Origin: Azospirillum thiophilum
GTDB taxonomy: Bacteria; Pseudomonadota; Alphaproteobacteria; Azospirillales; Azospirillaceae
Reading direction: 5' to 3'
Assembly: GCF_001305595.1 (NCBI RefSeq)
Contig: NZ_CP012401.1
Coordinates: 1,107,501-1,171,500, forward strand
Length of the DNA: 64,000 bases
Shown here: one piece after another, positions 1 through 64,000 of the stretch
How positions within the stretch are numbered: the first letter of the stretch is position 1
Layout of the letters: every line of letters begins with the position of its first letter
Made by a program: the position numbers and the translations under genes
Notes under the pieces: model-generated
The model's input: the letters and a program-made list of their open reading frames with translations, nothing else
What the model was told of the DNA's origin: nothing
Database searches by the model: none

Positions 1-724
1 GCTTTTCCGCGTGGGCCAAACCCTGCTGTGCGGCGTCCAGTTCCGTCGCTTTGCGCTCGTGATAGCACGTCCAGTTGCCGCCATGGCGAGCGGCACCCAG
101 CGAGGTCAGCTCGACGATGGCATCCATCCGGTCGAGGAGTTCGCGGTCATGGCTGACCACGATCGCTCCGGACCGCCAGCCGGCGAGGAGGGCAATCACC
201 AACTCCCGGCCGGAGCGGTCGAGGTTGTTGGTCGGCTCGTCGAGCAGCAGGAAATCCGGTGCGGCGAAGACCGCTGCGGCAAGGCTGGCGCGAGTCCGCT
301 GGCCGCCCGAAAGCTCCGCCAGCCGGGTATCGGGACCAATATGGAGCCCGACGCGCGCAAGGGCGGCGGTGATGCGGTCCGCCAGTGTCCAATCGGCGTC
401 CGCCAGTTCCTCCGCCCCAGCTGCCCCGGCCTCGGCACGGCGCAGGAGGGCGAGCGCCCCGGCCACGCCGAACAGGTCCGCCACCGTTTCCCGCTCGCCG
501 GGTCGGACCGTCTGCTTCAGGAGACCGAGCGTGCCGTTGACCCGGACGCTGCCGGCGAGTGGCTGAAGGTCTCCCGCGATGAGTTTCAGCACGGTCGATT
601 TGCCAACTCCGTTTCGTCCGACGAGGCCGGTGCGCTCTTGCCCGAAATTCAGGTCGACACTGGTCAGGACGCTGTGGCCATCGGGCGCCGCCCAACTGAT
701 CCGGGAGAGGGAAATGGATGCCAT
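1..724 (-). CDS. ABC-F family ATP-binding protein (partial)
   Basis: Cytoplasmic ATPase with no membrane domain, of the ABC-F type that acts on ribosomes (translation factors and antibiotic-protection proteins). The gene runs off the left edge, so only about the first 241 residues are seen. They hold one complete ABC module: Walker A GRNGVGKST at residues 36-44, signature LSGGQ at 138-142 and Walker B LLLDEPTNNLD at 159-169, followed by the SHDRELLD H-loop region. The NNLD after Walker B is typical of ABC-F proteins. The start is the ATG at 724, where the protein opens directly into the first beta strand. It is divergent from a TetR regulator with a palindrome between them, which suggests that regulator controls it. 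The second ABC module is presumed to lie outside the window. Whether it is a resistance or housekeeping member cannot be told. Confidence 0.88.
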   Translation of the reverse strand, partial: MASISLSRISWAAPDGHSVLTSVDLNFGQERTGLVGRNGVGKSTVLKLIAGDLQPLAGSVRVNGTLGLLKQTVRPGERETVADLFGVAGALALLRRAEAGAAGAEELADADWTLADRITAALARVGLHIGPDTRLAELSGGQRTRASLAAAVFAAPDFLLLDEPTNNLDRSGRELVIALLAGWRSGAIVVSHDRELLDRMDAIVELTSLGAARHGGNWTCYHERKATELDAAQQGLAHAEK

Positions 725-747
725 GCGTCGCCCCTTGTTGGGTTCAG

Positions 748-775
748 GATATCAGCACGCATACGTGCTGATATC
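748..775. promoter_or_regulatory. 28-bp palindromic operator between ABC-F and tetR genes
   Basis: Perfect inverted repeat with 12-bp arms, GATATCAGCACG and CGTGCTGATATC, separated by CATA. It lies 24 bp upstream of the ABC-F start and 65 bp upstream of the TetR start. Size and symmetry match dimeric TetR operators. That the neighbouring TetR protein binds here is inferred from position. Confidence 0.75.
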
Positions 776-839
776 AGGCGACGGTGGAAAACGCAACGCT
801 CCTGTGCTGTTTTGGCGTCGGATGGAGAATTGAGGGGAC

Positions 840-1487
840 GTGAGCGTGGACATAGGTGGACGCAAGCCAGGGGGGAGACCGACCAGGGAGCAGGCCGCGG
901 CCATCGATGCGCGTATCCTGGATGGCGCCAGGGCCGTCTTCTGCCGCAAGGGGGTCGTCAATAGCGGTTTGGAAGAGATTGCGGCCGAGCTCGGTGTGTC
1001 CAAGCACACGCTTTACCGCCGTTATCCCAACAAAGCCGCCCTTCTCGAAGCCGTGGTCGGGCGCGATGTCGGGCGGTTCCGCGAAGCCCTGCTGACCGCC
1101 GCCGTTGGCGAGGAGGAAGAGGGAGCGCTCGGCGCGCTGCGCCGCGCCGCATTCCGCTATGTCGAGATCGGGTCGTCGCGCGACTACGCCGCCTTCTATC
1201 TCTCCGTCAGCGCCGAGGCCGCGGTTTCGGCTGCTCTCCGGGAGCGGTTGGCATCCTGGTCGCGCGATGCGCTGGAACCGCTTGTCGGGTTCGTCGCCAC
1301 TGCACAAGGGTCGGGCGAACTGCGGGCGGGCGATCCGATTTCGGTCTGTGGGATCCTGATCGACCTGTTGGAGGGCGTCAACAACCGCCTCCGGCTTGCC
1401 GACGACGCAGCGGCGGACGCGCCGTCCCCCTTGCGGCTGTTCGATGAACGCTGGACCGTCTTCACCGCTGCCTTCGGAGGCAGCTAA
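840..1487 (+). CDS. TetR/AcrR family transcriptional regulator
   Basis: Predicted DNA-binding repressor of 215 residues. The N-terminal TetR helix-turn-helix is clear at about residues 25-70, with IAAELGVSKHTLYRRYPNK as the recognition part. The remaining ~145 residues form a variable ligand-binding domain. The start is a GTG at 840 with GAGGGGAC just upstream; no ATG fits better. It is transcribed divergently from the ABC-F gene and faces the palindrome at 748-775, so it probably represses itself and that ATPase. The inducing ligand cannot be inferred. Confidence 0.9.
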   Translation: MSVDIGGRKPGGRPTREQAAAIDARILDGARAVFCRKGVVNSGLEEIAAELGVSKHTLYRRYPNKAALLEAVVGRDVGRFREALLTAAVGEEEEGALGALRRAAFRYVEIGSSRDYAAFYLSVSAEAAVSAALRERLASWSRDALEPLVGFVATAQGSGELRAGDPISVCGILIDLLEGVNNRLRLADDAAADAPSPLRLFDERWTVFTAAFGGS

Positions 1488-1496
1488 CCCCCAAGG

Positions 1497-2834
1497 TCAG
1501 CCGAGCGTCACCTCTGCACAGAGGCCGCCGGTGCGCCGGTTCCGCAGCGTCAGCGACCCGCCGATCGCCAGCGCCAGCTGGTGAGCGATGGCCAGCCCCA
1601 AGCCGGTTCCTCCGGAGTCGCGGTTGCGGGACTGTTCGAGTCGGTAGAAGGGCTGGAGGACCGCGGTGAGCTGATGCTCCGGAATGCCGGGGCCGGTGTC
1701 GCGGACAACGATGCCGATCCGGCCACCATTGTCCCGGGTCACCGTTATCTCGGCCTCTCCGGCGAATTTCAGCGCATTGTCGATCAGGTTGGTCAGGATA
1801 CGGCGCAGTGCGTGCGGCCGGGTGATCAGGACCGCGCCGGAGAGCCCGCGGATGGTCACCGGCTTGCCCATGTCCTGATAGTCGAAGGCAAGGCTTTCGA
1901 CGAAGGAGCCGACGTCGATGCGCGCCGGTGTCTCGACATCGCCATGGGCGCTGCGCGCATAGGCTACCCCTTCACGCACCAGCCGTTCGATCTGCGACAG
2001 ATCCCGGAGCAACCGCTCCTTCTCCGGGCTGTCCTCCGCCATTTCGACCCGCAGCGTCATGCGGGTGATCGGCGTCTGGAGGTCGTGGGAGATGGCGGCG
2101 AGGATCCGCACGCGCTCCTCCAGGTAATGGGCGATCCTGTCCCGCATGGCATTGAAGGCAGTTGCGGCATGGGCGACCTCGCTCGGGCCGTCCTCCTCCA
2201 GCCGTGCAGCCTTGCCGCCGGGATCAAGCGTCTCGGCCGCATTGGCGAAGCGCGTCAAGGGGCGGATCGCCTGACGCACGGCAAGCCAAGTGCAGAGGGC
2301 CAGCAGTAGAAGTTGGGCGGCCAGCAGGAGTGGGAGCCAAGCGGCGAGTGGCATGAGCGCCGGCGTCACGTCGATCGTCACCGGTGAGCCGTCGCGGAGC
2401 GTGACATGGGCCTGGAGATGCGGGCGGTTGCCCTGAATGGTCTCGACCACCACCGGGAAGCCGGGGCCGGCACCGCCGTTGATGGCGCGGGCGATCTCCG
2501 CGCCGCGACTGCCCAGATCCGGCACGCCCGGCAGGCCGGGGCCAAGCTCGTAACGGTAGGTGCGCCGCTCCAGCACCGCCAGCCAACGGCCACGCTCCTC
2601 CGGCGGAAGGCGGTCGAGCAGTGCGACCGAGGTCGCCACATCCCGCTCCAGCGTGCCGAGCATCATCGCCTTGGCGGCACTGGTGCGCTCCAGGAACAGC
2701 GCCCCGAAGGACAGTCCGTGCGCCAGGACAAGTCCGGTCAGGAGGATGAGGAACAGCCGCCAGCGCAAGGTGCGCGGCGGATGCAGGAGGCGACGGAACC
2801 GGCGGACCGCGCCGCTCATGACCGTGTGTTTCAT
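1497..2834 (-). CDS. sensor histidine kinase (EnvZ/OmpR-type)
   Basis: Membrane sensor kinase of 445 residues. A first transmembrane helix lies at about 25-48 and a second at about 165-186, flanking a ~115-residue periplasmic sensor domain. HAMP, HisKA and HATPase domains follow. The phospho-accepting histidine is H250 in AISHDLQTPITR; the N box is LIDNALKFAG and the G1 box DTGPGIP. The ATG at 2834 overlaps the stop of the response regulator by 4 bp (ATGA), so the two are translationally coupled and form one two-component system. The signal sensed is unknown. A downstream ATG (residue 6) is possible but less favoured. Confidence 0.92.
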   Translation of the reverse strand: MKHTVMSGAVRRFRRLLHPPRTLRWRLFLILLTGLVLAHGLSFGALFLERTSAAKAMMLGTLERDVATSVALLDRLPPEERGRWLAVLERRTYRYELGPGLPGVPDLGSRGAEIARAINGGAGPGFPVVVETIQGNRPHLQAHVTLRDGSPVTIDVTPALMPLAAWLPLLLAAQLLLLALCTWLAVRQAIRPLTRFANAAETLDPGGKAARLEEDGPSEVAHAATAFNAMRDRIAHYLEERVRILAAISHDLQTPITRMTLRVEMAEDSPEKERLLRDLSQIERLVREGVAYARSAHGDVETPARIDVGSFVESLAFDYQDMGKPVTIRGLSGAVLITRPHALRRILTNLIDNALKFAGEAEITVTRDNGGRIGIVVRDTGPGIPEHQLTAVLQPFYRLEQSRNRDSGGTGLGLAIAHQLALAIGGSLTLRNRRTGGLCAEVTLG

Positions 2835-3571
2835 GGTCGTGCCCTCGTGATCTCCACCGGCATTGCCAGCACATAGCCTTCATTGCGGACGGTCTTTATG
2901 TGGCTGGGCCCACGCGCATCATCGCGAAGCCGCTGCCGGAGCCGGCTGACCAGCAGGTCGATGGACCGTTCGAACAGTTCCGCCTCGCGTCCCTGCGTCA
3001 GGTTGAGAAGCTGGTCGCGCGACAGAACTCGCTGTGGGTGGTCGAGGAAGACACGCAGCAGCCGGTATTCCGCACCGCTCAGCGCAACAGCGGTGCCGTC
3101 CTGGTCGAGCAGATGGCGGGCGACAGTGTCGAGCCGCCAGTTGCCGAAGCACAGAAACTGTCCGGCCTCACTGATCTGGAGATTGGGCGGCAGCATGCGC
3201 GCCCGGCGCAGGATCGCCTTGATGCGGGCCAGCAACTCGCGTGCGGCGAACGGCTTCGCCAGATAGTCGTCGGCCCCCATCTCCAGGCCGAGAATCCGGT
3301 CCATCTCGTCGTTGCGCGCGGTCAGCATCAGGACCGGTATCGTGGCATGCGGACCGGCGCGAAGCTCCCGGCACAGAACCAGCCCGTCATCTCCCGGCAT
3401 CATGATGTCGAGCACGATGAGATCCACCCGGTCGCGCTCCAGGAACGATCGCATCTGCCGGCCGCCGGCGGCGAGGGTCACGCGCAGGCCGTTCCTCTTC
3501 AGATAGCCGGATACCAGTTCCCTGATGTCCCGGTCGTCATCGACGATTAGGACGTGGTCGATGCGATCCAT
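2831..3571 (-). CDS. OmpR-family response regulator
   Basis: Response regulator of 246 residues. The receiver domain has the acidic pocket DDD at 11-13 and phospho-acceptor D55 in VLDIMMPGDDG, and it is followed by an OmpR-type winged-helix domain (AEYRLLRVFLDHPQRVLSRDQLL). An open frame extends up to 3775, but the ATG at 3571 gives the normal family length and begins just before the receiver fold, so it is preferred. It is cotranscribed with the kinase through a 4-bp overlap. Its start is divergent from the alpha/beta hydrolase, with about 220 bp between them. Confidence 0.92.
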   Translation of the reverse strand: MDRIDHVLIVDDDRDIRELVSGYLKRNGLRVTLAAGGRQMRSFLERDRVDLIVLDIMMPGDDGLVLCRELRAGPHATIPVLMLTARNDEMDRILGLEMGADDYLAKPFAARELLARIKAILRRARMLPPNLQISEAGQFLCFGNWRLDTVARHLLDQDGTAVALSGAEYRLLRVFLDHPQRVLSRDQLLNLTQGREAELFERSIDLLVSRLRQRLRDDARGPSHIKTVRNEGYVLAMPVEITRARP

Positions 3572-3722
3572 TCGGTCGAACCCCGCTGCTGTTCGACGGG
3601 CACACGACGGGTGGCGTCCTGCCCGCGTCCGGCGGTTTGTGTCGGCCTGTATCCGCACCGTCGGCTGATACATGCCGCTACAAAATACCCCTGGCGCACG
3701 CCGGCATTCGCATCGTTCCGTC

Positions 3723-3750
3723 TGGACAGCCCGCTTTCCACCGATATAGT
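3723..3750 (+). promoter_or_regulatory. predicted sigma70-type promoter for the alpha/beta hydrolase gene
   Basis: A -35-like TGGACA (3723-3728) and a -10-like TATAGT (3745-3750) are 16 bp apart. This lies 46 bp upstream of the hydrolase ATG, directly before the palindromic operator at 3751-3772, so a repressor there would cover the start site. Prediction from sequence only. Confidence 0.5.
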
Positions 3751-3772
3751 TATCAAAATAATCATTATGATA
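3751..3772. promoter_or_regulatory. OhrR/MarR-type operator upstream of the hydrolase
   Basis: AT-rich palindromic site in a GC-rich context. Outer arms TATCA and TGATA enclose ATCAT-T-ATGAT (3761-3771). The 14-mer ATAATCATTATGAT at 3758-3771 recurs, inverted, as ATCATAATGATTAT at 7026-7039 upstream of the MarR regulator and the glutathione transferase. This suggests one regulator for both loci. Confidence 0.6.
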
Positions 3773-3795
3773 CAAATCACCTGAGAGGATACTCC

Positions 3796-4566
3796 ATGCT
3801 CCCGTGCAAATTTCCGACTGTCCTGTTCGGTCTGGCCCTCTCGCTGGCGGCTCCCTGGTCGCCGGCTGCCGCCGCCCCGGTAAAGTCCGTGGTCATCGTG
3901 CATGGCGCCTTCGCCGACGGCTCGGGCTGGCGCAAGGTTTCCGACATCCTGACCGCCAAGGGCTATTCCGTGTCGATCGTCCAGCAGCCGCTGACCTCGC
4001 TCGGCGACGATGTCGCGGCCACCCGCCGTGTCCTCTCCCTTCAGACGGGCCGGACCGTCCTGGTCGGCCACAGCTATGGCGGGATGGTGATCAGCGATGC
4101 CGGGAACGACAGGAATGTCGCGGCCCTGGTCTATGTCGCCGCCTTCGAGCCCGACAAGGGCGAAAGCCTCGCCAAACTGGCCGAGAGCAAGCCGGTGCCG
4201 GGTGCCGAGCCGGGTGTCGTCAAGGCGACCGCCGACGGCTACCTCTATCTCGACCCGCCGGCCTTTGCCGGCGCCTTCGCCGCCGACCTTCCGCCGGCCG
4301 ACGCGGCCTTCCTCGCCCACTCCCAGGTGTTCGCGGCGAAGGACGCCTTCACGACGCCGGCCGGGGAGCCGGCATGGAAATCAAAGCCGAGCTGGGCGCT
4401 GGTGGCGACCGCCGACCGCTCGATCAATCCGGAGTTGGAACTGGAGATGGCCCGCCGGGCCGGCAGCCATGTCCGGTCGGTCGAGGCCAGCCACGCCGTC
4501 TACGCCGCTAAGCCCGACGCCGTCGCTGCCCTGATCGTCGAGGCGGCCGAGGCCGTTTCCCAATGA
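3796..4566 (+). CDS. secreted alpha/beta hydrolase
   Basis: Predicted exported alpha/beta-fold hydrolase of 256 residues. An N-terminal signal peptide (hydrophobic core about 8-19, probable cleavage near AAAA at 24-27) precedes the fold. The family features are the oxyanion-type HGAFADGSGW at 36-45 and the nucleophile elbow GHSYGG with S93. The C-terminal ATADRSI and EASHAVY segments should supply the acid and histidine. It resembles the esterase-like group close to AHL-lactonase-type and salicylate-esterase-type hydrolases, but the substrate is unknown. The ATG at 3796 follows a GAGAGGAT ribosome site, and an upstream in-frame extension has no such support. It precedes the DipZ-like gene by 62 bp and probably shares a transcript with it. 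Confidence 0.85.
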   Translation: MLPCKFPTVLFGLALSLAAPWSPAAAAPVKSVVIVHGAFADGSGWRKVSDILTAKGYSVSIVQQPLTSLGDDVAATRRVLSLQTGRTVLVGHSYGGMVISDAGNDRNVAALVYVAAFEPDKGESLAKLAESKPVPGAEPGVVKATADGYLYLDPPAFAGAFAADLPPADAAFLAHSQVFAAKDAFTTPAGEPAWKSKPSWALVATADRSINPELELEMARRAGSHVRSVEASHAVYAAKPDAVAALIVEAAEAVSQ

Positions 4567-4628
4567 TCTCTCAATGATTTGCCGGGTCGGGCGCGATCCA
4601 GTGCCCGGCCTTTCGAAAGGGTTCAGCC

Positions 4629-6398
4629 ATGATCCTCTTTCTCGTCTCCTTCCTGGCGGGCGCCCTGACCATCGTCAGCCCCTGCATCCTGCCGGTCGTG
4701 CCCTTCGTCTTTTCACGGGTGGGGCAGCCGCTGTTCCGCAGCGTCCTGCCGATGCTGTTCGGCATGGTGGCCAGCTTCGCCGGGGTCGCCGCGCTGTCCG
4801 CCGTGGGCGGAGGCTGGGCGGTGGAAGCGAACGGAGCCGGGCGGGCCGCCGCCATCGCGCTGATGGCCGTGTTCGGGTGGACGCTCCTGTCGCCCCGCGC
4901 CGCGGCGGTGCTCAGCCGTCCGCTGGTCGCCGCCGGCAACCGGCTGTCCGGTCGGGCCGGTGTAGCCGGGTCGCTCCTGCTGGGCGTTGCCACCGGTCTG
5001 CTCTGGACACCCTGCGCCGGGCCGATCCTCGGGCTGGTCCTGACTGGTGCTGCGCTACACGGCGCCAGCCTGCAAACCACCTTGCTGCTGATGGCCTATG
5101 CGGCCGGAGCGGCGACATCCCTGACGCTCGCCCTTCTTGCCGGCGGCCGGGTGCTGGCGGCGATGAAGCGGTCGCTCGCCGTCGGGGAGCGTCTCCGCCA
5201 GGGGCTCGGCATCGCTGTCCTCGCGAGTGTCGGCGTCATCGCCCTGGGGTTCGACACGGGGGTGCTGGCCCGCCTGTCCTATGCCGGCACGTCAGGCGTC
5301 GAACAGTCGCTGATCGACCGGTTCGCTCCTGCCGCTGCCGGAGCGTCGGGTGCGCCGGAGAAGTCCGGGACGGGCCTGGTGCTTGCCGATGCCCGGCAGG
5401 TCTACCGCAGCAGCTTGCCAGTCGAGGGCCTTCTCCCTTCCTTGGACGGTGCAACGGACTGGCTGAACTCAAAGCCGCTCACCACGGAGGAACTGCGTGG
5501 AAAGGTCGTCCTGATCGATTTCTGGACCTACTCCTGCATCAACTGCATCCGGACACTGCCGTACCTGCGGGCATGGGCGGAGAAGTACAGAGACCAGGGG
5601 CTGGTGGTGGTCGGTGTCCATGCCCCGGAGTTCGCCTTCGAAAAGCAGATCGGGAACGTGCAGAAGGCGCTGCGGGATTTTGCCATTCCCTACCCGGTGG
5701 CGATCGACAATGACTTTCGCATCTGGCGGGCGTTCGGCAACAGCTATTGGCCAGCCTTCTATATCGCCGATGCCACCGGCCGGATCCGTCATCACCAGTT
5801 CGGCGAGGGCGGGTATGAGCAAACCGAACGGGTCATCCAGGACTTGCTGGCAGAGGCCGCTGGGGGCCAAGGCAGCGAGGGTCTAGTCGGCGAGGGCCGG
5901 CTGGTCAGTCCGGAGGGGCAGGGCGTCCAGGCGCCCGCCGACCTCGACGACATTCGTTCCGGCGAAACCTATGTCGGCTACCGGCAGGCTGCGAACTTCG
6001 CGTCGCCGGAACGGGATGGCATCGACCGATCGCAGGACTATACCGTCGGTACGCTGCGGCTCAACCGCTGGGGGCTTTCCGGCAACTGGACGGTCGGGGC
6101 CGAGCAGGCCCGGCTGAACCGGGCGGGCGGGGCGATCGTCTACCGCTTCCGGGCGCGTGACCTGCACCTCATCCTCGGCCCCGCCCAGGACGGCAAGCCG
6201 GTCCACTTCCAGGTCACAGTCGACGGCATGGCACCAGGACCGGATCACGGAACGGACACGGACGCCGAGGGCTACGGCACCGTTTCGGAAACCAAGCTCT
6301 ATCAGCTGGTGCGGCAGGCCGGCGCGGTGCGGGAACGGACCTTCGAGGTCCGCTTTCTCGATCCCGGAGTCGACGCCTATGCCTTCACCTTCGGCTGA
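4629..6398 (+). CDS. DipZ-like cytochrome c biogenesis/thioredoxin fusion protein
   Basis: Three-part thiol-redox protein of 589 residues, like mycobacterial DipZ. Residues 1-210 are a CcdA/DsbD-like membrane domain of about six helices, with a conserved cysteine pair at C19 (SPCILP) and C129 (TPCAGP) that shuttles electrons across the membrane. A linker leads to an extracytoplasmic thioredoxin/AhpC-TSA-like domain at about 270-415, with active site C303-I-N-C306. The C-terminal ~150 residues form the beta-sandwich domain typical of DipZ proteins. The role is presumably reducing periplasmic disulfides or peroxidised partners. An AAAGGG site supports the ATG at 4629. It sits between a secreted hydrolase and an organic-peroxide-type regulator, consistent with oxidative-stress defence. 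Confidence 0.85.
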   Translation: MILFLVSFLAGALTIVSPCILPVVPFVFSRVGQPLFRSVLPMLFGMVASFAGVAALSAVGGGWAVEANGAGRAAAIALMAVFGWTLLSPRAAAVLSRPLVAAGNRLSGRAGVAGSLLLGVATGLLWTPCAGPILGLVLTGAALHGASLQTTLLLMAYAAGAATSLTLALLAGGRVLAAMKRSLAVGERLRQGLGIAVLASVGVIALGFDTGVLARLSYAGTSGVEQSLIDRFAPAAAGASGAPEKSGTGLVLADARQVYRSSLPVEGLLPSLDGATDWLNSKPLTTEELRGKVVLIDFWTYSCINCIRTLPYLRAWAEKYRDQGLVVVGVHAPEFAFEKQIGNVQKALRDFAIPYPVAIDNDFRIWRAFGNSYWPAFYIADATGRIRHHQFGEGGYEQTERVIQDLLAEAAGGQGSEGLVGEGRLVSPEGQGVQAPADLDDIRSGETYVGYRQAANFASPERDGIDRSQDYTVGTLRLNRWGLSGNWTVGAEQARLNRAGGAIVYRFRARDLHLILGPAQDGKPVHFQVTVDGMAPGPDHGTDTDAEGYGTVSETKLYQLVRQAGAVRERTFEVRFLDPGVDAYAFTFG

Positions 6399-6440
6399 GG
6401 AGAAGCCCGAATGGCCTTGAACCTCCGCATCCAATCTCTT

Positions 6441-6947
6441 TCATTTGCTGGCCTGCCGGAGGTTGTCGCGCAATTGGGCGACCGCTCTCTGGAGGGTGCG
6501 GAACTCGTCGGGCGGAAGTCCGGAAGCCTTCACCGTCAATTCGCCGAAGCCCAAGCCCTTCTCGCGAAGCTGGCGGCCCGCCTCGGTCAGAGAGACACGG
6601 ACGCTCCGTTCGTCCTCGTCGTCGCGCATCCGCGTGACATAGCCCATCGCCTCAAGCCGTTGCAGCATGGGCGTCATGGTGCTGGGCTCCAGGAAAAGCT
6701 TCTCGCTAAGGCTCTTGACGGTCTGTCGATCCTCCTCCCACAGGGTGATGATGGTGAGGTACTGGGGATAGGTGACGCCAAGCCGCTCCAGCACCGGCTT
6801 GTAGACCCGCGAATAGGCGAGGTTGGCCGAATAGATCGTGAAGCACATGAAATCCGCCAGCCTGGCGGTTTGCGACCTGCCGGCCGGCGCAGCAGATGGC
6901 GTGTCGGAGGTGGAGGCGGCGGGTGTGCCGGTGGTCTTGCGGCTCAT
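6441..6947 (-). CDS. MarR-family regulator, OhrR-like
   Basis: Winged-helix repressor of about 168 residues. The pattern MCFTIYSANLAYSRVYKP then LGVTYPQYL matches the OhrR branch of the MarR family. The single N-terminal cysteine of OhrR, the organic-peroxide sensor, is conserved here as C35 (in DFMCFTIYS). The recognition region is LFLEPSTMTPMLQRLEAMGYVTR and the wing is RDDEDERSVRVSLT. The ATG at 6947 is chosen; ATG 6980 is an in-frame alternative that would add 11 residues. It is divergent from the small exported protein and glutathione transferase, with the palindromic site 7026-7042 between them, and probably autoregulates. No ohr gene is present in the window, so the target set would be unusual. 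Confidence 0.85.
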   Translation of the reverse strand: MSRKTTGTPAASTSDTPSAAPAGRSQTARLADFMCFTIYSANLAYSRVYKPVLERLGVTYPQYLTIITLWEEDRQTVKSLSEKLFLEPSTMTPMLQRLEAMGYVTRMRDDEDERSVRVSLTEAGRQLREKGLGFGELTVKASGLPPDEFRTLQRAVAQLRDNLRQASK

Positions 6948-7025
6948 GTCGTCACCGGAAAGTTCGGTTGTCCTGATCATCGTCGCCGTACCCGCTGGTC
7001 TTGGCGGGGCGTCGATGTGATTACG

Positions 7026-7042
7026 ATCATAATGATTATCAT
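7026..7042. promoter_or_regulatory. OhrR/MarR-type operator upstream of the regulator and GST genes
   Basis: Two overlapping 11-bp palindromes, ATCAT-A-ATGAT (7026-7036) and ATGAT-T-ATCAT (7032-7042). The 14-mer at 7026-7039 is the exact reverse complement of the one at 3758-3771. Placed between divergent genes, it could control both. Confidence 0.6.
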
Positions 7043-7066
7043 ACATCCACTGTAGGAGACAGCACG

Positions 7067-7258
7067 ATGCGTGTCCTTCTTGCGGTGGTGGCAGCCATCG
7101 GGCTCGCTGCCGTCCCTTGCGCCTGGGACGACGATTCCCGCGAGGCCCCCTCCATCCTGGTTCCGCTCTCGCTGCCGCAGCCCCTTCCTTCGTCTGCCGC
7201 ACCCGTTCCGCACCGGCTTGCCGACGCATCGGCAGGGGTGAGCACCCCCCGTCAGTGA
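7067..7258 (+). CDS. small exported protein, function unknown
   Basis: Short open frame of 63 residues with a good ribosome site (TAGGAG, 11 bp before the ATG). The N-terminus MRVLLAVVAAIGLAAVPC is a plausible signal sequence; the mature part is short and rich in proline, serine and alanine. The cysteine at 18 follows proline, so a lipoprotein signal is unlikely. It ends 10 bp before the glutathione transferase gene and lies directly after the OhrR-type operator, so it would be the first gene of that transcript. No family is recognised; a leader-like role is possible. Confidence 0.5.
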   Translation: MRVLLAVVAAIGLAAVPCAWDDDSREAPSILVPLSLPQPLPSSAAPVPHRLADASAGVSTPRQ

Positions 7259-7268
7259 GGACGAAGAC

Positions 7269-7928
7269 ATGAAGCTGTTCGAAGACCGGATCTCCTCCGC
7301 CGTCGCCCGTGTGCGGATCGCGCTGGCCCTGAAGGCAGTGGAGGTCGAAAGCGTACCGACTTCCATTCTCGGTGCGGAACCGCGCAGCCGGAGCGCCGAT
7401 TACCTTGCGGTCAATCCGCAGGGCCTCGTGCCGGCGCTTCTGACCGATGACGGCGTGTTGATCACGCAATCGCTGGCAATCGTCGAGTATCTCGACGAGT
7501 GGTTTCCCGAACCGGCGCTTTTGCCGGCCGATCCGGCCGAGCGCGCGCTCGCCCGGTCAGTAGCCCTTTCCATCGCATCGGACATCCACCCCCTTTTGCC
7601 GCCCCGCGTGGCGAAGCGGCTGGGCACCATTCCGGGCGCCGATTCCATGACCGCTATGGAATGGAACCGTCACTGGATACAGGAAGGATTGACTGCGATC
7701 GAAGCTCTGTTGTCCCGGCAGCCGGAGAGACTGTTCGCCGTTGGGAACGCTCCGTCGGTCGCCGATATCGTACTTTTTCCGCAAGCCATCAACGCAGAGC
7801 GGGCGGGAATTTCCCTTGAGCGGTGGCCGCGCATCGCTGCCGTAATCTCGTCCTTGCGCACCATTCCCGCATTTGCAGCCAACGCGCCGGTGCCTCGGTC
7901 GGCAGATCATCGCGGACCGCGGCGGTGA
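7269..7928 (+). CDS. glutathione S-transferase, zeta/maleylacetoacetate isomerase-like
   Basis: Soluble glutathione transferase of 219 residues. The thioredoxin-like N domain contains SSAVARVRIALALK (about 9-22) and the glutathione-binding DDGVLITQSLAIVEYLDE. The C domain is all-helical (NAPSVADIVLFPQ). The pattern resembles zeta-class maleylacetoacetate isomerases, but the catalytic cysteine of the SSCxWRVRIAL motif is alanine here, so isomerase activity is doubtful. GAGGACG precedes the ATG. Position behind an OhrR-type operator suggests peroxide or electrophile detoxification. Confidence 0.82.
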   Translation: MKLFEDRISSAVARVRIALALKAVEVESVPTSILGAEPRSRSADYLAVNPQGLVPALLTDDGVLITQSLAIVEYLDEWFPEPALLPADPAERALARSVALSIASDIHPLLPPRVAKRLGTIPGADSMTAMEWNRHWIQEGLTAIEALLSRQPERLFAVGNAPSVADIVLFPQAINAERAGISLERWPRIAAVISSLRTIPAFAANAPVPRSADHRGPRR

Positions 7929-8021
7929 GCGGGCCTGGGCCTGCGACCTCAGCTTCCTGCCCCCGGCCGCTGAACATCCGGATACGCCGCTTTTCGCATG
8001 GGGTGGTGATGAACCGGCAGC

Positions 8022-8068
8022 GCAAGCAAAGAGGGCGGAGCCATCTTGGCCCCGCCCTCTTTGCTTGC
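8022..8068. terminator. bidirectional terminator hairpin between GST and gyrB
   Basis: 17-bp perfect arms (8022-8038 and 8052-8068) with a 13-nt loop that can add a GCC/GGC pair. It sits between the converging GST (+) and gyrB (-) genes. The arms contain AAA and TTT runs, giving weak U-rich ends on both strands. Confidence 0.75.
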
Positions 8069-8174
8069 TCTCAGGGTCCGGAGAGGGACCCTGCCGTCTC
8101 CCGTGAGACAACGGTTAAAAGTGTCTCAAACATAGGATTCGGTTTCTCATCTTTTGCTTAACTGACCAGATGGA

Positions 8175-10703
<2,529 letters not shown>

Positions 10704-10706
10704 TTA

Positions 10707-10729
10707 GCGTGCGGCAGCACGCATTTTTT
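10707..10729 (+). terminator. terminator-like hairpin on the + strand in the recF-gyrB gap
   Basis: Stem GCGTGC/GCACGC with loop GGCA, followed by ATTTTTT when read on the + strand. Both flanking genes are on the - strand, so this would stop antisense rather than sense transcription. On the sense strand it is a hairpin preceded by six A residues, with no U-run after it. Confidence 0.45.
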
Positions 10730-10755
10730 CGGGGCTGGAGGCCATCTTTTTGTCT

Positions 10756-12021
10756 CTAGCCGGGGCGGATACGGGCATCCTCGATACGGAAGCGCCGGGC
10801 ATCGTCGCCAAGGGGGTCGAAAACGCCGTCATCGGTGCCGGTCATCCAGGCCTGGGCGCCCAAAGCCAGGATTTCGCCGAACAGCGCCGCGCGCCGCTCG
10901 GGGTCCAGATGGGCCGCAACCTCGTCCAGCAGCAGGATCGGTGCGGCGCCGCGTTCGGCCGCCAGCAGGCGGGCGTTGGCCAGGACGATGGCGATCAGCA
11001 GCGCTTTCTGTTCGCCGGTGGAGCAGAAGGCGGCCGGCATGTCCTTGGGCACATGGCTGACGGCGAGGTCGCTCTTGTGCGGTCCCACCGTGGCGCCGCC
11101 GGCGTCGGCATCGGCGCGGCGGCCGGTCCGCAGCGATTGGCGCAGCGCATCCTCGGCTGCCAGCGCCGGGCCTTCGTCGAGCCAGCGCTCTACCGTGCCG
11201 TCGACGGCGAGGCCGGCGCCGGGGAAGGGGCCGACCGAGCGGGCGCAGGCGGCGCGCAACCGCTGCACGACCTCGCGCCTTGCGGCGGCGACGGCGATGC
11301 CGGTGGTCGCCATCTGATCCTCCAGCGCTCCCAGCCAGCCTTCGTCGAAACGGCCGTCGCGCAGCAGCCGGGCGCGCTCGCGCAGTGCATGCTCGTAGCG
11401 CGACAGCCGGCCGGCATGGGCCGGGTCGAATCCGAAGACCAGCCGGTCGAGGAAACGGCGCCGTCCGCTCGCCCCCTCGATGAACAGGCGGTCCATCTGC
11501 GGGGTCAGCCAGACCATGGCGACATGATCGGCCAGCGCGGTCTGACCCTTGGCCGGATGGCCGTCGATGCGGACCAGCCGGCGGTCGCGGTCGGACGTGC
11601 GCTCCTTGCCATGGGGCTCGCGGCCGGTGCCGATCTCCACCGATCCCATCGGGGTGTCGAGCGTCGCCGCCACCGCCCAGCCGGAACCGGGGGGCGAGCC
11701 CAGCCGCTCCACTTCGGCCAGACGGGCGCCGCGCAGGCCGCGGCCGGGGGCGAGGAAGCTGACGGCTTCGAGAAGGTTGGTCTTGCCGGCGCCGTTCGGG
11801 CCGATCAGGGCGATGGGGCGGCGGTCGGGTTCCAGCCGGGCGGAGTCATAGCCGCGGAAGCGGGTCAACGTCATCCGCCGCACCGCCAGCGCGGGAGCCG
11901 GCGCCGGTACCGGACCCGGGGCGCTGCCGGTCATTGAAGCTGCTGTATGCTGCAAGGAATCCGTTCCGCCCGGAGCAGGGACGATCCCCGGCTCCCCTTC
12001 AAACACGTCCCGATCAGACAC
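10756..12021 (-). CDS. recF: DNA replication and repair protein RecF
   Basis: SMC-like ATPase that acts with RecO and RecR to load RecA at gaps. Walker A is GPNGAGKT at 74-81 (counted from the GTG at 12021); the signature-like CSTGEQKALLIAIVLA and Walker B LLLDEVAAHLD lie near the C-terminus. The GTG at 12021 overlaps the end of dnaN by 8 bp. The first ~45 residues are proline- and alanine-rich and lie outside the family's conserved region, so the ATG at 11934 (392 residues) is an equally good start; neither has a strong ribosome site. Confidence 0.95.
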   Translation of the reverse strand: MSDRDVFEGEPGIVPAPGGTDSLQHTAASMTGSAPGPVPAPAPALAVRRMTLTRFRGYDSARLEPDRRPIALIGPNGAGKTNLLEAVSFLAPGRGLRGARLAEVERLGSPPGSGWAVAATLDTPMGSVEIGTGREPHGKERTSDRDRRLVRIDGHPAKGQTALADHVAMVWLTPQMDRLFIEGASGRRRFLDRLVFGFDPAHAGRLSRYEHALRERARLLRDGRFDEGWLGALEDQMATTGIAVAAARREVVQRLRAACARSVGPFPGAGLAVDGTVERWLDEGPALAAEDALRQSLRTGRRADADAGGATVGPHKSDLAVSHVPKDMPAAFCSTGEQKALLIAIVLANARLLAAERGAAPILLLDEVAAHLDPERRAALFGEILALGAQAWMTGTDDGVFDPLGDDARRFRIEDARIRPG

Positions 12022-13144
12022 GCATCGGCATCAGGACGTAGAGCGCCGTGGAGTCGGCAATGTCGCGGATGATGGTCGGCGACGCGGCGTCGGCCAGCGT
12101 GAACTGGGCACCCTCGCCCTCGATCTGCTGCGTGATGTCCAGCAGATAGCGGGAGTTGAAGCCGATTTCCAGCGGGGTCTCGGCGTAATTGACCTCCAGC
12201 TCCTCGGTGGCGCTGCCGGATTCGGGGCTGGTGGCGGACAGGGTCAGGGCGCCGCGGACGAGCGACAGTTTCACCGCCCGGCTCTTCTCGGTTGAGATGG
12301 TGGCGACGCGGTCGACGGCGGCGGCGAACAGCTTGGCGTCGACCTCCATCACCTTGTCGTTGCCGACCGGAATCACCCGCTCATAGTCGGGGAAGGTGCC
12401 GTCGATCAGCTTGGAGGTGACGACGACGCTGTCGAAGCCGAAGCGGATCTTGTTGTCGGACATCGACAGCTCGATGCGGTCGGCGGCCTCGTCCACCAGC
12501 TTGCGGATTTCGGTGACGGTCTTGCGCGGGATGATCACGCCGGGGATGCCGTCGGCACCGTCCGGCAGCGGCATCTCGACCCGGGCTAGGCGGTGGCCGT
12601 CGGTGGCGACCGCGCGCAGGACCGGCGTCTCCAGGCTGCCCATCTTGCTCTTGGCGGCGTGCAGGTAGATGCCGTTCAGATAATAGCGCGTCTCCTCGGT
12701 GGAGATCGCGAAGCGGGTGCGGTCGATCAGCGCGCGCAGGTCGGCGGCGGCGACCGAGAAATTATGCTTCAGCTCGCCGCTGGACAGCTGGGGGAAATCC
12801 TCCACCGGCAGGCAGGACAGCTTGAACTGCGACCGGCCGGAGCGCAGCGTCAGGATCGTGCCCTCACCGGCGATGTCCAACTCCACCTGGCTGCCGTCGG
12901 GCAGCTTGCGGACGATATCGAACAGCGTGTGGGCCGGCGCAGTGGTGCCGCCGGGACGCCCGACCGAGGCCGGAACCGTCTCGACGATTTCCAGGTCCAT
13001 GTCGGTGGCGGCCAGCGACAGCTCGCCGTTGCCGGCACGCAGCAGGACGTTGGAGAGGATCGGAATGGTGTTCCGCCGCTCGACCACACTCTGCACGTGA
13101 CCCAGGGAACGGAGAAGGGCGGCGCGTTCGATGGTGATGTTCAT
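12014..13144 (-). CDS. dnaN: DNA polymerase III sliding clamp (beta subunit)
   Basis: Ring-shaped processivity clamp of 376 residues, the family's usual length. It opens with MNITIERAALLRSLGHVQSVVERRNTIPIL and ends with the conserved YVLMPMRV tail that helps form the peptide-binding pocket. It heads the dnaN-recF-gyrB set and overlaps recF slightly. dnaA is not next to it; the gene upstream is an uncharacterised protein. No DnaA-box cluster was recognised in the 178 bp upstream. Confidence 0.98.
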   Translation of the reverse strand: MNITIERAALLRSLGHVQSVVERRNTIPILSNVLLRAGNGELSLAATDMDLEIVETVPASVGRPGGTTAPAHTLFDIVRKLPDGSQVELDIAGEGTILTLRSGRSQFKLSCLPVEDFPQLSSGELKHNFSVAAADLRALIDRTRFAISTEETRYYLNGIYLHAAKSKMGSLETPVLRAVATDGHRLARVEMPLPDGADGIPGVIIPRKTVTEIRKLVDEAADRIELSMSDNKIRFGFDSVVVTSKLIDGTFPDYERVIPVGNDKVMEVDAKLFAAAVDRVATISTEKSRAVKLSLVRGALTLSATSPESGSATEELEVNYAETPLEIGFNSRYLLDITQQIEGEGAQFTLADAASPTIIRDIADSTALYVLMPMRV

Positions 13145-13322
13145 GCTGGCGTGGTCTCGGCCGGGCTGAGATTGCGAAGCTCGCCGGGGTGATTGCCGGA
13201 AACCGGCCGCCCAGCCCCGAGCGGGCGCGCATCATACCACATCGGCGGGTGGGTCGAACCAAATTGTTGCGGTCAGGGCCTTCGGCCAGGGGGGATCCGA
13301 GGAGTTCTCGCCCGGTGCCCCC

Positions 13323-15062
13323 TCAGGCCCCCCTTCGCCGCGCCTCGTGCAGGCGCAGGATGTCGACGAAGTCGGCGCGCTGCCAGTTGCGGGAACGGGC
13401 CAGCTCGCCGCGGACCGCGGTGACGAAGGCATCGATCACCGCCCATTCGTCGGCATCGATCGATGCCTCGGCGTCGAGATAGCTGTGGACGACCCGGTGC
13501 AGGCCCTGGCTGACCGGACTGATCCAGTCGTCCACCGTCTCGCCCACCGCCGCCATCAGCCGGCGGATGCGCAGCAGATGGGCCATGCGGTGGGCGGGCT
13601 TCTCCTCCGGTTCCGCCTTCATCGCCTGGAGAAAGGCGAGGCGGCCGGTCTCCACTGCATAGAGGCGCAGGGACTTCAACTCCGGATTGGCATAGCCGGC
13701 ATTGCCGAGATGGCGGCCCCAGCGCCAGACCAGGTCCAACAGCCAGACGATGTCCTCATGGTCGGGCACCGGGGCATGCCGGGCGTTCATCGCCGCCTGG
13801 AGCCGGGCCGCCAGGGCCGGCATCACCGTGCCGGTCAGGTCGCGGCTGACCGCGTTCAACTCCGCCCGGAGCGCCGGCCCGGTCGAGCGGCTGGCGAGGA
13901 AGCCGGTGCCGCTCAGCGCGGTCAGCGCCCGGTCGAACCGCTCGACCGCCTCGCCCAGCAAGACGCGTGTCGGGGCGGGAGCGGACAGCACGCCGCCGTC
14001 CTGGATCTCCATGTCGCCGAACATGCCGTCCACCACCTCGCGGATGGTGATGCAGGCGGCGTGGAAATGGCACAGCAGCGCACGCAGCAGCGGATGCGAC
14101 TCGCGCACGGCCGGGCCGCCATGCTCGCGCACATGGCGCAGGAACACGTCATAGCGGCGTTTGACGTTCAGCCCGTAGAGCGGGGCGAACCAGGCCAGGA
14201 CCTGCGACTGGTCGCGGAAGGGCAGGCCCAGGTCGCGCACCCGGCGGACGAAGCCCACCATCAGCGCAGACTGGCAATCGACCTCGGCGGAGCGTGGGCC
14301 GGAAGCGGCCTGCATCCCCTCCTCCCCCCTGATCTCCTCGATGTCGCGGCGCATGCGCTCGGTCAGCGGCACCAGAACGGCATTGTGTTCCAGCAGGGCG
14401 CGGACGAAGCCCAACAGGTCGCCGTCGATCGGCGCCTTGCGGCCGAGATACTGGGTGCGCAGCCCGGCGTCCTGGTGCGCCTCCTCGTTCGCCAAGGCCA
14501 GGAAGCGGTCAGTCAGCTTGCGGTCGCCGGCCAGGGCATAGAGGAAATCCAACGCTTCCCGCCGCATCAGGTCGCGCATCACCAGGGCATCGGGGCTAGT
14601 CAACACCGCGTCCAGCATCGCCTCGCGCGCCATGGCGTCCAGCCGGCCCTGCACCTCCGCCGCCAGGCCGGGGAAGGCGTAGCGGGCCAGCGCCGCCCAG
14701 ATGCCGCCCATGTCCACCCGCTGGATCAGCGCCGGCACCGCTTCCGGCGAGCGGTAGAGGATGGGGTCGTCGACCAGGAAGGGCTCGAACAGGCTGGTGA
14801 ACAGGCGCCGCGCCTTCATCGGGCGCAGGCGGTTGAAATGATCGACCAGCGCGTCGCGCAGGTGCCGCGCCCGCTCGGCATTCGGGCTCGCCGCTCCCTC
14901 CACCGCGTTGAGGACCGAGCGGATGGCGTGCATGGGGATGCGTGAGACGACCTCATCCATCTGGCGGCGGAAGGCAGCCTGATTCAGGCCATCCCCGACC
15001 GGACCGCCGGTCGACGGGCCGGTGGACAGAATGGCGGTCGTGTCCGTCGGCGTGCTGCTCAT
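13323..15062 (-). CDS. uncharacterised ~580-residue protein, paralogue of the gene at 31888-33540
   Basis: No family is recognised. The protein (579 residues from the ATG at 15062, which has AGGTG about 10 bp upstream) looks soluble and mostly helical. It is clearly related to the product at 31888-33540: shared blocks include ARRLFTSLFEPFLVDD (84-99; the other has ARRLFTNLFEAFLIDD), QRVDMGGIW, a DIVWL...WRW block, a HLLRI...W-I block, and a C-terminal DEWAVID...ARSRNWQ block. The N-terminal ~30 residues are Ser/Thr/Gly-rich and probably disordered. An upstream in-frame ATG at 15104 lacks a ribosome site. It lies in the same direction as dnaN but 179 bp away. The shared acidic, Trp- and Arg-rich blocks suggest a common fold; the function is unknown. 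Confidence 0.85.
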   Translation of the reverse strand: MSSTPTDTTAILSTGPSTGGPVGDGLNQAAFRRQMDEVVSRIPMHAIRSVLNAVEGAASPNAERARHLRDALVDHFNRLRPMKARRLFTSLFEPFLVDDPILYRSPEAVPALIQRVDMGGIWAALARYAFPGLAAEVQGRLDAMAREAMLDAVLTSPDALVMRDLMRREALDFLYALAGDRKLTDRFLALANEEAHQDAGLRTQYLGRKAPIDGDLLGFVRALLEHNAVLVPLTERMRRDIEEIRGEEGMQAASGPRSAEVDCQSALMVGFVRRVRDLGLPFRDQSQVLAWFAPLYGLNVKRRYDVFLRHVREHGGPAVRESHPLLRALLCHFHAACITIREVVDGMFGDMEIQDGGVLSAPAPTRVLLGEAVERFDRALTALSGTGFLASRSTGPALRAELNAVSRDLTGTVMPALAARLQAAMNARHAPVPDHEDIVWLLDLVWRWGRHLGNAGYANPELKSLRLYAVETGRLAFLQAMKAEPEEKPAHRMAHLLRIRRLMAAVGETVDDWISPVSQGLHRVVHSYLDAEASIDADEWAVIDAFVTAVRGELARSRNWQRADFVDILRLHEARRRGA

Positions 15063-15231
15063 GCGCCCAACACCTCGCGGGATTGTCCTCGCCTGGACGT
15101 CCATGATCCCGGGAGATTATTAAATAACCTTTGCTATTTCCATGCGCATCTTGGTTACGGTTTTATGATTACCGGCATATGTCTGTTATTTGCTTTGTAA
15201 GCTTAGGTTGACCATTTGCCGGACCGTTTGC

Positions 15232-16107
15232 CTATAGCCCCGCCGCCAGTTGCGCCTCCAGCCCGGCACGGAAGTCGGGATAGGCCAGGGTGACGCCAAG
15301 CTGCCGCTTGATGCGGTCGTTCTTTACCCGGCGGGAGTCGGCGTAGAAGCTGGCGGCCATCGGCGACAGGTCCGCCTGATCGAAGGGGACCAGCGGAGGC
15401 GGCTCCAGCCCCAGCAGGCGGCAGGCATACTCCACCACTTCGTGCGACGGGCCGGGCAGATCGTCGGCGACATTGTAGACCGCGCCCAGCGTCGGCCGGG
15501 CCATGGAGGCGCGCAGCGTCGCGGCGATGTCGGCCACATGGATGCGGCAGAAGACCTGACCCGGCTTGTCGACCCGCTTGGCGGTGCCGTCGCGGACGGA
15601 ATCGATGGCGCTGCGGCCGGGACCATAGATTCCGGCCAGCCGGAACAGGTGCATCGGCACGCCATAGTGGCGGTAGAGGTTCAGCCAGCCGCGTTCGGCC
15701 TCCACCCGGCGCTTCTGGCGCTCGCCGGTCGGTCTCAGCCATGCCGCCTCGCCGACCCATTCGCCCTTGGTGTCGCCATAGACCCCGGTGGTGGACAGAT
15801 AGCCGGCCCAGTCCAGCGTGCGCAGATCGGCGAGGTCACCGGCATGCTGGTCCAGCACCGGGTCGCCCTTCGCATCCGGCGGCACGCTGACCAGCAGGTG
15901 GGTGGTGCCGGCGAGCGCCGCCCCCGCGTCGGCCAGCGGCCGGCCGCGGTCGAACAGGAAGGCCTCGATTCCCCGGGCCTCCAGCTCCGCCTTCTTGGCC
16001 TCGCTGCGGCAGGTGGCGGCGACGCGCCAGCCGTCGGCACGCAGCGTATCGGCGAAGACGCCGGCGCTGTAGCCGAGGCCGAACACGAACAGGCGGGGAT
16101 CGGTCAT
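15232..16107 (-). CDS. NAD(P)-binding SDR-family protein (YeeZ-like)
   Basis: Extended-SDR-like protein of 291 residues. The N-terminal Rossmann motif is FVFGLGYSAG (about 7-16, GxGYxxG type). LLVSVPP marks the next beta strand, and STTGVYGDTKGEWV is the catalytic-region motif of the atypical branch. RIHVADIAATLRA and VYNVADDLP are typical C-terminal segments. It resembles E. coli YeeZ-type nucleotide-sugar-epimerase-like proteins, whose substrate is unknown. It is divergent from the TPR gene. Confidence 0.8.
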   Translation of the reverse strand: MTDPRLFVFGLGYSAGVFADTLRADGWRVAATCRSEAKKAELEARGIEAFLFDRGRPLADAGAALAGTTHLLVSVPPDAKGDPVLDQHAGDLADLRTLDWAGYLSTTGVYGDTKGEWVGEAAWLRPTGERQKRRVEAERGWLNLYRHYGVPMHLFRLAGIYGPGRSAIDSVRDGTAKRVDKPGQVFCRIHVADIAATLRASMARPTLGAVYNVADDLPGPSHEVVEYACRLLGLEPPPLVPFDQADLSPMAASFYADSRRVKNDRIKRQLGVTLAYPDFRAGLEAQLAAGL

Positions 16108-16214
16108 CGCGGGCGGTTCCGGTTGGTGCGGTGGTCTCGGTGAGGCCGGGAGTTGGTGCGGGTCCTGTTCCGGAGCTTGCGCGCCGCCCGGCGATGGCGG
16201 AGTGTAAAGGCACC

Positions 16215-17066
16215 ATGACCCGACGCAATCCCTACCTTTCCGGTGCCCCGGCTTTGGGGTTTTTCGTGGCCCTGCCTCTGGCCCTGGCCTTTGCGCTGGC
16301 GCTTCCGTCTGTGGCCGCCGCCGGCCCGCCGTCCGGGCTGGACCGCAACCGCGAGCTTCAGGCCTGCGTCGCCAAGGCGGAGGCGAATCCCGACGGCGCC
16401 ATGGCCGACGCCAAGCGCTGGCAGGAGCAGGGCGGTGGCGATTTCGCGAAACTCTGCCAGGGGCTGGCGCTGTTCCATGCCGGCGATTTCAAGGCGGCCG
16501 GTACTCAGATCGAGGCGCTGGTGCCGACGCTCGGCAAGGACGATCCCAAGGCGGCGGCCTCCCTGCTCGGCCGGGCCGGCTGGGCATGGCTGCGGGCCGG
16601 CGACCAGGGGCGGGCGGAACGGTTGTACAGCGCGGCGCTGAACAAGACGCCGGGCGACACCGACCTGCTGATTGACCGCGCCTTCGCCCGTGCCGAAGGC
16701 GAACGGTTCTGGGACGCCATCGCCGATCTCGATGCGGCGCTCGCCCGCGACCCGCGGCGGGCCGACGCCTATCTCTACCGGGCATCGGCCAACAAGGCAT
16801 TGTCGAACCACCGGCAGGCGCTGGCCGACATCGACCGGGCGCTGGAGCTGAAGCCCGGCGATCCGGAGGCGATCCTGCTGCGCGGCAACGTCAAGGCGCT
16901 GGGCGGCAACCTGCCAGCCGCGCGCGACGACTGGGCGCTGGCCCGCCGCGTCGCTCCCGACAGCGAATGGGGCCGTGCCGCCGCCGACAACCTCGCCCGC
17001 ACCGCGGAGATCGCAGCCGGTGCAGGTAAGGATGCGGTGAAGGAGAAGGCGAAGAAGGTGCAGTGA
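16215..17066 (+). CDS. exported TPR-repeat protein
   Basis: Protein of 283 residues with a signal peptide (hydrophobic segment about 13-35, ending LPSVAAAG). Tetratricopeptide repeats fill about 110-250: DTDLLIDRAFARAEGERFWD, RADAYLYRASANKALSNHRQ and DPEAILLRGNVKALGGNLPA are successive units. It probably acts as a periplasmic scaffold or assembly helper. The ATG at 16215 follows AAAGG and precedes the signal peptide, which favours it over the longer frame from 16131. It converges on trxA across a terminator. Confidence 0.82.
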   Translation: MTRRNPYLSGAPALGFFVALPLALAFALALPSVAAAGPPSGLDRNRELQACVAKAEANPDGAMADAKRWQEQGGGDFAKLCQGLALFHAGDFKAAGTQIEALVPTLGKDDPKAAASLLGRAGWAWLRAGDQGRAERLYSAALNKTPGDTDLLIDRAFARAEGERFWDAIADLDAALARDPRRADAYLYRASANKALSNHRQALADIDRALELKPGDPEAILLRGNVKALGGNLPAARDDWALARRVAPDSEWGRAAADNLARTAEIAAGAGKDAVKEKAKKVQ

Positions 17067-17094
17067 GGGGGGGCGCCGGCGTTGGACCCCAACG

Positions 17095-17132
17095 AAAAAG
17101 CCCCGCCGCGGTGAGCGTGGCAGGGCTTTTCC
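17095..17132. terminator. bidirectional terminator between TPR gene and trxA
   Basis: Hairpin with AAAAGCCC paired to GGGCTTTT, an inner GCC/GGC pair and one mismatch. A-run and T-run ends give a terminator on both strands. It serves the converging TPR and trxA genes. Confidence 0.8.
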
Positions 17133-17158
17133 TTACCTGGACCGGTGAGGGTGGCGGC

Positions 17159-17482
17159 TTACAGCGCCGAGTCGACCCACTGGAACAGCGCACCCTTCGG
17201 CAGGGCGCCGATCTTGGTGGCGGCGACGCTGCCGTCCTTGAACAGCATCAGGGTCGGGATGCCGCGCACGCCGTACTTGCCGGGGGTGTCCGGGTTCTCG
17301 TCGATGTTCAGCTTGGCGACGGTGACCTTACCCTCATACTCGCCGGCCAGCTCGTCGAGCGCCGGGGCGATCATCTTGCAGGGGCCGCACCATTCCGCCC
17401 AGAAATCGACCAGGACCGGGCCGCTGGCCTTCAGGACGTCCTGCTCGAAGCTGTCGTCGGTAACCTTGATGGTGGTGCTCAT
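17159..17482 (-). CDS. trxA: thioredoxin
   Basis: Cytoplasmic dithiol reductase of 107 residues, the classic thioredoxin length. The active site is W31-C-G-P-C35, preceded by VLVDFWAE. The cis-proline is in [12 protein letters not shown]. It lies downstream of addA on the same strand with about 155 bp between them, so it may have its own promoter. Confidence 0.97.
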
Positions 17483-17638
17483 GTGACCTCTTGCCTGGAT
17501 TAGGAAGCGCCGCGGACCGGTTGTGGAGGGCCGGCGGGCATCGCCCCGTCAGTGGAATTGAGCAAAATGTAGGGCGGAGGTACACGGCCGGTCAAGTCAC
17601 CCCATCTTTCGGGTCACGTCCCGCCCGCCGCCCGTCCG

Positions 17639-20600
17639 TCATCCCGCCCGCGGCGCCAGCCCGGCCGCCGCCGCGTCGAGCAGGGAAGGCGGCAGTTCCA
17701 TGGTGAAGGGACCGTCGGTCCACAGCAGCACGCAACGCACCCGGCGGCCGGGGTAAACGGCGCGCAGCGCCTCGCGGTAGGCCGCCATCTGACGGCGGTA
17801 AACCATTGGAACGTCTTCCAGATCCCGAGGAGGCGGCCGGTTGGTCTTGTAGTCGGCGATCCACACCGTGTCCCCGGCCAGCGCCAGCCGGTCGATGCGC
17901 CCGGCCAGCGCCCGGCTGCCGTCGCCCAGCGCCACCACGCCGACCAGCGGCACCTCCGCCCGCGAGTCCGGGCCGAACAGATGCGCGAACTCCGCATGGC
18001 TCAGCACCGCCAGCGTCTCGCGCGCGATGGCGTCCTGCTGTTCGGCGGTCAACTGGTGCGCCGGCCGGGCGAGGAAGCGGCGGCAGGCGGCCTCCCGCGC
18101 CGCCTCGGCCAGAGTGGGCAGGGTCTGCAGCAGCCGGTGAACCAGCAGACCGCGGCGGAAGCGCTGGCCGTCGTCGGCACCGAGCGGGGAGCGCGCCGCC
18201 GGCTCCTCGCCATCGGGGCGCGACGGGGTGAGGGGGCGCGACGGTTCCGGCTCGACCGGCGCCGGCTCGGCGATCCAGGGCGGTGGCGGGGCCGCGGTGA
18301 TGCTGTCCTCGCTCTCGACATGGCGCGGCACCGCGGCGGTCTGGGCGCCGACCAGCCGCCAGCCCTCGCCGGCCCAGCCGTCGGGGCACAAGCCGGTGAA
18401 GTCGAAGGGATGCGGCACGCCGTTCCCGCGCATCGCCTCCTCGACCAGCCGGTACCAGCAGTCGTCGGACGGCTCGCGCTTGCCCTGGTGGCCGCAGATG
18501 TAGAGCCGGTCCTCGGCCCGCGTCAGTGCGACATAGAGCAGCCGGCGGTATTCCTGGTCGCGCCGCCGGTTGGCCCGTGCCCGCGCCTCGGCGCTCAGCG
18601 CGTCCTCCTGGCTGCGCCGTGCGGCGAACAGCGGCACCGGGCAGGACTCGTCCGGCCACAGGATCGGCGGGCTCTGGGTCGGGCTGCCCAGCGTGTCGGG
18701 CAGGAAGACGATCGGCGCCTGCAACCCCTTGGACCCGTGGACGGTCATGATCCGCACGGTGCCGCCGCCCTGTTCCAGCTCGCGCTTGATCTCCGCGTCG
18801 CTGGCCGCCAGCCAGGCGAGGAAATTCTGCAGCGACGGCGGTTCCGTCTTCTCGAAGGCGAGGCAGACGGCCAGGAATTCCTCCAGCGGATCCTGCGCGT
18901 CGGGGCCGAGCCGCTTCAGGATCGCCCGGCGTCCCGAGCGGGTGTCGGCCGGGCAGGGCCGGTTCAGCAGGCCGGCGAACAGCTCATAGGGTGCCGAGAA
19001 GTCGGTGCGTGCCAGCAGGTCGCCCAGATAGCGCCGGGCCGGGCGGAAATCCGGCTCGGTCTCCGCCAGCGCCACCAACGCGCGCCACAGCGTGCCGCGC
19101 CGGCCATGGGCGACGCGGAACAGCTCCTCCTCGGTCAAGCCGATCAGCGGTCCCTTCAGCACGGTGGCCAATGTCAGGTCGTCGTCTGGCAGCAGCAGGA
19201 AGTCGGCCAGCGCCACCAGATCCATGACGGCGAGCTGTTCGGTCAGCACCATGCGGTCGACTCCGGCCACCGGCACGCCGCGGTCCTTCAGCGCGCGGAC
19301 CAGTTCGGTGACGAAGGCGGTGCGGCGGCGGACCAGCACCATGACGTCGCCGGGCTGAACCGGCCGGCCCTTGGCCTCCAGCCTTTCCCCGCTGTCGATC
19401 CAGCGATGCACCGTCGCCGCGATGACCGAGGCGAGGCGGGCCGACGGCGAATCGGTGGCTTCGCGGGCCACCGGAGGCGCCCAGGCCGTCGTCTCCACCA
19501 CCTCCGCCGGCTTCACCGGCGGCCACAGCTCGACCAGGCCGGCCTGTCCGCGGCGGAAGGCGCGGTGGCGGATGACCGGGCTGGCGTCGGACGCCACGCC
19601 GTCGCGGGCGCGGTCGATGGCGAACACGGCGTCCACCGTCTCCAGAACCGCGGATGTCGAGCGGAAGGAGATGTCGAGATCCACCCCCGACCACAGCCGT
19701 TCCGCCGTTTCAGCCTTGTCCTGGAAATGGCAACGCATGCGAGCGAATTCCGCCGGATCGGCGCGCTGGAAGCTGAAGATCGACTGTTTCTCGTCGCCCA
19801 CCGCGAAGACGGTGCGGATCTTGCCGTCGGGGGCCGCCGCCTCCAGCTCGGCGAAGAACTCACCGGCGAGCGCGGCGACGATGGCCCACTGGTCGGGGTT
19901 GGTGTCCTGCGCCTCGTCGATCAGGATATGGTCCAGGCCGCCGTCCAGCTTGTAGAGCACCCAGGGCACCCGCGCCGCCGTGCCGTCCTTGCCGCCCAGC
20001 AGCCGGTTGGCCGCCAGGATCAGGTCGTCGTAATCCAGCAGCGCGCGCGCCGCCTTGCGCTCGCGGTAGGCCTCCAGCATCGCCTGCGCCAGCGTCAGCA
20101 GCGCGGTGGTGGAGGCGGCGACCCCGGCGGCCTTCACCCGCTCCGCTATCTCGACCAGCCGCTCCGCCTCCTTCTGCAGGGCGGCCAGCGCCTGGGGACA
20201 GGCGGTTGCCGGCTTCTTGGTGATCAGCGTCTTGCGCGGGCTGCCCTCGGCGGTCAGGAACAGGCGCTTGTAGGCCTCGAAGGCGCGAACCCGGCGGTCG
20301 GCGGCGTCCAGCCACTGCTGGATGGCGATGCCGCGCTCCTGGTCGCCGGCGCTGCCGCCGGACAGCGCCCGGCAGGCCTCGCGCAGGGCCGGCGGGTCGC
20401 AGCGGTCGTCGTGGCAGGCATGGGCGAGGATCGACTCCTCGGTGACGCCGGGCGGCACGTTGAGGGTGTCGTGGATGGCGTCGACCAGCCCGTCCAGGCC
20501 GCCATGGGACTCGAGCAGCTTCTCGATCTGCCCGCGCTGGCCGGCCAGTTCGGCCAGCAGGCCGGCGAAATCCTCGGCGTTCAGGTCGGCGGTCAGCCGA

Positions 20601-21181
20601 GCCATGGCGCGGCCGAGCGGGCGGTCCGGCTCGGTCCGGCCGGCGTGGAGCACGGCGTCGCGCGCCTCGGTCAGCAGCCCGTCGGCGGTGCGGTCGTCCA
20701 TCACGTCGAAATGCGGCGCCAGTTCGGCTTCCAGCGGGAAGCGGCGCAGCAGCGACTGGCAGAAGGCGTGGATGGTCTGGATCTTCATGCCGCCGGGGCA
20801 GTCGACCACCTGGGCGAACAGCCGCCTTGCATTCAGCCGCGCCTCGACCGACGGCCGTTCGCCGCACAGGTCGGCCAGCCTGTCCTCCAGCCCGTCGTCG
20901 GGCAGGGTCGCCCACAGGCCCAGCGTGCGGTTGATGCGGATCGCCATCTCCGCGGCGGCCGCCTTGGTGAAGGTCAGGCACAGGATGCGCGCCGGCGGCG
21001 TCCCGGCCAGCATCAGCCGCAGCACCCGGTCGGTCAGCACCTTGGTCTTGCCCGAGCCGGCCGACGCCCCCACCCACACCGAGGCGGTCGGATCGGACGC
21101 CTGCCGCTGTGCCACGTTGGGGTCGGGCGGCAGGGTGCGGGCGAGCAGGTCGGTCGCGCTATTGCCGAGAGTGTCGGTCAT
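17639..21181 (-). CDS. addA: double-strand break repair helicase-nuclease AddA
   Basis: UvrD-like helicase with a RecB-type nuclease domain, 1180 residues. With AddB it resects double-strand breaks for RecA loading. Walker A is GASAGSGKT at 38-46, with LCLTFTKAAAAEMAIRI as motif Ia, LDHILIDEAQDTNPDQW as the Walker B region, and VALTRAEDRLYI as motif VI. The C-terminal nuclease domain has the catalytic VWIADYKTNRPP. The ATG at 21181 lies 2 bp after the addB stop; a longer frame reaching 21739 is an artefact inside addB. Confidence 0.96.
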   Translation of the reverse strand: MTDTLGNSATDLLARTLPPDPNVAQRQASDPTASVWVGASAGSGKTKVLTDRVLRLMLAGTPPARILCLTFTKAAAAEMAIRINRTLGLWATLPDDGLEDRLADLCGERPSVEARLNARRLFAQVVDCPGGMKIQTIHAFCQSLLRRFPLEAELAPHFDVMDDRTADGLLTEARDAVLHAGRTEPDRPLGRAMARLTADLNAEDFAGLLAELAGQRGQIEKLLESHGGLDGLVDAIHDTLNVPPGVTEESILAHACHDDRCDPPALREACRALSGGSAGDQERGIAIQQWLDAADRRVRAFEAYKRLFLTAEGSPRKTLITKKPATACPQALAALQKEAERLVEIAERVKAAGVAASTTALLTLAQAMLEAYRERKAARALLDYDDLILAANRLLGGKDGTAARVPWVLYKLDGGLDHILIDEAQDTNPDQWAIVAALAGEFFAELEAAAPDGKIRTVFAVGDEKQSIFSFQRADPAEFARMRCHFQDKAETAERLWSGVDLDISFRSTSAVLETVDAVFAIDRARDGVASDASPVIRHRAFRRGQAGLVELWPPVKPAEVVETTAWAPPVAREATDSPSARLASVIAATVHRWIDSGERLEAKGRPVQPGDVMVLVRRRTAFVTELVRALKDRGVPVAGVDRMVLTEQLAVMDLVALADFLLLPDDDLTLATVLKGPLIGLTEEELFRVAHGRRGTLWRALVALAETEPDFRPARRYLGDLLARTDFSAPYELFAGLLNRPCPADTRSGRRAILKRLGPDAQDPLEEFLAVCLAFEKTEPPSLQNFLAWLAASDAEIKRELEQGGGTVRIMTVHGSKGLQAPIVFLPDTLGSPTQSPPILWPDESCPVPLFAARRSQEDALSAEARARANRRRDQEYRRLLYVALTRAEDRLYICGHQGKREPSDDCWYRLVEEAMRGNGVPHPFDFTGLCPDGWAGEGWRLVGAQTAAVPRHVESEDSITAAPPPPWIAEPAPVEPEPSRPLTPSRPDGEEPAARSPLGADDGQRFRRGLLVHRLLQTLPTLAEAAREAACRRFLARPAHQLTAEQQDAIARETLAVLSHAEFAHLFGPDSRAEVPLVGVVALGDGSRALAGRIDRLALAGDTVWIADYKTNRPPPRDLEDVPMVYRRQMAAYREALRAVYPGRRVRCVLLWTDGPFTMELPPSLLDAAAAGLAPRAG

Positions 21182-21183
21182 GC

Positions 21184-24147
21184 TCAGCCTTCTCCCTCCC
21201 CACCGCCGGCCGACCATTCCTGGACGCGGGCGAGATGGGCGTAGTCGGTGTAGCGCGGCGCCATCGCCGGGCGCGGGCGGGAGCGGTAGGGGGTGTCGGG
21301 GTCGTCGAAGCGGGCGATCAGCGCCTCCAGCCCGGCCTTCGCCTCCTCGGCCAGCGCGGCGGGATCGCCCTTGACCGGCTTTTCCTCGCCGGCCGGGTCG
21401 CCGCCGGACAGGCGCCAGAAGGTCAGCTCGGCCACCGGAGCGGCATCGATGCCGCTGAAACGGCCGGCGGTGGCGATGGCGGCCTCCAGTGGCAACTGCG
21501 GGGCGAAGCCGAGCTCGATCTCGCGCGTGCCGGGCGGGGTGCCGGTCTTGTAGTCGATGACGACCAGCCCGTCGGGGCCGCGGTCGATGCGGTCGGCCTT
21601 GGCGGTCAGGGTGAAGGGGCCGCCGGGGCCGGACAACTCCAGCCGGCCCGGCACCTCGGTCGCCAGCGGGCGGAGGCGGGGACGGCGCTCGCGCTCCAGA
21701 TCGACGAACCAGGCGGCGACCCGCTCGAAGCGCGGCCACCAGAAGGCCCAGACGTCGGGATGGCTGCGCAGCAGCGGGCCGAAACGGTCCCGTCCCAGCG
21801 CGATCAGCCGGTCCAGCGCATCATGGGGCAGCGGGCCCGGATGCTCGCGGACGAAGGCGTCGAGCGTGTCGTGGATGATCTGGCCGCGGTCGGACGCGCC
21901 GGGATCGGCGGCGATCGGGTCAAGCGCGCGCAGCCGCAGGGCGTGGCGGGCATAGATGGCGTAGGGGTCGCGCATCCAGGTCTCGATCTCCGTCACCGAC
22001 AGCTTGCGCGGGCGGGCGGACAGCGGCGGGCGCGGTTCGGGGGCGCCGACCGGCTGCACCCGGTCCGGCTCGTCCAGCCCGCGCGCCCAGGCGAGCCAGC
22101 CGGCCCCGCGCTCCTCCACCACGCCGTCCATGTCCAGCGCCTTCAGCACGGTTTCCAGCCGCAGCAGCCAGCGCGACGGCACGGTCGGCGTGCCCTCCAC
22201 CCGTGCGGCGCGGGTCAGCACCACCTCCGGTGCGCCGCAGGCATGGGCGAAGTCGTGGGCCGACATGCCGACCAGCCGTTCCGGGCTGGGCAGGCCGAAA
22301 TCGCGCCGCATCGGCCGCGACATCCAGGGATCGGCGGATGCTGCCGGCGGCCATGTCCCCTCGTTCAGCCCGCCCAGGATGGTCAGGTCGAGATGCTGGA
22401 GCCGCGCTTCCATCGGCCCCAGGATGAACAGGCGCGGGTGCAGGCCATAGCGGGGACGCACCGCCCGTGCGCTCATCAGCGCGTCCAGCAGCGCCGGGTA
22501 ATCCTTGGCCGGGATCGCCGGGAAGCCCTCGGCCGCCTCCAGCAGATCCGCCAGGAAGCGCGCCGCCTCCTCGCCGTCGTCCTGGCGCCAGAGGCGGTCC
22601 TTGCCCTCCTGCTCATGGTCGGCGGCCAGCGCCTCGCAGAAGGCGACATGGGCGCGCAGCAGGTCGGCCAGCGGAGTCTCGCCATTCAACGCCTCCAGGA
22701 AGGGGGCGGCGCGCCGGCCGATGTCGATCAGCCACTCCCGCAGGAAGCCCTGCTGGTCCTCATGGTCGAAGCGGTCGGCCTGCTCCAGCGCGGCCAGCAC
22801 GCCATCGAAGCCCTCCGCCGGGCGGGGGCCGCGCAGCACCACCCGTTCCAGCGCGCGGACGGCGGCGCGGAAATCCCCCGAGTCGCGGCCTCCAGCGGCC
22901 ATCGGATGCTTGGCGAGAGCCAGCAGGGCCAGCGGATGGACGCGGCTCGCCGCCAGCTCCGCCGTCAGCCGGAGATAGGTGCCGACCGCGGTGTGGGCGA
23001 GCGGCTGGCCGCCCGAGTCGTTGACCAGGATCCCCCAGCGTGCCAGCGCCATGGCGACCCGGCGGCCGAGGTTGCGGTCGGGGGTGATCAGGGCCGCGGT
23101 GCGGGTCGGGGTTTCCAGCGCATGGCGCATCAGCAGGGCGATGACCTGCGCCTCTTCCTCCGACGTGGCGGCGTCGATGCGGGTCAGGCCGGTCAGCGCC
23201 GACGCGTCCAGCCCCGACAGCTCGCGCCAGCCCTCGGTCGTCGCCGCGGGCCGCATCGCTTCGGCGATCAGGCGGGCACGGGCGCCGCGCGGCTCCGCCA
23301 CGTCGGTCCAGGCCCGCACCTCGTCCCGCTCGACGCCGAGATGCCGGATCAACTGCGACAGGCCGTGCTGCGGGTGGGATTCGTCCTGTTCGATCGCCTG
23401 CCAGATGGTGTCGTCGGCGTCCTGGTCGAGGCCGGGCAGCACCATCGCCCCCTGCGGCAGCCGGGCGATGACCGACAGCAGGTCCGACGCCGCGACGATG
23501 GAACCGGTGGAGCCGGCGGCGATCACCATCCCCGGCGGCGGGGCGGCCTGCCAGAGTGCGGCCTGCGTCTCCAGCGCCAGGTTTCGGCGTTGGGCCGGGT
23601 CGGTCTCGCCGCTCGACTCGAGTATGGCGGGCCAGACCTCGGTGACAATGTTGAGAAACTCCAGGGTTTTCTTCCAGTGCTCCGCGTAATCATCGGGAAC
23701 AAGGGTGTGGAGCCGCTCGAAACCAACACGTTCCGTCCACACGGCATCGATCAACCGACCCAAGTCGGCTCCAAGGCGTACCGCCTGAGCTGTCGTTGCC
23801 GATAACGTGCTGGCCAAGACCAGCCGCGCCAGCGTCATCTGCCGGCTTAGCGGGGAGATTGCTTCGGGCAGGTCGAGCGGGAGGTCCGGCAGTTCCTCCT
23901 CGGTCAGGCTTAGGTCGCCGGCGTCCAACTCGCCCAGCGGTGCCATCCGCGGCAGCAGCGTCGGCTGTCCGCCGGAGCGGCGCAGGAAGGCCTGTTGCAG
24001 CGACCGGCAGGCGCGCCGGGTCGGCAGCAGCACCGTCACCCCGGCCAGCGCCATCGGGTCGCCGCCGACCCGCTCCATGATCCCCGCCGCCAGCATGTCG
24101 ACGAAGGGCGCACCGGAGGGGATGCTGTAGACTTTGGGGTGGGTCAT
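21184..24147 (-). CDS. addB: double-strand break repair protein AddB (alphaproteobacterial type)
   Basis: Second subunit of the AddAB helicase-nuclease, 987 residues. The N-terminal half is a degenerate helicase (VTVLLPTRRACRSLQQAFL and later RTAALITPDRNLGRRVAMAL). The C-terminal PD-(D/E)XK nuclease domain has the motif LVVIDYKTGTPPG. It immediately precedes addA (2-bp gap), so the two are translated together. The start ATG at 24147 gives the usual alphaproteobacterial length. Confidence 0.95.
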   Translation of the reverse strand: MTHPKVYSIPSGAPFVDMLAAGIMERVGGDPMALAGVTVLLPTRRACRSLQQAFLRRSGGQPTLLPRMAPLGELDAGDLSLTEEELPDLPLDLPEAISPLSRQMTLARLVLASTLSATTAQAVRLGADLGRLIDAVWTERVGFERLHTLVPDDYAEHWKKTLEFLNIVTEVWPAILESSGETDPAQRRNLALETQAALWQAAPPPGMVIAAGSTGSIVAASDLLSVIARLPQGAMVLPGLDQDADDTIWQAIEQDESHPQHGLSQLIRHLGVERDEVRAWTDVAEPRGARARLIAEAMRPAATTEGWRELSGLDASALTGLTRIDAATSEEEAQVIALLMRHALETPTRTAALITPDRNLGRRVAMALARWGILVNDSGGQPLAHTAVGTYLRLTAELAASRVHPLALLALAKHPMAAGGRDSGDFRAAVRALERVVLRGPRPAEGFDGVLAALEQADRFDHEDQQGFLREWLIDIGRRAAPFLEALNGETPLADLLRAHVAFCEALAADHEQEGKDRLWRQDDGEEAARFLADLLEAAEGFPAIPAKDYPALLDALMSARAVRPRYGLHPRLFILGPMEARLQHLDLTILGGLNEGTWPPAASADPWMSRPMRRDFGLPSPERLVGMSAHDFAHACGAPEVVLTRAARVEGTPTVPSRWLLRLETVLKALDMDGVVEERGAGWLAWARGLDEPDRVQPVGAPEPRPPLSARPRKLSVTEIETWMRDPYAIYARHALRLRALDPIAADPGASDRGQIIHDTLDAFVREHPGPLPHDALDRLIALGRDRFGPLLRSHPDVWAFWWPRFERVAAWFVDLERERRPRLRPLATEVPGRLELSGPGGPFTLTAKADRIDRGPDGLVVIDYKTGTPPGTREIELGFAPQLPLEAAIATAGRFSGIDAAPVAELTFWRLSGGDPAGEEKPVKGDPAALAEEAKAGLEALIARFDDPDTPYRSRPRPAMAPRYTDYAHLARVQEWSAGGGEGEG

Positions 24148-24180
24148 GGACTGTCCGGATTGGTGCTTGTTGGTGCGGGC

Positions 24181-24300
24181 GCCGATTGCCCCCTCCTTAA
24201 CCCTCCCCCGCTTTTGGCGGTGGAGGGAACTGCCGCCACTTCGCAGAAGGCACCCTCTCCCGCACAGCGGGGGAGGGTCGGGGAGGGGGCAATCATCGGC
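24181..24300. repeat. 120-bp nested inverted-repeat intergenic element
   Basis: Imperfect palindromic element between murU and addB. Outer arms are 24181-24196 (GCCGATTGCCCCCTCC) and 24282-24300 (same sequence inverted, with AT inserted). An inner pair is CCCTCCCCCGC (24201-24211) against GCGGGGGAGGG (24267-24277). A third 12-bp hairpin is within 24252-24278. The structure looks like a dispersed palindromic intergenic repeat rather than a simple terminator. Confidence 0.7.
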
Positions 24301-24339
24301 AACGCACCCGATGGACTGGATGATACCTGAACGCCGCCC

Positions 24340-25095
24340 TCAATGGGCAACCGCGCGCACGCCGCCGATGGCCAGCAGATCCTCGGCCTCCCGCAGCCCA
24401 CCGGGGGTGCCGACATGGAACCACAGCCCGTCATGGGCGAGGCCGAAGAGCCTGCCTGCCTGCTGCGCCCGGTCCCAGATGCGGTTGGTGGAGAAGGCGC
24501 CGTCGGGGGTGTCCGCTGCGAACAGCTCCGGCTTCACGATCTGGACGCCGGCATAGACGAAGGGGGCCAGTTCGAGTTCGCCGCGGCGGGTCAGCCGGCC
24601 CAGCGGGTCCATGTGATAGTCGCCGGGCCCGTCATAGCCGACCGACTTGGTCGTCGCCATCATCAGCAGCAGCGCGTCCATCTCCGCCGGGTTCCAATAG
24701 GCGGCGAGGCGGCGCAATGCCGGGATCGGTCCGTCGAGCCAGAAGATGTCCGCGTTGACGGTATAGACCGGCGCGGCGCCCAGCAGGGGCAGCGCCTTCT
24801 TCACCCCGCCGCCGGTCTCCAGCAGCGTCTCTTCCGGCGAGAGGGCGATGGCCGGCCAGCTTGGATTCTCCGCCGCCCGGCTTTTCAGGTGATCGCCGAT
24901 CATAGCGCCGAGATAGTGGCTGTTGACCACCGCCTTGGCCACGCCGGCCGCGGCCAGCCGGTCGAGCGCATGGTCCAGCATCGGCCGGCCGAGCACCGGG
25001 ATCAGCGGTTTCGGCCGGTGGTCGGTCAGCGGCCGCATGCGCAGGCCCTTGCCGGCGGCAAGCACCATCGCGGTATCGGGAACGGTCAAGGTCAT
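24340..25095 (-). CDS. murU: N-acetylmuramate alpha-1-phosphate uridylyltransferase
   Basis: Nucleotidyltransferase of 251 residues that makes UDP-MurNAc from MurNAc-1-phosphate in cell-wall recycling. The N-terminal motif is LAAGKGLRMRPLT (12-24) with K29 in PKPLIPVLGRP. TVNADIFWLD holds the metal-binding aspartate region, and WFHVGTPGGLREAE is the typical C-terminal motif. It follows amgK at 2 bp (a GTG at 25101 would overlap the amgK stop). The amgK neighbour favours MurU over a generic sugar nucleotidyltransferase. Confidence 0.88.
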   Translation of the reverse strand: MTLTVPDTAMVLAAGKGLRMRPLTDHRPKPLIPVLGRPMLDHALDRLAAAGVAKAVVNSHYLGAMIGDHLKSRAAENPSWPAIALSPEETLLETGGGVKKALPLLGAAPVYTVNADIFWLDGPIPALRRLAAYWNPAEMDALLLMMATTKSVGYDGPGDYHMDPLGRLTRRGELELAPFVYAGVQIVKPELFAADTPDGAFSTNRIWDRAQQAGRLFGLAHDGLWFHVGTPGGLREAEDLLAIGGVRAVAH

Positions 25096-25097
25096 GT

Positions 25098-26126
25098 TCA
25101 CGGCGTCTCCGGAACGGCCAGGGCGGCACGGGAATCGGATGGCAGGTGGCGGTCGAACCAGGCGGCGACCGGGCCAAGCTCCGGCTTCGCCAGCTGCGTT
25201 TCCAGCAGGCGCCACACCCGTGGCAGATGGACAAGATAGGAGCGGCGGCCCTGGCTTACCGCCAGACGGACGAAGATGGCGACGATCCGGGTATGGCGCG
25301 CCGCGCCCAGCACAGCCATGGCGCGGCGGAAGGCGGCGGCATCGGTGGCAGGAAAGGCGTCGAGATAGCGTGCGACCATCGCCTCCGCCAGATCGGGCGC
25401 CACGTCGCGCCGCGCATCCTCGAGCAGGGAGACGAGGTCGTAGGCCTGCGGCCCCCAACCGGCGCTTTGGAAATCGATCAACCCGGCAGCACTCACCCCA
25501 GGCCGAGGCAGCCGCATCACATTGTCGACATGGTAGTCGCGCAGCAGCAGCGACGGCGTCCCGGCGCAGGCCGGCTCCAGAACCGCGCGCCAAGCTGTTT
25601 CGAATTCGGAACGTTCCTTGTCGCTTGCGGGGCGGCCGAGCGCAACCGGGACATACGCATCGATGAACAGCCCGGTCTGCGCCAGGAACAGGGCGGGGTC
25701 ATAGACCGGCAGGGCGAGCCGTTCCGCGACGTCGACGGGCCAGTCGCGATGGATCGCGATCAGCGCATCGGTCGCCAGTTCGTAGAGCGGCCACGGGTCG
25801 GCACCGTCCGCCAGCAGGCGGGTAAAGGTTTCGCTTCCGAAATCATCCTGGATTGCCAATCCTCGTTCCACATCCGATGCGAGGATGGTGGGAACCGACA
25901 GACCGATGGCGGCCAACTCGCTGCCGATGGCGATGAAGGGGACGAGATCCTCGGCGGGAACCGGCGTGTCGACCAGGATCAGCGTGCCGCCGTCCGGCTT
26001 GTGGATGCGCTCGTAGCGGCGGGCCGACGCATCGCCGGCCAGCGGCTCCCGCATCGCGGCGGACAGGCCGTGGGCGGCAAGGAAGGCGGCGATTTCCGCC
26101 TCCCGCTTTGACAGGGCCACAGGCAT
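25098..26126 (-). CDS. amgK: N-acetylmuramate/N-acetylglucosamine anomeric kinase
   Basis: Kinase of 342 residues with the aminoglycoside-phosphotransferase fold. It phosphorylates MurNAc and GlcNAc at C1 in the anabolic recycling route that bypasses de novo synthesis (and gives fosfomycin tolerance in pseudomonads). The catalytic loop is LLLRDYHVDNVM and the Mg-binding motif is LIDFQSAGWGPQAYDL. The ATG at 26126 shares one base with the tsaE stop, and murU follows 2 bp after, giving a tsaE-amgK-murU operon. Confidence 0.9.
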   Translation of the reverse strand: MPVALSKREAEIAAFLAAHGLSAAMREPLAGDASARRYERIHKPDGGTLILVDTPVPAEDLVPFIAIGSELAAIGLSVPTILASDVERGLAIQDDFGSETFTRLLADGADPWPLYELATDALIAIHRDWPVDVAERLALPVYDPALFLAQTGLFIDAYVPVALGRPASDKERSEFETAWRAVLEPACAGTPSLLLRDYHVDNVMRLPRPGVSAAGLIDFQSAGWGPQAYDLVSLLEDARRDVAPDLAEAMVARYLDAFPATDAAAFRRAMAVLGAARHTRIVAIFVRLAVSQGRRSYLVHLPRVWRLLETQLAKPELGPVAAWFDRHLPSDSRAALAVPETP

Positions 26127-26638
26127 CACGGCGTCCAGTCGGCGGCGGCGATCCGCGCGGCAAGCGCGCCATGGCCGGTCAGCGTGGCGCGTCGGGCATC
26201 CGGGCCGATATCGGGGCCGGCATGCTCCAGCATCACCTCGACCCGGTCGGGCGGCAGCAGCGGCCCCAGCCGGTCCGGCCACTCCACCAGCGCGACGGCT
26301 TCGGCCCGCGCATCGTCCCAGCCCAGTTCATGGACCTCGTCCGGACCGGACAGGCGGTAGAGGTCGAAATGCCAGACCGGGCCGATGGCAGTGTCGTAGG
26401 TCTGCACCAGCGTGAAGGTGGGCGACGGCACCTCGGCATCCTCATGGGTGACGCCGCAGATCAGCGCCCGCGACAGCGCGGTCTTGCCGGCGCCGAGGTC
26501 GCCACGCAGGGCCACGAGGTCGCGGGGGCGCAGGATGGCGGCCAGCCGGCGGGCCAGCGCCGCGGTGGCGGCCTCGTCGGAAAGCGGGATGACGACGACG
26601 TGGGGGGCATGGGGGCCATGGGGGGACGTGTCCGGCAT
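26126..26638 (-). CDS. tsaE: tRNA threonylcarbamoyladenosine biosynthesis protein TsaE
   Basis: Small P-loop ATPase of 170 residues needed with TsaB, TsaC and TsaD for the t6A modification of ANN-decoding tRNAs. Walker A is GDLGAGKT at 46-53. The family motif SPTFTLVQTY and the HFDLYRL strand are present, as is VALVEWPDRLG. It heads the amgK-murU operon and is translationally linked to amgK. Confidence 0.95.
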   Translation of the reverse strand: MPDTSPHGPHAPHVVVIPLSDEAATAALARRLAAILRPRDLVALRGDLGAGKTALSRALICGVTHEDAEVPSPTFTLVQTYDTAIGPVWHFDLYRLSGPDEVHELGWDDARAEAVALVEWPDRLGPLLPPDRVEVMLEHAGPDIGPDARRATLTGHGALAARIAAADWTP

Positions 26639-26693
26639 GGCGCGGATACTGTGCGAAGCCGCCGCCCGCCTGCAAGCCGGAAAGAAGGATGGG

Positions 26694-27125
26694 TTACCGG
26701 CCGATCCGCCGTTTGGGCGACAGCCGGTCGGCTGCGGGTCCGGCCGGTCCCTCAGCCGACCCCGCGGCCATTACCAGCCGGGGCGCCTTGTTGAAGTTCA
26801 TGGTGATCATGAGCGTCAACGCGCCGTTGATCAGGTGCAGCATCTTGTCGGACGCCACCGGCAGGGGAATGCGCCGGCCCATGCAATAGCCGACCAGCGC
26901 GGCCGTCACCTCGGTGTCGGACAGCGCCAGTTCGGTCACGGTGCCGTCGTCGCCGGTGACGGTCAGACGGGTCTCGATGCCCTCCTGCTCGCGCCCTTCG
27001 GGCTTGTGGTAGAGGACACCGGACACGGTGCCGACCGGCAAGGGATCCTTCACCCGGCGGCGGCGGTCCAGCACGGCCCGGATGACTTCCTGGTCGGTGA
27101 AGACCAGACACCGCAATTCCTTCAT
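26694..27125 (-). CDS. conserved-looking protein of unknown function
   Basis: Soluble 143-residue protein, not recognised. The ATG at 27125 has GGAGG seven bases upstream. It opens with MKELRCLVFTDQEVIRAVLD, has a charged middle, and ends in a basic, Ala/Pro-rich tail. The centre (LALSDTEVTAALVGYCMGRRIPLP) looks like a helical turn region followed by a beta stretch (GALTLMITMNF). It lies upstream of tsaE on the same strand but with 55 bp between them. Codon usage matches its neighbours, so it is probably a real gene. Confidence 0.75.
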   Translation of the reverse strand: MKELRCLVFTDQEVIRAVLDRRRRVKDPLPVGTVSGVLYHKPEGREQEGIETRLTVTGDDGTVTELALSDTEVTAALVGYCMGRRIPLPVASDKMLHLINGALTLMITMNFNKAPRLVMAAGSAEGPAGPAADRLSPKRRIGR

Positions 27126-27395
27126 TCCGGACCTCCACCCGACCGGCTCCCAGGCTGGGGAACCCTGTCACTGTCCGCCTTGCCGGGGCGGGCTGCAATC
27201 AACAAATTTAAGCGAATTTGCCCAAAATCCTACGAATGCCCGCCGCCCTCTCATGCCGAGACATGCGGGACGCGCGACACGGGGCCGCTTTCCCCTTGCT
27301 GGGGGTTGACCCGGCCGGGAAATGCGGACAATGGAAGGTCCATCCATCCGCCTTCGAGTCTCAACTGCCCACCCGTCCCCAAGGAACAGGCTTTC

Positions 27396-28433
27396 ATGTC
27401 GCAGACCGCTTCCAGCACCGATGTCCTCACCACCGACGTCGTCATCGTCGGCGCCGGTCCTGTCGGACTGTTCGCCGTGTTCGAATGCGGCATGCTGAAG
27501 ATGCGCTGCCATGTGGTGGACGCGCTGGACATGGTCGGCGGCCAATGCACGGCGCTCTACCCGGAAAAGCCGATCTACGACATCCCAGCCCATCCCTCCA
27601 TCGAGGCTGCCGACCTGATCGACCGGCTGGCCGAACAGGCGGCTCCCTTCGCGCCGACCTATCATCTGGGCCAGCAGGTGGAAAAGCTGACCCGCCAGGA
27701 TGATGGACGCTGGCTGGTGGAAACCAGCATCGGCACGAAGATCGACGCCCAGGCGGTGATCATCGCCGCCGGCAGCGGCGCCTTCGGCCCCAACCGTCCG
27801 CCGCTCGACGGGCTGGAGGCGTATGAGGGCAAGTCGGTCTTCTACATGGTGCGCCGCCGCCAGGACTTCGCCGGCAAGAAAGTGGTGATCGCCGGCGGCG
27901 GCGACAGCGCGGTCGATTGGGCGCTGTCGCTGGCCGACGTGGCCGAGCGGGTCTATGTCGTCCACCGCCGTCCGAAGTTCCGTGCCGCGCCGGAAAGCGT
28001 CGCCCGCATGGACGCGCTGGTCCGTGACGGCAGGATCGACATGGTGGTGCCCTACCAGCTGTCCGGCCTGGACGGCGAGAACGGGCAGCTGACCGCGGTC
28101 CGCGTCGCCACGCTCGACGGCGAGGAGAAGGCGCTGCCGGCCGACGCGATGCTGGCCTTCTTCGGCCTGTCGATGAATCTCGGACCCATCGCCGACTGGG
28201 GCCTCGATCTGGAGCGCAGCCACATCGCCGTGGCCCAGCCCGGCTGCGCCACCAACGTGCCGGGGATCTTCGCCATCGGCGACATCGCCACATATCCGGG
28301 TAAGCTGAAGCTGATCCTCTGCGGCTTCGCCGAGGCGGCCCAGGCCGCCCACGCCATCCGCTCGCTGGTCTATCCGGGCGAGGCGCTGCATTTCGAATAT
28401 TCCACCTCGAAGGGCGTGCCGGGCGCCGCCTGA
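27396..28433 (+). CDS. ferredoxin--NADP+ reductase, thioredoxin-reductase type
   Basis: FAD enzyme of 345 residues that moves electrons between NADPH and ferredoxin or flavodoxin. FAD-binding GAGPVG is at 19-24, and GGQCTALYPEKPIYDIP is the diagnostic stretch of this reductase class, which lacks the thioredoxin-reductase CxxC. The second dinucleotide site is VVIAGGGDSAVDWA. The C-terminal PGIFAIGDIATYPGKLKLILCGFAEAA is conserved in the family. AAGGAAC precedes the ATG at 27396; the longer frame upstream overlaps nothing recognisable. Confidence 0.93.
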   Translation: MSQTASSTDVLTTDVVIVGAGPVGLFAVFECGMLKMRCHVVDALDMVGGQCTALYPEKPIYDIPAHPSIEAADLIDRLAEQAAPFAPTYHLGQQVEKLTRQDDGRWLVETSIGTKIDAQAVIIAAGSGAFGPNRPPLDGLEAYEGKSVFYMVRRRQDFAGKKVVIAGGGDSAVDWALSLADVAERVYVVHRRPKFRAAPESVARMDALVRDGRIDMVVPYQLSGLDGENGQLTAVRVATLDGEEKALPADAMLAFFGLSMNLGPIADWGLDLERSHIAVAQPGCATNVPGIFAIGDIATYPGKLKLILCGFAEAAQAAHAIRSLVYPGEALHFEYSTSKGVPGAA

Positions 28434-28440
28434 TCCGCTG

Positions 28441-28466
28441 CGGCCCATCGGAATGCCAGTGGGCCG
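28441..28466 (+). terminator. possible terminator after the NADP reductase gene
   Basis: 7-bp stem CGGCCCA/TGGGCCG with a 12-nt loop, 7 bp after the stop codon. There is no clear T-run (TGCTTGCG follows), so it may be a weak or processing hairpin. Confidence 0.35.
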
Positions 28467-28547
28467 TGCTTGCGCTCTCCCGCGCCGCACCGCATCATCG
28501 CGGCAAAGAGACCGTCGGCAACGACGAGACGGGGGAGTTTTGCCATC

Positions 28548-30047
28548 ATGTCCATCGCCAAGCAGGGCTTCACCCTGGCGGCTTTCGCAGCATTGGCATT
28601 GGCCGCCGAATTGGCCGCCGGTCCGGCCACGGCCCAGCCGCGCACCGACCTCGTGGTCGGCATGGCGCTGGAGCCGCCGCATCTGGACCCCACTGCCGGG
28701 GCGGCCGGCGCCATCAAGGAAGTCACCTACGCCAACCTGTTCGAGCCTTTGCTGCGGGTCGATGCCGACGGCAGGCTGGTTCCCGGCCTGGCGGAACGCT
28801 GGTCCGTGTCGGAAGACGGGCTGACCTACCGCTTCAGCCTGCGGCCCGGCGCGAAGTTCCATGACGGCAGCGCCGCCGATTCGGCCGACGTGAAGTTCAC
28901 GCTGGACCGGGCCCGCGCGGCGTCGTCGGTCAACGCCCAGAAGGCCTATTTCACCCCGATCGCCTCCGTGGAGACCCCCGACCCCAAGACGGCGGTGGTC
29001 ACGCTGTCGCGGCCCGACGGCCTCTTCCTGTTCCATATGGCCAGCGGCGACGCCGCCATCGTCGCCCCGGAGACGGCGGCGACCAACAAGCAGAAGCCGG
29101 TTGGCACCGGCCCCTTCAAGTTCGAGCGTTGGGTTGCCGGCGACCGGGTGGTGCTGGTCCGCAACCCGGACTATGACGGCGTGAAGCCGAAGCTGGACCG
29201 GGTGTCCTTCCGCTTCATCAGCGATCCCGCCGCCCAGGTCGCAGCCCTGAAGGCCGGCGACGTCGATGCCTTCACCCTGTTCAGCACCTACGAGGCGCTG
29301 GCCGAGTTCCGCAGCGACCCGAAATTCACCGTCATGGTCGGCTCGACCGAGGGCGAGACGGTGCTGTCCACCAACAACGCCCGCAAGCCCTTCGACGATG
29401 TCCGCGTCCGCCGGGCCATGGCCCATGCCATCGACCGCAAGACACTGATCGAGGGCGTGCTGTACGGCAACGGCGCCGCCATCGGCAGCCATTTCCCGCC
29501 GCACCGCGAAGGCTATGTCGACCTGACCGGGCTCTATCCCTACGATCCGGCAAAGGCGAAGGCGCTGCTGGTCGAGGCCGGCTATCCCGACGGTTTCGAC
29601 ACGACGCTGCGCCTGCCGCCGCCGCCCTATGCCCGGCGAGGCGGCGAACTGGTCGCCGCCATGCTGGCCGAAGTCGGCATCCGCGCGAAGATCGAGCCGA
29701 TGGAATGGGCCTCCTGGCTGGAGAAGGTGTTCAAGGGCAAGGATTACGACCTGTCGATGATCGCCCACACCGAACCGCTGGACATCGACATCTATGCCCG
29801 CCCCGACTACTACTTCAATTACCGGAGCGACCGCTTCAACGCCCTGAACGACGAGCTGAACCGCACCCAGGATGCCGCGAAGCGCAATGCGCTGTATGGC
29901 GAGGAGCAGAGGATCCTGGCGGAGGATGCGGTCAACGGCTTCCTCTTCATGCTGCCGTCGGTGACGGTGCAGAAGGCGTCGCTGACCGGCCTTTGGGTGA
30001 ACCGCCCGGTCCAGGCCAACGACGTCACCGCCGCCGCCTGGAAGTGA
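28548..30047 (+). CDS. peptide ABC transporter substrate-binding protein
   Basis: Periplasmic binding protein of 499 residues (SBP family 5, the dipeptide/oligopeptide class). It has a signal peptide (hydrophobic about 8-28, ending ATAQP). Family motifs are LVVGMALEPPHLDP at the mature start, LAERWSVSEDGLTYRFSLRPGAKFHDGS, and VRRAMAHAIDRKTLIEGVLYG. The ATG at 28548 follows GGGGGAG; the frame from 28470 lacks a site. It is the first gene of a set with two permeases. The ligand is not identifiable beyond a peptide-like compound. Confidence 0.93.
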   Translation: MSIAKQGFTLAAFAALALAAELAAGPATAQPRTDLVVGMALEPPHLDPTAGAAGAIKEVTYANLFEPLLRVDADGRLVPGLAERWSVSEDGLTYRFSLRPGAKFHDGSAADSADVKFTLDRARAASSVNAQKAYFTPIASVETPDPKTAVVTLSRPDGLFLFHMASGDAAIVAPETAATNKQKPVGTGPFKFERWVAGDRVVLVRNPDYDGVKPKLDRVSFRFISDPAAQVAALKAGDVDAFTLFSTYEALAEFRSDPKFTVMVGSTEGETVLSTNNARKPFDDVRVRRAMAHAIDRKTLIEGVLYGNGAAIGSHFPPHREGYVDLTGLYPYDPAKAKALLVEAGYPDGFDTTLRLPPPPYARRGGELVAAMLAEVGIRAKIEPMEWASWLEKVFKGKDYDLSMIAHTEPLDIDIYARPDYYFNYRSDRFNALNDELNRTQDAAKRNALYGEEQRILAEDAVNGFLFMLPSVTVQKASLTGLWVNRPVQANDVTAAAWK

Positions 30048-30103
30048 GGGCGGGCCGGTGAGGCTGGATCAATGATGATGTCGGGCAAGTAAGGATCGCC
30101 CCG

Positions 30104-31054
30104 GTGCTCGCCTTCCTGCTGCGACGGCTGTTCAGCCTGATCGTCACCGTCTGGCTCGCCACCGTCGCGGTCTTCGCGGTGCTGCAACTGGTGCCGGGCG
30201 ACCCGGCATTGCTGATGCTGGGCGTCAACGCGCAGCCGGACACGCTGGCGGCGCTGCGTTCCCAGATGGGGCTCGACCAGCCGGTTCCGGTCCGCTACCT
30301 GCACTGGGTCGGCGGGCTGGCCCGCGGCGACCTCGGCGTTAGCCTGACCTATGCACGCCCGGTCGCCGAGCTGGTGGCGGAGCGGCTGGCGGTCACCCTG
30401 CCGCTGGCCCTGCTGGCGCTGGCGCTCAGCACGCTGGCCGCCCTGCCGCTCGGCCTGCTGGCCGCGGCGCGGCGGGGCAGGGGCGGCGACTGGGCGGTGC
30501 TGGGCTTCGCGCAGTTCGGCGTGTCGATGCCCAGCTTCTGGATCGCGATCCTGCTGATCCTGCTGTTCTCCCTGACGCTGCACTGGTTTCCGGCCGGAGG
30601 CTTTCCCGGCTGGGATGGCGGCATCGGTCCGGCGCTGCATGCGCTGGTCCTGCCCGCGCTGGCGCTGGCCGTGCCGGAGGCCGCCATCCTCGCCCGCGTC
30701 ACCCGTACCGCCGTGCTCGACACGCTGGGCGAGGACCATGTCCGCACCGCCCGCGCCAAGGGGGTGGGCCGGGTCGCCGTGCTCCTGCGCCACGCCCTGC
30801 CCAACGCCCTGATCCCGGTGGCGACGGTGCTGGGGTTGCAGATCTCCTTCCTGGTCGCCGGTGCGGTGGTGGTGGAGAATGTCTTCACCCTGCCGGGGCT
30901 GGGACGCCTGCTCTACCAGGCCATCGGCCAGCGCGACCTGATCGTCGTGCAGGGGGTGGTCGTGCTGCTGGCGCTGTTCGTGGTGGTGGTGAACGCCCTG
31001 GTGGACATCGCCTGCGCGCTTGCCGATCCGCGGCCGAAGGGAGGGGCGTCGTGA
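30104..31054 (+). CDS. peptide ABC transporter permease, DppB type
   Basis: Inner-membrane permease of 316 residues with about six helices. MLAFLLRRLFSLIVTVWLATVAVFAVL is the classic DppB N-terminus and VPGDPA the following loop. The EAA-like cytoplasmic loop that contacts the ATPase is EDHVRTARAKGVGRVAVLLRHALPNALIPV. The start is a GTG at 30104 after AAGTAAGGA. The stop overlaps the next permease by 4 bp (GTGA). It presumably pairs with the DppC-type permease and the binding protein upstream. Confidence 0.93.
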   Translation: MLAFLLRRLFSLIVTVWLATVAVFAVLQLVPGDPALLMLGVNAQPDTLAALRSQMGLDQPVPVRYLHWVGGLARGDLGVSLTYARPVAELVAERLAVTLPLALLALALSTLAALPLGLLAAARRGRGGDWAVLGFAQFGVSMPSFWIAILLILLFSLTLHWFPAGGFPGWDGGIGPALHALVLPALALAVPEAAILARVTRTAVLDTLGEDHVRTARAKGVGRVAVLLRHALPNALIPVATVLGLQISFLVAGAVVVENVFTLPGLGRLLYQAIGQRDLIVVQGVVVLLALFVVVVNALVDIACALADPRPKGGAS

Positions 31055-31878
31055 GGGCGCGGCTTCCCCTCTCCCTGCGCCTTGGCGCCGTGCTGACCGC
31101 GCTGCTGGTGGCGCTGGCGCTGCTGTCGCTGCTGTGGACCCCCTATCCGGCCGAACAGATCCGCGTGCTCGCCCGGCTGAAGCCGCCGAGCGCCGCGCAC
31201 TGGCTCGGAACCGACCATTTTGGGCGGGACGTGCTGTCGATGATCATGGTCGGAGCCCGCAATTCGCTGGCGGTGGGAGCGGCTGCGGTAGGGCTCGGGC
31301 TGCTCGGCGGGGTGCCGCTCGGGCTGCTGGCCGCCGCGCTGGGGCGCTGGGGGGACGAGGTGGTGGCGCGGCTTGGCGATCTGGTCTTCGCCTTTCCCGC
31401 CGTGCTGTCGGCGATCCTGCTGACCGCGGTGCTCGGCGCCGGGGCGGTCAACGTCGTGCTGGCCTTGGCGCTGTTCAACGCCGCGGTGTTGGCGCGTGTC
31501 ACCCGCGGAGCGGCGCTGGCGGTGTGGCGGCGGCCCTTCGTCGGCGCCGCGCTGGCGCTGGGTCGCGGGCCGCTGTCGGTGACGCTGGTGCATGTGCTGC
31601 CCAACATCGCCGGCATCGTCGTGGTGCAGGCCACCGTCCTGTTCGCCGTCGCCATCGTCAACGAGGCGGCGCTGAGCTATCTCGGGCTCGGCATCCAGCC
31701 GCCGAGCCCGAGCTGGGGCAAGATGCTGGGCGATGCGCAGACCCACCTGTTCACCGCCCCCCTGCAGGCGGTCTTCCCCGGCGTGGCGATCGCGCTCGGC
31801 GTGATGGGGCTGACGATGCTGGGGGATGGCTTGCGCGACTGGCTCGACCCGCGGCACCGGTCGTCCGGACTGTTGTAG
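31051..31878 (+). CDS. peptide ABC transporter permease, DppC type
   Basis: Inner-membrane permease of 275 residues. HWLGTDHFGRDVLSMIMVGARNSLAVG is the diagnostic DppC/OppC segment, and LGRGPLSVTLVHVLPNIAGIVVVQ is the ATPase-contact loop. The GTG start overlaps the DppB stop by 4 bp, so both are cotranslated. No ATP-binding subunit follows; the next gene runs the other way, so the ATPase must be encoded elsewhere or shared. Confidence 0.93.
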   Translation: MRARLPLSLRLGAVLTALLVALALLSLLWTPYPAEQIRVLARLKPPSAAHWLGTDHFGRDVLSMIMVGARNSLAVGAAAVGLGLLGGVPLGLLAAALGRWGDEVVARLGDLVFAFPAVLSAILLTAVLGAGAVNVVLALALFNAAVLARVTRGAALAVWRRPFVGAALALGRGPLSVTLVHVLPNIAGIVVVQATVLFAVAIVNEAALSYLGLGIQPPSPSWGKMLGDAQTHLFTAPLQAVFPGVAIALGVMGLTMLGDGLRDWLDPRHRSSGLL

Positions 31879-31887
31879 AGGGGGTGG

Positions 31888-33540
31888 TCAGCCCACCTGC
31901 CGCGTCCGCTCCGACAGCTCGATCAGGTCCATCAGCTCGTTGCTCTTCCAGTAGCGCGACTTGCCGACCTCGGTGCGGGCGGTGGCGACGAGGTCGTCGA
32001 TGATGGCCTGTTCGTCGGTGCCAAGCGTGCCGCCGCGTTCCAGCCGGTGCGACAGCAGGCGGGTCATGTTCTGGCTGAAGGTCGGGATCCAGCCGCTGAC
32101 CCGCTGGCCGAACACGCCGGCCAGCGCATTGACGCGCAGCAGATGCTCCATCCGTTCGTCGAGCGGGTCGGTCTCCTCGAACTTCATCGCCTTCTCGACG
32201 TTGGCGCGCATCTCTTCCAGCAGGGTCTCGCGCCACTTCACCAGGTCGTAGGTCTCGAATCCGAACTCGCGCGACATCGCCTGCCAGCGCCACAGCAAGC
32301 GGTTCAGCCAGACGATGTCGGCATGGTCGATGACGGGCTGGCGCCGGGCGGCGGCGGCCTGGGCGGAGCGTTCCAGCGCCACGGTGGTGACGCGCGAACC
32401 GATGATCTTCGCCGCCTGGGTCCAGGCGTTGCGGAAGGCGGGTTCGCTGCGCCGGTCCTCCATCAGGCCGGAGGATGTCGCGGCGTGGACCAGCTGGTCC
32501 AGCCGCTGTACCAGGGCCTCCAGCCGCGCCTTCTCCTTGGCGCTGGGGCGGATGGCGGAGCCGGGAACGCGGTCGTTCAGCTTGAGCACGACGCTCAGCG
32601 CCGCGGTCAGCGCCCGGGTGACCCCGATGAAATGGCCGGTCAGCGCCGCGGTCACGGCGTCGCCGCGGCCGGGATCGACACCGCTCTGACGGATGTAGAG
32701 CGCGGCGACGGCGTAGTTGCGCTTCGTCGTCACCACCGACAACGGCAGCAGGTTCGCCAGATCGTCGCCGCAGCGGTCGCGCAGTTGGTCCGTCGCGTCC
32801 AGCAGGCGGTCGGCCATCCGGTTCGCCTCCGCCTCGTCGGCGCAGGATGCCGGGAAATCCTCCAGCCGGTCGGCGACCGGCTTCACCGCGCCTTCGGCAT
32901 TGGCCAGGATCAGATGCATCAGCCGCAGCGTGCCGATGTCGATGGCCGGCGTCTTTTCCAGGAAGCCCGACATCAGCCGGGTACGGCGCGGCCGGTTGCG
33001 CGACAGTCCGGCCAGCAACTCGTCCACCGCCTTCTTGTTGGTCAGGACGGTGTCCAGATGCCTGACCGCTGCGACGCGCATCCGCTCCTTCATCACCATG
33101 GCGACGGGGGAGCGCAGCACGCGGTCGATCACGTCGCCGCGTGCCATCTCGTCCAACATCTCCTGCGCCTCGACCGCCAGCAGCGGAAAGGCGTCGCGGC
33201 TCATCGCCTCCCACAAGGCGCCGACATCGACCCGCTGCAGCATGCCGGGGATGACGACGCCGGCATGGTACAGCACGTCGTCGTCGATCAGGAAGGCTTC
33301 GAACAGGTTGGTGAACAGGCGCCGGGCCCGGTTGGTGCGCTGGCGGTTCAGATACTCGATGACATATTGGCGGACGAGCTGGACGCGGTCGGCCGGCTCG
33401 CTGTCCATGCCCTCGATCTCGCTGAGGAGGCTGTAGACGAGGCTGGCCGGCAGCCGGGTGACCAGCGCGTCGATCTTCCGCCGCAACTCGTCCTGGTGAG
33501 GCTCGTCCGGGCGGGTGTCGCCAGATGGGTCGTCGGTCAT
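31888..33540 (-). CDS. uncharacterised 550-residue protein, paralogue of the gene at 13323-15062
   Basis: No family is recognised. The product looks soluble and mostly helical. It aligns by eye with the 579-residue protein at 13323-15062 over nearly the whole length: ARRLFTNLFEAFLIDD at 72-87, LQRVDVGALW at 101-110, IDHADIVWLNRLLWRW, ERMEHLLRVNALAGVFGQRVSGWI, and DEQAIIDDLVATARTEVGKSRYWKSNELMDLIELSERTR near the C-terminus. It lacks the long Ser/Gly-rich N-terminal extension. The ATG at 33540 has no strong ribosome site. It converges on the peptide permease with only 9 bp between stops and is a single-gene unit by orientation. The function is unknown. Confidence 0.87.
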   Translation of the reverse strand: MTDDPSGDTRPDEPHQDELRRKIDALVTRLPASLVYSLLSEIEGMDSEPADRVQLVRQYVIEYLNRQRTNRARRLFTNLFEAFLIDDDVLYHAGVVIPGMLQRVDVGALWEAMSRDAFPLLAVEAQEMLDEMARGDVIDRVLRSPVAMVMKERMRVAAVRHLDTVLTNKKAVDELLAGLSRNRPRRTRLMSGFLEKTPAIDIGTLRLMHLILANAEGAVKPVADRLEDFPASCADEAEANRMADRLLDATDQLRDRCGDDLANLLPLSVVTTKRNYAVAALYIRQSGVDPGRGDAVTAALTGHFIGVTRALTAALSVVLKLNDRVPGSAIRPSAKEKARLEALVQRLDQLVHAATSSGLMEDRRSEPAFRNAWTQAAKIIGSRVTTVALERSAQAAAARRQPVIDHADIVWLNRLLWRWQAMSREFGFETYDLVKWRETLLEEMRANVEKAMKFEETDPLDERMEHLLRVNALAGVFGQRVSGWIPTFSQNMTRLLSHRLERGGTLGTDEQAIIDDLVATARTEVGKSRYWKSNELMDLIELSERTRQVG

Positions 33541-33729
33541 GCGCGAGTTGGGACGCGGTGTTGTGAAGCGATGATGTGAGGCAGGCGGGCGCGGACGTTC
33601 CGTGAGCCCGGTTGTAGTCCGGGAACGGTAAATTTTTTGTGATGCTCTTCGATATGGCCGGCCCGTATGCCGCGGCCACCGCGAAACCGGCGGAGACCGC
33701 GGCTGAGGTGCCGCATCAACCGTTTGGCG

Positions 33730-34224
33730 TCAGCCGTTCCGCTGCTTGGCGATCGGCTGCGAGAATTGCAGTTCGATGTCCCAGGGGAAATGGATCCAGG
33801 TGTCCTGGCTGACTTCGGTGATGAAGGTGTCGACCAGCGGCCGGCCAGCCGGCTTGGCGTAGACGGTTGCGAAATGCGCCTTGGGCAGCATCTTGCGCAC
33901 GACCACCGCGGTCTTGCCGGTATCGACCAGGTCGTCGATGATCAGCCAGCCCTCGCCGTCGCCGGCATTGGCGCCCTCGACCCCCTTCAGCACCATCGCC
34001 TCGCGCTGGTTCTGATGGTCGTAGCTGGAGACGCAGACGGTGTCGATCATCCGGATCTCGAGCTCGCGCGCGATGATCGCCGCGGGAACCATGCCGCCGC
34101 GCGTGATCGCGATGATGCCCTTCCACGGGCCGCGGTCGATCAGGCGCCAGGCCAGCGCCTTGGCATTGCGGTGGAGCTCTTCCCAGGACACCGGGAAATG
34201 CTTGTTGAAGGGGGCTTCGGCCAC
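33730..34224 (-). CDS. gpt: xanthine phosphoribosyltransferase
   Basis: Purine salvage enzyme of 164 residues that converts xanthine or guanine with PRPP to the nucleotide. It matches Gpt closely: [40 protein letters not shown], the PRPP loop [12 protein letters not shown] at 94-105, and [20 protein letters not shown]. The start is the GTG at 34224 with GGAGAG about 10 bp upstream; a frame reaching 34284 adds unlikely residues. Confidence 0.92.
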
Positions 34225-34349
34225 GGGACTGACTCTCCAGAAACAGCAAGCGGACTGTATAACCCAGCCGCCGCCGCCCGGCAATCCGGGGTGCTTTGCG
34301 TGATCGGGCCGCTCCCCGAAGGCTTGGCGAAAATCGTCGAAAAAAGCGC

Positions 34350-34378
34350 TTGCGGGGCAGGGGGTGTTTGAGTATGTT
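34350..34378 (+). promoter_or_regulatory. promoter of first tRNA-Arg gene
   Basis: -35-like TTGCGG (34350-34355) and -10-like TATGTT (34373-34378), 17 bp apart and about 67 bp before the tRNA. The same layout occurs at the second copy. AGCGCTTGCG and the GTTGCGCGCCTCGACGCC segment after the -10 are shared by both. Confidence 0.6.
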
Positions 34379-34445
34379 GCGCGCCTCGACGCCGACGGCC
34401 TGCCGCCGACGCCGGGGACAGACGGTGGATGTCAGGATATACAAG

Positions 34446-34522
34446 GCGCCCGTAGCTCAGCTGGATAGAGCATCAGACTACGAATCTGAGGGTCAGGAGT
34501 TCGAATCTCTTCGGGCGCGCCA
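34446..34522 (+). tRNA. tRNA-Arg (anticodon ACG), copy 1
   Basis: 77-nt cloverleaf. Acceptor stem GCGCCCG pairs with CGGGCGC, followed by discriminator G and an encoded CCA. The D arm is GCTCAGCTGGATAGAGC. The anticodon loop CTACGAA gives anticodon ACG (reads CGN arginine codons after A34 deamination). The T arm contains GTTCGAATC. It is identical to copy 2. Confidence 0.97.
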
Positions 34523-34542
34523 TCCTCCGCAGCATGACAAGC

Positions 34543-34566
34543 AAGGCCACCTTCGGGTGGCTTTTG
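34543..34566 (+). terminator. terminator after tRNA-Arg copy 1
   Basis: Stem GCCACC/GGTGGC with a TTCG tetraloop, followed by TTTT, 20 bp after the tRNA. Confidence 0.8.
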
Positions 34567-34626
34567 TCGTCTGGGGGCCACCGGAATCCATCTTTTCGAC
34601 ATGTGTCTTTTCTTCGCGAAAAGCGC

Positions 34627-34655
34627 TTGCGCAGGATGAAGGATTTGAGTAGGTT
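34627..34655 (+). promoter_or_regulatory. promoter of second tRNA-Arg gene
   Basis: -35-like TTGCGC (34627-34632) and -10-like TAGGTT (34650-34655) with a 17-bp spacer, 70 bp before the second tRNA. It matches the promoter of copy 1 in spacing and flanks. Confidence 0.58.
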
Positions 34656-34725
34656 GCGCGCCTCGACGCCGGGGGAACACTCCGACGCCGCGGCAGACGG
34701 TAGGTTAAGTGTTAGGATATACAAG

Positions 34726-34802
34726 GCGCCCGTAGCTCAGCTGGATAGAGCATCAGACTACGAATCTGAGGGTCAGGAGTTCGAATCTCTTCGGGCGCGC
34801 CA
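34726..34802 (+). tRNA. tRNA-Arg (anticodon ACG), copy 2
   Basis: Base-for-base identical to copy 1, 280 bp downstream, with encoded CCA and anticodon ACG. It has its own promoter and terminator, so the two are separate transcription units created by duplication. Confidence 0.97.
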
Positions 34803-34835
34803 TCCTTCCTAAAAAAGATCAGGTACTTACGAGTG

Positions 34836-34856
34836 GGCGGCCTTCTGGCCGCCTTT
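34836..34856 (+). terminator. terminator after tRNA-Arg copy 2
   Basis: Stem GGCGGCC/GGCCGCC with loop TTCT, followed by TTT. It differs in sequence from the copy 1 terminator. Confidence 0.75.
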
Positions 34857-34930
34857 CGTCGTTTTGGGCTTCCCACCGTAACCCTTCCGTGGGTCGGATG
34901 GTGCTCTGCGGGGCGCAGAACGGGTATCGA

Positions 34931-35149
34931 TCAGATGAAATCCGGGTCGGTCGGCCGCGAGGGCGGCAGATCGCTGCCGGGAACCGGTACATCGGTGCTG
35001 CCGGGGCCGCCCGGGTCGGGCAGGTCCGGGTTGTCGGTGATCGGCACATCGACGACCGGAACATCCTCGTTCGGACGCGGTTGAGGGCGGGGCGCGGCGG
35101 CAAGGATGCCAGGGACGCCGGTCCCGGCGCCGGTCTCTGCGGTTTGCAT
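34931..35149 (-). CDS. small Pro/Asp-rich protein of unknown function
   Basis: 72-residue open frame with GGAAA about 7 bp before its ATG. It is acidic and rich in proline and aspartate (DVPVVDVPITDNPDLPDPGG), with no signal peptide or membrane segment, so it is probably disordered. No family is recognised. The periodic DVPV...DVPV pattern argues for real coding rather than a shadow frame. The opposite strand has no better candidate. Confidence 0.5.
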   Translation of the reverse strand: MQTAETGAGTGVPGILAAAPRPQPRPNEDVPVVDVPITDNPDLPDPGGPGSTDVPVPGSDLPPSRPTDPDFI

Positions 35150-35362
35150 GGCTCGTTTCCTGTCGGTTGGTCGCTTCGGTCAGGCAGTTCCCCGTTTCAA
35201 CAGCGGATTCCGCAATCCGCTCCCTCATGCGGACCGGTTGACCGATGACGACGAGGGGGTATGCTCTTCGGAGATCACCATCGACGACGAACCACGAATG
35301 GGCGGCGCGAACCGGCGGCGCCCAAACCATAGGCACAGATCATCCGAGGGAAGGACGCAATC

Positions 35363-36211
35363 ATGGGCGGCATGGCAGGGCAGGCGTGGAGCTGGATCCA
35401 GGGCGAATGGGTGGAGGGCAACCCCCCGATCGTCGGACCGCTGTCCCACACGCTGTGGCTCTCTTCGACGGTCTTCGACGGTGCGCGCGCCTTCCAGGGT
35501 GTCGCTCCCGACCTCGATCTCCACTGCGCCCGCGCCATCCGCTCGGCCCAGGTCATGGGGCTGGAACCGATGGTGACCGCGGGTGAGATCGAGGAGCTGT
35601 GCTGGGACGGCATCCGGCGTTTCCCCAAGGAGGCGGAGCTCTACGTCCGTCCGATGTTCTACGCCGAGGACGGTTTCGTTTCGCCGGCCCCGGAGAGCAC
35701 GCGCTTTGTCCTGTCGATCTACGAGGATCCGCTGCCGAAGCCGACCGGCTTCGCCGCCTGCATCTCCACCCGCCGCCGGCCGATCCCGAGCATGGCCCCG
35801 ACCGAGGCCAAGGCCGCCTGCCTGTACCCCAATGCCGGGCTGGCGCTGGTCGAGGCGCGCAAGCGCGGCTTCCAGAACGCCATCATGCTGGACGCCATCG
35901 GGAACGTGGCGGAATTCGCGACCTCCAACATCTTCATCGCCAAAAACGGTGTGGTCCGCACGCCGGTGCCCAACGGCTGCTTCCTGAACGGCATCACCCG
36001 CCAGCGCATCATCGCCCTGCTGCGTGCTGACGGCTTCACCGTGGAGGAATGCACCCTCACCCCGCATGACGTGCTGGAGGCCGACGAGGTCTTCTCCACC
36101 GGCAACCATGCCAAATGCGTTCCGGTGACGAAGGTGGAAGACCGGAGCTTCGCCGCCGGGCCGTGTTTCGAGCGGGCGCGGGCGCTCTACTGGGAATATG
36201 CCTTCCGCTGA
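35363..36211 (+). CDS. branched-chain amino acid aminotransferase (class IV)
   Basis: PLP-dependent fold-type IV aminotransferase of 282 residues, probably acting on Leu, Ile and Val with 2-oxoglutarate. The PLP lysine is K150 in APTEAKAAC. NVAEFATSNIFI and PNGCFLNGITRQRII are the conserved cofactor-binding motifs. The length is slightly short for IlvE (about 300), and a D-amino-acid or aminodeoxychorismate-type specificity cannot be excluded. The start ATG at 35363 follows AGGGAAGGACGCAATC. Confidence 0.85.
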   Translation: MGGMAGQAWSWIQGEWVEGNPPIVGPLSHTLWLSSTVFDGARAFQGVAPDLDLHCARAIRSAQVMGLEPMVTAGEIEELCWDGIRRFPKEAELYVRPMFYAEDGFVSPAPESTRFVLSIYEDPLPKPTGFAACISTRRRPIPSMAPTEAKAACLYPNAGLALVEARKRGFQNAIMLDAIGNVAEFATSNIFIAKNGVVRTPVPNGCFLNGITRQRIIALLRADGFTVEECTLTPHDVLEADEVFSTGNHAKCVPVTKVEDRSFAAGPCFERARALYWEYAFR

Positions 36212-36492
36212 TCGCGGAGCGCGACCGCCGCCCGGCGGTGATGGGCCAGCGTGGCGGCCAGCCGGGCCAGCCACGCGTCGGCCCGCGCGGTTGCGGCGCT
36301 TTGCGTCCGGCGTCGGCCCGCGACCGCGAGGCGTGCCTCGGCCGCCAGCGACTCATGCAGATGGAGGGCGGCAGCGCGGCGCAGGGCGTTGGCGCGGGTT
36401 TCTCCGCCGAGGAGGACCACCCGCAGGTCGCTCTGCGGCGGTCGGCCGTCATGGGTACGGAGCAGGGCGTCGAGGCGGGAGGCGCGGTCCAT
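36187..36492 (-). CDS. possible small basic protein
   Basis: 101-residue frame, arginine- and alanine-rich and helical in appearance, opening MDRASRLDALLRTHDGRPP. Its end overlaps the aminotransferase gene by 25 bp. No clear ribosome site precedes the ATG and no family is recognised. It may be real, but high-GC DNA also makes frames like this by chance. Confidence 0.35.
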   Translation of the reverse strand: MDRASRLDALLRTHDGRPPQSDLRVVLLGGETRANALRRAAALHLHESLAAEARLAVAGRRRTQSAATARADAWLARLAATLAHHRRAAVALRDQRKAYSQ

Positions 36493-36631
36493 GGAGTGGA
36501 CGATAGCGCTTGCCGGATCTGGCTGTAAAGGCTAATTTTCCTAGGATAGGTGGCCGCGGGAAAAGGTATTTCCCCCCCAGGATACCATCTTGCAAAAGAC
36601 TGGGAGAGGGGCGGCCGGACCGTGGTCTGCC

Positions 36632-37264
36632 TTACTGGCTGGCCCAGATGATCCTTGCCATCCAGGCGACGTCCGACAGCGGGATGCTGCGGTCGGGATG
36701 GGCGTGGTTGATCGACAGCAGTTCGATCTTCGTCGCGGTTTCGCGGATCAACTGCTTGGCCATCACCTCGCCGCCCCTGGTGCGGACGACGACGCGGTCG
36801 TTGCGGCGGATTTGTGCGGCAGGGGAGACGATGATGGTGTCGCCGTCGCGGTAGACCGGTTCCATGCTGTCGCCGGAAATCTCAAGCGCATAAGCATGGG
36901 GGTCGCCCAGGCTGGGGAAAAGCAGCTCGTCCCAGCCGCTGCCGGCGGGGAAACCGGCATCGTCGAAATAGCCGGCGGACCCGGCCTGTGCGTAGCCGAT
37001 CACCGGAACCCGCTGCAGCGGATTGGTGCCGGTGCCGTCGCCGACCAGAGTGACGAATTCCGACAGCGAAGCGCCGGTGGCGTCCAGCACCTTGGAGATG
37101 CTTTCAGTCGACGGCCAGCGCAGCTTGCCGTCGCTGGTCGTGCGCTTGCTCTTGTTGAAGGTCGTCGGATCCAGTCCGGCGCGCCGCGCCAGTCCGGAAG
37201 CGGAAAACCCGTGCTGCGCCGCGAGGCGGTCGATGGCCCGCCAGATATCCGTGTGTTTCAGCAT
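36632..37264 (-). CDS. LexA/CI-like S24 family transcriptional regulator
   Basis: Phage-repressor-type protein of 210 residues. An N-terminal helix-turn-helix (about 10-45: GFSASGLARRAGLDPTTFNKSK) is joined to a C-terminal S24 peptidase domain. The catalytic pair is present: S133 in ISGDSMEP and K170 in GGEVMAK. A possible self-cleavage site, Ala94-Gly95, lies in VPVIGYAQAGSAG. Together these suggest a repressor cleaved during RecA activation, but many relatives are stable. It is divergent from the phage-like genes at 37435 onward, with 170 bp between, so it probably controls them. The frame is full length. Confidence 0.88.
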   Translation of the reverse strand: MLKHTDIWRAIDRLAAQHGFSASGLARRAGLDPTTFNKSKRTTSDGKLRWPSTESISKVLDATGASLSEFVTLVGDGTGTNPLQRVPVIGYAQAGSAGYFDDAGFPAGSGWDELLFPSLGDPHAYALEISGDSMEPVYRDGDTIIVSPAAQIRRNDRVVVRTRGGEVMAKQLIRETATKIELLSINHAHPDRSIPLSDVAWMARIIWASQ

Positions 37265-37321
37265 GGGACGATAGTCTCATAGATATGCGATCCGGTCCCT
37301 AGGAACTTTTTCATAAAACCA

Positions 37322-37350
37322 TTGACCGGGCGTGGCAGCCGGAACATAAC
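37322..37350 (+). promoter_or_regulatory. predicted promoter of the phage-like operon
   Basis: -35-like TTGACC (37322-37327) and -10-like CATAAC (37345-37350) with a 17-bp spacer, about 85 bp before the first phage-like gene and close to the divergent S24 regulator. Confidence 0.45.
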
Positions 37351-37434
37351 GCAAACATAAGGCGCCACCGCCGGCCGGTTCCAGCGGTTCCCGCACTTCC
37401 CCCGTTCAAATTCCGAAGCCGCAAGGAGACCAGC

Positions 37435-37851
37435 ATGCTGAGTCCGGCCGCCACCCCTTTGTCTGCCTCTCCGCCTGTCCGGCAGCCGACCCGAGCCGTT
37501 CCGCTCCGGGCCGAGCCCTTCATGGCCGAGGGCCAGCCCTTCGCCGGGGCGGAGGAGGCGTGGTTCTGGGCGGTGCAGGCGCAGGACGCCAAGGCGGCTG
37601 GTGCACGGGTCGCCGCCGGACGGGGGCTGATCGAGCGGCCCTGCGAACCTCAGGACGTGCTGCGGGTGGTCGACCGGTTGTACCGGACGCGAAAGCTGCT
37701 GCGCGACCACTTGCATGTCCTGGTCCATTACGGTCGCCGCCAGGGCGCGCCGGAACCGGATCGCTTCCGTGAACAACGCGCCCACGCCCTGTGGTCCGAG
37801 GCCTTCGATCTCATCGGTCCCGCCCTGCGCGAGAAGGGCATCGCACGATGA
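37435..37851 (+). CDS. unknown protein at the head of the phage-like operon
   Basis: 138 residues, soluble, no family recognised. The N-terminal 30 residues are Pro/Ala-rich. The core EEAWFWAVQAQDAKAAGARV...CEPQDVLRVVDRLYR...LLRDHLHVLVHYGRR looks like a compact helical domain rich in Trp, His and Tyr, similar in style to DNA- or protein-binding phage accessory proteins. AAGGAG precedes the ATG. The stop overlaps the next start by 4 bp (ATGA), so it is translationally coupled to the other phage-like genes. Confidence 0.8.
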   Translation: MLSPAATPLSASPPVRQPTRAVPLRAEPFMAEGQPFAGAEEAWFWAVQAQDAKAAGARVAAGRGLIERPCEPQDVLRVVDRLYRTRKLLRDHLHVLVHYGRRQGAPEPDRFREQRAHALWSEAFDLIGPALREKGIAR

Positions 37852-38255
37852 GCACACCCAATGCAGGCGCGCCGGCGACCGCCTGGGTGGTCTACCGGGG
37901 GGAGGCGCCGCTGTGGTGGCTGCGCGTGTTGAAGCCGGGGTTCCGCCACTGCCTGGCCCTGCTGAACGATGGGCGGCGCTGGGTGGCGGTCGATCCGCTG
38001 GCTGGCTTCACCGACGTGGCGGTGCTCGACCTGCCCGCCGATTTCGACCTGCCGGGCTGGTATCGCGCGCAGGGGCTGACGGTCGATGCCGCTGCGCTGC
38101 GCCGCCCATCGGGTGCCGCCCCCTGGGGGCCCTTCACCTGCGTCGAGGCGGTCAAGCGCCTGATCGGCCTGCGTGCCCGCCGGGTGCTGACCCCCTGGCA
38201 GCTGCATCGCCACCTGAACCGCTCCTCCCCGCGGCATGCCACCGTTCGACCCTGA
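37848..38255 (+). CDS. unknown protein in the phage-like operon
   Basis: 135 residues, beginning MSTPNAGAPATAWVVYRGEAPLWWLRVLKPGFRHCL. The N-terminal half is beta-rich and aromatic (RWVAVDPLAGFTDVAVLDL). C45 in FRHCLALL and the PFTCVEAVKRLIGL segment stand out as a Cys/His-containing fold. This shape recalls small phage proteins near portal genes, but no family is named. It overlaps the previous gene by 4 bp and ends 14 bp before the portal gene. Confidence 0.78.
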   Translation: MSTPNAGAPATAWVVYRGEAPLWWLRVLKPGFRHCLALLNDGRRWVAVDPLAGFTDVAVLDLPADFDLPGWYRAQGLTVDAAALRRPSGAAPWGPFTCVEAVKRLIGLRARRVLTPWQLHRHLNRSSPRHATVRP

Positions 38256-38269
38256 TCCGGAGACCGCCG

Positions 38270-39838
38270 ATGACCCAATCCCCAGCCATCAAAACGGCGT
38301 CCCGGAAGGCGAAGGAGCTGTCGGAGCCCGAAGCCTTGCTGGAGCGCTACCGGGCCGCGCGCGAACGCCGCGCCGTGTGGGAGCGCCACTGGCAGGAGTG
38401 CTACGATCATGCGCTGCCCAATGGCCGGCCCTTCCGCGGCGACGGCACCCCCGGCGAGCGCCGCGTCGACCGGCTGTTCGACGGCACCGCCCCCGACGCG
38501 GTGGAACAGCTCGCCGCCAGCCTGCTGTCGGAACTGACGCCCCCCTGGTCGCGCTGGTTCGGCTTCCAGCCCGGGCCGGCGCTGACCGGGGCGGAGCGCG
38601 ACCGCGTCGCTCCGCTGCTCGACCGCACGGCCGGCATCGTCCAGGCCCATTTCGACCGCTCCAACTTCGCGGTGGAGATCCACCAGGCCTTCCTCGACCT
38701 CGTCACCGTCGGCACCGCCAGCCTGCTGATGGAGGAAGCTGCCCCCGGTGCCCCGTCCAGCCTGCGCTTCACCGCCGTACCGCTGGCCGAAGCGGTGCTG
38801 GAGGAGGGGCCGGACGGCCGGCTCGACGCCACCTTCCGCCGCAGCGAGGCGACGATTGCCCAGATCCTCCAGCGCTTTCCCGGTGCCGACCTGCCCGATG
38901 AGCTGCGCAAGCGGGCCGCCGACGAGCCCGACACCCGCTTTGCCCTGGTCGAGGCGGTGCTGCCCGACGGCACCGCCTATCGCTGGGCCGTGGTTCTGGA
39001 CAGCGGGCTGGCCGAGCCGTCCTGGCTGGCCCAGGGGCGCTTCGCCCAGTCGCCTTTCCTCAATTTCCGCTGGCTGAAGGCGCCGGGCGAGACCTACGGC
39101 CGCTCCCCGGTGATGAAGACGCTGCCCGACATCAAGACCGCCAACAAGGTGGTGGAACTGGTGTTGAAGAACGCCTCCATCGCCGTCACCGGCATCTGGC
39201 AGGCGGAGGATGACGGGGTGCTGAACCCGGCGACCATCCGGCTGGTGCCGGGCACCATCATTCCAAAGGCGATGGGATCGGCCGGGCTGACGCCGCTGGC
39301 CAATCCCGGCCGTTTCGATGTGTCGCAGCTGGTGCTGGACGATCTGCGTGGGCGCATCCGCCATGCGCTGCTGATCGACCGGCTGGGGCCGGTGGAGTCG
39401 GCGCGCATGACCGCGACCGAGGTGCTGGAACGGTCCGTCGAAATGGCGCGGCTGCTGGGCGCCACCTATGGCCGCCTGCAGGCGGAACTGATGACCCCGC
39501 TGCTGCTGCGCGCGGTGTCCATCCTGCGCCGCCGCGGCGAGATCCCGGACATCACCGTCGATGGCCGGCTGGTCGAGTTGCAGCACCGTTCGCCGCTGGC
39601 CCAGGCCCAGGCGCAGCGCGACGTGCAGGCGACCCTGCGCTGGCTCGACAGCGTCAAGGCGCTGGGGCCGCAGGCGGAGGCCGCGATGGACGCCGCCGCG
39701 ACCGCCCGTTGGCTGGGCGAGGCCTTCGGCGTTCCCGCCAAGCTGATGCGGGCGGAGGCCGCCGCACCCGCACCCGTTTCCGCACCGGCTCCTGCGGCAT
39801 CGCCCGTGGAGTTGCCCGTGGAGGTACCCAATGGCTGA
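38270..39838 (+). CDS. phage head-tail connector/portal protein (T7 gp8-like)
   Basis: 522-residue protein of the podophage head-to-tail connecting family, which forms the dodecameric portal for DNA entry and exit. Diagnostic stretches are LLERYRAARERRAVWERHWQECYDHALP near the start, LFDGTAPDAVEQLAASLLSELTPPWSRWF, YGRSPVMKTLPDIKTANKVVELVLKNASIA, and RMTATEVLERSVEMARLLGATYGRLQ. The C-terminal Pro/Ala tail is variable. GGAGA precedes the ATG at 38270. The 3' end overlaps the next frame by 8 bp. The frame is intact and full length. Confidence 0.88.
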   Translation: MTQSPAIKTASRKAKELSEPEALLERYRAARERRAVWERHWQECYDHALPNGRPFRGDGTPGERRVDRLFDGTAPDAVEQLAASLLSELTPPWSRWFGFQPGPALTGAERDRVAPLLDRTAGIVQAHFDRSNFAVEIHQAFLDLVTVGTASLLMEEAAPGAPSSLRFTAVPLAEAVLEEGPDGRLDATFRRSEATIAQILQRFPGADLPDELRKRAADEPDTRFALVEAVLPDGTAYRWAVVLDSGLAEPSWLAQGRFAQSPFLNFRWLKAPGETYGRSPVMKTLPDIKTANKVVELVLKNASIAVTGIWQAEDDGVLNPATIRLVPGTIIPKAMGSAGLTPLANPGRFDVSQLVLDDLRGRIRHALLIDRLGPVESARMTATEVLERSVEMARLLGATYGRLQAELMTPLLLRAVSILRRRGEIPDITVDGRLVELQHRSPLAQAQAQRDVQATLRWLDSVKALGPQAEAAMDAAATARWLGEAFGVPAKLMRAEAAAPAPVSAPAPAASPVELPVEVPNG

Positions 39839-40109
39839 GCGCGCCGGCTGGGACTGGCTGGAGGCGCTGCCCTCCGACGGTCCGGATATAGCCGAGGTTC
39901 CCGCCGAGGTTCCCACCGATCCGGCCCCCAGCTTCGCCCGCTGCTTCGCCGGGGCCGACGGGTTGCGGGTGTTGACGGTGCTGCGGGCGATGACGCTCGA
40001 CCGCGCGCTCGGTCCCGATGCGCCGGAGGCGGCGCTGCGTCACCTCGAAGGCCAACGCCAGCTGGTGGCCGCCATCCTCGCCCTGGTCGCGCGGGGACGG
40101 TCGGGCTGA
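39831..40109 (+). CDS. Bbp19-like phage protein
   Basis: 92-residue protein. The C-terminal half (SFARCFAGADGLRVLTVLRAMTLDRALGPDAPEAALRHLEGQRQLVAAILALVARG) is the small Bbp19-type domain found beside portal genes in podophages. The function is not established. The ATG overlaps the portal stop by 8 bp. The N-terminal ~35 residues are acidic and proline-rich. Confidence 0.78.
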   Translation: MAERAGWDWLEALPSDGPDIAEVPAEVPTDPAPSFARCFAGADGLRVLTVLRAMTLDRALGPDAPEAALRHLEGQRQLVAAILALVARGRSG

Positions 40110-40153
40110 CCGACGATGTCCTTTTCCTTTTTCCTTCTCTGCTGGAGTCGATC

Positions 40154-40948
40154 ATGGCCGACAATCTGCTGACCGCACCTGTCACCCCCGCCGCCGTGCC
40201 GCCCGTGTCCGATCCGGCCCAGCCGCCGGCGATCCCGGAGAAGTTCCGCGATCCCAAGACCGGCGCGCTGCGTGTCGAGGCGTTGCTGAAATCCTATCTG
40301 GAACTGGAACGCCGCCTGTCGACGCAGGCGCCGCCGGCCCCCCAGCCGGTTTCCGACCTCGCCTCCTCCGAACCGCCGCCTTTCGATCCGGCCGCGCTCG
40401 ATCCGGCGCAGCTTCGCCGGCTGCTGGGAGCGCCGGACTCGGCGGACGGCTACCGGATCGCCTGCGACCACGGCATGTTCCAGCCCGACCCGGAAATCAA
40501 CGGCCGCCTGTTCGACGCCGGCTATACCCCGGACCAGGCCCAGCTTCTCTACGACCTCGCCGCCGAGCGGATGGTGCCGCTGATCCAGCATCTCGCCGCC
40601 GAGTTCCAGGCGGAGCGCGAGGTCGAGCGGCTGGTCGCCCGCTTCGGCGGCGAGGAGCGCTGGCGCGAGGTGTCGCGTCAACTCCTGGCCTGGGCCGGAA
40701 AGACCCTGCCCGCGGCGGCGGTGGAGGGGCTGTCGACCACCTTCGAGGGAGTCATGGCGCTCTATTCGATGATGACCGGCAGCGAACCGTCGGCCCTGGC
40801 GATGGCGGGAACCCGCTCCGGGGGCGGCGATGGCGAGACCGAGCTGCGCACCCTGATGCGCGACCCGCGCTATTGGCGGGAGCGCGACCCGACGGTGATC
40901 GCCCGCGTCACCGAAGGCTTCCAGCGGCTCTATCCCGGTCAGGGCTGA
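40154..40948 (+). CDS. phage capsid-assembly/scaffold-like protein
   Basis: 264 residues. A Pro/Ala-rich, probably disordered N-terminus is followed by IPEKFRDPKTGALRVEALLKSYLELERRLS, the opening motif of podophage scaffold proteins, and a helical C-terminal part (GYTPDQAQLLYDLAAERMVPLIQHLAAEFQAERE; EGFQRLYPGQG). Scaffolds shape the procapsid and are removed on packaging. No major capsid gene follows; the next gene is a c-di-GMP enzyme 240 bp away. Confidence 0.75.
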   Translation: MADNLLTAPVTPAAVPPVSDPAQPPAIPEKFRDPKTGALRVEALLKSYLELERRLSTQAPPAPQPVSDLASSEPPPFDPAALDPAQLRRLLGAPDSADGYRIACDHGMFQPDPEINGRLFDAGYTPDQAQLLYDLAAERMVPLIQHLAAEFQAEREVERLVARFGGEERWREVSRQLLAWAGKTLPAAAVEGLSTTFEGVMALYSMMTGSEPSALAMAGTRSGGGDGETELRTLMRDPRYWRERDPTVIARVTEGFQRLYPGQG

Positions 40949-41188
40949 TCCGTCGCCGGGGCGCCTGACCGCGCCCCGGACCGGCGGTCCACCCTGTCAA
41001 GCTGGCGGTGCGCCGGTCCGGACGGGACAAACCGTCGCAGCACGCACCCCTCGTATCAGTTGGACAATTATCTGCTGCGTGTGCGAAGAAAAAATTCGAT
41101 TGCGCGTTTGAAATGAAGACGCCACCTTTCCCTTCATGCAACTGACAATCCGTTTGTCGAACGGACGAGAGAGCGACGCCGGGCACCG

Positions 41189-43519
41189 ATGACGCTGCGC
41201 CGCAAGATACGCTGGCTGACCTGGATCGGCCTGATCGGCTGCCTGATGGCGGCGATCCCCGCGCTCTTCCTGCTTCGCCAGGGCATGATCGCCGAACGGG
41301 GACAGGTGGCGGCCGCCCTGGTCTCGTCTGCCGAGGGGCTGCTCGGCGATCTGGACCGGTCGGCGGCATCCGGGGCGATCTCCGCCGACGAGGCGCGCGA
41401 GCGGGCGCGGCAGGCGCTTCGGGCGCTGTCGGCCAAGCCCTTCCATGTCACGATCTTCACGGACGGCGTCCTCCCTCCGGGCTGGCCGGCCCTCGATCGC
41501 GCCGTGACGGCGAACGGCCGGTTCGAGCCCTGGGGCTGGGCGATCGGCGCCGCTGGCGACATCGGCGACCTCGACCGCGATTTCCTGGTGGAGGCATCCG
41601 GCTTCCTGTTGTTCCTGGGCGCCCTTCTGGTGCTGAGCTGGCCGGGATCGCTGTTCCTGTCCCAGCATGTGGTCGGTCCGCTGGAAGCCCTGTCGGTCCG
41701 CATGCATCTCCTGACCCAGGGCCGAACCGACATCGACATCCCCGGTTGCGACCGCCGCGACGAGTTCGGCGCGATGGCCCGCGCCATGGAGTTCTTCCGC
41801 CGGGCCGCCATCGCCCTGATCGAGCGGGACGAGCGACTGGCCGGCATCATGAACAATGTCAGCGAGGCGATTCTCCTGGTCGATTCCAGCGGCCGGATCG
41901 AGGAGCACAACCCCGCCGCCGTCGCGCTGTTCGGCGTTCCCGCCGCCGCCCTGCGCGGGCGTACGCTGTCGAGCCTGTTCGCCGCTCCAGACTGCGGGCG
42001 GGTGGACGAACTGCTGGCCGATATGGACCTGCGGGAGGATATGGCGGCGCCGGTGCGTGCCGAGGCCCTGGGGATCGAGCGTCGGGATGGCGGCGAGCGC
42101 ATCGACGCCTCGCTCAGCGTGTCGCCGCTGGTGGTGCAGGGGCGGCGCGGCTTCGTCTGCGCGCTGGCCGACGTGACCGACCGGCTGCGGCACGAGCGCG
42201 AGCTGATGCGACTGGCGACCCGCGACCGGCTGACCGGGCTGCCCAACCGGGCGATGATCGAATCGGTGCTGGAGCGGGCGGTGGAGCGCAGCCGCCGCCA
42301 TGACCGCAATTTCGCCGTGCTGTGCCTGGACCTGTCGCGCTTCAAGCTGATCACCGACACGCTGGGCCATCAGGCCGGCGATGCGCTGCTGCAGGAGGTG
42401 GCGCGGCGGGTGGTCGCCAGCGTTCGCGCCGCCGATCTGGTCGGCCGCATAGGCAGCGACGACTTCGCCGTCATCCTGGAGGAGATCCGCGACGCCGACG
42501 AGGCGGCGGCCATCGCCGGCCGTATCCTTGACTCCTTTGACGCGCCGGTCACGCTGCCCGGCTGCGAGCATTACGTCCGCCCGGCGGTCGGCATCGCCGT
42601 CTATCCGGACGACGTGGCGGGCGAGGCGGAGGATCCGCAGGCGTTGCTGCGCGCCGCCGAGACCGCGCTCTATGCCGCCAAGCGGATGGGCGGGCGCCGC
42701 CATGCCTTCTTCCGCCCCGAACTGGCCGAGCAGGCCCGGCGCCAGCTGGCGCTGGACGGCGACCTGCGTGCGGCGCTGGCATTGAAGCAGTTCCGCCTGC
42801 ATTACCAGCCCAAGGTGTCGCTGATCGATTTCTCGCTGGAGGGGTTCGAGGCGCTGCTGCGCTGGGAAAAGCCGGGGCATGGCATGATCCCGCCCGGTGA
42901 GTTCATCCCGGTGGCGGAGGAGACTGGCTTCATCGTGCCGCTCGGCGACTGGGTGCTGGACGAGGCCTGCCGGCAGATGCGCGAATGGCTGGATGCCGGG
43001 ATGGAACCGGTTCCGGTCGCGGTCAACATCTCGCCGAAGCATCTTCGCAACCGCAGCGCCGAGGATTTCCGCCGGATCATCGACCGCCACGGCCTGCCCC
43101 CCGACCTCGTCGAGCTGGAGATCACCGAAGGCGCCGTGATGCAGGATCTCGACCATGCGCTTGCCGTGCTGGCAGCGTTGAAGGCGATGGGCATCCGGGT
43201 GGCGGTGGACGATTTCGGCACCGGCCATTCCTCCCTGAGCTATCTGAAGCGGTTGCCGATCACCACGCTGAAGATAGACCGCTCCTTCATCAGCGGCGTC
43301 CCGCAGGAGCGGGAGGATGCCGGCATCGTTTCCACCATCATCGCGATGGCCGACATGCTGGGCCTGCATGTGGTGGCCGAAGGGGTGGAGAAGACCGAGC
43401 AGGCCAATTTCCTGCGCCATCACAATTGCACCCAGGTCCAGGGCTGGCTGACCGGCCGCCCGGTGCCGGCGGACGCCGCCTGCAGCCTGTTGATGGAGCG
43501 GTTGCGGGAGATCGCGTGA
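41189..43519 (+). CDS. membrane EAL-domain c-di-GMP phosphodiesterase with degenerate GGDEF domain
   Basis: 776-residue protein. A transmembrane helix at about 10-30 and a second at about 125-155 flank a short periplasmic domain, followed by HAMP, a PAS domain (ILLVDSSGRIEEHNPAAVALFG), GGDEF and EAL domains. The GGDEF site is G422-S-D-D-F rather than GG(D/E)EF, so cyclase activity is probably lost; such domains often bind GTP to activate the EAL part. The EAL site is intact: E554-A-L, NISPKHL, LEITEGAVM, DDFGTGHSSLSYLKRLP and AEGVEK. The protein therefore most likely lowers c-di-GMP in response to a periplasmic or PAS-sensed signal, affecting motility or biofilm. The ATG at 41189 is used. Confidence 0.93.
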   Translation: MTLRRKIRWLTWIGLIGCLMAAIPALFLLRQGMIAERGQVAAALVSSAEGLLGDLDRSAASGAISADEARERARQALRALSAKPFHVTIFTDGVLPPGWPALDRAVTANGRFEPWGWAIGAAGDIGDLDRDFLVEASGFLLFLGALLVLSWPGSLFLSQHVVGPLEALSVRMHLLTQGRTDIDIPGCDRRDEFGAMARAMEFFRRAAIALIERDERLAGIMNNVSEAILLVDSSGRIEEHNPAAVALFGVPAAALRGRTLSSLFAAPDCGRVDELLADMDLREDMAAPVRAEALGIERRDGGERIDASLSVSPLVVQGRRGFVCALADVTDRLRHERELMRLATRDRLTGLPNRAMIESVLERAVERSRRHDRNFAVLCLDLSRFKLITDTLGHQAGDALLQEVARRVVASVRAADLVGRIGSDDFAVILEEIRDADEAAAIAGRILDSFDAPVTLPGCEHYVRPAVGIAVYPDDVAGEAEDPQALLRAAETALYAAKRMGGRRHAFFRPELAEQARRQLALDGDLRAALALKQFRLHYQPKVSLIDFSLEGFEALLRWEKPGHGMIPPGEFIPVAEETGFIVPLGDWVLDEACRQMREWLDAGMEPVPVAVNISPKHLRNRSAEDFRRIIDRHGLPPDLVELEITEGAVMQDLDHALAVLAALKAMGIRVAVDDFGTGHSSLSYLKRLPITTLKIDRSFISGVPQEREDAGIVSTIIAMADMLGLHVVAEGVEKTEQANFLRHHNCTQVQGWLTGRPVPADAACSLLMERLREIA

Positions 43520-43634
43520 ATTTTGGAACGGCATGAATCGGGCCGCATGACAGCTTTGTCCGGTTCTTTTTCCCAGTGCGCGACCGGCGGATAACGGGCA
43601 TTTCATATGTGGGACCGGATCCGGTCTCATGCAT

Positions 43635-43692
43635 GCGGACCATTTGCCGTCCGCTTTGCGGACCATGCCAGTGCCCGCTTTGCGGACCATGC
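43635..43692. repeat. three 23/24-bp-spaced direct repeats upstream of the TPR/glycosyltransferase-like gene
   Basis: GCGGACCAT occurs at 43635-43643, 43658-43666 and 43682-43690. The last two are inside an 18-bp perfect direct repeat CCGCTTTGCGGACCATGC (43651-43668 and 43675-43692), which also contains CCGC-TTT-GCGG. The helix-turn-compatible spacing suggests cooperative protein binding. It lies 38 bp or more before the start codon. Confidence 0.6.
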
Positions 43693-43729
43693 GACGGCCT
43701 TATATGGACTCACTCCGTTTCCGGACCGT

Positions 43730-44758
43730 ATGACCATGCAGTCTTCCGATCACAGCGTTTTCGACCTGATGGCCCAGGCCCACAGGCGCTATGAAGCGCA
43801 GGATGCCGACGGGTTGCTGAGGTTGGCTTCGGCATTTGCGCCTGATGGGGATCATCCATCTTCCCGATTCAGGGAAGACATCGCGAACATGCTCCATAAT
43901 CTCTCCTTCACATGCCATGCGGCCGGGAATCACGATGCTGCGTTGACCTGCTCCACCGAGGCTGCCCGTCTTCTTCCGGAAAGCCATTTGATCGGTCTTC
44001 ACCGCTCCTACCTGCTGCTCGCCCGCCGGGCCTATAGGGAGGCCTGGGATCGGACTGTCTGGCAACGGGCGTTCCAACCGGCGCATCCGTTGATGTGGGA
44101 TGGCGTCACCCTGATCGACAGGCGGAGTGCAGGCGGGGTTCGAGGTACTGTCCAAGGATATTGCGAACTGGTCTGCCTGCCCTTCGCGATGGGGCTGGGG
44201 CCGGAGGAGGTCGCGATGCCGGTCCCCTGCCTTCGCCCGCCGGCCAACCGCACCCGGCCTTGGCGCGAGGTCGTTGCCGCTCACGGCGGCATTCCGGTTG
44301 GTCTGATGTGGGCTGACCGTGGAGCCGGAAGCCCACGTTCTCTGCCGTTTTCCGCACTGCGCGGTTTGATGGACATATCCGGGATCCGCTTCTTTTGCCT
44401 GCAAAGCGACAAGGACAAAAGCCAGATCCATGAACAGATGCTCCCCGATAATTTCACTGATCTGGGGGTGCATGACTTGCAGAATACGGCCGCCATCATG
44501 AAGGCCATGCGACTGATCATCGCGCCCGACTGCGGGCTTGCCCATCTTGCCGGTGCGCTGGGCGTGGAAACCTGGATGTGCCTCTCACATGCCTGCGACT
44601 GGCGCTGGGGCAATGACGGCACCGGGAGCGACTGGTATCCGACTGCCACGCTGTTCCGCCAGGATGCTGCCGGACGAGTTGGGGAGGAAGCGTGGACCTC
44701 CGTCCTTTCCGCCATCTCCGGACGGTTGCGGCACCTCGTCCTTCACGAGTCGGAATGA
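43730..44758 (+). CDS. TPR- and glycosyltransferase-9-like protein
   Basis: 342 residues from ATG 43730 (ATG 43736 is also possible). The N-terminal ~120 residues form TPR-like helices (LLRLASAFAP..., LHNLSFTCHAAGNHDAALTCSTEAARLLPESHLIGL). The C-terminal part resembles ADP-heptose/GT9-type transferases: NTAAIMKAMRLIIAPDCGLAHLAGALGVETWMCLS, then DWRWGND followed by WYPTATLFRQ. Such fused proteins occur in flagellin or surface-glycan loci, but no such neighbours are seen, and the acceptor is unknown. It lies downstream of three direct repeats that may regulate it. Confidence 0.78.
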   Translation: MTMQSSDHSVFDLMAQAHRRYEAQDADGLLRLASAFAPDGDHPSSRFREDIANMLHNLSFTCHAAGNHDAALTCSTEAARLLPESHLIGLHRSYLLLARRAYREAWDRTVWQRAFQPAHPLMWDGVTLIDRRSAGGVRGTVQGYCELVCLPFAMGLGPEEVAMPVPCLRPPANRTRPWREVVAAHGGIPVGLMWADRGAGSPRSLPFSALRGLMDISGIRFFCLQSDKDKSQIHEQMLPDNFTDLGVHDLQNTAAIMKAMRLIIAPDCGLAHLAGALGVETWMCLSHACDWRWGNDGTGSDWYPTATLFRQDAAGRVGEEAWTSVLSAISGRLRHLVLHESE

Positions 44759-44862
44759 CATCGGCGGCGCATTTTTCCACGGCGCCGACACCCCTGATCC
44801 ATTCGGGATTTTCCGGTCGGACGGACTTTGACGGGAAGCCCTTGCCTTTTCCGGGCGAGTCC

Positions 44863-44904
44863 GCCGGCACGGCTGCGGAGGGATTGCCCCACAGCCGTGC
44901 CGGC
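44863..44904. terminator. stem-loop 3' of the DUF4170 gene
   Basis: 13-bp perfect arms GCCGGCACGGCTG and CAGCCGTGCCGGC (44863-44875, 44892-44904) with a 16-nt loop, 8 bp after the DUF4170 stop (read on the - strand). No T-run follows, so it could be a transcript-stabilising or Rho-associated hairpin. Confidence 0.5.
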
Positions 44905-44912
44905 AGTCGGGA

Positions 44913-45149
44913 TCAGTGCTTGTGGTCGCCCGCTGCCGGATCGAGGAAGCGGTGCAGGTGCACGATGTAGTAACGGATGTGGGCGTCGTCGATGGTCTGG
45001 CCGGTGGCACCGCGCCATGCCTTGTAGGCGTCCTCATAGCTCGGGAAGATGCCGACGATGTGCAGCTTCGACGGGTCGACGAACTGGTCCGAGTCCGGAC
45101 GCACGAGTTCGCCGCCGAACACGAGGTGGAGGAGCTGTTTGTCGGGCAT
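44913..45149 (-). CDS. DUF4170 family protein
   Basis: 78-residue protein of the small alphaproteobacterial DUF4170 family, whose function is unknown. It opens MPDKQLLHLVFGGELVRPDS, contains DIVGIFPSYEDAYKAW-type segments, and ends HIRYYIVHLHRFLDPAAGD. The family is cytoplasmic and conserved. The stem-loop just downstream probably marks its 3' end. Confidence 0.88.
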   Translation of the reverse strand: MPDKQLLHLVFGGELVRPDSDQFVDPSKLHIVGIFPSYEDAYKAWRGATGQTIDDAHIRYYIVHLHRFLDPAAGDHKH

Positions 45150-45386
45150 GGCAAGGTCCTTGTCGCCGGGGGAAGGGGGAGGTCAGGCTGTCGTTGCGCC
45201 GGTTGTCCGGCCGATGCTTCGCATTCTCATATCCGGCGGCCGGGCAGCGCATCAAGCCTGTTGACTCGGCATTCGACCTTTGCCACCACGGGAGTAAGGC
45301 ATCTTCAGGACCAGCGCAAAGAATCCGTCTCATTGCCGCAGATGACGGACATCCAAAACACGGCAAAACACTGCGAGGATCGAGCG

Positions 45387-46097
45387 ATGGCAAGTGGTCA
45401 TACCGCGACTCGGGAGAAACATGGGCGCGAGGTCCGGGTCTGGGACCTGCCGACCCGCCTGTTTCATTGGACATTGGTCGTCACGGTGGCGGTCGCGATT
45501 CTGTCGGCCGAGCTGGGTGTGCTTTCCCTGCATATGTTGGCCGGGGAAACAGTCCTGGTCCTCGTGCTTTTCCGTCTTGTCTGGGGCGTGGTGGGCAGCC
45601 AGACCGCGCGCTTTGTCCAGTTCGTGAAGGGGCCGCGCGCTGTCCTGGATTATCTGAGAAAGGCGCGTGTCGGCGGGGAGGCCGCCTTTTCCCTGGGCCA
45701 TAACCCGCTGGGTGGCCTGATGGTGGTGGTGCTGCTGCTGGTGCTGCTGGTCCAGGCGACCAGCGGCCTGTTCGCCAGCGACGATGTTGTGAACGACGGC
45801 CCGTTGGTTCCGTTGGCCTCCGGCGCCACGGTCGCGGCGCTGAGCTCGCTGCACCGGTTGTTGGCCAACGGCATCTTCGTGCTGGTCGGGCTGCATGTGC
45901 TGGCGGTGGTCTTCTATCTGCTGGTCAAGAAGGACAACCTGATCCGCCCGATGGTCACCGGCCGGAAGACACTGCCCCGCCGGGTCGCCGCTGGAAACCA
46001 TTGGGTAGAACCGCGCCGCGCCCCGCTGGCGCTGGCGCTGGCCGTTCTCGCCGCATCGGCCGGGCTGGTCCTGTTGGTCCTGCGCGCCGCCGGGTGA
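45387..46097 (+). CDS. cytochrome b561-type b-haem membrane protein
   Basis: 236-residue integral membrane protein with about four to five helices. Haem-ligand histidines are expected in LPTRLFHWTLV, LSLHMLAGE, LGHNPLGG and SLHRLLANG...GLHVLAVVF. The group transfers electrons from quinol or to periplasmic cytochromes. The ATG at 45387 has GCGAGG nearby; an in-frame ATG at 45342 adds 15 residues without support. It lies 220 bp before a di-haem peroxidase, which it may feed with electrons. Confidence 0.85.
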   Translation: MASGHTATREKHGREVRVWDLPTRLFHWTLVVTVAVAILSAELGVLSLHMLAGETVLVLVLFRLVWGVVGSQTARFVQFVKGPRAVLDYLRKARVGGEAAFSLGHNPLGGLMVVVLLLVLLVQATSGLFASDDVVNDGPLVPLASGATVAALSSLHRLLANGIFVLVGLHVLAVVFYLLVKKDNLIRPMVTGRKTLPRRVAAGNHWVEPRRAPLALALAVLAASAGLVLLVLRAAG

Positions 46098-46190
46098 CCT
46101 GCGGCTGCGGGCCGCGGGCCCTGCCTGCATGACGGAATATGCCATTGGTTGTGTGCGACAACGCGTCGTCTGTGCCTGGAGATTGGCTTG

Positions 46191-46207
46191 TCTAGAATGA
46201 CTCCAGA
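46191..46207. promoter_or_regulatory. possible iron/haem-responsive (Irr-box-like) site
   Basis: TCTAGAA-TGA-CTCCAGA, an imperfect inverted repeat (5 of 7 pairs) resembling the alphaproteobacterial Irr box pattern TTTAGAA-N3-TTCTAAA. It is 111 bp before the di-haem peroxidase start. Weak evidence from one site. Confidence 0.25.
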
Positions 46208-46317
46208 TTGATCCAAGCCAGAACCAACGAGCGGCCCGATTTCCGGGATCGATCGGCCATGCCTGGTCGCAATGACCGGTCGTGGATGACATCGGCCGCG
46301 CCGGGGGACAGCCATCC

Positions 46318-47418
46318 ATGCACGCGCACTCCAAATACCGTCCGACCGCCGCGCTGAAAGGCCTGCTGGTCGGTACCGTCGCCGTCCTCGGCGTCCTTGC
46401 CGCAACCGCCGGCACCGCGGCCGCCGCCGATCCGCCGGCCGGGGACGCCCTGATGGGCCGCGCGCGGGAGATGTTCAAGCCGCTGCCGGCAACTCTGCCC
46501 GTGGTCCGCAACAACGCGGTCACCCATGAGAAGATCGACCTCGGCAAGATGCTGTTCTTCGATCCGCGCCTATCGGCCAGCGGCATCTTCTCGTGCAACA
46601 GCTGCCACAATCTGGGGCTCGGCGGTGTGGATGGGTTGGAGACCTCGGTCGGTCACGGCTGGCAGAAGGGGCCGCGCAATGCGCCGACCGTGCTGAACGC
46701 CGTGCTGAACGTTGCCCAGTTCTGGGACGGCCGGGCGGAGGATCTGAAGGCCCAGGCCAAGGGTCCGATCCAGGCCGGGGTCGAGATGAACAGCACGCCC
46801 GACCGCGTGATGGAGGTGCTGAACAGCATCCCCGCCTACAAGGTCAAGTTCGCCGCGGCCTTCCCGAACGAGAAGAACCCGGTCACCTTCGACAACGTCG
46901 CCATGGCGATCGAGGCATTCGAGGCGACGCTGACCACGCCGGCCGCCCCCTTCGACCAGTATCTGGAGGGCAAGGCCGACGCGCTGACCGACACGCAGAA
47001 GGCGGGGTTGGAACTGTTCATCGACAAGGGCTGCGCCGGCTGCCACAACGGCGTCAATGTCGGCGGCCACGATTATTTCCCCTTCGGCGTCGTCACCAAG
47101 CCGGGGGCGGAAATCCTGCCGCCGGGCGACAAGGGCCGCTTCGCCGTCACCAAGACCGCCGACGACGAATATGTCTTCCGTGCCCCCACCCTGCGCAACG
47201 TGACGCTGACCGCCCCCTACTTCCATTCCGGCAAGGTGTGGGATCTGCGCCAGGCTGTGGCGGTGATGGGGTCGAGCCAGCTCGGCGCCACCCTGACCGA
47301 CCAGGAGATCGACAAGATCACCGCCTTCCTGACGGCGTTGACCGGCCAGCAGCCGCGCGTCGAATATCCGCTGATGCCGGCCAGCACGCCGGCCACGCCG
47401 CAGCCGGTCTTCAAGTAG
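46318..47418 (+). CDS. di-haem cytochrome c peroxidase (MauG/CcpA family)
   Basis: Periplasmic di-haem peroxidase of 366 residues that reduces hydrogen peroxide with electrons from small cytochromes. A signal peptide (hydrophobic about 12-33, AAAADPP cleavage region) leads to two haem sites: C93-N-S-C96-H97 and C239-A-G-C242-H243. LGKMLFFDPRLSASGIFSCNSCHNLG and RAPTLRNVTLTAPYFHSGKVWDLRQAV are typical of the family. The ATG at 46318 follows GGGGGACAGCCATCC. It sits between a cytochrome b561-like gene and a cytochrome c' gene and ends at a strong terminator. Confidence 0.94.
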   Translation: MHAHSKYRPTAALKGLLVGTVAVLGVLAATAGTAAAADPPAGDALMGRAREMFKPLPATLPVVRNNAVTHEKIDLGKMLFFDPRLSASGIFSCNSCHNLGLGGVDGLETSVGHGWQKGPRNAPTVLNAVLNVAQFWDGRAEDLKAQAKGPIQAGVEMNSTPDRVMEVLNSIPAYKVKFAAAFPNEKNPVTFDNVAMAIEAFEATLTTPAAPFDQYLEGKADALTDTQKAGLELFIDKGCAGCHNGVNVGGHDYFPFGVVTKPGAEILPPGDKGRFAVTKTADDEYVFRAPTLRNVTLTAPYFHSGKVWDLRQAVAVMGSSQLGATLTDQEIDKITAFLTALTGQQPRVEYPLMPASTPATPQPVFK

Positions 47419-47433
47419 GCTCCGATCAAGGAA

Positions 47434-47467
47434 AAGGCCCTTCCCCACCGCGGTGGGGAAGGGCCTT
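47434..47467. terminator. bidirectional terminator between peroxidase and cytochrome c'
   Basis: Perfect 34-bp palindrome made of two 17-bp arms with no spacer (AAGGCCCTTCCCCACCG and its complement), with A and T ends on both strands. It stops the two converging genes. Confidence 0.8.
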
Positions 47468-47484
47468 GTTCGTGAGGCCTGCGC

Positions 47485-47922
47485 TTATTCGGAGCGGTAG
47501 CGCTGGTGGCAGGCCTTGCAGCTGTCGGCCATGGCGCCGAACGCCTTGGCCGTCGCAGCCTTGTCGCCGGTGGAGGCCGCGACCTTCAGGGCCTGGGCGG
47601 AGGCCTGGAGCCCCTGCGCCTTGGCGGTGAAATCCGGGAAATTCGCCCAGATCACTTCCTTGGCCGCCGTCCTGCCCTTGTCGGAGCCGGGAGGGAACAG
47701 GCCGGGGATCTTGGTGGCGAAGGCGTCGACACGGTCGGCGACCGGACCGACGGCGGCCAGATCGCCCTTGCCGACCGCATCCTTGATCTCGCCCATCGCC
47801 TTCTTGTAGTCCTCGAACCCGGCCTTGCGGGTCTGAATGACGTCCTGGGCCAAGGCGGCGCCGCCGGTCAGCATCAGTGCGGCCGACGCCGCAAGCACGA
47901 TACGGGAAAACACGGTTCTCAT
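47485..47922 (-). CDS. cytochrome c'
   Basis: Periplasmic class II c-type cytochrome of 145 residues with an N-terminal signal peptide (MRTVFSRIVLAASAALMLTGGAALAQ) and a four-helix bundle. The single haem site is at the C-terminus, C135-K-A-C138-H139, as expected for this family. Members bind NO and CO and contribute to nitrosative-stress tolerance. The ATG at 47922 follows AGGAAGGG. Confidence 0.93.
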   Translation of the reverse strand: MRTVFSRIVLAASAALMLTGGAALAQDVIQTRKAGFEDYKKAMGEIKDAVGKGDLAAVGPVADRVDAFATKIPGLFPPGSDKGRTAAKEVIWANFPDFTAKAQGLQASAQALKVAASTGDKAATAKAFGAMADSCKACHQRYRSE

Positions 47923-49517
<1,595 letters not shown>

Positions 49518-49542
49518 TCGCACGGCTGCGGCGTTGAGTAGG

Positions 49543-49576
49543 AAAAGGGCCGGCACCGCAGGGTGCCGGCCCTTTT
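49543..49576. terminator. bidirectional terminator between aatA and the Mop gene
   Basis: 15-bp perfect arms AAAAGGGCCGGCACC and GGTGCCGGCCCTTTT around loop GCAG. A-run and T-run ends work on both strands for the converging genes. Confidence 0.88.
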
Positions 49577-49603
49577 CGCTGGGGCGGATCAGGTTGCGGC
49601 TGC

Positions 49604-49810
49604 TTACTTGCCGATCAGCACGTCCGACGCCTTGATGATCGCGGTGACGTCGTCGCCGACGGCAAGCCCCAGCTCGTCGACCGTTTCGGTGGTGACGGTG
49701 GAGGTGACGATGATGCCGCCGCCGACGTCGATCTTCACCTTGGCCGAGACCGTACCCTTGTCGACGGCGATGACGGTGCCCTTCAGTTGATTGCGCGCGC
49801 TGAGCTTCAT
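49604..49810 (-). CDS. Mop/TOBE molybdate-binding protein
   Basis: 68-residue single-domain protein, the molbindin type that binds molybdate or tungstate and may store it in the cytoplasm. The Mop core SARNQLKGTVIAVDKGTVSAKVKIDVGGG...ITSTVT...VGDDVTAIIKASDVLIG is complete. A longer frame reaching 49948 has no supporting start; the ATG at 49810 matches the domain edge. Confidence 0.9.
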   Translation of the reverse strand: MKLSARNQLKGTVIAVDKGTVSAKVKIDVGGGIIVTSTVTTETVDELGLAVGDDVTAIIKASDVLIGK

Positions 49811-49955
49811 GGGGATGATCCTTGCAGCCGGAGGAGACTGTGCACCGCGACGGTGCAGCCGGAGAAGAGTAGCGCAGCGAACGAAATATCCAAGTGGAAA
49901 CAACGCTTGCCATAACCCACTGCTCGCGGCGCGAGCAGTGGGGGACACTGACCGG

Positions 49956-51995
49956 CTATTGCGCGGCCAGCATGTCGCGCCGGATTTCCACGGCGCGGTC
50001 GGCGGCCTTGCCCACCACCTCCTGCAATCGCTCGAATTCGGCGCTGTAGCTGCCGACGCCGAAGGTCAGCGACCGCAGCTCGACGATCAGATCCTGCATG
50101 TCGGCCTGGGGCATGCACGCCTTCACCTCATCCCAGCCAGACCAGCCAGGACGCGCGTCGAACCCCAGCAGCTGGCCGCGCCGGCCGCTGACCAGCCGCT
50201 GCACCTTGGGCGTGAAGGCGCTGGGCACCGCGATGGTGACAGTCAGGATCGGCTCCAGCAGCACCGGCTCGCAGGCCGGCAGTGCCTCTGCCATTGCCTG
50301 CCGCGCCACCGTCTTGAACGCCATGTCCGAACTGTCGACGGCGTGGAACTGGCCGCCGGTCAGGGCCACGGCGAAATCTACCACCGGGAAGCCCAGCGGG
50401 CCGCGCACCGCCGCCTCGCGCACGCCGGCTTCCACCGCCGGGATGTACTGGCGTGGCACGGCGCCGCCGACCACCGCATCCTCGAACTGGATGCCCGAGC
50501 CACGGGGCAGCGGCCGGACCTCGACATGGATGTCGGCGAACTGGCCATGGCCGCCGGTCTGGCGCTTGAAGCGGGCATGGTGGCTGGTGCCCTTCCGGAT
50601 CGTCTCCTTATAGGGCACCTGCGGCGGCTGGCCCTTCACAGCGACGTTGAAGCGGCTGCGCAGCCGGTCCATCGCCAGCCTCAGATGGACGTCGCCCTGG
50701 CCCCACAGCACCAGTTCCCCGGTTTCGGCCGACTGGTCGAGCGTCAGGGACGGATCTTCGTCCCGCAGCTTTTGGAGGGCGGCGGACAGCTTCACCTCGT
50801 CGTTGCGATTCTCGGCACGCAAAGCCAGCCCATGGACCGGCGGGGCTGCGGCCGGCCAGTCTGCGGGGGCCCCCAGGTTGGCCTTGTCGGTCAGCCGGTC
50901 GCCGGTCGCCGCCTTCTCCAGCCGGCCGAGCGCCACCAGATCGCCGGCGACCGCCTGCGGCACCTTGGTCTGGTCGCGGCCGAACAGCTGGAAGATGCCC
51001 GACACCCGCTCGCCCCCCAGCGCCATGCCATCGGTGACGGTGCCGTGCCAGATGCGGGCCAGACTGAGTTTCCCGGCATGGGATCCCATCATCGTCTTCA
51101 CGATCTGGGCCGCCACCGTCGTATCCCGCCGGATATCGCTGCGGGAAGCGGTGACGGAAACCTCCGGTCCCTCGTGGCGCAGGGCCTTCAGCAGGCGGCG
51201 GATGCCGTTGTCGTTTTCCGCCGATCCGAAGAAGACGGGGACGATCAGGTCGTCGGCCAGTTCTTGCGCCAGCGTCTCGTACAGCTGGGTGCTGTCGGGG
51301 GCCATGTCCTCCAGCAGCCTCTCCAACAGCGCGTCGTCGAAGTCGGCTGCCGACTCCAGCATCGCCTGCCGCGCCTCCGCCTCGCGGTCGCGCTCGCCGT
51401 CGGGCAGGGCAACCGGCTCGGACGGCTTGTGCGGGTTGAAGCGCCAGGCGCGTTCGCTGACCAGATCGACCAGCCCGGTGATCTGGCCGTTCTCGCGCAG
51501 CGGCACCTCGCGCAGGACCAGCTTGCGGGCCGAGACCTCCTGATAGGCGGCGACCACGTCGCGCACGCGCAGGTCGCCCAGCGTGTCGATCTTGTTGATG
51601 AACAGCAGATGCGGGATGCGGTGGTCGTCCAGGATCTTGAACAGAGGCGCCAGCAGCACCGCCTTCTCGGGCGCCGCCTCCGCCACCACGACGGCGATGT
51701 CGGCGGCCATCAGGGCCGCCTGCGCCTCGCCGGTCAACTCGACCGAACCCGGGCAGTCCAGGAGCGACCAGCGTTCGCCCAGATAGTCGAAGGAGGCGAC
51801 GTTCAACTCGGTGCTCATCGACCGGGCCTTTGCCTCCGGTGACGTGTCGCCCACGGCGTTGCCGTCGCGCACGCTGCCCTTGCGGGTGATGGCCCCGGCG
51901 GCGGACAGCAGGCTTTCCAGCAGCGTCGTCTTGCCGGCGAGATAGGGGCCGACCAGCGCCGCGCAGCGCGCCGTCCGGATTTGCGTATGCGGCAT
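49956..51995 (-). CDS. EF-G-like translational GTPase with altered switch II
   Basis: 679-residue GTPase with the domain order of elongation factor G (G domain, then beta-barrel and the three C-terminal domains). Walker A is GPYLAGKTT (16-24) and G4 is NKIDTL. The switch II motif is DCPGSVEL rather than the DTPGH of EF-G, so the catalytic histidine is a serine. GGHGQFADIHVEVRPL marks domain IV. It is probably an EF-G paralogue rather than the housekeeping FusA. It is a single gene, with GGGAGGTG before its ATG. Confidence 0.9.
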   Translation of the reverse strand: MPHTQIRTARCAALVGPYLAGKTTLLESLLSAAGAITRKGSVRDGNAVGDTSPEAKARSMSTELNVASFDYLGERWSLLDCPGSVELTGEAQAALMAADIAVVVAEAAPEKAVLLAPLFKILDDHRIPHLLFINKIDTLGDLRVRDVVAAYQEVSARKLVLREVPLRENGQITGLVDLVSERAWRFNPHKPSEPVALPDGERDREAEARQAMLESAADFDDALLERLLEDMAPDSTQLYETLAQELADDLIVPVFFGSAENDNGIRRLLKALRHEGPEVSVTASRSDIRRDTTVAAQIVKTMMGSHAGKLSLARIWHGTVTDGMALGGERVSGIFQLFGRDQTKVPQAVAGDLVALGRLEKAATGDRLTDKANLGAPADWPAAAPPVHGLALRAENRNDEVKLSAALQKLRDEDPSLTLDQSAETGELVLWGQGDVHLRLAMDRLRSRFNVAVKGQPPQVPYKETIRKGTSHHARFKRQTGGHGQFADIHVEVRPLPRGSGIQFEDAVVGGAVPRQYIPAVEAGVREAAVRGPLGFPVVDFAVALTGGQFHAVDSSDMAFKTVARQAMAEALPACEPVLLEPILTVTIAVPSAFTPKVQRLVSGRRGQLLGFDARPGWSGWDEVKACMPQADMQDLIVELRSLTFGVGSYSAEFERLQEVVGKAADRAVEIRRDMLAAQ

Positions 51996-52649
51996 TCACA
52001 CCTCCCGTGGAAGTTTCGGGCCGTTCTGGCCGAATTGTGGGGGCTGGGCTGCCGGGGCCGGACAGGGGGCGCCGACCGCCGGAGCGGCCCGTTCGCATAT
52101 GGCTTCGAAACGTGACCTCGCACTTTGCCCGGCCGCTGGGGGGCGACGGGACCGCTGCAGGCGGTGGGCGGCGGACGGGCGTCGGAAGGCGCGTGATCCG
52201 GCACCGGCGAAAGTCGCCCGCATCGGACTTTCGATGCTCCACCCGAACGCCGTGGCTGTCGATGGAAAAAAGGGGCGGCAAACCGTCACGCGGGCGGCTG
52301 GAAGCGCAGCTTGCGGCGACCGATGCCGAAGGACGGACGACGCGGCGATCGGTCGCAGGGCTGGGTAATTGGCCGGCACCCCTGGCCGCGCACACCGGAA
52401 CAACCTTGATAAGACGTTGGAATAGAAGAATGTGTCTTGCGAGAATTGTATGCCGCTCAATCGTTACGGAAATTGACGTGGTGCAACGCAATATGATCGC
52501 AAAGAAATGGTACGGACAAACGGATGAAACCTTCTGCTAGTAGGGTGGCTTGAAAATGGCCGCACGCTGAAGGCGACGACGGCCGGACAACAATCGACGG
52601 GGCCGGCTGGCGGTTGCCAGCAGGCCCTGAAACCCTTGGGGAAGAGCAC
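51996..52649. other. 654-bp intergenic region
   Basis: Lies between the divergent EF-G-like and Cache-protein genes. The first part is GC-rich; 52380-52560 is AT-richer and likely holds promoters. Several frames exist but none has a ribosome site, sensible composition or recognisable motif. No repeat or RNA was recognised. Confidence 0.6.
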
Positions 52650-53132
52650 ATGCGCCTGTGGTTCCGTTTGCTGGTTGCCGGCCTGATCTCCGTCGGGACT
52701 GCCGCCCCTGTCCCGCTGTCGACCCCAGCCGCCGCCGAAGAGGCCAAGCCGACGCAGGAGGACGCCAGGTCCATCACCATCAAGGCCGTCGACCTGATCG
52801 CCGCGCAGGGGCTGGACGAGGCGGCCAAGGCCTTCAATGCGGAAGGCCCGTTCAAGCATGGCGAGATCTACGTCAACGTCATCGACTTCGCCGGCGTCTG
52901 GAAGGTCTACCCGCCGCGCCCGGCCGGCGCCGGCCAAAGCGTCATAAACGTCAAGGACCCGGACGGCCGCTACGTCGTCCAGGACGTGCTGGCAGTGGCC
53001 AAGGACAAGGGCGAGGGCTGGGTCGAATATCGCTGGCTGAATCCTGCCAGCAACAGGATCGAGCCGAAGATCACCTATGTGAAGCGCGTGCCCGGCCAGG
53101 AACTGGTCGCCTATGTCGGCATCTACAAGTGA
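52650..53132 (+). CDS. secreted single-Cache-domain protein
   Basis: 160 residues with a signal peptide (about 3-30, ending TPAAAEE). The mature part is a single-Cache-like sensor domain: [67 protein letters not shown], and a terminal beta strand with [22 protein letters not shown]. It has no transmembrane or signalling part. It lies 79 bp before a chemoreceptor, so it may act as a separate ligand-binding partner. Confidence 0.8.
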
Positions 53133-53211
53133 CGGCCTCCGCGTGACGCGGCGCCCTCGGGATGGAGGCGAAGGCGGCAAGGACGGTGGGGACGGCGGGA
53201 AGGGGGTGAGG

Positions 53212-54924
53212 ATGGGCAATGGTGTCTTTGCGCGTCTGTCGGGCCTGTCGGTGGCGGGCCGGCTGTTCGCGGCGCCCCTGATGGGGATCGTCCTGACGGT
53301 GGCGGCGCTGGCGTTGGCCGACCGGGAGTCGGAACGGGCGCTTAGCGCGGTGGACGGCATCCATCGCGAAGCCGCCGGGCGGCTGGGCCGGATCGACCGG
53401 CTGGTCGCCGTCGTCTACGTTATCCACAGCGACGTGTCCCGCCATCTCGCCCTGTCTGGCTCCGGCATCGAGGAGGCCAGGCTGCAGGCCATGCGCGACG
53501 CCATCGCCGCCAACCTGGGCAATGCGCGGACGGCTGTCGCCGACCTGCGCGTCATGCAGCTGGACGAGGCGGAGCGGGCGATGCTGGACGAGGTGTCGGC
53601 CCGGCTCGGCGCCTATGCCAAGGCGGTCGACGAGATGAACCAGATGGCGGCGATCGATCGCCTGATCGGCATTCCGATGATGGCCCACACCGATGCCCAG
53701 TTCGCCGCCCTGACCGGCAAGGTGGTCGAGGCGCAGACCGCCATCGGCCGGTCCACCGCCGCCGCCATCCAGGCCACCCGCGACGTGGCCGCCGCCGCAC
53801 GGCGCGACTTCGCGCTGGTGATGGCCGGGCTGCTGGCGGCGATGATGGCGGCGGGCCTCCTGTTCGCACGCTCCATCACCCGGCCGCTCCAACAATTGTC
53901 GCGGAACACCACAGAGCTTGCGGCAGGCCGACTCGACGCCGTGGTCGAGGGCGGGTGGATGCGCAACGAGATCGGTGCCATGGCTCGGGCGCTGGAAGTG
54001 TTCCAGACCAACGCCCGCGAGGTGGTGCGCCTGACCGCTGACCAGCAGCGCCAGAAGGCCGAAGCGGAAGCGGAGAAGCGCCGGGCCATCGACGGATTGG
54101 CCGACCTGTTCGAGGCCCGCGTGGCCGAGGTGGTGCAGCAGGTCGGGGCCGGCGCCCATCAGGTGCGCAGCAATGCCGCCGGCATGCTGGAGCGCGCCAC
54201 CAGCGCCAACCGGCAGGCCGCCACCGTCGCCGCCGCCAGCGCCCAGGCGGGCACCGGCGTTCAGACCGCCGCCGCCGCCACGGAGCAGATGCAGGCCTCG
54301 ATTTCCGAGATCGGCGGGCAGGTCCGCCGCTCGTTCGACATGGTGCGGGGAGCCGTGCGCGCGGTGGAGGAGACCAACAGCCATGTCGTCGGCCTGTCCG
54401 ACGCCGCCCAGCGCATCGGTGAGATCGTCGGGCTGATCAACTCGATCGCGGCGCAGACCAACCTGCTGGCGCTGAACGCCACCATCGAGGCGGCGCGGGC
54501 GGGGGAGGCCGGCAAGGGCTTCGCCGTCGTGGCGTCGGAGGTCAAGAACCTCGCCACCCAGACGGCCAAGGCGACCGAGGACATCGGCACCCAGATCGCC
54601 GCCATGCAGCAGGTGACCGGTGCCGCCGTGACCGCCATCAAGGGGGTGGGGGAGACGGTGGTGGGGATCGACGAGATCGTCGGCTCCATCGCCGGTGCCA
54701 TGGAACAGCAGGCCGCCGCTACCCACGAGATCACGCGCAATGTCCAGGAGGCGGCGGCCGGCACCCAGGAGGTCTCCCGCACCATCGCCACCGTTTCCAC
54801 CAGCGCCGAAGAGACCGGAACCGCCGCCGGCGAGGTGCTGCGCGCCGCCGAATTGTTGGATGGCCAGGCGGTGACGCTGAACCAGGAGGTCAAGCACTTC
54901 ATCGGGCGGCTGCGGCAGGGATGA
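53212..54924 (+). CDS. methyl-accepting chemotaxis protein
   Basis: 570-residue chemoreceptor. A first transmembrane helix at about 15-36, a four-helix-type periplasmic domain to about 205, a second helix at about 206-226, and HAMP lead to the cytoplasmic signalling coiled coil. The conserved tip is [47 protein letters not shown]. The ATG at 53212 with AAGGGGGTGAGG is chosen; a longer frame back to 53113 overlaps the previous gene. It is paired with the secreted Cache protein immediately upstream. Confidence 0.92.
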
Positions 54925-55099
54925 GTGCCGGTCCCCGTCCGGAGCGCCGGATTGTCATGCGTTCTGCGAAGTTTGGTCGCATCAGCCTTGAAACCATTTG
55001 CCTGCGCCCAAGCTCATGTCCCGGACCGCGGGGTGCTGCCGGTGACGGCTGCGCCTGCGTTGGGGTATGATGCAGGACCCAGACAAGAAGGATCGAACC

Positions 55100-55567
55100 A
55101 TGAAGATCGACATCGGGATCTCGGACGCAGACCGCAAATCCATCGCCGAAGGATTGAACAAGGTTCTGGCCGACACCTTCGCGCTCTATATCAAGACCCA
55201 TTCGTTCCATTGGAACGTCACCGGGCCGATGTTCAACACGCTCCACACCATGTTCATGACCCAGTACACCGAGCTGTGGACCGCGCTCGACGAGATCGCG
55301 GAACGCATCCGTGCGCTGGGCTATCCGGCGCCGGGCAGCTTCTCTCAGTTCGCCGAACTGGCCTCGATCAAGGAAGAGGTTGGCGTTCCGAAGGCGAACG
55401 ACATGATCCGGCAGCTGGTCGAGGGGCACGAGGCTGCCGCCCGTACCATCCGCAGCGTCTTCCCGCTGGCCGAGCAGGGCAGCGACGAGCCGACCGCCGA
55501 CCTGCTGACCCAGCGCCTGCAGATCCACGACAAGACCGCCTGGATGCTGCGCAGCATGCTGGAGTAG
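55100..55567 (+). CDS. dps: Dps-type DNA-protection/ferritin-like protein
   Basis: 155-residue ferritin-like protein that assembles as a dodecamer, oxidises iron with peroxide and protects DNA. The ferroxidase motifs [17 protein letters not shown] and [21 protein letters not shown] are present. The ATG at 55100 follows AAGAAGGA. It ends before a stem-loop that faces a convergent kinase gene. Confidence 0.95.
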
Positions 55568-55578
55568 CCGTTACGGCT

Positions 55579-55613
55579 GCCCGCCTTCGCCGAACTTCCC
55601 GGCGGAAGCGGGC
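55579..55613. terminator. hairpin between dps and the HisKA_2 kinase gene
   Basis: GCCCGC/GCGGGC arms with further TTC/GAA and GCC/GGC pairs and two bulges. It lies 12 bp after the dps stop, without a T-run, so its efficiency is uncertain. Confidence 0.4.
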
Positions 55614-55660
55614 GGCCTTCACGGCCTCGTCCCCGGCCTCGTTTTGTGCCGCCGCCATCC

Positions 55661-57319
55661 TCATGCCGCGCTCTTGGCGTGCTGGCGGACCGGCTGGTTG
55701 GGAATCGACAGGGTGAAGATGCTGCCGCCGTCGCGCTCGATCTTGAGCGAGGCGCCGGCCTGATGCGACAGCGCCTGCACCAGGTTCAGGCCCAGCCCGC
55801 TGCTGGCCCCGCCGCGGACGGGGCGCTTGTGCTGACTGGGCATGCCGGCCGGCAGCCCGACGCCGTCGTCGCGGACGATCAGCCGCATACCGTTCTCCTC
55901 CCGCTCCAGGACCACCCGGACGGTGCCGGGGTGACCATGCGGGAAGGCGTGCAGCAGCGCGTTCGACACTAGTTCGCTGGTGGCGATGGCCAGTGGCGTG
56001 GCGCGGTCGGCGTCGACGATCCAGTCCTCGGCCTCCAACTCCAGGCGGGCGGCGGTCGGGTTGTCGGAGCGGACCAGCCCGTCGCACATCTGGCGCAGCG
56101 CGTCAGCAAAATTGAGGTGTGCCGGCTCCTGCGACCGGTGCAGCAGTTCGTGCAACAGGCTCATGGTCTGGATGCGGCGCAGGCTTTCGTCGAAGCCGCG
56201 GCGGGCCCTTTCGTCGATACGGGCCGCCTGCAGGCGCAGCAGGCTGCAGATGACCTGAAGGTTGTTCTTCACCCGATGCTGCACCTCCTTCAGCAGCACC
56301 TCCTTGTCGGTCACCGCGGCTTCCAACTGGGCATTGGCCCGCTCCAGCTGGGCGGTGCGCTGGTGGACATGCTCCTCCAGCGTGTCGTAGGCATGCTGAA
56401 GCGCGTCCTCCGCCTCGCGCTCGCGCCGGGCGCGCTGGATAGCGAGCGCGCCGATCACCGCCACCGTGGCGCAGGCGGCGGCGGCGAAGGCGGCGTAGAT
56501 CCACAGCCGCTCGCTCCAGCGCTGCAGCACGCTGCCGGTGGTGATCGTCACCGTGGCCGACAGTCCGCTGTCGCCGACCGGGCGGGAGACGGTGATGTCG
56601 TCGGCATGGCTCGCCGCATCATCGTCGCCGCCCCTCCCGCCCATCGTGCCCCGGCCCTCCGGCTCGCGCAGCAGCGGCGTGCCGTCGGGCTTCAGGATCG
56701 AGATGCTGTGGCCGTAACCGACCTCGAGTGCGCGGTAGACGTCGCGGAAGGCCCGCGCATCCAGCCCGGCCACCGCCCAGCCGCGTCCGGGTCCGCCGGG
56801 GAGGGGCTGGGCCAGGGTGATCACCGCCCGGCCGGCCATCCGGCCGTCGCCGATCGCCCGGCCTTCCGGTTTCAGGGCCGGCTTCAGGGCGGGCGGGGCG
56901 CCGGCGGGCGCATCCGGCAGGCTCGACAGGATCAACTCGCCAGCGGGGTCGCGAATCTCCAGCCCCACCGCATGAGGGGCGCTGGCGGCCAGCAGGGCCA
57001 TCCGCTCGCGTGTCGTCCCATCGTCGGGCAGCGGCGATCCGGCCGCACCGGCCAGCGAGGCGGTCTGTGTCAGCAGCAGGTCGCCCGACTCGATCAGCCG
57101 GGCGGCATGCTCGGCCGCCAGCAGGCCGATGTTGCCGGCGACGCCGGCGGCCTGCCGCATCGCCTCGTCCCGGTCGCGCCAGGCGAAGATGGCTGACAAC
57201 CCGATGGTCAGCAGAACCGCGGCCGTGCAGGCGATCAGGACCAGCGCCGAACCGGGGAGCCGGTAGAGCGGGGAGGATTGGGAACGCAGTGCGTGCAACG
57301 GCATCGTATCGGGAGCCAT
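55661..57319 (-). CDS. HisKA_2 (HWE-like) sensor histidine kinase
   Basis: 552-residue membrane kinase. A transmembrane helix at about 23-47 and another at about 272-296 enclose a ~220-residue periplasmic dCache-like sensor domain (GYGHSISILKPDGTPLLR). A coiled coil (EDALQHAYDTLEEHVHQRTAQLERANAQLEAAV) leads to the HisKA_2 phospho-acceptor EVQHRVKNNLQVICSLLRLQAARI. The HATPase has ELVSNALLHAFP and VRDDGVGLP. Kinases of this type often signal through separate, non-adjacent response regulators. No partner is encoded next to it. Confidence 0.9.
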   Translation of the reverse strand: MAPDTMPLHALRSQSSPLYRLPGSALVLIACTAAVLLTIGLSAIFAWRDRDEAMRQAAGVAGNIGLLAAEHAARLIESGDLLLTQTASLAGAAGSPLPDDGTTRERMALLAASAPHAVGLEIRDPAGELILSSLPDAPAGAPPALKPALKPEGRAIGDGRMAGRAVITLAQPLPGGPGRGWAVAGLDARAFRDVYRALEVGYGHSISILKPDGTPLLREPEGRGTMGGRGGDDDAASHADDITVSRPVGDSGLSATVTITTGSVLQRWSERLWIYAAFAAAACATVAVIGALAIQRARREREAEDALQHAYDTLEEHVHQRTAQLERANAQLEAAVTDKEVLLKEVQHRVKNNLQVICSLLRLQAARIDERARRGFDESLRRIQTMSLLHELLHRSQEPAHLNFADALRQMCDGLVRSDNPTAARLELEAEDWIVDADRATPLAIATSELVSNALLHAFPHGHPGTVRVVLEREENGMRLIVRDDGVGLPAGMPSQHKRPVRGGASSGLGLNLVQALSHQAGASLKIERDGGSIFTLSIPNQPVRQHAKSAA

Positions 57320-57479
57320 GTGGGATTACGGCCAGTTCATTCTTGGCCGGAAACGGTAACACCGTCCGGCGGGTGACGGTTCCGCCGAACGCTACCCGCG
57401 TTGAAGGGCCAGCGGCCACCGTCTATTGTGGAGTGCCGACAACGGCATCGGGCATTTGCCGGCTTTGGAGGATGGTCTT

Positions 57480-58571
57480 ATGCGGATCGACGGAACGGCT
57501 TATCGCACCATCTGGCCGGAGGCGGACGGCATCCTCACCGTCATCGACCAGACCCGTCTGCCGCATGAGTTCGCCCTGGTCCGGCTGACGAACCTGAATG
57601 AGGCCGCCCACGCCATCCGGGCCATGCTGGTGCGCGGCGCGCCGTTGATCGGCGCAACGGCGGCCTATGGCGTGGCGCTGGCGCTGCGCGCCGATGCAAG
57701 CGATGCCGGGCTGGAGCGCGCCTGCATCACGCTGCTGGAGACCCGGCCGACCGCGGTCAACCTGCGCTGGGCGCTGGAGCGGATGCGCGCCCGTCTGGCG
57801 CCGCTCCCCGAGTCGCAGCGCCTCGCCGCAGCCGATGCGGAGGCGGCATCCATAGCCGACGAGGATGTGGCGATCAACCGTGCCATCGGTGGCCATGGCG
57901 CCGCCCTGATCCATGCCGCGGCCGGGCGGAAGGCGCCGGGCGGGCCGGTCAATGTGCTGACCCACTGCAATGCCGGCTGGCTCGCCACAGTCGATTGGGG
58001 GACTGCGCTGGCGCCGGTCTACGCCGCCTTCGAGCAGGGCATTCCGCTGCATGTCTGGGTGGACGAGACGCGGCCACGCAATCAGGGCGCCAGCCTGACC
58101 GCCTGGGAGCTGAAACAGCATGGCGTTCCCCATACCGTCATCGCCGACAATGTCGGTGGTCATCTGATGCAGCACGGCAAGGTCGACCTGTGCATCGTCG
58201 GCACCGACCGCACCACCGCGGCCGGCGATGTCTGCAACAAGATCGGCACCTATCTGAAGGCGCTGGCGGCGCATGACAACGGCGTGCCCTTCTATGTCGG
58301 GTTGCCGTCGCCGACCATCGACTGGACCATCGCCGATGGCTTGCGCAACATCCCGATCGAGGAGCGCGACGGCCGCGAGGTCAGCGAGTTGACCGGCCGC
58401 ACCGCCGACGGCCGGATCGAGACGGTGCGCGTCACTCCCGACGGCAGTCCGGTCGCCAATTACGCCTTCGACGTCACGCCGGCCCGGCTGGTGACCGGCC
58501 TGATCACTGAACGCGGGGTTTGCGCGGCGACACGGGAAGGACTGCTGGGGCTGTTTCCGGAGCGGGCCTGA
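57480..58571 (+). CDS. mtnA: S-methyl-5-thioribose-1-phosphate isomerase
   Basis: 363-residue aldose-ketose isomerase of the methionine salvage pathway, converting methylthioribose-1-P to methylthioribulose-1-P. The catalytic cysteine is C163 in [11 protein letters not shown] and the acid is D243 in [41 protein letters not shown] is a conserved loop. GGAGG precedes the ATG at 57480. Other salvage genes are not in the window. Confidence 0.95.
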
Positions 58572-58587
58572 CGGTAGGGCCCCCTGT

Positions 58588-58794
58588 TCAGCGGCGGCGG
58601 TCGGACATGAGCCGCCGCCACAGCGGCTGCGGCGTTCCTTCGGCATTCTTCGCGTCCAACCATTGGTCGGCCAATTCGCGGACCTGCCAGTCGCCGAGGA
58701 AGCGGTCACAGTCGATGGCGGTATAAAGCCGCACGCGCTTTTTCCCCAGCCGTTCGAAATAAGCCAGCGTTCTTTGGCGGTCGATGTCTTCCAT
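58588..58794 (-). CDS. small unknown protein
   Basis: 68 residues from the ATG at 58794 (a TTG at 58803 would add three). It is soluble and charged: MEDIDRQRTLAYFERLGKKRVRLYTAIDCDRFLGDWQVRELADQWLDAK. The DxxR/WxxR spacing suggests a small helical domain. It converges on mtnA with 16 bp between stops. No family is recognised, but composition and amino-acid balance look like coding. Confidence 0.55.
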   Translation of the reverse strand: MEDIDRQRTLAYFERLGKKRVRLYTAIDCDRFLGDWQVRELADQWLDAKNAEGTPQPLWRRLMSDRRR

Positions 58795-58932
58795 AGGCCC
58801 CAATGAAGCGGAGATTGTGGACCGACATATACCATATGTTGGCCTGCGTTCCGGATATTGGAAGACCCATGCCGCCTGCGCAACTGTTCCTTCGTCGGGA
58901 TTCCATCCCCCGGAAGGGGAGGGGACTCATCT

Positions 58933-59223
58933 CTATCGATGTTTGATGTCGAGACGGCCGGTGCGGATCACGACGTCTGACAGGGGAATGCCGGCCCGGG
59001 CTGCCGCGCGCTCCAGCGAACAGCGGTCCGGCCAGTACAGTCGGCCCTCGACCTCGGTCAATGCGCCCTGACGCTTGATGACCCAAATGCGGCTGAACGC
59101 CATTTCAACGATCCGCCCCATGGGCAAGCCGGATGAGGGTGGACGGTTCCCTTCCGGATCACGGTCTCCCGATTCTGATCCGGAAAGAGTGGCGAAGGAA
59201 AGGGGCTTTTCCGATACCGTCAT
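58933..59223 (-). CDS. small unknown protein
   Basis: 96 residues with GAGGAAAG a few bases before the ATG at 59223. The N-terminal ~35 residues are Ser/Gly/Pro-rich; the rest (RIVEMAFSRIWVIKRQGALTEVEGRLYWPDRCSLERAAARAGIPLSDVVIRT) looks like a folded, partly beta domain. No signal peptide and no family recognised. It lies upstream of the 68-residue gene on the same strand. Confidence 0.55.
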   Translation of the reverse strand: MTVSEKPLSFATLSGSESGDRDPEGNRPPSSGLPMGRIVEMAFSRIWVIKRQGALTEVEGRLYWPDRCSLERAAARAGIPLSDVVIRTGRLDIKHR

Positions 59224-59564
59224 CTCTGTCTTTCCTCGGATCGGGATTTGACTGCTGAATGGCAGCGTGCCCGCGGCAGTAGCCGATATTTTTTCCCTGG
59301 CATCGACGCTTTGGGAGGCGAGGAAACGTACTAACCAAGCCGCCGCTGAATTTCATTCAGAAATTTGCAATTATTTGTTATTCGCCGGATACAATTGGCC
59401 TGGTCTTCCCAATGATTTTGTAACCATAAATGAAATGTGGATATGGGGTTTGGCTTCATCCGGGGAAACCTTGGCAAGTCGGTGCTGTTGTTCTCTGCGT
59501 CTAGGCCGAGAGCCGACAAAGGCATCGGCTGCCGCAATGCCGATCACGACGATGGAGGAACCCG
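59224..59564. other. 341-bp AT-richer intergenic region
   Basis: Separates two divergent small genes. It holds an AT-rich tract (about 59340-59450) likely to contain promoters. GGAAAC-17 bp-GTTGTT near 59463-59491 weakly resembles an alphaproteobacterial EcfG (general stress) promoter for the downstream gene. No gene was seen. Confidence 0.4.
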
Positions 59565-59798
59565 ATGGACACCGACAAACCGAAGGCCGACAAACCGAAG
59601 AACGAGGGAGAGGGCAATCGGACAGCCGACGCGCAATACCGCCGCGGCGTGGCCGACCACGTCAAGAATCACGACGTCCAGGGTGACGCCGCCCGTGCCC
59701 GTGAAGCGGTCGACGGGCCGGAAGGCGAAGAGCTGCGCAAGGCCGAAGAAGCCGGCAAGAGCCACGCCAAGGGCGAGGATCCGCAACTGAAGCGCTGA
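59565..59798 (+). CDS. small hydrophilic protein, function unknown
   Basis: 77 residues, very hydrophilic (Lys, Asp, Glu, Arg, Ala) with no hydrophobic core: MDTDKPKADKPKNEGEGNR...AQYRRGVADHVKNHDVQGDAARAREAVDGPEGEELRKAEEAGK. GGAGGAA precedes the ATG at 59565. The composition resembles intrinsically disordered stress-associated proteins. It is followed by the 66-bp inverted repeat and the lipoprotein gene. Confidence 0.72.
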   Translation: MDTDKPKADKPKNEGEGNRTADAQYRRGVADHVKNHDVQGDAARAREAVDGPEGEELRKAEEAGKSHAKGEDPQLKR

Positions 59799-59892
59799 GC
59801 CCGTCGTTCGTGCAGGCGCGAAGGGAGGCGGTTGTGGGCATCCGAGGGGGCGATACCCCGAAATTGTCACTGCAGCATTCCGCACCGATCCC

Positions 59893-59958
59893 CAAACATA
59901 GGCGTGGCCGCCGGAGGCATCCTTTGGACGGAGCCTCCGGCGGCCACGCCTATGTTTG
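59893..59958. repeat. 66-bp inverted repeat with perfect 26-bp arms
   Basis: Arms at 59893-59918 and 59933-59958 are exact reverse complements (26 bp) around the 14-nt loop 59919-59932. It ends 13 bp before the lipoprotein ATG, next to its AAGGAAGAG ribosome site. No T-run follows, so it is not a standard terminator. Confidence 0.85.
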
Positions 59959-59971
59959 AAGGAAGAGACCG

Positions 59972-60223
59972 ATGAAGACCACCATGCGGATACACACGGC
60001 CGGGGCGATGGCACTGCTGATCGGTGCGACGCTGCTCGGCGGCTGTTCGAACATGAACCATCGCGAGAACCGCGCCCTCACAGGCGGTGCGATCGGTGCG
60101 GCCGGCGGAGCCGCCATCGGTGCGGTCACCGGCGGCAGTGCGATCTATGGCGGCCTGCTCGGCGGTGCGGCTGGTGCGGCCGTCGGCGCCCTGACGGCGG
60201 ATGAGGGAAGGCATCGCAGGTGA
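59972..60223 (+). CDS. glycine-zipper (YMGG-like) lipoprotein
   Basis: 83-residue outer-membrane-type lipoprotein. The signal ends in the lipobox LLGGC (cysteine at 25). The mature part has glycine-zipper repeats, GGAIGAAGGAAIGAVTGG and GGLLGGAAGAAVGAL, which pack as membrane-associated helices. Such proteins affect envelope integrity under stress. AAGGAAGAG precedes the ATG. A long hairpin lies immediately upstream of the ribosome site. Confidence 0.88.
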   Translation: MKTTMRIHTAGAMALLIGATLLGGCSNMNHRENRALTGGAIGAAGGAAIGAVTGGSAIYGGLLGGAAGAAVGALTADEGRHRR

Positions 60224-60241
60224 GGGGAGGTGACGGGATGA

Positions 60242-61003
60242 TCACTCCTCCTCGTCGTCCTCGAACTGGTCGAGACTGAGGGAACGGACTTCCGTACTGG
60301 GGGAGGGCGCGGGTGTGGCCGGGCGCGGAGCCGCGGACGGGGATGGGCGGCCGGCGGCGCGGCCGGGCGGCAGATGGGCGTTGGGACCCTTGAGGGGGCT
60401 GTTGACCGTGCCGCGCGGGCCGATGCTGGGTTCGTCGCCGAAGTCGGGCAGGGGTGGGATGCGGTCCATCACCCGGCGGATCAATCCGGTGATGCGGTCG
60501 GCCTCGGCGCGCAACGCCTGCCCGCGCTCCCCTTCATAGAGCGGATCGTCGAGAAACTTGCGGATTTCCAGCACGCCGCGCAACTCCACCCCGCACATCT
60601 CATTGGTCCCGATGGGCAGGGCCTTCACCCGCGCGAAGCTGGCGAAGAAGGCGGCGCTGCCCTCCACGAACTGGACCACCATGCGGGCATGCAGACGCTC
60701 CAACGCGGTGGTCATCGGGCCGATCAGGTCCTCCAACTCCTCCGGCGCGGCGTCCAGCCGCTCCTGCGCCAGGGCGGCGAGCGCGAAGAAGTCGCGCACC
60801 CGCCGGCTGAAGCGGCGGTAGCGGGCCAGCCCGCCGACCGATACCCGTTCGCGCGCCGCCTGGGCCAGCTCCGCCGACTGCTTCAGCATGGCGTCGAGCC
60901 GCATCAGCAGCGTCGCGATCTCGCGCTGGCGCTGGGCCGCGCTGCGGCCGGGCGAGGGCGCCGGCGGGGCGGCCGGGCGGCGGGGTGGATTGGAACGCAT
61001 CAT
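60242..61003 (-). CDS. unknown protein with acidic tail
   Basis: 253 residues. The N-terminus is basic and Pro/Ala-rich, followed by a long helical part (about 25-170: QRQREIATLLMRLDAMLKQSAELAQAARERV... RRVRDFFALAALAQERLDAAPEELEDLIGPMTTALERLHARM) and a Pro/Ala-rich linker ending in an acidic tail, LDQFEDDEEE. The fold suggests a coiled-coil or helical bundle protein with a disordered tail. No family is recognised. It is cotranscribed in orientation with the protease upstream (62-bp gap). Confidence 0.75.
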   Translation of the reverse strand: MMRSNPPRRPAAPPAPSPGRSAAQRQREIATLLMRLDAMLKQSAELAQAARERVSVGGLARYRRFSRRVRDFFALAALAQERLDAAPEELEDLIGPMTTALERLHARMVVQFVEGSAAFFASFARVKALPIGTNEMCGVELRGVLEIRKFLDDPLYEGERGQALRAEADRITGLIRRVMDRIPPLPDFGDEPSIGPRGTVNSPLKGPNAHLPPGRAAGRPSPSAAPRPATPAPSPSTEVRSLSLDQFEDDEEE

Positions 61004-61064
61004 GCCGGTACGGGGTGGCTCCTCAACGGGTCGCGCCTCAGCGCTTGATACAGCAACTCGCGCC

Positions 61065-62183
61065 TCAGCGCTCGGTGCGGACGGTGACCGACTTTTGCCC
61101 GCCGCTGCGCACCACCGTCAACTGCACCGGCGTGCCGACGCGCAGAAGGCCGATGCGGTTGCGGAAGTCCGTGGCGCTGCGGATGGGCCGGCCGTCGACC
61201 GCGACCACCACGTCGCCGCTGCGCAGGCCGCCGTTGTCGGCGGGCGACCCGCGCTCGATCTTGGCGATCAGGGCGCCCTCGTCGCCCTTCAGGCTCATGC
61301 TTTCGGCCAGGTCGGGCGTCAGATCCTGGATGGCGACGCCCAACCGGCCGCGCCGAACCTCGCCGAACTCGCGCAATTGCTCCATCACCGAGCGGACGAT
61401 GGTGACCGGCACGGCGAAACCGATGCCGACCGACCCGCCGGCCGGGCCGATGATGGCGGTGTTGATGCCGATCAGCTCGCCCTGGAAATTGACCAGCGCG
61501 CCGCCGGAGTTACCGGGGTTGATCGAGGCATCGGTCTGGATGAAGTCCTCATACCCCTCGATCTTCAGCCCGCTGCGGCCGAGCGCCGAGACGATGCCCG
61601 AGGTCACCGTCTGCCCCAGGCCGAAGGGATTGCCGATGGCGACGACAAAGTCGCCGACCTGCGAGCGGTCCGAGTCGCCGAGCTGCAGGGCGGTCAGCCC
61701 GTCGGCCTTGATCTGCAGCAGCGCGATGTCGGTGGCGGCGTCGCGGCCGATCAGCTTGGCGCGCAGGCGGCGGCGGTCCTTCAGCGTGACCGCGATCTCC
61801 TGCGCATTCTCCACCACATGGCTGTTGGTGACGACATAGCCGTTGCGGGCGTCGACGATCACGCCCGACCCGGCGCTGACCTGCGGGCGGCCCTGCGGCA
61901 TCTGATCCGGCAGGTTGAAGAAGCGGCGGAAGAAGGGGTCGCGCAGCAGCGGGTTCTCGGCCTGCGGCGCCTGGCTCAGCACCGAGATGTTCACCACCGC
62001 CGGGGTCACCTGCTCCAGCATCGGGGCGATGGTGCCGCCGCTCACCGCACCCAGCGGCAGCGCCGCCGCCGCCGGCGACGCGCCCAGGCCCGGCAGCGGG
62101 GCGGACGGCAGCAGCGCGCCGCCGGTCAGCGCCGCCAGCCCGACAACCGCCGCAAACATCACCGGGCGCACCACCGACTTCAT
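61065..62183 (-). CDS. DegP/DegQ-type periplasmic serine protease with one PDZ domain
   Basis: 372-residue HtrA-family protease that degrades misfolded periplasmic proteins. A signal or anchor segment at about 8-40 (ALTGGALLPSAPLPGLGA) is followed by a trypsin-like domain with the triad H122 (TNSHVV), D152 (TDIALL) and S226 (GNSGGAL). One PDZ domain follows (GLRSGDVVVAVDGRPIRSATDFRNRI), whereas DegP and DegQ have two, so it resembles DegS/HtrA-like forms. The ATG at 62183 is chosen; a longer frame from 62288 would not start with a signal peptide. Confidence 0.92.
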   Translation of the reverse strand: MKSVVRPVMFAAVVGLAALTGGALLPSAPLPGLGASPAAAALPLGAVSGGTIAPMLEQVTPAVVNISVLSQAPQAENPLLRDPFFRRFFNLPDQMPQGRPQVSAGSGVIVDARNGYVVTNSHVVENAQEIAVTLKDRRRLRAKLIGRDAATDIALLQIKADGLTALQLGDSDRSQVGDFVVAIGNPFGLGQTVTSGIVSALGRSGLKIEGYEDFIQTDASINPGNSGGALVNFQGELIGINTAIIGPAGGSVGIGFAVPVTIVRSVMEQLREFGEVRRGRLGVAIQDLTPDLAESMSLKGDEGALIAKIERGSPADNGGLRSGDVVVAVDGRPIRSATDFRNRIGLLRVGTPVQLTVVRSGGQKSVTVRTER

Positions 62184-62440
62184 GGAGTCTTCCTTTCTTG
62201 AGGGGGGAGTTTCTTCGAGTCGCTTCGTCGACCGGGCTGATTTGGGACAAAAGCGGAGGCGGTTCAAGCCTGCCCGGCGTTCCCCCATTCCGAAGCCCTC
62301 AGCCCGTGAACCCAGGTCGCGATATGATAGCCTGATGGTGGCGGAAACTCCCGGTAAAGAAATTCAGTGCTATAGGACAGGACCGGGACGGGCTTCGGGC
62401 ATGCCGGGGACGCGCGGTCGATTGAAACGGGTTGGGCGCT

Positions 62441-63442
62441 ATGAGCGGCGGGTCACTGCTCGAACTGACCGAGCAAGAGTATCTGCAGATGGAGGAAGCC
62501 CTGTCGCAGACCGCGCGGGGGCGCGCCTTCCTGCGCATGCGCGACCGGCGCTGTCGTGTCGTCGCCTCCGACGATTTCCACCGGCTGGTCGGCCAGCTGG
62601 AAACCCAGGTGAACCGCCTGGGCGGGGCATCTCCCGGCGCATTCACCGCCTTCGGTCCGGGCGAGGATCCCCGCATCCAGCAGGAACTGACAGCCATCAC
62701 CCAGGTGGTGCGCGAGGCCCGCAGCGACATCGCCGCGCTGAAGGCGACCGACACCGGATCGAACCGGATCGAAGCGGCGACCGGCGAACTGGACGAGATC
62801 GTTGCGGCCACCGAGCGCGCGACCACCGATATCCTGAACGCGACGGAGAAGATCCAGGAAATCACCATGTCGATGCCGCGGGACGACGCCGATCTGGCCG
62901 AACGGATCGATGCGATCGAGGCGTGGTGCATCGAGATCATGACCTCCTGTTCCTTCCAGGACATCACCGGCCAGCGCACCACCAAGGTCGTCAACACGCT
63001 GCGCTACATCGAAGAGCGCGTTAACACGATGATCGAGATCTGGGGTGTCGACAGGCTGTCCGTTGCCGCCGACCACCACGCGTCGGGCGATGTCGCCTCG
63101 CACCGCAAGATGGGGGACACCCGCCCCGACGCCCATCTCCTGAACGGTCCGCAACTGGGCGGGCCGGAGGTCAGCCAGGACGCCATCGACGCGCTGTTCG
63201 ACAGCATTCCCGACGTGGCCGAACGGGCGGAGCCGCTGCCGGCCGCCGTGGCACCGCCGCCTCCACCACCCCCCCCACCACCCCCCCTCCTCCCGTCGCG
63301 AAGCCGGCCTCGCCGCCCCCACCCCCGCCGCCCAAGGAGACGGGCGATGGCGGTGGCGGCGGTTCGATCTCCCAGGCCGACATCGACGCCTTGTTCGCGT
63401 GACCGGCAATGGCGCAAGACGGCAAATCCCGCATCCGCCTGA
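62441..63442 (+). CDS. cheZ: chemotaxis protein phosphatase CheZ, C-terminal frame broken in a poly-C tract
   Basis: CheZ-type phosphatase of the response regulator CheY-P. The helical core with the catalytic pair D174 and Q178 in CSFQDITGQRTTKVVNTL matches the family (E. coli D143/Q147 spacing). SQDAIDALFDS at 245-255 looks like a CheY-binding motif. From about residue 265 the frame runs through a C-rich stretch (63254-63292) into an unlikely Arg/Pro-rich tail ending at 63442. The alternate frame there instead gives an ordinary Pro/Gly-rich linker and SQADIDALFA, then stops at 63402, 6 bp before the next ATG. One base is probably missing in the tract, by error or slippage. Confidence 0.82.
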   Translation: MSGGSLLELTEQEYLQMEEALSQTARGRAFLRMRDRRCRVVASDDFHRLVGQLETQVNRLGGASPGAFTAFGPGEDPRIQQELTAITQVVREARSDIAALKATDTGSNRIEAATGELDEIVAATERATTDILNATEKIQEITMSMPRDDADLAERIDAIEAWCIEIMTSCSFQDITGQRTTKVVNTLRYIEERVNTMIEIWGVDRLSVAADHHASGDVASHRKMGDTRPDAHLLNGPQLGGPEVSQDAIDALFDSIPDVAERAEPLPAAVAPPPPPPPPPPPLLPSRSRPRRPHPRRPRRRAMAVAAVRSPRPTSTPCSRDRQWRKTANPASA

Positions 63443-64000
63443 CCCAGGACCAACTCGACCGAGTGTGCGAGCGCCATGTCCGATTCGCCGAGGGACGGCC
63501 GAACGGCGCCCGTGCCAATCTTCCCTTCTTCGACCTGTCGGGCCTGTCGCTGGCCGGCCGCAACCTGACGGGAGCCCACTTGGCCGGCGCCATCCTGCGC
63601 GACGCCGACCTGCGTGGCGCGGTGCTGGACCATGCCGACCTCTATGGCGCCGATCTGCGTGGGGCCGACCTGTCGGAAGCGCGGCTGTTCCGGACCGACA
63701 TGCGCGGCGCCAACGTGCGCGGCGCCCGGTTGGACGGTGCCGTCATGGTCGAGGTGGACCTGCGCGACGGCAGCATGGTCAACCGCAACAGTGTCGGCGA
63801 ACTGAAGGTGGTCGGCTTCGACCCCGGCCCGGCCGACATGGCGTCCGCGCGGCTGACCAACGCCGACATGGCCCGGGCCAAGCTGTCCGGTAGCTTCGCC
63901 CGGGCGGCCGATTTCACCAACACGCGGCTGGCCGGCGCCCGGCTTGACCGCACCGACCTGCGCGACGCCAACTTCTCCGGCGCCGACCTGCGCGGGGCCG
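63409..64000 (+). CDS. pentapeptide-repeat protein (partial)
   Basis: Runs off the right edge; at least 197 residues are visible. Tandem A(D/N)LxG-type pentapeptides appear from about residue 43 (LSLAGRNLTGAHLAGAILRDADLRGAVLDHADLYGADLRGADLSEARL and later ARLTNADMARAKL...), forming a right-handed beta helix. The repeat is interrupted near 125-140. The function is not predictable from the repeat. The ATG at 63409 follows the cheZ frame end by 6 bp, so the genes are probably cotranscribed. Confidence 0.87.
   Translation, partial: MAQDGKSRIRLTQDQLDRVCERHVRFAEGRPNGARANLPFFDLSGLSLAGRNLTGAHLAGAILRDADLRGAVLDHADLYGADLRGADLSEARLFRTDMRGANVRGARLDGAVMVEVDLRDGSMVNRNSVGELKVVGFDPGPADMASARLTNADMARAKLSGSFARAADFTNTRLAGARLDRTDLRDANFSGADLRGA

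Follow-up and report, generated by a model that had tools for sequence, protein, structure and literature searches.

Within the window, a 64,000-nucleotide stretch of Azospirillum thiophilum DNA, a gene for an S24-type repressor is divergent to five genes encoding two proteins of no known family (orf1 and orf2), a T7-type portal, a Bbp19-like protein and a scaffold protein (Table 1). An earlier note on this DNA had described five tightly packed, overlapping genes; all are intact and two pairs do overlap (orf1/orf2 by 4 nt, portal/Bbp19 by 8 nt), but the remaining junctions are gaps of 14 nt (orf2 to portal) and 44 nt (Bbp19 to scaffold). Pfam agrees with its naming of the last three genes and is empty for the two that it had left as unknowns; against PHROGs, orf1 gives one chance-level match (E = 0.13) and orf2 none. 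The scaffold gene is followed in the Azospirillum loci read by a gene for a GGDEF-EAL protein (dN/dS 0.19). This gene also follows the scaffold at a locus labelled Magnetospirillum (L190; portal 85% identical) and is not at the scaffold in the other genera listed; it is not a phage gene and is possibly regulatory.

Table 1. Features of the locus, in window positions, with the evidence for each.
Feature	Position	Strand	Evidence
Small conserved ORF downstream of repressor	36187..36492	-	matched in 26 loci
S24-type (LexA/CI-like) repressor with HTH	36632..37264	-	PF00717 E=3.5e-24; phrog_4 E=2.8e-31
Divergent regulatory region, repressor/orf1	37265..37434	.	CCTAGG palindrome and TTGAC -35-like box
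Shared element TATGAAAAAGTTCCTAG	37299..37315	-	one version upstream of distant capsid gene
orf1, mostly helical	37435..37851	+	no Pfam family; AF2 pLDDT 84
orf2	37848..38255	+	no Pfam family; AF2 pLDDT 88
T7-type portal (head-tail connector)	38270..39838	+	PF12236 E=3.5e-143; phrog_332 E=3.9e-99
Bbp19-like phage protein	39831..40109	+	PF25181 E=6.4e-15
Scaffold / T7-type capsid assembly protein	40154..40948	+	PF05396 E=1.3e-8; phrog_3742 E=3.1e-8
GGDEF-EAL protein	41189..43519	+	motifs by eye in translation

The repressor has the features of its class: an HTH, for which the Pfam match (HTH_26, E = 2.7e-4) falls just under the family cut-off, an S24 domain, an Ala-Gly site and a Ser-Lys pair. 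The residues singled out in the earlier note (Ala94-Gly95, Ser133 and Lys170) are confirmed in the sequence. Of 36 aligned sequences, made up of the window and 35 chosen from 54 deduplicated relatives, 29 retain them all. A divergent S24 regulator adjoins the module in 72 of the best 80 of 169 named relatives; in the other 8 the contig stops less than 1.5 kb upstream of the portal. The repressor is the predicted switch of the module, and the cleavage site and catalytic pair, together with the recurrence of the divergent regulator, bear out the earlier proposal of a domesticated system under S24/LexA-type control. The palindrome and the -35-like box of the intergenic region are kept across the Azospirillum loci read, and the CCTAGG core was seen too at several Acetobacteraceae loci. 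A CCTAGGA box at 36540 stands ahead of the small ORF downstream of the repressor, and 23 listed loci have such a box between the repressor and the position of the small ORF; that this ORF belongs with the module is uncertain.

The AF2 model of orf1 aligns with three phage-21 Q structures (VIA-align Z = 7.5, 6.2 and 6.2; next row Z = 2.7), scores that lie in the range where the tool warns of a common helical arrangement. The best Foldseek E value is 7.8, and sequence-level support for a Q antiterminator is absent from orf1 and its relatives; in an alignment of the window with 50 of 81 relatives, 7 of 51 sequences have weak PHROG matches of unknown function (best E = 0.0016) and there is one HTH match (0.035). 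A small terminase had been suspected first and was dropped, the nearest fold being that of a Q-type antiterminator, for which orf1 is a candidate on its modeled structure. For orf2, residues H34, C35 and C98 are invariant in 59 sequences (the window and 58 chosen from 116 relatives). Its model scores Z = 7.0 to 6v98 and 5.3 to 3kw0, which we take to be permuted NlpC/P60-like cysteine peptidase structures, and the His (H34) precedes the Cys (C98), as in the permuted NlpC/P60 fold; Foldseek gave no match below 0.001. The model thus presents orf2 as a candidate permuted NlpC/P60-like cysteine hydrolase, possibly a lysis or maturation enzyme.

Terminase, capsid and tail genes had been reported missing from both flanks, which holds for the genes on either side as read but fails for the genome. 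A search for capsid genes elsewhere, as the earlier note had proposed, found an intact one on this chromosome at a distance of 257 kb (G000:C1:1404336-1405151), 90% identical to the capsid of a relative in which the module is contiguous. This second locus (locus 2) encodes the capsid, two tail-tube proteins, an unmatched protein, a tailspike of the pectate-lyase type, a large terminase (TerL) and a small protein, all from intact genes (PF19821 E = 3.3e-84; phrog_394 E = 2.3e-44; phrog_376 E = 2.6e-136; PF12708 E = 4.4e-13; phrog_38 E = 2.6e-74). The module measures 3.5 kb here and 8.5 kb at locus 2, about 12 kb in all. Across both loci the T7-type structural set consists of the portal (PF12236), the scaffold (PF05396) and tail tubes A and B (phrog_394 and phrog_376, with a weaker tubular-protein match, phrog_9239). 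Pfam and PHROGs scans of 14 module genes found no integrase or replication gene, nor did inspection of neighboring ORFs by eye; the module yielded neither a small terminase nor a certain lysis gene. The phage-type lysozyme family PF00959 has matches in 40 of 45 genus genomes, and a genus-core lysozyme (G000:C1:1241157 and seven relatives) was rejected as the module's lysis gene, the shared element being absent upstream of it.

Both halves carry one common predicted promoter element of 17 bases. At one mismatch or fewer, the 7.6-Mb genome has exactly two sites, one ahead of each half, and it is this genome-wide search that serves as the specificity test. The element is also present at 15/15 regions of the early half (locus 1) and 17/17 locus-2 regions examined; since some of these regions had served to define the element, the counts show its conservation only. 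In G006, where the locus is contiguous, the copy on the capsid side has diverged. A third copy (TATGAAAATTATCCTAC) in G020 and G021 was dropped, with no clear gene downstream. Since the rest of the head, tail and packaging genes are intact at a distance and share a promoter element with this half, the earlier description of a reduced or defective island is not supported. Portal and capsid are neighbors (3.9 to 6.9 kb apart) in 16 of the 29 genus genomes that hold both intact enough on one contig, and lie 17 kb to 2.6 Mb apart in the other 13; split portals, pairs on different contigs, G003 and G007 were left out of this count.

The portal is present in all 45 Azospirillum genomes, which is far beyond chance, and in 67 of 82 genomes of the family, where capsid and TerL occur in 68 and 69, respectively; all three are absent from the seven genomes of the sister genus g10. 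A class-wide search with the portal as sole query matched 66 of 385 alphaproteobacterial species at E<=1e-60, 48 of the 385 at an identity of at least 53%; the remaining 18, at only 35 to 47% identity, may represent different podovirus-type elements.

We consider it likely that a T7-like podovirus gave rise to a gene transfer agent (GTA) in two parts, of which the island is the early one. In this reading the module is old, intact and domesticated, and these soil bacteria probably keep it to package pieces of host DNA and pass them on. The S24 repressor would hold the promoters of both halves shut and, upon DNA damage, would cleave itself; orf1, as a Q-like antiterminator, would then aid late transcription. 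Short-tailed particles would assemble, the terminase would fill them with host DNA, and the cysteine peptidase-like orf2 would help in lysis or maturation. GTA-like particles with about 10 kb of DNA, their genes only guessed, are described for A. lipoferum strains and strain B510 in the available part of PMC3899980, and the module is possibly their source. Because the module (∼12 kb) exceeds the DNA of such a particle (∼10 kb), its self-transfer in one would hardly be possible. According to the same part of that source, mitomycin C caused no lysis in A. brasilense CBG497 (PMC3899980), which counts against the GTA reading, although A. brasilense BR 11026 (L126) has the early half; the whole block is present in G001.

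Several known systems can be set beside the proposed GTA. By its gene families the module belongs to a T7-type structural lineage: its portal is 30 to 38.5% identical to Pelagibacter phage proteins and its scaffold and tail tubes are of equal gene types, but those T7-like podovirus records span 34 to 39 kb, whereas the Azospirillum module has structure, packaging and regulation genes only. VSH-1 of Brachyspira is likewise a divided GTA genome, in an unrelated host. RcGTA-type agents are also alphaproteobacterial, conserved, not self-propagating and built from domesticated phage structural and packaging genes (partly from background knowledge, partly from the available part of PMC7947584). The Azospirillum module differs in its T7-like portal, scaffold and tail tube and in having an S24 repressor inside the module; the RcGTA marker GTA_TIM (PF13547) is missing from 45/45 Azospirillum genomes, with Caulobacter positive among 14 control genomes, and RcGTA was dropped as the particle producer for lack of this marker. 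The Bartonella GTA shares an alphaproteobacterial host, a terminase-portal-capsid-tail organization, conservation in its genus and the packaging of host DNA, in 14-kb pieces, but has lambda-like portal and terminase genes, a distinction drawn from its description in the available part of PMC2697382. FpGTA of Faecalibacterium, termed the first podovirus-like GTA, has two operons, which are separated by about 125 kb in one strain, with the first present in all twelve strains examined, and short host DNA of 8.4 to 8.9 kb; its host is gram-positive, and the available part of its description, on which this comparison rests, does not mention an S24 repressor (PMC12946183). B510PP01 and AZOLI_1757-1794, the other prophage regions from which, as the 2012 authors proposed, those ∼10-kb particles come, are strain-specific with a terminase-portal-protease-capsid order, as far as the available part of PMC3899980 describes them, whereas the present module is in every genus genome searched. 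No paper naming it as a GTA was found in open-licence PubMed Central.

Over 14 locus-1 and 16 locus-2 regions, median dN/dS of the 14 module genes ranges from 0.05 to 0.32 (portal, 0.14; capsid, 0.16; TerL, 0.28 with n = 17, one locus-1 region also holding TerL); the S24 repressor stands at 0.05, and every other module gene evolves faster than the control aminotransferase (0.08). No aligned gene has an internal stop codon, in a set that includes short alignments for orf1 (3 of 14), orf2 (5 of 14) and the internal protein (1 of 16); the small last gene was found in 14 of 16 regions. The module genes are under purifying selection, which answers the dN/dS check put forward in the earlier note and contradicts simple decay. 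A PBSX-like or killer particle, packaging DNA or harming competitors without gene delivery, would be expected to have the identical gene set and induction logic, and the pectate-lyase-type tailspike could bind its targets; we regard this as unlikely, given that the complete portal-terminase-capsid packaging set is under purifying selection and pure killing would not need it.

Identity to this genome follows that of ThrS closely (rho = 0.92 for the portal, n = 57; 0.90 for TerL, n = 62), as measured against one reference genome and without trees. The portal set covers 57 of 66 portal-bearing relatives, leaving out those with split or partial portals (G004, G011, G016, G038, G042, G050 and G073) or a poor ThrS (G074 and G079) and keeping G053 despite its partial portal; the TerL set covers 62 of 68 (without G007, G044, G052, G057, G074 and G079). 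In 38 of the 45 genus genomes TerL and thrS are 3.6 to 4.9 kb apart, and this position together with the identity correlation indicates that the module has been inherited with its host. Copies of the module do appear as viral contigs in IMG/VR (80 of 141 matches listed) and portal kin do occur in phage records (56% identity for an unannotated faecal record and 38.5% for the named phage that comes closest), as would suit a helper-dependent satellite, or a temperate podovirus lacking an integrase, that passes from strain to strain and only looks conserved. Such mobility is very unlikely when divergence tracks ThrS, TerL keeps its place near thrS, the loci read showed no integrase and the halves lie 257 kb apart in this genome.

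Satellite-like and phage-like elements repeatedly insert in the portal and capsid genes. Ten of the 45 genus genomes have a break in one or more head or packaging genes, caused by inserted DNA in 8 of them; the system is therefore dispensable, which weighs against the GTA reading. By Pfam, the portal insert of L201 has an integrase and DUF927, and that of L203 has DUF927, portal, protease-capsid and TerL; gene types in L202, L204 and L205 were recognized by eye, and tail genes are missing from the ORF lists of the portal inserts. Capsid-forming PICIs have an integrase, a primase-like gene and HK97 head and terminase genes, without a tail. Direct repeats were found at the inserts of G011, G016, G038, G042 and G073 (13 to 14 bp), G081 (12 bp) and G003 (19 bp); an exact 12-base seed revealed none at the capsid inserts of G025 and G026 or the portal insert of G004. 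Such disruption, as if the products mattered, might be expected of a phage-interference device whose structural proteins are induced to poison related phages or satellites. Dispensable conserved genes are, however, ordinary integration targets, so that conflict need not be assumed, and the full tail and terminase set exceeds what interference needs; we judge this highly improbable. Least probable of all is an ordinary ancient prophage remnant, the leftovers of an old podovirus whose other genes were lost, which the broken genes and the tearing apart of the module in 13 of 29 checkable genomes would favor but which the selection result already contradicts, as do its presence in every genus genome, the lack of stops in aligned genes and the preservation of the shared element at both of the separated halves. 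At the loci read, neither a prophage with these genes at its edge nor simple decay, the two outcomes that the earlier note had set against its own reading, was seen.

To our knowledge, few GTAs are known, and the two alphaproteobacterial types considered here (RcGTA and that of Bartonella) come from other phage kinds. If the GTA reading is true, the module would be another independent domestication in the Alphaproteobacteria, with its own DNA-damage switch; judged by the portal (at least 53% identity), it would be present in about one-eighth of the sampled alphaproteobacterial species and would supply genes that can be tested as the origin of the A. lipoferum particles. More tentatively, and with considerable doubt on our part, an ancient S24-switched podovirus-type GTA might occur in many families of Alphaproteobacteria and be what actually produces the ∼10-kb Azospirillum particles, its portal and capsid genes being docking sites where satellites and prophages would turn it off by integration and on by excision. 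The repeated insertion in these genes points to an interplay of GTA and mobile elements, and blocks catalogued as viral contigs may instead be gene transfer modules that belong to the host.

The window holds an S24 regulator gene facing orf1, orf2, a portal, a Bbp19-like protein and a scaffold gene (the early half, or locus 1), with the positions and intact frames described in the earlier note; Ala94-Gly95, Ser133 and Lys170 are present in the regulator as proposed. The tight, overlapping gene packing also described holds for orf1/orf2 and portal/Bbp19, whereas short gaps separate the genes at the remaining two junctions. The idea of an isolated, reduced fragment falls with the finding of intact capsid, tail and terminase genes on the same chromosome, 257 kb from the portal (the late half, or locus 2). 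In two IMG/VR contigs of close relatives (L031, L032), the scaffold is followed by a GGDEF-EAL gene and then by a capsid as the next phage gene; using this capsid as the query, a search of the window's genome for capsid genes elsewhere retrieved an intact copy. Some kilobases upstream of the late half are ATP synthase genes (by eye). Together, the window genes and the distant genes total ∼12 kb and make up a T7-like set for particle structure and packaging, and no integrase or replication families were found among the module genes scanned.

Module genes in gene order within each half, and neighboring features (window coordinates unless prefixed; G000, genome of the window; G020 and G021, relatives)
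Feature	Coordinates	Family match	E-value
S24 regulator		S24 domain	3.5e-24
Portal		Pfam Head-tail_con, matched over its length	3.5e-143
Bbp19 protein		own Pfam family	6.4e-15
Scaffold		T7 capsid assembly family	1.3e-8
Capsid	G000:C1:1404336-1405151	PF19821	3.3e-84
Small phage protein, next after capsid		phrog_18004	
Tail tube A		phrog_394	2.3e-44
Tail tube B		phrog_376	2.6e-136
Protein between tail tube B and tailspike		no family match	
Tailspike		PF12708	4.4e-13
Large terminase (TerL)		phrog_38	2.6e-74
Small protein, last in order		phrog_29007	
Shared element, window copy	37299-37315 (-)		
GGDEF-EAL gene	41189-43519		
Small conserved ORF	36187-36492 (-)		
CCTAGGA box	36540		
tRNA-Arg(ACG), two genes	34446-34522; 34726-34802		
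Third near-match to the element	G020:C23:41250 (L251); G021:C2:1083764 (L252)		

In the Azospirillum loci read, the gene after the scaffold is the GGDEF-EAL gene, which was relocated together with the early half; a regulatory role for this gene is possible, as cyclic di-GMP influences the output of RcGTA, a known alphaproteobacterial type of gene transfer agent (GTA), in other hosts. Downstream of the repressor, a small conserved ORF is preceded by a CCTAGGA box in many Azospirillum loci (23 listed) and may belong to the same regulon. The two tRNA-Arg genes upstream of the island start 280 bases apart and have equal Rfam scores.

A sequence element is shared by the two halves. The S24-orf1 intergenic region contains a palindrome, the conserved CCTAGG box, and a TTGAC resembling a promoter, and on the opposite strand the site includes TATGAAAAAGTTCCTAG; the distant capsid is preceded by TGTGAAAATAGTCCTTC in the window's genome and by TATGAAAATAGTCCTTG or a closely similar sequence in relatives. 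With at most one mismatch, TRTGAAAANNNTCCTWG has exactly two matches in the 7.6-Mb genome, one ahead of each half, and likewise in two relatives (G018, G034). Both sites plus one other match occur in G020, and both plus two others in G021; G006 has the element at locus 1 and one match elsewhere, and the reversed pattern, used as a control, gave 0 to 2 matches per genome. The element was found in 15/15 locus-1 and 17/17 locus-2 regions examined, some of which had served to derive it. It is a putative binding site, with the S24 repressor and the orf1 product both candidate binders. A third near-match, TATGAAAATTATCCTAC, is identical in G020 and G021 and distant from both loci, with no clear gene behind it in either genome.

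The distance between the halves varies. Among 29 genus genomes with portal and capsid on one contig, 16 have a gap of 3.9 to 6.9 kb and the other 13 one of 17 kb to 2.6 Mb. One strand of G006 carries portal, capsid and terminase within 14.4 kb, with the threonyl-tRNA synthetase gene (thrS) next. As TerL stays 3.6 to 4.9 kb from thrS in 38/45 genus genomes (the remainder: up to 13 kb in three, 285 kb in one, separate contigs in three), the early half is the part that moved. Farther afield, Pseudoroseomonas oryzae has the module as a single block, S24 gene through terminase, with other genes upstream (by eye), and in the Hyphomicrobiales genome UR115 other genes follow the scaffold, with a capsid match ∼11 kb past the portal, provided that contig C1 corresponds to the named chromosome.

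Conservation in relatives, raised in the earlier note as a check on the five-gene set, is complete within the genus for the portal (45/45 genomes; 67/82 in the family). Of the 80 named relatives listed (80 of 169), 72 have the regulator next to the module in divergent orientation, and the contigs of the other 8 end ≤1.5 kb upstream of the portal. Median dN/dS (NG86, window genes against relatives) is 0.05 for S24, 0.14 for portal, 0.16 for capsid, 0.20 and 0.19 for the tail tubes, 0.17 for tailspike, 0.28 for terminase, 0.25 for scaffold and 0.29 for orf1; the neighboring aminotransferase, as a control, gives 0.08, and every module gene except S24 therefore evolves faster than the control. Portal identity to the window's genome tracks that of threonyl-tRNA synthetase with rho = 0.92 (n = 57), and TerL identity does so with rho = 0.90 (n = 62); within the genus the values are 0.90 and 0.88. 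With the portal as sole query, 66 of 385 species sampled class-wide have a relative (E ≤ 1e-60), 48 at ≥53% identity (two partial) and 18 at 35 to 47%. Portal, capsid and TerL are absent from all seven genomes of sister genus g10. The Ser and/or cleavage site differs in seven of the 36 S24 proteins aligned, most of them distant (L064, L139, L141, L147 and L187, also L045 and L149), and these modules may therefore be controlled differently. The L139 locus carries an otherwise alphaproteobacterial module, and the Lactobacillaceae label of this MAG may be wrong. IMG/VR contigs of ∼12 kb (L047 and L057 are examples) hold the whole module, and most others among the matches listed (L031 through L110) have its early genes; virus catalogues may therefore list GTA blocks as viruses.

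A head or packaging gene is broken in 10/45 genus genomes. Elements of 15 to 17 kb, bounded by a 13- to 14-base repeat with the common core GCATCTGGCAGGC, interrupt the portal at one identical site in four Azospirillum genomes (G011, G016, G038, G042) and in G073, which belongs to another genus. By Pfam, one insert (L201) encodes a tyrosine integrase along with a DUF927 protein; another (L203) also has a DUF927 protein, together with an HK97-type portal, a protease-capsid fusion and a terminase. As a group, the five inserts (L201 through L205) carry an integrase and HK97-type head genes of their own, by eye in L202, L204 and L205, and the ORF lists contain no obvious tail genes. We take this gene make-up to be that of capsid-forming satellites, which all five inserts look like. 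A 46-kb insert lies in the portal of G004. The capsid gene is interrupted, at about three places, by phage-like DNA of ∼39 to 43 kb in G003, G025 and G026 (L207 through L212) and 11.4 kb in G081 (L206); G003, G026 and G081 also have integrases, and repeats were found only in G003 (19 bases) and G081 (12 bases). Capsid and TerL are in pieces in G007, and TerL is split over two frames in G044. The simplest reason for such breakage is that the genes are conserved yet dispensable; the inserts possibly act as a switch on gene transfer.

The orf1 model is a helical protein (pLDDT 84) whose top three VIA-align matches are phage-21 Q antiterminator entries (Z = 7.5, 6.2 and 6.2 over 84 to 90 residues; next row, 2.7), although such Z values can reflect a common helical arrangement according to the tool; the Foldseek E-value is 7.8, and sequence searches gave no support for a Q relation. 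In orf2 (pLDDT 88), His34, Cys35 and Cys98 are invariant across 59 sequences; the nearest structures are 6v98 (Z = 7.0) and the cysteine peptidase 3kw0 (Z = 5.3), with no significant Foldseek match. The predicted assignments, a Q-type antiterminator and a cysteine peptidase, are leads, and these candidate roles would fit a layout of repressor, late-gene activator and hydrolase.

Gene content, conservation, the shared element and the catalytic residues are the supported parts of a mechanism whose repression, cleavage, antitermination, host-DNA packaging and lysis steps we infer. DNA damage would trigger repressor cleavage, opening the orf1 and capsid promoters; orf1 would aid late transcription, short-tailed particles would assemble, the terminase would fill them with host DNA, and the host cell would lyse.

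Two strains may connect the module to published particles. Both halves, free of stops and each with the shared element, occur in A. lipoferum Sp59b (G020; L129 and L223 for the early and late half) and in G021, which we take to be strain B510. None of the 45 Azospirillum genomes has the RcGTA marker PF13547. According to PMC3899980, which cites Boyer 2008, several Azospirillum strains released particles on mitomycin C treatment; the particles of A. lipoferum strains and B510 contained ∼10 kb of DNA and were considered rather to be GTAs, those of strain 4B containing random host fragments. As their source the paper proposes two prophage regions whose gene order resembles that of RcGTA. It also reports no lysis of A. 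brasilense CBG497 with mitomycin C, which, as the module is present in A. brasilense BR 11026, counts against a module-particle link. The Bartonella GTA has a portal and terminase that its authors call lambda-like (PMC2697382), and by that description would differ from the module. No published report of this module was found in the open-licence literature. On balance, the island is half of an intact, conserved, podovirus-derived system, most likely a GTA under an SOS-type switch.
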